IMG/VR virus record: IMGVR_UViG_3300010354_000834
Span: 1 to 21,073 of that record
DNA from: a virus
Length of the DNA: 21,073 nucleotides
Direction: 5' to 3' (one strand)
Shown: positions 1 through 21,073 of the stretch, piece after piece
Layout of the letters: every line of letters starts with the position of its first letter
Numbering within the stretch: the first letter of the stretch is position 1
The notes under the pieces: generated by a model
Seen by the model: only the letters and a program-made list of their open reading frames with translations
Databases searched by the model: none
What the model was told of the DNA's origin: nothing
Made by a program: the position numbers and the translations under genes

Positions 1-34
1 CCAAAAAACGCACTTTAGTAAAAGGTAAACGCAA

Positions 35-1447
35 ATGTTCCATTCCGAGCATCTGCAGGAAAAGTGGGCACCTCTCCTCAACTATGAGGGTCTTGATCCA
101 ATCAAAGATTCGCACAGAAGAGCTGTAACCGCAGTCCTGCTAGAAAACCAAGAAAAATTCCTCCGTGAACAGTCTGCATTTGAGCAGTCTGGTTCATTCC
201 TGACTGAGGCTCCAACCAACTCTGTTGGCAATGGTGGTTATACCTCAGCAGGTGGTCAAACCGTTGCTGGTTTTGACCCTGTTCTAATTTCACTCATCCG
301 TCGTTCAATGCCTAACCTGGTCGCATATGACCTCGCAGGTGTTCAACCAATGAGTGGTCCTACTGGACTGATCTTCGCAATGCGTTCTAAGTATAGAACT
401 CAAGGTGGTCCAGAAACCTTCTACAACGAAGTAGATAGTGCATTCTCCGGTCAAGACGACGACTTCAACAATACCTCTGCATGGACAGATGGTACTGTTG
501 GTATGGGTACTACTGCTCAAGCAGGAACCAACCCAGGTGCTCTTAACCCATCAACAACCGCAACTCAACTGGCTTACAACGTAGGTCAGGGTATGCGTAC
601 CGATGAGGCAGAAGCTCTTGGTGATGGCAGCGGTAGTGAATTCAACCAGATGGCATTCTCAATCGAGAAAGTCACTGTTACCGCAAAGTCCAGAGCACTG
701 AAAGCCGAGTACTCATTAGAACTCGCACAGGACCTCAAGGCAATCCATGGTCTGAATGCTGAAGCGGAACTCGCAAACATTCTCTCAACAGAGATTCTTG
801 CCGAGATCAACCGTGAAATCATCCGTACCATCTACAAGACTGCTGAAACCGGTGCTGTTCAGAATACCGCAACTGCTGGTATTTTTGACCTAGACGTTGA
901 CTCCAACGGTCGTTGGTCAGTTGAGAAGTTCAAGGGTCTGCTGTTCCAAATCGAAAGAGATGCGAACGCAATTGCTCAGAGAACTCGTCGTGGAAAGGGC
1001 AACATCATCCTTTGCTCTGCTGACGTAGCTTCAGCACTGACAATGGCTGGTGTTCTCGATTACACCCCTGCACTTAACGCAAACCTGAGTGTTGATGACA
1101 CTGGCAACACCTTTGCTGGTACTCTACTCGGTAAGTTCCGTGTATACATTGACCCATATGCTGCTAACCTGACTTCAGCTAACGCAACCCCAGGTAACCA
1201 GTACTACGTTGTTGGTTATAAGGGTTCTTCACCTTATGACGCAGGTCTGTTCTATTGCCCATACGTTCCTCTCCAGATGGTTCGTGCTGTTGGTGAGAAC
1301 AGCTTCCAGCCTAAGATTGGCTTTAAGACCCGTTATGGTATTGTTGCTAACCCATTCTCACAAGGAACTAGCACCCTTACCTCACCTGGTCTTGATGTTA
1401 ACAGCAACCGTTACTACAGAAGAGTATCTGTTGCTAACCTCATGTGA
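35..1447 (+). CDS. 23: Major capsid protein gp23 (T4-like)
   Basis: This encodes the precursor of the hexameric capsid subunit that builds the phage head. It is 470 residues; T4 gp23 is 521. Conserved stretches include GFDPVLISLIRRSMPNLVAY (about 79-98) and GPTGLIFAMRSKYR. The N-terminal 58 residues are charged and end in FLTE before APTNS. This fits the (I/L)xE consensus of the T4 prohead protease gp21, so the mature protein probably starts at Ala59. An AAAGG ribosome site at 21-25 supports the ATG at 35. Codon use favours GGT, GCT, ACC, AAC and TTC, and GC is clearly above the following gene, as expected for the most abundant virion protein. A strong terminator follows. The identity is very secure; the cleavage site is inferred from the consensus. 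Confidence 0.98.
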   Translation: MFHSEHLQEKWAPLLNYEGLDPIKDSHRRAVTAVLLENQEKFLREQSAFEQSGSFLTEAPTNSVGNGGYTSAGGQTVAGFDPVLISLIRRSMPNLVAYDLAGVQPMSGPTGLIFAMRSKYRTQGGPETFYNEVDSAFSGQDDDFNNTSAWTDGTVGMGTTAQAGTNPGALNPSTTATQLAYNVGQGMRTDEAEALGDGSGSEFNQMAFSIEKVTVTAKSRALKAEYSLELAQDLKAIHGLNAEAELANILSTEILAEINREIIRTIYKTAETGAVQNTATAGIFDLDVDSNGRWSVEKFKGLLFQIERDANAIAQRTRRGKGNIILCSADVASALTMAGVLDYTPALNANLSVDDTGNTFAGTLLGKFRVYIDPYAANLTSANATPGNQYYVVGYKGSSPYDAGLFYCPYVPLQMVRAVGENSFQPKIGFKTRYGIVANPFSQGTSTLTSPGLDVNSNRYYRRVSVANLM

Positions 1448-1467
1448 TTTAATTCACATATCTTCTC

Positions 1468-1492
1468 GGGGTCCGAAAGGGCCCCTTTTTTT
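1468..1492 (+). terminator. Intrinsic terminator after gp23
   Basis: A 7-bp stem (1468-1474 with 1479-1485, one G-U pair) is closed by a GAAA tetraloop and followed by seven T residues. It lies 20 bases after the gp23 stop codon and ends 2 bases before a late-promoter-like box. It should insulate capsid transcription from gp3. Confidence 0.92.
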
Positions 1493-1494
1493 AT

Positions 1495-1501
1495 CTAAAT
1501 A
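1495..1501 (+). promoter_or_regulatory. Late-type promoter box CTAAATA for gp3
   Basis: CTAAATA(A) resembles the T4 gp55-dependent late -10 element TATAAATA and lies directly after the gp23 terminator. Transcription would start about 6 bases downstream, leaving only a few untranslated bases before the ATG at 1511. No Shine-Dalgarno sequence is visible in the A-rich leader. Confidence 0.7.
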
Positions 1502-1510
1502 ATTAAAAAA

Positions 1511-2077
1511 ATGGCAACGAGAAAAACATTCCGTAGGCAATTAGATAATAGAAACTTTCTATCTCCTGTCGGATTTAAATTTATTTTATCAAACTACCCA
1601 CAGGTTGATTTTTTGTGCAATGAAGCAAATTTGCCATCAATTTCATTGGGAACTGCGATTCAACCAACATATTTGAAAAACTTAGATGTTCCTGGAGATA
1701 AGTTGGAATATGATGATATAACTTTAAGATTTCTAGTTGACGAGGATATGAAAAATTACTCCGAAATTCATAATTGGATGAGGGGTCTTGGATATCCAGA
1801 AAGTCTTCAAGAAATTTATGACTTAAAAACCGAAAATGAGTACATCACAGACAACGTAAAAAATAGTGACATTCATTATTATTCTGACGGCACTTTGCAA
1901 ATTTTAAATAGTAATCAAATACCAAAATTTAGTGTAAAATTTTATGATATGTTCCCAGTCAATTTGAGCACCTTAACATTTGATTCCACACAAACAGACG
2001 TAAATTACTTTACAGCAGAGGTAACTTTCAAGTATACTATATTTGATATAGAGGATATGTTTGGCAATCGTGTATGA
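1511..2077 (+). CDS. 3: Tail completion / tail tube terminator gp3
   Basis: This is the homologue of T4 gp3, which caps the tail tube and stabilises the contracted-sheath end before head joining. Length is 188 residues; T4 gp3 is 176. The strongest match is LEYDDITLRFLVDEDMKNY, followed by IHNWMRGL (about 66-93), which parallels FEYDPLIVRFIVDEELKSW and YEWMLG in T4 gp3 as I remember it. The C-terminal half (KFYDMFPVNLSTLTFDST, then FTAEVTFKYTIFDI) has the beta-strand pattern of tail-tube-like folds. It is AT-rich compared with gp23. It starts a late unit after the CTAAATA box, and its stop overlaps the uvsY start (ATGA). The gp23-gp3-uvsY-uvsW order matches my recollection of cyanomyoviruses. 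Confidence 0.9.
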   Translation: MATRKTFRRQLDNRNFLSPVGFKFILSNYPQVDFLCNEANLPSISLGTAIQPTYLKNLDVPGDKLEYDDITLRFLVDEDMKNYSEIHNWMRGLGYPESLQEIYDLKTENEYITDNVKNSDIHYYSDGTLQILNSNQIPKFSVKFYDMFPVNLSTLTFDSTQTDVNYFTAEVTFKYTIFDIEDMFGNRV

Positions 2078-2505
2078 ATTTAGAATTGATTCAGGAAATG
2101 TGGGAAAAAGATTCTAAAATTGATCCTGATAATTTACACACAGAATCTTTGAATATTCCTGCTCTTCATGCAAAATATTTTGATCTTTACAATAGCATTT
2201 TTCTTTTAAGAAAAAAAGCAGAACAGCAAAAAAGAAATATTAGACACGAAAGATATGAATATTATTCTGGAAAAGCAGATCCAGAAACTTACATAGATAA
2301 TCCCTTTCCCAAAAAGATTAGGGATAAAGATACAATGCAAAAGTATCTCGATGCAGATGAAAAACTTTCTTCAGTTTGTTTGAAGATAGATTACTACGAT
2401 ACAATGCTTACTTATATTGAAAGTATTTTAAAAATGGTTCAGAACAGAACATATCAAATTAAAAATGCTATTGAATTTATGAGATTTAATGCTGGTCTCG
2501 GATGA
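2074..2505 (+). CDS. uvsY: Recombination mediator UvsY
   Basis: UvsY helps the UvsX recombinase displace single-strand binding protein gp32 and assemble on single-stranded DNA. The product is 143 residues (T4: 137) and largely alpha-helical, with no membrane segment. Shared features with T4 UvsY include an N-terminal LELIQEMWEKDSKID helix, a central KKAEQQKRNIRHERYEYYSG segment (T4 has an equivalent ending in LDYYSGRGD) and a C-terminal NRTYQIKNAIEFMRFNAG (T4: SRGFAIKHIQDMRAFEAG). The start overlaps the gp3 stop by 4 bases, so translation is probably coupled. Its partner UvsX is at the far end of the window. The stop codon is followed at once by an ATAAATA box for uvsW. Confidence 0.92.
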   Translation: MNLELIQEMWEKDSKIDPDNLHTESLNIPALHAKYFDLYNSIFLLRKKAEQQKRNIRHERYEYYSGKADPETYIDNPFPKKIRDKDTMQKYLDADEKLSSVCLKIDYYDTMLTYIESILKMVQNRTYQIKNAIEFMRFNAGLG

Positions 2506-2512
2506 ATAAATA
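2506..2512 (+). promoter_or_regulatory. Late-type promoter box ATAAATA for uvsW
   Basis: The box starts one base after the uvsY stop and lies 22 bases before the GTG start of uvsW. T4 uvsW is known to be a late gene. Because ATAAATA also occurs inside genes of this AT-rich window (for example 3614 and 7208), the support comes from position and T4 precedent, not from the motif alone. Confidence 0.5.
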
Positions 2513-2533
2513 TCCATAGATGAATGGATTAGT

Positions 2534-4009
2534 GTGATTGATACAACAGCAAATCTTGTTATTTCAAAATCCAACGAAGTTTTTCTTAAAATAAAAACGG
2601 AACCTCATATTGAATATGAACTGAGAGATCACTTCAAGTTTGAGGTTCCTAATGCAAAGTTTATGCCCCAGTACCGTGGAAGGAATTGGAATGGGGAAAT
2701 TCATTTATTTGACATGAGATCTAAGCAGATTTACGTTGGTCTGTTAGATAAAATTGTCAATTTTTGTAAGCAGTACGGATATACCTATAAGTTTGAAGAC
2801 AATAAGTTTTACGGTACTCCATATGAAGAAAATGAACAGATCTCATATGAAGGTGTTAAGGATTACATGCATTCCATTTGTGCTCATACTCCAAGAAAGT
2901 ATCAAATTGAAGGAGTATATGGTGCTCTAAAGCACAATAGAAAATTATTAATAAGCCCAACTGCTAGTGGAAAATCTTTAATGATTTATTCACTAGTAAG
3001 ATACTATGTGAATAAGGGAGAAAAAGTTCTTTTAGTTGTTCCAACAACATCTCTTGTAGAACAAATGTACAAGGACTTTCTCGATTATGGTTGGGATGCT
3101 GAGTCATACTGTCACCGTATCTATTCTGGTAGAGAAAAAACAAATGAATACCCAGTAACAATTACTACCTGGCAATCAGTATATAAACTAGAACGTTCTT
3201 TCTTTGAGGACTATGGTTGCATTATAGGTGATGAAGCACATTTATTCAAGTCCAAATCTTTAATTGAGATTATGACTAAACTTCATCACGCAAAGTATCG
3301 TTTTGGTTTTACTGGAACTCTAGATGGAACTCAAACTCACAAATGGGTCTTAGAAGGACTATTTGGACCATCATATAAGGTTACAAAAACCGATGAGTTA
3401 ATGAAGCAGGGACATCTTTCACAATTAGATATTCGTTGTATTGTATTAAAACATTCACCACAAAAATTTGAAACTTATGAAGATGAAATACAATTCATAA
3501 TTTCTCATGAAAAAAGAAATAAATTTATAAGAAATCTTGCTTTAGATCTTAAAGGAAATACTTTAGTTTTATTCAGTAGGGTTGAAGCTCATGGAGCAAT
3601 CCTTTTTGAAGAAATAAATAATAACAAAGTTGAAAATAGAAAAGTATTTTTTGTCCATGGTGGTGTTGATGCTGAACAAAGAGAATTGGTTAGAGAAATA
3701 ACCGAAAGAGAAAATAATGCAATAATTGTTGCTTCTTACGGAACTTTCTCAACTGGCATTAACATTAAAAATCTTCACAATGTTATCTTTGCTTCACCAA
3801 GCAAATCTAGAATTAGAAATCTTCAAAGTATAGGAAGGGTTCTTAGAAAAGGAAAAGATAAAACAAAAGCAACACTTTATGATATTGCAGATGACTGCAC
3901 TTACAAATCAAAGAAAAATTATACGTTGAATCACCTTATTGAAAGAATTAAAATTTATAATGAAGAAAACTTCAACTATGATATAGTTTCAATTAAAATA
4001 GAAAAATGA
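2534..4009 (+). CDS. uvsW: DNA/RNA helicase UvsW
   Basis: UvsW is a superfamily 2 ATP-dependent helicase that unwinds R-loops and branched recombination intermediates. In T4 it shifts replication from origin-dependent to recombination-dependent initiation. Length is 491 residues (T4: 503). An N-terminal domain of about 110 residues precedes the motor. Motif I is SPTASGKS (141-148), motif II is DEAH (233-236), motif III region is GFTGTLD (258-264), and motif VI is QSIGRVLRKG near residue 430. The start is a GTG at 2534; no in-frame ATG exists nearby upstream and the leader holds an ATAAATA box. The stop overlaps the next start (ATGATGG). All catalytic motifs are intact. Confidence 0.96.
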   Translation: MIDTTANLVISKSNEVFLKIKTEPHIEYELRDHFKFEVPNAKFMPQYRGRNWNGEIHLFDMRSKQIYVGLLDKIVNFCKQYGYTYKFEDNKFYGTPYEENEQISYEGVKDYMHSICAHTPRKYQIEGVYGALKHNRKLLISPTASGKSLMIYSLVRYYVNKGEKVLLVVPTTSLVEQMYKDFLDYGWDAESYCHRIYSGREKTNEYPVTITTWQSVYKLERSFFEDYGCIIGDEAHLFKSKSLIEIMTKLHHAKYRFGFTGTLDGTQTHKWVLEGLFGPSYKVTKTDELMKQGHLSQLDIRCIVLKHSPQKFETYEDEIQFIISHEKRNKFIRNLALDLKGNTLVLFSRVEAHGAILFEEINNNKVENRKVFFVHGGVDAEQRELVREITERENNAIIVASYGTFSTGINIKNLHNVIFASPSKSRIRNLQSIGRVLRKGKDKTKATLYDIADDCTYKSKKNYTLNHLIERIKIYNEENFNYDIVSIKIEK

Positions 4010-4395
4010 TGGAAGATGAATTTTACGCAACAATAAAATTAAAAACAGGAGAAGAGATATTTTGTAAAGTTTCTCCTACGGAAGAATTTGATAAAACTTT
4101 ATTGATTGTATATAACCCGATCATGATATCTCCAGTTAAAGGAAAACATGGATTATATGCATACAAAGTTGAACCTTGGTTAAAAACAACATCCGAAGAT
4201 ACATTCATAATCAGCATGGATAATATTTTAACCATGGTAGAAACTTATGATAAAGAAATGATTGTTGTTTATAAAAACTACCTAAGAAAATCAACAACCA
4301 AGAATAACTATGTAAAACCATCTAAGAAAATGGGATACATATCAGACATTGATGAAGCAAAAAAGATTCTAGAGAAACTCTATAAAAATAGCTAA
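4006..4395 (+). CDS. Sm-like (Lsm-type) small protein, copy A
   Basis: A 129-residue protein with alternating short beta strands: ATIKLKTGEEIFCKVSP, LLIVYNPIMISPV, and TFIISMDNILTMVE (about residues 8-85), then a basic tail. The pattern (LKTGEEI... Sm1-like, SMDNILTM... Sm2-like) resembles the Sm-like fold, and a crystal structure of an Sm-like protein of putative cyanophage origin has been described. Two divergent relatives lie at 17678 and 17973. The start overlaps the uvsW stop by 4 bases, so it is co-transcribed with uvsW. Sm-fold proteins usually form rings that bind RNA; RNA binding here is inferred. The C-terminal 40 residues (YLRKSTTKNNYVKPSKK onwards) are Lys-rich and absent from the other two copies. 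Confidence 0.7.
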   Translation: MMEDEFYATIKLKTGEEIFCKVSPTEEFDKTLLIVYNPIMISPVKGKHGLYAYKVEPWLKTTSEDTFIISMDNILTMVETYDKEMIVVYKNYLRKSTTKNNYVKPSKKMGYISDIDEAKKILEKLYKNS

Positions 4396-4444
4396 GTTAT
4401 CATCTTTAACCCCAACAAAGGTATTTTAGTTCCATTTTTGTTAC

Positions 4445-4473
4445 TTGTCAACCTTTACTATAAATGTTATAAT
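4445..4473 (+). promoter_or_regulatory. Sigma70-type promoter upstream of gp55
   Basis: The -35 box TTGTCA (4445-4450) and -10 box TATAAT (4468-4473) are separated by exactly 17 bases. This is 5/6 and 6/6 to consensus. Transcription would begin about 4480, about 20 bases before the gp55 ATG at 4500. It is the clearest host-polymerase promoter in the window and fits early or middle expression of the late sigma factor and the gp47-gp46 operon. Confidence 0.85.
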
Positions 4474-4499
4474 ACCTACATATTAAATTAGGTAAATTA

Positions 4500-4994
4500 A
4501 TGATTACGACTACAGTTATGACCAGAAGAAAAAGGTCCGATCACTATGTTAATAACAAAGAGTTTCTTGCAGCATTAATTCAATATAGATCAGAAGTAGA
4601 GATTGCAAAAATCAGAGGAGAACCAAAGCCAAGAATTACAAATTATCTTGGAGAGTGTTTCCTGAAGATCGCAACACATTTATCCTTTAAACCAAATTTT
4701 GTCAACTACATGTTTAAGGATGATATGATTTGTGATGGAATTGAAAATTGTGTTCAATATATTCATAATTTCGATCCACAAAAATCTCAAAATCCTTTTG
4801 CTTACTTTACTCAAATTATTCACTACGCTTTCCTTCGTCGTATTCAAAGAGAAAAACGTCAGTTAGAAATCAAAAATAAAATTCTTGAAAAGACTGGATT
4901 TTCTGAGGTTTTTTGTGATGATGGACTTGACGGATCCAACTCTTCGGACTATAATTCAATTAAGGATGCAGTCTACTCTAAACTCCGTTATTGA
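4500..4994 (+). CDS. 55: Late transcription sigma factor gp55
   Basis: gp55 is the small, diverged sigma-70-family factor that directs host RNA polymerase to T4-type late promoters; in T4 the DNA-loaded clamp gp45 activates it. Length is 164 residues (T4: 185). The region 2-like core is ITNYLGECFLKIATHLSFKP, MFKDDMICDGIENCVQYI and FDPQKSQNPFAYFTQIIHYA, followed by FLRRIQREKRQ (about residues 45-120). An alternative start at the Met in MTRRKRSD (residue 8) is possible. The last codon is followed directly by TGA-ATG of gp47, with no gap. It lies behind its own strong sigma70-type promoter. Likely targets in this window are the CTAAATA/ATAAATA boxes. Confidence 0.92.
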   Translation: MITTTVMTRRKRSDHYVNNKEFLAALIQYRSEVEIAKIRGEPKPRITNYLGECFLKIATHLSFKPNFVNYMFKDDMICDGIENCVQYIHNFDPQKSQNPFAYFTQIIHYAFLRRIQREKRQLEIKNKILEKTGFSEVFCDDGLDGSNSSDYNSIKDAVYSKLRY

Positions 4995-6035
4995 ATGAAA
5001 GTTGCTATTATCACCGACCAGCACTTCGGAGCACGAAAGAACTCTAAACTCTTTCATGATTATTTCCTGAAGTTTTACAACGATGTATTCTTTCCTACCC
5101 TAGAGAAGGAAGGTATTACTGCAGTTGTTGATATGGGTGATACTTTTGATAGTCGTAAAGGCATTGACTTCTCTGCCCTTTCTTGGGCAAAGAGTAACTA
5201 TTACGACCGTCTACAGCAAATGGGAGTAACGGTTCATACTATTGTTGGAAACCATACTGCTTACTATAAGAACACGAACGAAGTTAATGCTGTGGATTTG
5301 TTGCTTCGTGAGTATGACAATGTAACTGTATATTCAGAACCAACTGAAGTTAAACTTGGCAATCTCAACACACTTTTTATACCTTGGATTAATCAGGAGA
5401 ATGAAACAAAAACTCTCAAACTTATTGAAAAGACAACTTGCCCGTGTGCGATGGGGCACCTTGAACTCCAAGGATTTAGAGTTAATAAACAAATCGTCAT
5501 GGAGCACGGTTTGGAAAGCAAACTATTTGAGAAGTTCAAACTTGTCTTCTCGGGACACTATCACACTAGATCTAATAACGGAACGGTCTTCTATCTAGGA
5601 AATCCTTATGAGATGTTCTGGAATGATGTAAACGATAAGAGAGGATTTCATATTTTTGATACAGAAACTCTTGAAAAAGTTTCTGTAGATAATCCTTATC
5701 GTTTATTCTATAACATTTACTATGAAGACAATGACTATCAAACTTTTGATACTCGTGAGTATGAGAATAAAATTGTAAGAGTTATTGTTCGTAAAAAGTC
5801 TGATACTAAAAAGTTTGAAAAGTTTATTGATAAACTTTACGCATCTAATGTAGCAGAACTTAAAATTGTTGAGAACTTTGTTATTCAGGAATCCGAAGAC
5901 TTTGAAGCATTTGAATCGGAAGATACTCTTTCCATTTTGAATAGATATATTGAGGAGGCAGAAATCAATCTTGATAAATCTATCATTCAAAAAATGATTC
6001 AAGAAATCTATCAAGAGGCTTGTGAATTAGTCTGA
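4995..6035 (+). CDS. 47: Recombination endonuclease subunit gp47 (Mre11/SbcD-like)
   Basis: gp47 is the nuclease subunit of the gp46/gp47 complex that resects double-strand ends to give 3' tails for UvsX. It is 346 residues; T4 gp47 is 339. Metallophosphoesterase motifs are complete: DQHFG (8-12), DMGDTFD (46-52), VGNHTAY (84-90), MGHLE (153-157) and GHYH (187-190). The C-terminal third is the capping and gp46-binding region. The ATG follows the gp55 stop with no intervening base, implying translational coupling. The next gene starts one base after its TGA. Confidence 0.96.
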   Translation: MKVAIITDQHFGARKNSKLFHDYFLKFYNDVFFPTLEKEGITAVVDMGDTFDSRKGIDFSALSWAKSNYYDRLQQMGVTVHTIVGNHTAYYKNTNEVNAVDLLLREYDNVTVYSEPTEVKLGNLNTLFIPWINQENETKTLKLIEKTTCPCAMGHLELQGFRVNKQIVMEHGLESKLFEKFKLVFSGHYHTRSNNGTVFYLGNPYEMFWNDVNDKRGFHIFDTETLEKVSVDNPYRLFYNIYYEDNDYQTFDTREYENKIVRVIVRKKSDTKKFEKFIDKLYASNVAELKIVENFVIQESEDFEAFESEDTLSILNRYIEEAEINLDKSIIQKMIQEIYQEACELV

Positions 6036-6036
6036 C

Positions 6037-6312
6037 ATGTTCATTTTAACAATCAATGGCAAAGAAACTGAAGGTGCATATTCTGTAACGGATGATGAAG
6101 GAGAACAAATTCTATATTTGTTTGAAGAAGAGGATGATGCAGTAAGGTATGCTATGATGTTAGAAGAAGATGGATATCCAGAAATGCATGTAATTGAGAT
6201 AGAAGAAGACATTATGATAAAGGCATGTGAACTTCATGGATATCAATACACAATTATTACACCCAATGATATTGTAATTCCTCCAAAAACATCTGATTAT
6301 GATTTTATTTAA
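6037..6312 (+). CDS. DUF3110-like small protein between gp47 and gp46
   Basis: A 91-residue acidic protein. The stretch LYLFEEEDDAVRYAMMLEED (about 28-47), followed by GYPEMHVIEIEED and later NDIVIPPKTSDYDF, fits the pattern I remember for DUF3110. That family is found mainly in cyanobacteria and plastid-bearing organisms (FEsEDDAtRYALlLEaQDFP, then a C-terminal PPE). Its function is unknown. It is embedded between the two subunits of the recombination nuclease. The start is one base after the gp47 stop, and its end overlaps the gp46 start by 14 bases, so it should be made with the nuclease. It may come from a host gene. Family assignment is from pattern recall, not a search. Confidence 0.7.
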   Translation: MFILTINGKETEGAYSVTDDEGEQILYLFEEEDDAVRYAMMLEEDGYPEMHVIEIEEDIMIKACELHGYQYTIITPNDIVIPPKTSDYDFI

Positions 6313-8011
6313 AAAAATTAGGTGGCGTAATTTTCTTTCCACCGGACAACATGAAACTGAACTTGATCTTACAAAGAATAAAACTAATTTGATCATCGGG
6401 ACAAATGGTGCGGGAAAATCCACCGTTCTTGATGCACTTACATTTTCTTTGTTTGGGAAACCTTTTCGTAAAATTAATAAACCTCAACTTATCAATTCCG
6501 TAAATGAAAAGGATTGTAGAGTTGAAGTTGAATTTTCTATTGGCAATGTTGAATGGAAAGTAATTAGAGGAATCAAACCAGCAGTTTTTGAGATTTGGAG
6601 AAATGGTGCTGCATTGGATCAATCTGCAGCTTCTCTTGATCAGCAAAAATGGTTGGAACAAAATGTTCTTAAGATGAACTATAAGTCTTTTACTCAGATT
6701 GTGATTTTGGGTAGTAGCACTTTTGTTCCTTTTATGCAACTTCCTGCTGCTCATCGTAGGGAAGTGATTGAAGATCTTCTTGATATTAAAATATTCTCTT
6801 CAATGAATAATCTTATTAAAGAGAAAATTCGTTCTGTAAAAGAAGATATTAAAGTTTTTGACCTCAAAAAAGAGTCTCTCCTTGATAAGGTTAAGATGCA
6901 AGAAGAGTTTATTGAAGAACTTGAAAGTCGTGGAAATGCCAATATAAATGCCAACAAAGAAAAGATTGCCAATTTAGATGCAGAAGTTGGAATTTATATG
7001 AATGAAAACTCCGTATTAGAAGAGGATATTTTTAAGTATACTCAGGAACAGGAATATGTAGCTGGGGCAACAGAAAAACTTCGCAAACTTGGTAATCTTA
7101 AGGGTAAGATTTCTCAAAAAGTATCAACAATTACGAAAGAGCATAAATTCTTTACTGAGAATACGGTATGCCCAACATGCACTCAGTCAATTGAGGAGAC
7201 CTTCAGAATAAATAGAATTACCGACGCTCAAAATAAAGCAAAGGAGTTGCAATCTGGTTATAAAGAACTAGAGGAGGCAATTAAAGAGGAAGAAGAGCGA
7301 GAGCGTCAATTCATTGCTCTTACGAAGGAGATTACAAAACTCACGCATGGCATTTCTCAAAACAATACTAAGATCGCTGGATGTCAGAGACAAATCAGAG
7401 ATCTTGAATCTGAAATTCAAACAATTGCCAATCAACTTGAAAACCGAAATTCTGAACATGAGAAACTAGAATCCTTCAAGAACAACTTAAAAACTACATA
7501 CGACGAACTCGCTTCTAAAAAAGACACAATCAACTACTACGATTTTTCGTATAGTTTACTTAAAGACGGTGGAGTTAAATCCAAAATCATTAAGAAGTAT
7601 TTACCCCTGATAAATCAGCAAGTTAACCGTTATCTCCAGATGATGGATTTCTATATTAACTTCACACTTGATGAGGAGTTTAACGAAACCGTCCAGTCAC
7701 CTATTCATGAAGATTTCTCTTATGCTTCTTTTAGTGAAGGAGAGAAAATGAGGATTGACCTTGCACTACTCTTTACTTGGAGAGAAGTTGCAAGAATGAA
7801 GAACTCAGTCAATACAAATCTATTGATTATGGATGAGGTGTTTGATAGTTCACTTGATGGATTTGGAACAGAAGAGTTCCTTAAGATTATTCGTTATGTG
7901 ATTAAAGATGCAAACATTTTTGTCATCTCTCACAAGACAGGATTGGAGGACAAATTTGAAAGTGTCATAAAGTTTGAGAAAGTTAAAGGATTTTCACGTA
8001 TGGTGGTCTGA
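6299..8011 (+). CDS. 46: Recombination endonuclease subunit gp46 (Rad50/SbcC-like)
   Basis: This is the SMC-like ATPase partner of gp47. It is 570 residues (T4: 560). The Walker A motif GTNGAGKST is at 34-42 and the Q-loop/N-lobe follows. Two long coiled-coil arms (about 170-290 and 300-440, rich in Lys/Glu/Gln) flank a zinc hook CPTC at 291-294. The ABC signature FSEGEKMRIDLAL starts near 478, Walker B LLIMDEVFD is near 508-516, and the H-loop is VISHK. All ATPase elements and the hook are intact. It overlaps the preceding DUF3110-like gene by 14 bases. It pairs with gp47 to process DNA ends for recombination-dependent replication. Confidence 0.96.
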   Translation: MILFKKIRWRNFLSTGQHETELDLTKNKTNLIIGTNGAGKSTVLDALTFSLFGKPFRKINKPQLINSVNEKDCRVEVEFSIGNVEWKVIRGIKPAVFEIWRNGAALDQSAASLDQQKWLEQNVLKMNYKSFTQIVILGSSTFVPFMQLPAAHRREVIEDLLDIKIFSSMNNLIKEKIRSVKEDIKVFDLKKESLLDKVKMQEEFIEELESRGNANINANKEKIANLDAEVGIYMNENSVLEEDIFKYTQEQEYVAGATEKLRKLGNLKGKISQKVSTITKEHKFFTENTVCPTCTQSIEETFRINRITDAQNKAKELQSGYKELEEAIKEEEERERQFIALTKEITKLTHGISQNNTKIAGCQRQIRDLESEIQTIANQLENRNSEHEKLESFKNNLKTTYDELASKKDTINYYDFSYSLLKDGGVKSKIIKKYLPLINQQVNRYLQMMDFYINFTLDEEFNETVQSPIHEDFSYASFSEGEKMRIDLALLFTWREVARMKNSVNTNLLIMDEVFDSSLDGFGTEEFLKIIRYVIKDANIFVISHKTGLEDKFESVIKFEKVKGFSRMVV

Positions 8012-8025
8012 ACCACTTAAGAACA

Positions 8026-8247
8026 ATGCAAGTCCCAAACTGGAAGCATCACTCAAAGAAAGAACAGAAACGAAAACTTAAACCGCAAGCACTGAGGCAA
8101 GCAAAAGCACGACTTGCTCAGTTCAAAAAGCGTCACATGGGTCACCCAAAAGGTGACCTTTCGTTTTATGATGGTCTCATACGAAATAAATCCGATGGCA
8201 GTCTCTCACGAAATCAAATCCCAACTTGCCAAACTGCTTGCCACTGA
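8026..8247 (+). CDS. Small basic hypothetical protein
   Basis: This 73-codon frame starts 14 bases after gp46. Its first 40 residues are extremely basic and helical (HHSKKEQKRKLKPQALRQAK, then ARLAQFKKRHMGHPKGDLS), which looks like a real nucleic-acid-binding peptide. The last 20-27 codons overlap the start of the next large gene in another frame and read like a shadow of it. A perfect hairpin (8140-8158) lies inside the frame. It could be a genuine small gene overlapping its neighbour by up to 53-80 bases, or a leader peptide. I recognise no family. Confidence 0.45.
   Translation: MQVPNWKHHSKKEQKRKLKPQALRQAKARLAQFKKRHMGHPKGDLSFYDGLIRNKSDGSLSRNQIPTCQTACH
8140..8161 (+). terminator. Hairpin before the VWA gene, possible weak terminator
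   Basis: GGTCACC (8140-8146) pairs perfectly with GGTGACC (8152-8158) around a CAAAA loop. It is followed by TTTCGTTTT, a broken T run. It resembles the other terminators in the window but lies inside the 73-codon frame and 9 bases before the first candidate ATG (8168) of the next gene, so it could instead control translation. Confidence 0.5.
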
Positions 8248-10381
8248 AGACCTTGTGGTGGAGCACAAGAAAGTTCCTACTGCCTGCTTCAACGTTCACA
8301 CTCGTGTTCTAACTCTGCCTCTGTGGGAAAAGGCAAGTGGACTTGTGTATGACCTTCTGGTGGGTCATGAGGTGGGTCATGCTCTCTTCACTCCTGATGA
8401 AGATTGGTTGGAAACCGTGAAAGTTCCTCAACAGTTTGTGAATGTGGTTGAGGATGCTCGCATTGAGAAACTGATGAAACGTAAGTATGCTGGACTTGCT
8501 AAGACTTTCTTCAACGGTTATAAGGAACTGAATGAAGAAGACTTCTTCCAACTTGAAGATGAAGATATTTCTTCTTTCAATCTTGCTGACCGTGCCAATC
8601 TTTACTTTAAAGTTGGTAACTTTGTTACCTTAGATTTTAAACCAGAAGAACAAGAAATCCTTAACCTGATTGATGCTTGCGAAAGTTTTGCTGATACCCT
8701 GATTGCTGCTGAAGAACTTTACAAGTATTGTAAGAAGGAAAAGGAGCAGCAGCAAAAAGTCGCAGACTTTGATTCGCACGAAACTCAAGGAAATTCGCAG
8801 TCTCCTGCTAGTGATTTTGTGGAGACCAATAACTCCTCTTCTGAGCAAGAGGGTGAGAGTGATAACTCATCCGAAAAAGAGTCCTCAGAATCCTATGGTG
8901 GCACTGCTAAAGGTGATGAAACTCCTGTGAAATCTTCTGGGAAAAAAGAAGAACCAGAAGTTCGTACTGCAGAATCTTTGGAAGATAAGATTCGTGATCT
9001 TGTTGGTAACGATGAATATGAGAATGTTTATCTTGAAGTTCCGCAAGTAAATCTTGAAACTGTGATTGGTAAAAATTCTGAAGTTCATAAAGATATTGAT
9101 GATTCATTTGCTCATCAACAGAAACTTCACAATAATCATGCAGAAGAGAAGGGTTATAATCCAGTAAATCTCTATAAAGAATCTGATGTTGATTTTAAGA
9201 AATTTAAGTCTTCTGCTCAGAAAGAAGTCAATTATCTGGTGAAAGAGTTTGAGTGCCGCAAGGCAGCAGATCAGTATGCCCGTGCATCCACTTCTCGCAC
9301 GGGTGTTCTTGATACAAATCGTCTTCATACCTACAAATATAATGAAGATCTGTTCAAGAAGGTTTCTGTGATTCCTGACGGTAAGAATCATGGTCTGGTA
9401 TTTGTGCTGGACTGGAGTGGTTCTATGGCAGAAGTGATGCTTGATACTTGTAAGCAACTTTTCAACCTAGTTTGGTTCTGTAAGAAAGTATCTATTCCTT
9501 TTGAAGTTTATGCCTTCACTAATGAATGGAGACGTGGTGAGTATGATTATGAAAATGACTGCTATCTTGCCGCGGACCGCACCCCTCACTATCAAAAGAA
9601 GGAGGGACTTCTAGTTGTTGATGAAACTTTTGCTATGATGAACATTCTCACTAGTAAAGTTTCTGGTAGTGTTCTTGAGCATCAAATGTTGAATATCTGG
9701 AGGCTTGCTTATTGCTTCGGTAGGACTTACAGTTCTCCTTTTACATATTCTAATCGTCTTGGTCTTTCTGGAACTCCTCTGAATGAAGCACTGATTACTC
9801 TTCATCAAATTCTTCCTAAATTCCAGAAAGAAAACAAACTCCAGAAAGTTCAGTGTATCGTTCTGACTGATGGTGAAGCAAATCAACTTGTTCATCATCG
9901 GGAAATTAAACGTGCTTGGGAGAAAGAACCTTTTATTGGAACTGGATATATTAACCCTTGTTCTGCATTCCTTCGTGACCGCAAACTTGGAACTACCTAT
10001 AAGTTTGGTTATGGATATCATGAATTTACCGATACTCTTCTCAGGAACTTGAAGGATAAGTTTTCTTCCACAAACTTCATTGGTATTCGTGTTCTAGAAA
10101 GTCGTAATGCAAATCGTTTCATTCAACTTTACCATTCTTATACTGATAAGCAGTATGAAAAAATTCAAAATGATTGGAAAAAGGTGAAGAGTTTTACTAT
10201 CACCAATTCTGGATATGATGCATACTTTGGAATGTCAGCATCTGCGCTTTCTCAGGATTCTGAGTTTGAAGTTGCTGAGGATGCTACCAAGTCTCAAATC
10301 AAATCTGCTTTTGTCAAGTCTCTGAAGACTAAAAAACTCAACAAGAAAGTTCTTGGTGAGTTCATTTCTCTCGTTGCCTAA
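8195..10381 (+). CDS. CobT-like VWA-domain protein with HExxH zincin motif
   Basis: A large protein, 728 residues from the ATG at 8195. ATGs at 8168 and 8114 are in frame; 8168 is a real alternative, while 8114 would start before the hairpin. The N-terminal domain has GHEVGHALFTP with H58, E59 and H62, then NVVEDARIEK with Glu86 and Glu91, a gluzincin-like spacing for a zinc metallopeptidase. Residues about 178-263 are a Ser/Glu/Lys low-complexity linker. From about 340 a CobT-like segment leads into a von Willebrand A domain: LVFVLDWSGSM (MIDAS Asp406) and VLTDGEANQ. It stands close to the CobS/MoxR-type ATPase, and MoxR-VWA pairs usually work together. I infer a remodelling or proteolytic complex; a cobalt chelatase role is unproven. 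Early codons are GC-rich like gp23. Confidence 0.85.
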   Translation: MAVSHEIKSQLAKLLATEDLVVEHKKVPTACFNVHTRVLTLPLWEKASGLVYDLLVGHEVGHALFTPDEDWLETVKVPQQFVNVVEDARIEKLMKRKYAGLAKTFFNGYKELNEEDFFQLEDEDISSFNLADRANLYFKVGNFVTLDFKPEEQEILNLIDACESFADTLIAAEELYKYCKKEKEQQQKVADFDSHETQGNSQSPASDFVETNNSSSEQEGESDNSSEKESSESYGGTAKGDETPVKSSGKKEEPEVRTAESLEDKIRDLVGNDEYENVYLEVPQVNLETVIGKNSEVHKDIDDSFAHQQKLHNNHAEEKGYNPVNLYKESDVDFKKFKSSAQKEVNYLVKEFECRKAADQYARASTSRTGVLDTNRLHTYKYNEDLFKKVSVIPDGKNHGLVFVLDWSGSMAEVMLDTCKQLFNLVWFCKKVSIPFEVYAFTNEWRRGEYDYENDCYLAADRTPHYQKKEGLLVVDETFAMMNILTSKVSGSVLEHQMLNIWRLAYCFGRTYSSPFTYSNRLGLSGTPLNEALITLHQILPKFQKENKLQKVQCIVLTDGEANQLVHHREIKRAWEKEPFIGTGYINPCSAFLRDRKLGTTYKFGYGYHEFTDTLLRNLKDKFSSTNFIGIRVLESRNANRFIQLYHSYTDKQYEKIQNDWKKVKSFTITNSGYDAYFGMSASALSQDSEFEVAEDATKSQIKSAFVKSLKTKKLNKKVLGEFISLVA

Positions 10382-10384
10382 ATA
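10378..10384 (+). promoter_or_regulatory. Late-type promoter box CTAAATA for the Lys-rich protein
   Basis: The exact CTAAATA overlaps the TAA stop of the VWA gene and lies 20 bases before the ATG at 10405. It is one of only three exact copies I found by eye in the window, all just ahead of start codons. A small CTAAA/TTTAG hairpin (10386-10400 region) follows in the leader. Confidence 0.65.
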
Positions 10385-10404
10385 CCTAAAAACTGTTTAG
10401 TAAT

Positions 10405-10917
10405 ATGAAAACTTTTCAGCAATTTGTGCAGGAGTGTTACTCTATTCAAGAAACTTCTCTTACTCGTGTAATGAGTAAATCAAAGAAGGGTGGTATGGCA
10501 ATTATGTCAGCTCAACGTGGTGACAAGTCAAAGTCAGAAAACAAAGCACGTTCAAAACAACTTGAAAAGGATGTAAGAGGTGCAGGTCTTCCAGGTCCCA
10601 CAAAGGTTGCTGGTAGATATACTGAAAATCCAGGAACTCCTCAAGAAAAGAAAGTTGGTGAAAAGTCTCACGTAATTACTCCAGGAAAAAAAGGTAAGAG
10701 AAAGTTCAAGAAAGCAATTGAGAAACTAGGTAAAAAGTACGATCAAGATTCTGTTCTTCTTCAACGCAAGAAAGGTGGAGAGGCAACTCTTAAGGGAACT
10801 TCTAAAACATCTTGGCCTGGTAAAGGAAAGAATGTTAAAATAGGAAGTATGAAACCAGGTAGAACTGGTGAGTTTGATACTAAAGTTAAGAATAAAACAT
10901 TTACAGTTGAGCAATGA
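10405..10917 (+). CDS. Lys-rich protein with capsid-targeting-like N-terminus
   Basis: A 170-residue strongly basic protein. The first residues, MKTFQQFVQE, closely resemble MKTYQEFIAE of the T4 internal head proteins. In T4 this is the capsid-targeting sequence removed by prohead protease gp21 after (I/L)xE. A second possible cleavage site is SIQE before TSLT (residue 17). The body (MSAQRGDKSKSENKARSKQL, then GRYTENPG, EKSHVITP and KKYDQDSVLLQRK) resembles my recollection of DUF3293-type proteins; that match is tentative. It sits behind a CTAAATA late box, as a virion protein should. It may be packaged with DNA and ejected into the host. Its stop overlaps the next start (ATGA). Function unproven. 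Confidence 0.75.
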   Translation: MKTFQQFVQECYSIQETSLTRVMSKSKKGGMAIMSAQRGDKSKSENKARSKQLEKDVRGAGLPGPTKVAGRYTENPGTPQEKKVGEKSHVITPGKKGKRKFKKAIEKLGKKYDQDSVLLQRKKGGEATLKGTSKTSWPGKGKNVKIGSMKPGRTGEFDTKVKNKTFTVEQ

Positions 10918-11099
10918 AAACTAAATTTCCATTTGAACACGTAGTAAAATACGATACTAAAGAAGTATGGATTAAGTGTAATAGCAGTACAACTGCTATG
11001 GGTATTCCCGCACTTGTTAAAAAATATTATCCAGGTTATACTGGTCATATAGCAAGTGATGAGTACCTTGAAGAACTCAAAAACCAGTTGGCAAACTGA
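10914..11099 (+). CDS. Hypothetical 61-residue protein
   Basis: A small mixed-charge protein (MKTKFPFEHVVKYDTKEVWI start) ending in a helix, SDEYLEELKNQLAN. It overlaps the stop of the Lys-rich gene by 4 bases and is followed within 10 bases by a terminator, so the two genes form a short, probably late, unit. The central PALVKKYYPGYTGHI has no motif I recognise. No signal peptide or membrane segment is seen. Confidence 0.7.
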   Translation: MKTKFPFEHVVKYDTKEVWIKCNSSTTAMGIPALVKKYYPGYTGHIASDEYLEELKNQLAN

Positions 11100-11105
11100 C
11101 CACAG

Positions 11106-11128
11106 GGGTCCCAAGCGGACCCTTTTTT
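11106..11128 (+). terminator. Intrinsic terminator before the CobS-like gene
   Basis: GGGTCC (11106-11111) pairs with GGACCC (11117-11122) across a CAAGC loop and is followed by six T residues. It closes the Lys-rich/61-residue unit. Confidence 0.9.
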
Positions 11129-11132
11129 CGTT

Positions 11133-11138
11133 TATAAT
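11133..11138 (+). promoter_or_regulatory. -10-like TATAAT upstream of the CobS-like gene
   Basis: A perfect TATAAT lies 5 bases after the terminator T run and 26 bases before the ATG at 11164. No acceptable -35 box occurs 15-19 bases upstream, where the terminator stem lies, so activity would need an activator or altered polymerase. Confidence 0.45.
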
Positions 11139-11163
11139 GACTAAGTTGAAACGAAACAAACGA

Positions 11164-12255
11164 ATGGCACTCTCCTCCGACTACATCCGCACTTCTCTTC
11201 AAAACCTTTACGGCACTGCTGTAACTGGTGCTGATATTCGTGCTTGGTGTGCTCTGAACGATGCTAACTATCAAACTGTTACTAAAAAGTTGGATCAATT
11301 TAAAGTTGGTCGTGGTAAATGGAATCTTGAGGTGACTCAACAAAAAGTTGATGAGATTGAACGTTCTTATCAAGCTCCCTCTGCTCTTCCTGCTGTGGAA
11401 CAAAACCTTATTCCTGATAAAGATGATACCTTCGTCAAGTTTGGTAACTTTAGTGACATTAAAAAAATTATTCAGTCCCGTATTTTTTATCCTGCGTTCA
11501 TTACGGGTCTTTCGGGTAACGGTAAAACGTTCTCTGTGGAGCAAGCTTGTGCTCAACTGAAACGTGAATTGATTCGTGTGAATATCACGATTGAAACTGA
11601 TGAGGATGACCTGATTGGTGGTTTCCGACTGGTAAATGGTGAAACTGTTTGGCATAATGGTCCTGTGGTAGAAGCACTTGAACGTGGTGCCGTGTTGCTT
11701 CTGGATGAGATTGACCTTGCTTCTAATAAAATCCTGTGTCTCCAGTCCATCCTTGAAGGTAAGGGTGTCTTCCTTAAAAAGATTGGACGTTTTATCAAAC
11801 CTTCTGCTGGGTTCAATGTGATTGCCACTGCCAACACGAAAGGTAAGGGTTCTGATGATGGTCGTTTTATCGGCACCAACGTGCTTAATGAAGCTTTCCT
11901 TGAACGATTCCCTGTGACATTTGAGCAGTCTTATCCTGCCCCTTCAACTGAGCAAAAGATCCTTGAAGGTGTTGCTCTGGATTTGCAGGTGGAAGACCGT
12001 GACTTCTGCAAACGTTTGGTGGACTGGGCAGACATCATCCGTAAGACTTTTTACGATGGTGGTATTGAAGAAATCATCAGCACCCGTCGTCTAGTTCATA
12101 TCATTCGTGCCTATAGCATTTTCCAAGATAAGGCAAAGGCAATCCAAGTGTGCGTGAACCGTTTTGACGATGAAACAAAGCAAGCATTCCTTGAACTTTA
12201 TGACAAGGTTGATGCTGACTTCCAACTTCCTGTTGACCAGGAACCCCAGTCCTGA
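11164..12255 (+). CDS. cobS: CobS/MoxR-type AAA+ ATPase
   Basis: A 363-residue AAA+ ATPase of the MoxR/CobS group; cyanophage homologues are usually annotated CobS (cobaltochelatase subunit). An N-terminal region (about 1-95) precedes the ATPase core. Walker A GLSGNGKT is at 115-122, Walker B LLLDEID at about 178-184, with a sensor-like VIATANTKG, NEAFLERFPVTF and a sensor 2-like STRRLV. The frame is open back to 11056, but earlier starts would lie in the terminator or overlap the TATAAT, so the ATG at 11164 is chosen. The VWA/HExxH protein two genes upstream is its likely partner. Codon use and GC resemble gp23. A role in B12 synthesis is family annotation; a protein-remodelling role is equally plausible. 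Confidence 0.88.
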   Translation: MALSSDYIRTSLQNLYGTAVTGADIRAWCALNDANYQTVTKKLDQFKVGRGKWNLEVTQQKVDEIERSYQAPSALPAVEQNLIPDKDDTFVKFGNFSDIKKIIQSRIFYPAFITGLSGNGKTFSVEQACAQLKRELIRVNITIETDEDDLIGGFRLVNGETVWHNGPVVEALERGAVLLLDEIDLASNKILCLQSILEGKGVFLKKIGRFIKPSAGFNVIATANTKGKGSDDGRFIGTNVLNEAFLERFPVTFEQSYPAPSTEQKILEGVALDLQVEDRDFCKRLVDWADIIRKTFYDGGIEEIISTRRLVHIIRAYSIFQDKAKAIQVCVNRFDDETKQAFLELYDKVDADFQLPVDQEPQS

Positions 12256-12264
12256 TAGAATATT

Positions 12265-12290
12265 AGGAGGTCAATGTGCCTCCTCTTTTT
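12265..12290 (+). terminator. Intrinsic terminator after the CobS-like gene
   Basis: AGGAGG (12265-12270) pairs with CCTCCT (12279-12284) around an 8-base loop and is followed by C and five T residues. The 5' arm is also an anti-SD-complementary AGGAGG, but no start codon follows at a suitable distance. Confidence 0.85.
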
Positions 12291-12310
12291 GTCCTTTACT
12301 ATGAAACACA

Positions 12311-12820
12311 ATGTCTGAAAACTTTGAGAGCACTTATGAAAGTTCACTTGCCGACAATCCAATTTCTTTTGTAAACTCTGGATTGAAGGGTGGATCTTAT
12401 GGTGAATTTTCCAGTTCATATGAATATATTGATGGTAAATTTGGCGATGATCACATTAAAATTGATCCAAAAAGTCATCTTCCTTATCCTTATAATACTG
12501 TAATGCCTGAAGATACAAACAAAAACGGTTTTTGGAAATATGAAGAAGACAAAACACTGAAAGAAGTAGAGCAATATCTCTCCAGCACTTATCATTCTCA
12601 TTACACTTCTGAACAATCCAAAACTCAAACTCTTGATTTGATTGAGAGTATTGGTGATGCTGAAGCATTTACTCGTTCAAACGCAATCAAGTATCTTTCT
12701 CGTTTTGGTAAGAAGAATGGTAAATCAAAGATGGACATTCTGAAAGCCATTCATTATTGCATTCTTCTTTATCACTTTGCTGGTCTACACAAAAACATCA
12801 CTAACACTTACAATTATTGA
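12311..12820 (+). CDS. DUF3310-like protein (nucleotide kinase-like C-terminus)
   Basis: A 169-residue protein. The N-terminal 90 residues are polar, rich in Ser/Tyr/Asn/Asp and probably flexible. The C-terminal part, YHSHYTSEQSKTQTLDLIES then FTRSNAIKYLSRFGKKNGKS and MDILKAIHYCILLYHF (about 93-158), fits the DUF3310 pattern (hY, IDxIE, GNAIKYLxRxGKK, DlkKAxxYl) seen in phage proteins such as T7 gp1.7, a nucleotide kinase. The usual Gly of GNAIKY is Ser here. It follows the CobS terminator and lies directly before the sliding clamp, in a nucleotide/replication neighbourhood. The kinase role is inferred from family memory. Confidence 0.7.
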   Translation: MSENFESTYESSLADNPISFVNSGLKGGSYGEFSSSYEYIDGKFGDDHIKIDPKSHLPYPYNTVMPEDTNKNGFWKYEEDKTLKEVEQYLSSTYHSHYTSEQSKTQTLDLIESIGDAEAFTRSNAIKYLSRFGKKNGKSKMDILKAIHYCILLYHFAGLHKNITNTYNY

Positions 12821-12822
12821 TT

Positions 12823-13488
12823 ATGAAACTCTCTGATAAAACTCTCTCTGTTCTGAAGAATTTTTCTTCTATTAATCAATCTATGCTTTTTAAGCAAGGT
12901 AATAAACTTCGCACAATTTCTGTGATGAAAAATATTCTTGCTGAAGCAACTATTACGGAAGAGTTTCCAAAAGACTTTGGTATCTACGATCTTAACCAAT
13001 TCTTGAATGGTTTGAATCTCCACCAAAGTCCAGAACTGGATTTTAAAAATGATGGATATGCTGTCATTCGTGAAGGTAAAATGCGTTCAAAGTATTTCTT
13101 CGCAGATCCTAGTGTAATCATTACACCTCCTGAAAAAGATATTGTTCTTCCAAGTGAAGATGTATGTTTTGAACTGAGCACTGAACAACTGGACAAACTT
13201 CTGAAAGCAGCAGCAGTGTATCAACTTCCCGATATCTCTGCAGTTGGTGAAGGTGGTGTGGTAAAACTGGTTGTTCGTGATAAAAAGAATGACACCTCTA
13301 ACGATTTTGCGATCGTTGTTGGTGAAACTGATTCTGAGTTTGTGTTTAACTTCAAGGTTGAGAATATTAAAGTTCTTCCTGGAACTTACGAAGTAGTTGT
13401 TTCTCAAAAACTTCTGTCACGATTCCAATCCAAGAATCATGACTTGTGCTATTATATTGCTCTGGAGCCTGATTCTACTTTTGGATGA
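12823..13488 (+). CDS. 45: Sliding clamp gp45
   Basis: gp45 is the trimeric DNA polymerase processivity clamp and, in T4, the activator of gp55-dependent late transcription. The product is 221 residues (T4: 228). The N-terminus MKLSDKTLSVLKNFSSINQS and the ENIKVLPGTYEVVVSQKLLS, YYIALEPDSTFG ending are typical of the family. The ATG at 12823 is preferred over an in-frame TTG at 12817. It starts 2 bases after the previous stop, and its own stop overlaps the next gene (ATGA). The sequence around the ATG (TTATTGATTATGAAA) is AU-rich and unstructured, as expected of a RegA target. Confidence 0.94.
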   Translation: MKLSDKTLSVLKNFSSINQSMLFKQGNKLRTISVMKNILAEATITEEFPKDFGIYDLNQFLNGLNLHQSPELDFKNDGYAVIREGKMRSKYFFADPSVIITPPEKDIVLPSEDVCFELSTEQLDKLLKAAAVYQLPDISAVGEGGVVKLVVRDKKNDTSNDFAIVVGETDSEFVFNFKVENIKVLPGTYEVVVSQKLLSRFQSKNHDLCYYIALEPDSTFG

Positions 13489-13997
13489 ATATTTTCGTCA
13501 CATCTCCATTTCCTGCCGAGAGTGCTATTTGTCTCCCCGATAAACACATCGTCAAGATGCCCCTAGAGTGCTGTCAGATGCTCTCTATCGTCGCCTCTGA
13601 CAAGTGGGGGCACGGGTATGGGACTCTTCCTAAGGCAGATGGAACCCCCTACAAGACCGAGAAAGGAGCATTCCGTAATCATCCCTGCACCAAATGGGCA
13701 ATGGAAAGTATTCATAATGCCTATTGGTTAATCAAATGGGGATTGAATTTGTCTGATGAATATAGTTTGAGGTACAATAAAACTCATTCCTGCTACAAAA
13801 CACTTGTAGATGCTTACTATCTTTTTCCAAAGGGAAAGATTACTGAAGTAACACCATTTGCCCGTGCGATGCCAGATGAATTTAAATTTGACACAAGCAT
13901 TGACACTTTTACTGCTTACAAGATGTATATCGCATCCAAACCTTGGGTTGCATCTAATTATCTTCGTATGCCGCAACGAAAACCTGACTGGGTATAA
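13485..13997 (+). CDS. Conserved phage protein of unknown function
   Basis: A 170-residue protein with the pattern MNIFVTSPFPAESA, DKHIVKMPLECCQMLS (about 19-34), HPCTKWAMESIHNAYWLIKW and LSDEYSLRY...H. I recall similar frames in other T4-like phages (CDKHvvKMilEsaQmLs, hPc.vWa.es..Ny.WL) without a proven function. The DKH..KM..E..Q element loosely recalls the N-terminus of pyrimidine-dimer glycosylases, but this is too weak to call. Base composition changes sharply within the gene: 53% GC over 13501-13680 against 35% over 13741-13920 (counted by hand). It overlaps the gp45 stop by 4 bases and lies 7 bases before gp44. Confidence 0.8.
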   Translation: MNIFVTSPFPAESAICLPDKHIVKMPLECCQMLSIVASDKWGHGYGTLPKADGTPYKTEKGAFRNHPCTKWAMESIHNAYWLIKWGLNLSDEYSLRYNKTHSCYKTLVDAYYLFPKGKITEVTPFARAMPDEFKFDTSIDTFTAYKMYIASKPWVASNYLRMPQRKPDWV

Positions 13998-13999
13998 CT

Positions 14000-14008
14000 A
14001 AATTATGA
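14000..14008 (+). promoter_or_regulatory. Candidate RegA operator at the gp44 start
   Basis: AAATTATGA spanning the gp44 start codon (14005-14007) is identical to the core of the T4 gene 44 RegA recognition element as I remember it (GGAAAUUAUGA). RegA is encoded downstream in the same cluster, so autogenous-style repression of clamp-loader translation is plausible. Confidence 0.5.
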
Positions 14009-14949
14009 CGAGTGAATTTCTTTTTGTGGAGAAATACCGTCCTCAAGTAATTGATGATTGTATTCTTCCTGATGATACTAAAAAAACATTTAAGGAGTTT
14101 GTTGAGAAGGGGGAAATTCCAAATCTTCTTCTTGCTGGACCTCCTGGAATTGGTAAAACGACCATTGCAAAGGCATTATGTAATGAATTGGGGGCAGATT
14201 ATTATGTCATCAACGGATCCGACGAAGGACGTTTCTTGGATACTGTACGAAACCAAGCAAAAAACTTTGCTTCGACCGTCTCACTTACGGGATCTTCTAA
14301 ACACAAAGTCATCATCATTGATGAAGCTGACAACACGGGGAACGACGTACAACTCCTACTACGGGCGAATATTGAGGCATTTTATAACAACTGCCGATTC
14401 ATCTTCACTTGCAACTACAAGAACAAGATTATTGAACCTCTTCACTCCCGATGTGCCGTTATTGACTTTACCATTAAAGGGAAGCAAAGAGTTCAACTTG
14501 CAGGTAGTTTCTTTCAACGACTTCAATCAATCTTGGATTCGGAGAAGATTGAATATGATGAAAAAGTCGTTGCAGAACTTGTTACAAAACACTTCCCAGA
14601 TTTTCGTAGGGTCCTCAATGAATGCCAGAGATACTCTACAGGAGGAAAAATCGACTCGGGCATTCTTGCATCTTTCTCAGACATCTCTGTAAATGAACTT
14701 ATTAAAAATCTCAAGGATAAAAACTTTTCTGAAGTCCGAAAGTGGGTGGTCTCCAACTTGGACAACGATGCTAGCAGTCTACTTCGCAGGATTTATGACG
14801 CCGCTTACGATTGCCTTGTTCCCGCATCTATCCCTGCTGCCGTTCTTGTTATTGCTAAGTATCAATACCAATGTGCGTTCGTGGCTGACCAGGAAGTAAA
14901 TCTTCTTGCAGCATTAACTGAAATAATGGTTGAATGTGAATTCAAATGA
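14005..14949 (+). CDS. 44: Clamp loader large subunit gp44
   Basis: gp44 is the AAA+ ATPase subunit that, with gp62, loads gp45 on DNA. Length is 314 residues (T4: 319). Walker A AGPPGIGKTT is at 44-53, Walker B IIDEAD at 104-109, sensor 1 FTCNYKNKI at 134-142 and the SRC arginine-finger motif at 148-150. All are intact. It follows the unknown 170-residue gene by 7 bases and overlaps the next gene, a 50-residue membrane protein, by 4 bases. In T4 gp62 follows directly; here two genes intervene. Confidence 0.96.
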   Translation: MTSEFLFVEKYRPQVIDDCILPDDTKKTFKEFVEKGEIPNLLLAGPPGIGKTTIAKALCNELGADYYVINGSDEGRFLDTVRNQAKNFASTVSLTGSSKHKVIIIDEADNTGNDVQLLLRANIEAFYNNCRFIFTCNYKNKIIEPLHSRCAVIDFTIKGKQRVQLAGSFFQRLQSILDSEKIEYDEKVVAELVTKHFPDFRRVLNECQRYSTGGKIDSGILASFSDISVNELIKNLKDKNFSEVRKWVVSNLDNDASSLLRRIYDAAYDCLVPASIPAAVLVIAKYQYQCAFVADQEVNLLAALTEIMVECEFK

Positions 14950-15098
14950 AATATCAAATCAAATCTTCTTGGTATTATATTTTTTGGGGTGCCATGGCAG
15001 TTGCTGTGATTGGTGGGCAAATTTATGTTGGAACTGGTTATCGTGAGATGGCAGAGGCAACCAAATCTGTTGATATTTTTGTGAAATGCGTGAAATGA
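14946..15098 (+). CDS. Single-pass membrane mini-protein (50 residues)
   Basis: A 50-codon frame, MKYQIKSSWYYIFWGAMAVA at the N-terminus, then VIGGQIYVGTGYREMAEATK and a short tail ending FVKCVK. Residues about 9-30 form one hydrophobic helix after a basic N-terminus, so an N-in, C-out single-pass inner-membrane protein is likely. It has no cleavable signal site I can see. The ATG overlaps the gp44 stop (ATGA) and its TGA overlaps the Dam ATG (ATGA), giving back-to-back translational coupling that supports it as a real gene. I know no family. Confidence 0.75.
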   Translation: MKYQIKSSWYYIFWGAMAVAVIGGQIYVGTGYREMAEATKSVDIFVKCVK

Positions 15099-15982
15099 AA
15101 GTAAGAACTTTTCCACTTAAAACATGTCTTCGTTATCCTGGTGGTAAATCTAAGGCAACTAAAACACTTGCACCTTGGTATCCCGATAATTTCAAAGAAT
15201 ATCGTGAACCTTTTATTGGTGGTGGGTCTGTTGCCTTTTATACTACTCAAGCATATCCAGATGTTCCTATTTGGATTAATGATTTGTATGTTCCCCTCTA
15301 TAATTTTTGGGTACAACTTCGTGATAATGGAGAAGAACTTTCTGAACGATTGAAAGGGATTAAAGAAAAGGTATCTGACTTTGGAACTCAAGATGAGAAA
15401 GATTCTGCACACAAAGAACTCTTTAATCAAACTAAAGTTGATATTAACACTCAAGAGGGAATTGAAAGAGCAGTAAGTTTTTTCATTTTGAATAAGTGTA
15501 GTTTTTCTGGTCTTACTGAGAATAGTACATTTTCACCTACAGCATCTCGTTCTAATTTTTCTTTTGTTGGTATTGAAAAATTAAAAGAATATTCTAAACT
15601 GATGAAGAATTGGAAAATTACTAATATTGATTATTCAGAAGTTATGAATGCTCCTGGAGAAGATGTATTTGTATTCCTTGATCCTCCTTATGACATTAAG
15701 GATTTTCTTTATGGAAAAAATCGTGAGATGCATAAGACATTTGATCACGACTTGTTTGCTGAGAATGTTTATAAGTGCCCCCATAAGTTCATGATTACTT
15801 ACAATGTCAACGAAAGACTTGAAGAACTTTACAAAGATTATGAACTTAATTATTGGAAATTGAGATATTCCATGGCACATCGTGGTGATAAGGGAACGGA
15901 TGAAAATGTAAAGACAGAACTATTGGTAACAAACTATCCGATTGTAAAAAGTAATCCTTTGGAGAGCATTCTTTATGCCTGA
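15095..15982 (+). CDS. dam: DNA adenine methyltransferase (Dam, D12 class)
   Basis: An N6-adenine DNA methyltransferase of the Dam/D12 class, 295 residues from the ATG at 15095. The SAM-binding N-terminal motif is LRYPGGKSKA (12-21), motif I is PFIGGGSVAF (39-48), and the catalytic motif IV is DPPYD (196-200). The segment FILNKCSFSGLTEN (130-143) matches the usual aromatic NR-like element of Dam enzymes. An in-frame ATG lies at 15086, but 15095 gives the ATGA overlap with the upstream mini-gene. The recognition site is probably GATC by family, not proven. It is inserted between the two clamp-loader genes and overlaps gp62 by 8 bases. It may protect phage DNA or mark it for processing. Confidence 0.92.
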   Translation: MKVRTFPLKTCLRYPGGKSKATKTLAPWYPDNFKEYREPFIGGGSVAFYTTQAYPDVPIWINDLYVPLYNFWVQLRDNGEELSERLKGIKEKVSDFGTQDEKDSAHKELFNQTKVDINTQEGIERAVSFFILNKCSFSGLTENSTFSPTASRSNFSFVGIEKLKEYSKLMKNWKITNIDYSEVMNAPGEDVFVFLDPPYDIKDFLYGKNREMHKTFDHDLFAENVYKCPHKFMITYNVNERLEELYKDYELNYWKLRYSMAHRGDKGTDENVKTELLVTNYPIVKSNPLESILYA

Positions 15983-16346
15983 ACTTAAAGACTGGTTAAA
16001 CTCCATTAATTTTACGAAAGAAGATTTATCGGAACATATCAAAGAGTATTCTCCATACATTATCAATCGTTGCCTATCTGGTCACATTGATTGTGTGATG
16101 TTTGCAAATGAAATGAATATTCATCATAATCTAGACAAAGACATGCAATATTCATTTTTTATAAATACTCTGAGGAAGCGTAAAAGGTTTTCTCCTTGGC
16201 TCCGTAAGGATAAAGTAAAAGACTTAGAATGTGTTAAACAATACTATGGTTATAGTAATGAAAAGGCATCTCAAGCTCTGAAGATTTTATCTAAATCCCA
16301 AATAGACTTTATTAAACAAAAACTTGACATTGGAGGAAAAAAATGA
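15975..16346 (+). CDS. 62: Clamp loader small subunit gp62
   Basis: gp62 is the single non-ATPase subunit of the gp44/62 clamp loader. The product is 123 residues, much shorter than T4 gp62 (187). Recognisable parts are ELKDWLNSINFTKEDL at the start and YIINRCLSGHIDCVMFANEM (about 28-47), then NTLRKRKRFSPWLRKDKV. Position directly before regA also fits. It overlaps dam by 8 bases, and its stop overlaps the regA start (ATGA). A GGAGG ribosome site for regA lies in its last codons. The shortening appears natural for this phage group, not a truncation. Confidence 0.85.
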   Translation: MPELKDWLNSINFTKEDLSEHIKEYSPYIINRCLSGHIDCVMFANEMNIHHNLDKDMQYSFFINTLRKRKRFSPWLRKDKVKDLECVKQYYGYSNEKASQALKILSKSQIDFIKQKLDIGGKK

Positions 16347-16780
16347 CAACCGTGGCCGAACCTGAGGTTAAGTGGTCTCAAGATAAAATGATTGAAATTG
16401 TTCTTGAGGAACCTGATGATTTTTTGAAAGTTCGTGAAACTTTAACCAGAATCGGAGTAGCATCTAGAAAGGAGAAAAAACTCTATCAAAGTTGCCATAT
16501 TCTGCATAAGCAGGGTAAGTATTACATTGTTCATTTTAAAGAATTGTTTGCCTTGGATGGTAAACATGCAAATTTAACAGTGAATGATGTACAAAGACGA
16601 AATAGAATTGTAAGACTTCTTTATGATTGGGGATTGATTAGTGTTGTAAATCAAGATCTAATTTCTGATATTGCTCCACTAAATCAAATTAAAGTTTTGG
16701 CATATAAAGAAAAAAATGATTGGATTTTGGAAACAAAATATAACATTGGAAAGAAGGGAAAAACTACTGAAGATGAATAA
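16343..16780 (+). CDS. regA: Translational repressor RegA
   Basis: RegA binds AU-rich sites over start codons of early mRNAs (in T4 including 44, 45 and regA) and blocks ribosome entry. It is 145 residues; T4 RegA is 122. The core MIEIVLEEPDDFLKVRETLT (16-35), LYQSCHILHKQGKYYIVHFK and RRNRIVRLLYDWGLI nearly superimpose on T4 RegA. A 15-residue N-terminal extension precedes the T4-equivalent Met. The upstream start is favoured because GGAGG (16332-16336) lies 6 bases before the ATG and it overlaps the gp62 stop. The extension is absent in T4. The gene ends within an ATAAATA box. Confidence 0.94.
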   Translation: MTTVAEPEVKWSQDKMIEIVLEEPDDFLKVRETLTRIGVASRKEKKLYQSCHILHKQGKYYIVHFKELFALDGKHANLTVNDVQRRNRIVRLLYDWGLISVVNQDLISDIAPLNQIKVLAYKEKNDWILETKYNIGKKGKTTEDE

Positions 16781-16783
16781 ATA
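16777..16783 (+). promoter_or_regulatory. ATAAATA late-like box overlapping the regA stop
   Basis: The box overlaps the TAA of regA. Only a structured segment and a terminator follow before Hsp20, so if active it would make a short RNA of about 75 bases. The motif also occurs by chance in this AT-rich window. Confidence 0.35.
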
Positions 16784-16788
16784 AGTAT

Positions 16789-16815
16789 GAGACCTTTCGT
16801 GCGGTCTCTACGAAA
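16789..16815 (+). promoter_or_regulatory. Mutually exclusive hairpins downstream of regA
   Basis: GAGACC (16789-16794) pairs with GGTCTC (16803-16808). The loop sequence CTTTCGT (16794-16800) also pairs with ACGAAAG (16810-16816). Connecting loops of 0-2 bases make a simultaneous pseudoknot sterically unlikely, so this looks like a two-state RNA switch or a compact ncRNA element. Confidence 0.45.
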
Positions 16816-16830
16816 GTCGGAACACCCTAA

Positions 16831-16864
16831 AAAGAGGTTCGGTTTTTACCGTTCCTCTTTTTTT
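16831..16864 (+). terminator. Intrinsic terminator after regA
   Basis: AAAGAGG (16831-16837) pairs with CCTCTTT (16854-16860). Inside, CGGT pairs with ACCG around TTTT, separated by a symmetric TT/TT internal loop. A run of seven T residues follows (16858-16864, partly in the stem). Confidence 0.9.
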
Positions 16865-16873
16865 CGTTTCTTG

Positions 16874-16879
16874 TATAAT
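16874..16879 (+). promoter_or_regulatory. -10-like TATAAT upstream of hsp20
   Basis: A perfect TATAAT lies 9 bases after the terminator T run. No good -35 box is present at 16-18 bases upstream. Transcription would start about 16886 and give a leader of about 54 bases to the preferred Hsp20 start at 16940. Confidence 0.45.
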
Positions 16880-16939
16880 TATTAATGGATGCCGAAAGGG
16901 TCCACAAAACACAAACTCGCTTTTAAAGGAGCTACTATA

Positions 16940-17374
16940 ATGACTAACCTCACAAGGTATACTGCTGCGGATTTGCCTACCCTGTTGGATAGAATTACTC
17001 GTAATAGTATTGGAATGGACGAATATTTTGATCGGCTATTTAATCTTCACGAAACTACTTCTAACTATCCACCATATAATCTCATTCAAGTTAGTAATGT
17101 AGAATCAAGACTTGAACTCGCACTCGCTGGATTTAAAAAGGAGGAAGTACATGTATACACAGAGTATGGAAAACTTTTTATCGAAGGACAAAAAGAGGAT
17201 AGGGAGTCTGATACCCAATACGTCCATAAGGGATTGGCTCAACGATCTTTCAAGAGAGCATGGACATTATCGGACGACACAACAATTAAAGAGGTCACAT
17301 TTGAAGATGGATTATTGACTGTAACTCTTGGTAAAATTGTCCCAGAACATCATGCTCGTAAAGATTATCTCTAA
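16940..17374 (+). CDS. hsp20: Small heat shock protein (Hsp20 / alpha-crystallin)
   Basis: A 144-residue member of the Hsp20 family, holdase chaperones that bind unfolding proteins. The alpha-crystallin domain runs from about 45 to 135: YNLIQVSNVESRLELALAGF, KEEVHVYTEYGKLFIEGQKE, then AQRSFKRAWTL and FEDGLLTVTLGKIVPE. The GLLTVTLGK element is the family hallmark (A.xxxGxLxxxxPK-like). The frame opens at an ATG at 16889, but AAAGGAG (16925-16931), 8 bases before the ATG at 16940, identifies the real start. It has its own intergenic region with terminator and -10 box upstream. Hsp20 genes are common in T4-like cyanophages, where they may help virion protein folding. Confidence 0.93.
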   Translation: MTNLTRYTAADLPTLLDRITRNSIGMDEYFDRLFNLHETTSNYPPYNLIQVSNVESRLELALAGFKKEEVHVYTEYGKLFIEGQKEDRESDTQYVHKGLAQRSFKRAWTLSDDTTIKEVTFEDGLLTVTLGKIVPEHHARKDYL

Positions 17375-17377
17375 ATA
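17371..17377 (+). promoter_or_regulatory. Late-type promoter box CTAAATA for the Gly/Asn-tailed protein
   Basis: The exact CTAAATAAA overlaps the hsp20 TAA stop and lies 10 bases before the ATG at 17388. Layout matches the gp3 promoter: box, short A-rich leader, ATG, no Shine-Dalgarno. Confidence 0.65.
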
Positions 17378-17387
17378 AAAATAAAAA

Positions 17388-17576
17388 ATGAAATCTTACG
17401 ACGAGTTCAAGACAATTGCATATAAAAATGCAGTTCCTCATACAGTTTATAGAGATGGAAAATCTCAAAAAATTGGCAAGGGAAAAGCAGTTCCTGTAAG
17501 AAGCCGTTCAAGTGCTGGTGGAAATGGTGACTCTGGTAATGGCAATGGTAATGGTGGTGGAAACGGTGGTGAATAA
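17388..17576 (+). CDS. Small protein with Gly/Asn-rich tail
   Basis: A 62-residue protein. The N-terminus MKSYDEFKTIAYKN loosely recalls the capsid-targeting start MKTYQEF of T4 internal proteins, but no (I/L)xE cleavage site follows. The middle is basic (YRDGKSQKIGKGKAVPVRSR) and the last 20 residues are almost only Gly, Asn, Ser and Asp (GGNGDSGNGNGNGGGNGGE), clearly unstructured. It is preceded by a CTAAATA box and followed by a strong terminator, so it may form a monocistronic late unit. A virion role is a guess. Confidence 0.65.
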   Translation: MKSYDEFKTIAYKNAVPHTVYRDGKSQKIGKGKAVPVRSRSSAGGNGDSGNGNGNGGGNGGE

Positions 17577-17648
17577 ATAAAAATTGAATATCGTCGGCGC
17601 AACGGGGCATTAACTGGCAAAAACCAGTTGACGTGCCCCTCTTTTTTT
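17574..17648 (+). ncRNA. Candidate short structured RNA
   Basis: An AATAAATAA box lies on the stop codon of the Gly/Asn-tailed gene (17574-17580). About 25 bases later a long hairpin and T run follow. If the box is an active late promoter, a 55-65 base RNA dominated by the terminator hairpin would be made. The same arrangement occurs after regA. This is speculative; the segment may simply be the 3' end of the upstream mRNA. Confidence 0.3.
17604..17648 (+). terminator. Two-stage terminator before the Sm-like pair
   Basis: The outer stem GGGGCA (17604-17609) pairs with TGCCCC (17634-17639), and the inner stem AACTGG (17612-17617) pairs with CCAGTT (17624-17629) around CAAAAA. Seven T residues (17642-17648) follow. 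Its 3' half contains the -35 box of the next promoter. Confidence 0.92.
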
Positions 17649-17656
17649 GATAGAAT
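17628..17656 (+). promoter_or_regulatory. Sigma70-type promoter inside the terminator
   Basis: The -35 TTGACG (17628-17633, 5/6) and -10 TAGAAT (17651-17656, 5/6) are separated by exactly 17 bases. The spacer is made of the terminator's 3' arm and its T run. Transcription would start about 17663, 15 bases before the Sm-like gene at 17678, and would serve the Sm-like pair and probably gp43. Confidence 0.7.
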
Positions 17657-17677
17657 GAATTCAAGTCTAGAAAAACT

Positions 17678-18031
17678 ATGAGTATTAAAGTAATTCTTTT
17701 AAAATCAAATGACTATGTTATTGCAGATGTAAAAGAACTTTCTGTAGAGGAAAAATCTGTAGGATATCTTCTTACAAAACCATATGTTATGACATTAAAA
17801 TACGCTGATGTTTTGTTCAGTGAAGTTACAAGTAATGGTAATAATGTTGCTGTAAAATTTGATCAATATATTCCCTTTACTGATCAAAAAGAAATTCTAA
17901 TTCCTTGCGATTGGGTAGTTACAATGGTAGACCCAGTAAGACAAATTCGTGAAACATATGAGGAAACTACAAATGCAAACAATAAAGATTCTGGCACTAA
18001 CAAACAGTCAGATACTGATCAGTCAGATTGA
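17678..18031 (+). CDS. Sm-like small protein, copy B
   Basis: A 117-residue protein. Residues about 1-85 alternate beta strands: SIKVILLKSNDYVIADVKEL, GYLLTKPYVMTLK, NVAVKFDQYIPFTD and EILIPCDWVVTMVDP. The final ILIP.DWVVTMVDP matches the ISMDNILTMVE element of the 4006 gene and SSDKILTLADP of the next gene. The last 25 residues (TTNANNKDSGTNKQSDTDQS) are a polar disordered tail, and that stretch overlaps the next gene's start in another frame. It follows a sigma70-type promoter by about 20 bases. Sm-like fold and RNA binding are inferences. Confidence 0.68.
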   Translation: MSIKVILLKSNDYVIADVKELSVEEKSVGYLLTKPYVMTLKYADVLFSEVTSNGNNVAVKFDQYIPFTDQKEILIPCDWVVTMVDPVRQIRETYEETTNANNKDSGTNKQSDTDQSD

Positions 18032-18230
18032 AGAAATTAGTGCTGATATTGGAGAACCTGATTGCAAATTGATTAAACCATTTGTTGTGAGAAATGATCA
18101 TACAATGGAACCATTCCTTTGTGGATACACCAGACAAGATACATTTATGATGAGTTCGGATAAGATTCTGACACTTGCAGATCCAACTCCAACTTTACTT
18201 GAAAAATATGAGGACTTGATTAAAGAATGA
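17973..18230 (+). CDS. Sm-like small protein, copy C
   Basis: An 85-residue protein from the ATG at 17973; GAGG at 17960-17963 supports this start over an in-frame ATG at 17949. Strands are TIKILALTNSQILISQIEEI, CKLIKPFVV, and TFMMSSDKILTLADP, with a short C-terminal helix LLEKYEDLI. It aligns best with the C-terminal half of the 4006 copy (DTFIISMDNILTMVE). It overlaps copy B by 59 bases and overlaps gp43 by 4 bases, so all three are translationally linked. The pair could form a mixed ring. It is the smallest of the three. Confidence 0.68.
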   Translation: MQTIKILALTNSQILISQIEEISADIGEPDCKLIKPFVVRNDHTMEPFLCGYTRQDTFMMSSDKILTLADPTPTLLEKYEDLIKE

Positions 18231-20722
18231 GATTTTACACTAATGTTCAGTTGATTGGAAATCAGTTTTTGGTTCGTGGAGTAGATAATGGCAAAAGATT
18301 TGAGACAAGAGATGAGTTTTTTCCAACTCTCTTTGTAAAAACTAAAAAAGATTCTAAGTATAGAACATTAAGTGGTGAAGCAGTAGAACCCATCAATCCT
18401 GGAACTGTGAAGGATTGTCGTGAGTTCTACAAAAAGTATGATGAGATTGATGGATTTGAAATTTATGGAAATGAAAGATACATTTACCAATATATTTCAG
18501 AAAAATATCCAGAAGATGAAATCAAATTTGATATTAGTAAAATCAAACTTGTAACTTTGGATATTGAGGTTGCTTCTGAGGAGGGATTCCCAGATGTAGA
18601 GTCTTGTTCTGAAGAAATCCTTGCGATTACAATTCAGGACTACACAACCAAGGAAATTATTACTTGGGGTGTTAAACCATTTAATAACAAACAAAGTAAT
18701 GTCACATATCATCACTGTCCAGGCGAGTATGAACTACTGAGTCACTTTATCAACTATTGGATGGTTGATGTGCCTGATGTTGTGACTGGTTGGAATATTC
18801 AGTTGTACGATATTCCTTATATTTGTAAGAGACTGAATAGAGTTCTTGGTGAGAAACTAATGAAACGTTTCTCTAACTGGGGACTTGTGACTGAAGGTGA
18901 AACTTATATTCAAGGACGTAAACATACTGTTTTTGATGTGGGTGGATTAACTCAACTTGACTATCTTGATCTTTATAAGAAGTTTACTTATAAAGCACAG
19001 GAATCATATCGTCTTGATTATATTGCTGAAGTTGAACTGGGACAGAAGAAACTAGATCACTCTGAGTTTGATACTTTTAAAGACTTCTATACCCAAGGTT
19101 GGCAAAAGTTTATTGAATACAACATCGTTGACGTAGAACTTGTTGACCGTTTGGAAGACAAGATGAAACTGATTGAACTTGCTCTTACTATGGCATATGA
19201 TGCCAAAGTAAACTATGCTGATGTGTTCTATCAAGTGCGGATGTGGGATAATATCATCTACAATTATCTTAAGAAAAATAACATTGTCATCCCCCCGAAG
19301 AATAAATCATCAAAGAATGAAAAATATGCTGGGGCATATGTTAAAGAGCCGATTCCTGGGATGTATGATTGGGTGGTCAGTTTTGACCTTAATAGCCTTT
19401 ATCCCCATCTTATTATGCAATATAACATCTCTCCAGAAACACTCCTTGACGAAAAACATCCAACTGCAAATGTTGAAAAGATTCTAAAAGGAGAACTAAA
19501 CTTTGAGATGTATAAAGACTATTCGGTATGTCCGAATGGTGCGATGTTCCGTAAGGATGTTCGTGGATTTCTTCCAGAATTGATGGAAAAGATTTATAAT
19601 GAACGTGTAATCTTTAAAAAGAAGATGCTTGCTGCAGAGCAAGAATATGAAAAAACTAAAAATAAGGAGTTGGTTAAAGAGATTGCAAGATGCAATAATA
19701 TCCAGATGGCGAGAAAGATTCAATTGAACTCTGCTTATGGTGCTATCGGCAATCAGTATTTCCGTTATTACAAACTAGCAAATGCTGAGGCAATCACACT
19801 TTCTGGTCAACTTTCTATTCAGTGGATCATGAATAAGGTAAATACTTACCTGAATAAGATTCTTAAAAGTGGAGATGTAGATTATGTTATTGCTTCGGAT
19901 ACTGATTCTCTTTATATTAATATGGGTCCTTTGGTTGAGAGTGTATTCAAAGGAAGAGAGAAAACTACTGAAAGCATTGTTTCGTTCCTTGATAAGGTCT
20001 GTCAGTTGGAATTTGAAAAATATATTGAAAATTCTTACCAAGAACTGGCGGACTATGTAAATGCTTATGAACAAAAAATGTTCATGAAACGTGAGTGTAT
20101 TGCTGAACGTGGTATTTGGACAGCAAAGAAAAGATACATTCTAAGTGTTTGGGATAGTGAAGGTGTTAGATATGAAAAACCAAAACTAAAAATCAAAGGT
20201 ATTGAAGCAATCAAATCCTCAACACCAGCACCTTGTAGAAAAATGTTGAAGGAATCATTTGACATTATGATGAGTGGTTCTGAAGATGACATGATTGATT
20301 TTATTGATAGATGTAGAACAAGTTTTAAGAAATTATCTCCAGAAGAAATTTCATTCCCACGTTCTGCATCGGATGTTCAAAAATATTCATCATCTTCTGA
20401 CATTTATGGTAAAGGAACTCCAATTCATGTTCGTGGAGCACTTTTGTTTAATCATTACATAAAACAAAACAAACTTACCAAAAAATATTCACTTATTAAT
20501 AATGGTGAAAAAATTAAATTTATTTTTTTGAAAAAACCAAACATAATTCATGAAAATGTAATTTCTTTTATTCAAGAATTTCCTAGAGAACTTGGTCTTG
20601 ACAAGTATATTGACTATGAACTACAATTTGAGAAAGCTTTTCTAGAACCACTCAAGTCTATTCTTGATACTATTGGATGGAATGTAGAAAAAACTGTAAA
20701 CCTTGAACTCTTTTTTGCCTGA
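18227..20722 (+). CDS. 43: DNA polymerase gp43 (family B)
   Basis: The replicative DNA polymerase, 831 residues (T4: 898). Exonuclease motifs: ExoI TLDIEVAS (D112, E114), ExoII GWNIQLYDIPYI (188-199) and ExoIII EYNIVDVEL (Y298, D302). Polymerase motifs: A SFDLNSLYPHLIMQYN (D387), B ARKIQLNSAYG (495-505) and C YVIASDTDSLYIN (DTDS 558-561). All catalytic residues for synthesis and proofreading are present. The C-terminal region (KLKIKGIEAIKSS onward) is the thumb, ending with a likely clamp-binding tail NLELFFA. It overlaps the Sm-like gene upstream (ATGA), and its TGA overlaps the next ATG (TGATG). Confidence 0.98.
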   Translation: MRFYTNVQLIGNQFLVRGVDNGKRFETRDEFFPTLFVKTKKDSKYRTLSGEAVEPINPGTVKDCREFYKKYDEIDGFEIYGNERYIYQYISEKYPEDEIKFDISKIKLVTLDIEVASEEGFPDVESCSEEILAITIQDYTTKEIITWGVKPFNNKQSNVTYHHCPGEYELLSHFINYWMVDVPDVVTGWNIQLYDIPYICKRLNRVLGEKLMKRFSNWGLVTEGETYIQGRKHTVFDVGGLTQLDYLDLYKKFTYKAQESYRLDYIAEVELGQKKLDHSEFDTFKDFYTQGWQKFIEYNIVDVELVDRLEDKMKLIELALTMAYDAKVNYADVFYQVRMWDNIIYNYLKKNNIVIPPKNKSSKNEKYAGAYVKEPIPGMYDWVVSFDLNSLYPHLIMQYNISPETLLDEKHPTANVEKILKGELNFEMYKDYSVCPNGAMFRKDVRGFLPELMEKIYNERVIFKKKMLAAEQEYEKTKNKELVKEIARCNNIQMARKIQLNSAYGAIGNQYFRYYKLANAEAITLSGQLSIQWIMNKVNTYLNKILKSGDVDYVIASDTDSLYINMGPLVESVFKGREKTTESIVSFLDKVCQLEFEKYIENSYQELADYVNAYEQKMFMKRECIAERGIWTAKKRYILSVWDSEGVRYEKPKLKIKGIEAIKSSTPAPCRKMLKESFDIMMSGSEDDMIDFIDRCRTSFKKLSPEEISFPRSASDVQKYSSSSDIYGKGTPIHVRGALLFNHYIKQNKLTKKYSLINNGEKIKFIFLKKPNIIHENVISFIQEFPRELGLDKYIDYELQFEKAFLEPLKSILDTIGWNVEKTVNLELFFA

Positions 20723-20886
20723 TGGATTTGCCTATTAATGATAAAGAATTGGATACGATTGTAAAAGCACTTGGATTTGGTGGGGATGCTGCTCTATATC
20801 ATAAATTGAAACTTGTTAGGGAACTTAAAGAGCAGGGTTTACCTTATAAAAAAATACTTCGTGAAGAATACGGGATGGTAGTATGA
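20722..20886 (+). CDS. Hypothetical 54-residue protein between gp43 and uvsX
   Basis: A 54-residue frame, MDLPINDKELDTIVKALGFG then GDAALYHKLKLVRELKEQGL and PYKKILREEYGMVV. It is mostly helical, mixed charge, without a membrane segment. The LHKLKLVRELKEQGLPYKKI-like stretch suggests a small DNA- or protein-binding helix pair. It shares one base with the gp43 stop, and its stop overlaps the uvsX start, so it is embedded in the replication-recombination operon. I recognise no family. Confidence 0.8.
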   Translation: MDLPINDKELDTIVKALGFGGDAALYHKLKLVRELKEQGLPYKKILREEYGMVV

Positions 20887-21073
20887 TGGACTTTCTTAAA
20901 GATATTGTAAAAGAGATTGGTGATGACTACACAAAGTTAGCATCAGATATTGACGAAACAGAGACTTATGTTGACACAGGTTCGTACATTTTTAATGCAC
21001 TGGTTTCAGGTAGCATATTTGGTGGTGTATCTGGGAATAAGATTACTGCTATTGCTGGAGAGTCTAGTACTGG
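20883..21073 (+). CDS. uvsX: Recombinase UvsX, N-terminal part (cut by window end)
   Basis: The first 63 residues of a RecA/UvsX-type strand-exchange protein; the frame runs off the window. The N-terminal helix DFLKDIVKEIGDDYTKLAS is followed by TGSYIFNALVSGSIFGG (T4: ALSGEITGG) and NKITAIAGESSTG, the beginning of Walker A (GESSTGK[ST]). The start is ATG at 20883 (ATGA overlap) or the adjacent ATG at 20886. It acts with UvsY encoded near the other end. Intact as far as visible. Confidence 0.93.
   Translation, partial: MMDFLKDIVKEIGDDYTKLASDIDETETYVDTGSYIFNALVSGSIFGGVSGNKITAIAGESST

Follow-up and report, generated by a model that had tools for sequence, protein, structure and literature searches.

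Two neighbouring genes, which nearly all T4-like cyanophages carry and which are usually labelled as vitamin B12 genes, very likely encode a MoxR AAA+ ring and a partner in which a zincin-like domain is fused to a VWA domain, and not a cobaltochelatase. In the mechanism we propose, the two products would form a complex in which the VWA domain would be the target-binding part, while the N-terminal zincin, holding zinc, would cut the target after remodelling. This target would most likely be a protein of the replication/recombination phase, such as a host or phage nucleoprotein, and not a tetrapyrrole. Taken as a whole, with the cleavage of such a remodelled protein included, the model has about an even chance of being correct.

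The gene pair and its locus

The window, meaning the whole stretch of 21,073 nucleotides that was analysed, is a fragment of a T4-like cyanophage. Both genes belong to already known families, phrog_459 ("peptidase," with 463 phage records) and phrog_249 ("porphyrin biosynthesis"). They are full-length members of these T4-like cyanophage families (E-values of 6e-265 and 6e-138, respectively), and only the functional names are in dispute. The features discussed here are as follows:

8195..10381, + strand: zincin-VWA protein (phrog_459), 728 aa, from the ATG at 8195 to the stop at 10381
8195..8749, + strand: N-terminal zincin-like domain, residues 1-185 (predicted)
8366..8380, + strand: HEVGH, H58-H62, HExxH zinc-site motif
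8441..8467, + strand: NVVEDARIE, N83-E91, with E86 as the proposed third ligand
9380..10114, + strand: VWA domain, about residues 396-640
9410..9427, + strand: MIDAS motif DWSGSM, residues 406-411, from sequence and homologue alignment
9773..9877, + strand: other MIDAS residues, T527 and TDGE 558-561, from sequence and homologue alignment
11104..11124, + strand: terminator-like hairpin, shortly before the ATPase gene
11164..12255, + strand: CobS-like MoxR/CbbQ-type AAA+ ATPase (phrog_249), 363 aa
11506..11529, + strand: Walker A motif GLSGNGKT, ATPase residues 115-122
11695..11709, + strand: Walker B motif LLLDE, ATPase residues 178-182

The stop of the VWA gene and the start of the CobS-like gene are 782 bp apart, which agrees with the distance of about 0.8 kb given in the first-pass annotation. 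Terminator-like hairpins number eight in 5 kb, for 2.7 expected, and PADLOC gives no defence-system match among the window's proteins. Both genes had also been described as having GC-rich, gp23-like codons, hinting at high expression. Their GC content (39.2% for the VWA gene, 43.4% for the CobS-like gene) is indeed above the window average of 36.2%, the gp23-like gene being at 47.8%. However, their codon-usage correlations with gp23 (0.55 and 0.56) are no better than that of gp45 (0.54; gp43, 0.50), so that a high expression read from codon usage is unsupported and was rejected. A literature search on the expression timing of the pair found no papers.

A zincin-like site in the VWA protein

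Alignments and predicted structure together support the presence of an intact zincin-type site in the VWA partner. The GHEVGHALFTP motif noted at first pass is in place, followed by E86 and E91 within NVVEDARIE. Homologues were retrieved by peptide patterns, none of which contained HExxH. Seven residues (H58, E59, H62, N83, E86, D87, and R89) are invariant in 235/235 full-length homologues of 32-92% identity, and the same seven are identical across 53 representatives of <60% identity, so the HExxH site motif is not a chance match. Position 91 is a glutamate in 220 of the 235 homologues and an aspartate in the remainder. Among the 53 diverse representatives, 22 of the 185 positions in the zincin domain are invariant, for none of the 71 in the linker.

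Of the outcomes named at first pass as refuting the zincin reading, a lack of conservation is clearly contradicted by these alignments, and the predicted fold points in the same direction. In the AlphaFold2 model (pLDDT 89.6 for the domain), HEVGH lies on helix 49-65, and E86, D87, and R89 on the successive helix 79-97. An HExxH carried by a helix, with a third-ligand candidate about 24 residues further on, corresponds to the sequence signature of zincin metallopeptidases. When the PDB is searched with this domain model, zincins occupy places 1-9, although the best E-value is only 0.044. These nine matches include the antirestriction protease ArdC and the minigluzincins selecase, jannalysin, and abylysin (E of 0.04 or higher), and PprI and Wss1 come further down the same list. 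The zincin-domain alignment, used as a profile against PDB sequences, found no match, and PDB sequence searches with the zincin-VWA protein returned nothing meaningful.

The C-terminal VWA domain was rightly described as having an intact MIDAS, since DWSGSM, T527, and TDGE are all present. The MIDAS is conserved across the 235 homologues, but for DWSGSM this is partly a selection effect because one retrieval pattern contained it. In a Foldseek search with the full model, the best matches of the VWA domain are the NorD chains of the NorQD complexes 9qhe and 9qh6. No Pfam or NCBIfam model is over its cut-off for the VWA protein, and its family link was made through PHROGs, profile-profile comparison, and predicted structure.

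The ATPase and its pairing

The ATPase has the features of the MoxR/CbbQ group: AAA_5 (5e-18) and CbbQ_C (1.5e-5) are both over cut-off, and the Walker A and B motifs are present. Its sequence matches in the PDB are Midasin, CobS, and NorQ. With an adjacent VWA partner whose MIDAS is intact, it has the composition of a MoxR AAA+/VWA pair. Of the 211 loci where there is space for a CobS-like gene, 206 have one; in 205 it shares the strand of its neighbour, and the median gap is 236 bp. In S-CRM01 and S-CREM2, the pair lies at other genome sites, still together. These data support the view that the zincin-VWA protein and the CobS-like ATPase make up a MoxR-VWA pair.

Relationship to the cobaltochelatase

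The pair is probably not a cobaltochelatase, and the first-pass suspicion of this is probably right, as every CobNST sequence test made failed. The window ATPase scores 72.6 bits against the CobS equivalog TIGR01650, far below the cut-off of 558.55, whereas a bacterial CobS reaches 594. The window VWA protein has no match to TIGR01651 (CobT) at E-values up to 1 or to the CobT model PF11775 (CobT_C), and it obtains 9.4 bits with PF06213 for a cut-off of 26.1. At the place matching the window's HEVGH, where CobT has HDxxxH, none of 35 bacterial CobT proteins shows HExxH, which is also absent there from the CobT of solved structure 9uka. No CobN-like chelatase had been seen in the window, and a CobN-family search of it indeed gave no match. 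Beyond the window, CobN is absent from 11 related viral contigs and from all cyanophage records, the only two positives among 50,697 records both being non-cyanophage.

A viral CobST, which would join the host CobN and raise cobalamin synthesis for ribonucleotide reductase, has nevertheless been proposed, and the "peptidase" label was then considered a misannotation of CobT (PMC8651126). CobN/ChlH-family proteins do occur in 40 of 41 host picocyanobacterial genomes and CobT in none, which would give a viral CobST something to join. CobT is also homologous to the zincin-VWA proteins, judging from alignments that pass through plasmid and phage intermediates. Compared directly, the profiles of the phage alignment and of CobT match only weakly (probability 15%, E 0.0017). 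It is by way of these intermediates that the zincin domain can be aligned with the CobT N-domain; among them is the SSU5 protein, which passes PF06213 at 2e-37 with its HExxH intact. This suggests that the N-terminal domain of CobT derives from a zincin that has decayed. Solved CobT entries (9uka and others) are not among the Foldseek matches listed, and the library may not include them. Thus CobN-CobS-CobT resembles the window pair in its AAA+ and VWA partners and in the alignable N-domain of CobT, but differs from it in the HDxxxH of CobT, in the presence of CobN, and in the NCBIfam CobS and CobT thresholds that the window proteins do not reach. Besides these failed tests, the ATPase core is no closer to bacterial CobS (26% identity) than to a plasmid ATPase (29%), and its tree has long branches, with the branching order of viral, plasmid, and CobS sequences unsettled. 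A related zincin-VWA protein is also encoded by an E. coli phage and, together with its ATPase, by an E. coli plasmid, yet E. coli lacks the CobN family. A viral CobST is therefore highly improbable.

Genomic neighbourhood and possible targets

The neighbourhood comparison covers a small, hand-picked set of elements and proceeds through guilt by association. The cyanophage neighbours of the pair include gp46 and gp45. The pair stands among ssb, bet, and exo in IncC plasmids and among ssb, recT, and exo in Marinobacter plasmids. Distant pairs are found near DNA polymerase III in RHEph10 and SSU5 and near primase in ICP2, while the replication/recombination neighbourhood is less clear in CRP-810 and GMA3. 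In T4-like phages, gene order is conserved for many unrelated genes too. The IncC-plasmid AAA/DUF3150/VWA set is similar to the window pair in that it comprises a CobS-like ATPase and a VWA protein carrying HExxH...N..ED.R.E, but it has an extra DUF3150 protein and its sequence identity is low. A short CobT-like peptide used as a probe led to one record; the plasmid gene related to it was read independently, from other records. A literature search for DUF3150 with VWA in plasmids found no papers bearing on function. Relatives encoded by an IncC plasmid and by an E. coli phage both keep an intact HExxH.

The idea of a MoxR/metallopeptidase-VWA pair is not new, since it has already been put forward for other jumbo phages. 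In the portion of the 2021 article that deals with group 2.2, an N-terminal metallopeptidase fused to VWA, with a MoxR ATPase adjoining, is described, and a virion-assembly role is proposed by analogy with a MoxR-VWA pair needed for an archaeal virus tail (PMC7824862). The window pair, of the same architecture, could likewise be a chaperone-protease that remodels and trims structural proteins, many head proteins being processed in T4-like phages. However, cyanophages are in group 2.1 and the context here points away from such a role: the neighbours are replication/recombination genes, both in cyanophages and in unrelated elements, and conjugative plasmids, which have no virion, possess a related zincin-VWA protein and CobS-like ATPase. 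Furthermore, the S-SZBM1 virion comprises 30 proteins, none of which is 718 or 363 aa long, the lengths of the pair's products, although an assembly factor may be absent from the finished particle. We consider a role in virion assembly unlikely.

The zincin domain might also bind zinc or another metal without cutting, the pair then serving purely as a MoxR-type remodeller or inserting a metal cofactor. NorQ/NorD, also a MoxR ATPase with a VWA partner, and with NorD as the best structural match of our full-length model, inserts non-heme iron into nitric oxide reductase and requires the VWA MIDAS, but PMC9976466 mentions no NorD metalloprotease domain. The CobT branch retains the domain without HExxH, and therefore a non-proteolytic use of the fold exists. 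HExxH is also found in enzymes other than proteases. Against this, a general base of the Glu59 type is required for catalysis and dispensable for metal binding, and this residue is constant in the 235 sequences and likewise present in those distant relatives from viruses and plasmids that were examined, which makes a non-cutting domain quite unlikely. Altogether, the evidence favours the MoxR/metallopeptidase-VWA view (PMC7824862) over the CobT view (PMC8651126).

Implications

An intact HExxH, as opposed to the HDxxxH of CobT, provides a simple sequence test for separating zincin-VWA proteins from CobT, and the opposed published proposals become testable through point mutants. Much more tentatively, a single mobile-element machine may be common to cyanophages, other phages, haloarchaeal viruses, phage-plasmids, and IncC plasmids; it would remove or cut DNA-bound proteins during the element's replication or recombination, with CobT as a branch that was domesticated and whose protease site was lost.

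In T4-like cyanophages, cobS belongs to the core genes, and marine surveys count it as an auxiliary metabolic gene for vitamin B12. Since the pair looks like an ATP-driven ring with a partner bearing a zinc-protease site, the claim that these phages increase B12 synthesis by the host probably stems from a wrong gene name. If the pair is truly a protein-remodelling protease, the B12 claims from marine surveys would need correcting, as would Pfam-based CobT counts that include zincin-intact proteins of mobile elements.

The cyanophage fragment and its gene pair

The window is a 21-kb fragment of a T4-like cyanophage and, like it, most of the contigs compared are fragments. Its genes run from a gp23-like capsid protein through tail tube, UvsY, UvsW, a gp55-like sigma factor, gp47 and gp46 to the zincin-VWA and CobS-like genes, followed by gp45, gp44, gp62, RegA and DNA polymerase (names lacking a profile match were assigned by gene order). 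The features around the pair are as follows.

8139-8159, terminator-like hairpin before the zincin-VWA gene
8195-10381, + strand, zincin-VWA gene; product of 728 aa with HEVGH (residues 58-62), NVVEDARIE (residues 83-91) and a VWA domain containing DWSGSM, T527 and TDGE
10405-10917, 170-aa ORF
11104-11124, terminator-like hairpin before the ATPase gene
11164-12255, + strand, AAA+ ATPase gene; product of 363 aa with Walker A GLSGNGKT and Walker B LLLDE
12265-12284, terminator-like hairpin after the ATPase gene
13485-13997, pyrimidine-dimer DNA glycosylase gene (PF03013, E 2e-15)

The first-pass annotation placed an HExxH motif and a VWA domain with DWSGSM and TDGE in one protein, with a CobS-like ATPase gene about 0.8 kb downstream. 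All of these motifs are read in the translation, and the gap measures 782 bp, enclosing the 170-aa ORF and a 61-aa ORF. The former matches Pfam S-AdoMet_lyase (E 2e-16), and its N-terminus reads MKTFQQFVQECYSIQE, presumably similar to the capsid-targeting segments of T4-type phages, which carry an I-x-E site for the prohead protease. The glycosylase gene is also found near the pair in Roseobacter phage CRP-810 (locus L260, 5818-6312). The pair is linked in 206 of 211 loci and stays together after relocation within genomes. Within 5 kb there are 8 terminator-like sites, where 2.7 (sd 1.9) would be expected, and each gene may form a separate transcription unit.

The two products are full-length members of phrog_459 (“peptidase”) and phrog_249 (“porphyrin biosynthesis”), respectively. 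Relatives of the zincin-VWA protein occur in 463 phage records, nearly all from phages of Synechococcus or Prochlorococcus, with a minority from a few Pelagibacter, Stenotrophomonas, Pseudoalteromonas and Ochrobactrum phages. PMC3037559 counts cobS among the cyanophage core genes, and the S-CREM2 genome paper (PMC10665884) enters Synechococcus phage S-CREM2 without it; in this genome (L085), an ATPase with 59% identity to the window's CobS-like protein adjoins the zincin-VWA gene.

A conserved, putative zincin site

Homologues were retrieved by peptide patterns, none of which contained HExxH. Across 235 full-length homologues (32-92% identity), H58, E59, H62 and E86, the residues on which the first-pass annotation rested its zinc site, are unvarying, as are N83, D87 and R89; position 91 is glutamate in 220 sequences and aspartate in the other 15. 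Within a set of 53 representatives at <60% identity, 22 positions are invariant in the N-terminal 185 residues and none in the adjoining linker. AlphaFold2 models are confident for both the full-length protein (pLDDT 84.8, pTM 0.78) and the N-domain (pLDDT 89.6, pTM 0.85), with HEVGH on a predicted helix at 49-65 and E86 on another at 79-97. When the N-domain is compared with the PDB by Foldseek, the first nine places are all zincins (ArdC, selecase, jannalysin, abylysin), at a best E-value of only 0.044, with PprI and Wss1 further down. For the full-length model, NorD as solved within NorQD complexes gives the best matches.

Relationship to cobaltochelatase

The window's ATPase scores 72.6 bits on the CobS equivalog against a cut-off of 558.55, while a gammaproteobacterial CobS reaches 594. 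In profile searches the VWA protein has no TIGR01651 or CobT_C match, and its PF06213 match is below threshold. These profiles and the retained HExxH favour the earlier suggestion that the pair is perhaps not a cobalt chelatase; it is probably not one.

CobT proteins were drawn from 37 Pseudomonadota loci. Two of these, L182 (1471-3348, with a DUF3150 neighbour) and L184 (1471-3666), encode chromosomal PF06213 proteins above the Pfam CobT cut-off whose HExxH is intact, and neither locus contains CobS; Pfam-based B12 surveys would score them as CobT. HExxH is absent from the first 260 residues in 34 of the remaining 35; the other, L282, has CHDDSVH at the matching place and HExxH elsewhere in an extended frame. 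HDxxxH followed by ExxR is present in 18/18 CobT proteins with the motif displayed, and CobT as solved in structure 9uka also lacks HExxH.

The phage N-domain matches a plasmid and chromosomal zincin-VWA set (98% probability, E 3e-14), which in turn matches CobT over its full length (99.4%). Direct comparison of phage protein and CobT is weak, aligning VVEDARIE to the CobT motif ALEQARCE. The SSU5 phage protein scores above the cut-offs of both CobT models (2e-37, 2.5e-112) and retains HEVAH. The simplest reading of these sequences is that the CobT N-domain would be a zincin that has lost HExxH, the direction of change being the inferred part.

Peptidase or CobT?

Two published proposals are mutually opposed. 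PMC7824862 proposes a metallopeptidase-VWA protein with a role in virion assembly, and PMC8651126 a misannotated CobT that hijacks CobN. CobN/ChlH-family proteins are present in 40 of 41 host-family genomes, by a family model that does not tell CobN from ChlH, and CobT is in none of the 41. Among 50,697 phage records CobN occurs in 2, both from phages other than cyanophages, and it is in 0 of 11 related viral contigs. In the unannotated record of Pseudomonas phage Y13 (OQ572414), positions 16271-20029 give a CobN-like match over nearly its full length, possibly host DNA.

More distant relatives, picked by similarity searches rather than as a random sample, carry HExxH and the VWA motif in “CobT” or VWA proteins of phages CRP-810 (Roseobacter), ICP2 (Vibrio), RHEph10 (Rhizobium) and SSU5 (Salmonella), as well as Bacteroides phage BS162P1, Halovirus HCTV-1, Gordonia phage GMA3 and one E. 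coli phage. An ATPase gene is close by in most of them. The third-ligand region deviates in ICP2 (VVDHNIE) and could not be placed in GMA3. On pSCEC2, an IncC plasmid of E. coli, the CobS-like ATPase, DUF3150 and zincin-VWA genes lie around ssb, bet and exo. Since no CobN-family match is found in E. coli (control set), CobN hijack cannot explain the E. coli phage and plasmid relatives. The present evidence speaks against the CobT reading, and the metallopeptidase-VWA domain reading is supported. In L175, L176 and L177 (IncC and Marinobacter plasmids), genes for a CobS-like ATPase, DUF3150 and a zincin-VWA protein lie around ssb, bet/recT and exo, and the CobS-like ATPase query matched 2,414 plasmid records.

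Mechanism and target

MoxR-VWA pairs are established remodelling systems. For NorQ/NorD, according to PMC9976466, the VWA protein plugs the ring, and its MIDAS is required for the target and dispensable for ATPase binding. If the cyanophage pair works alike, its ATPase ring would place the zincin-VWA protein on a target. All conclusions on the pair are drawn from sequences, structure predictions and the order of genes. The neighbours of the pair are replication or recombination genes, in several unrelated elements as well as in cyanophages, and none of the 30 proteins of the S-SZBM1 virion has the length of either product. For these two reasons we consider it more likely, with moderate confidence only, that the target belongs to the replication/recombination phase than that it is a virion protein.
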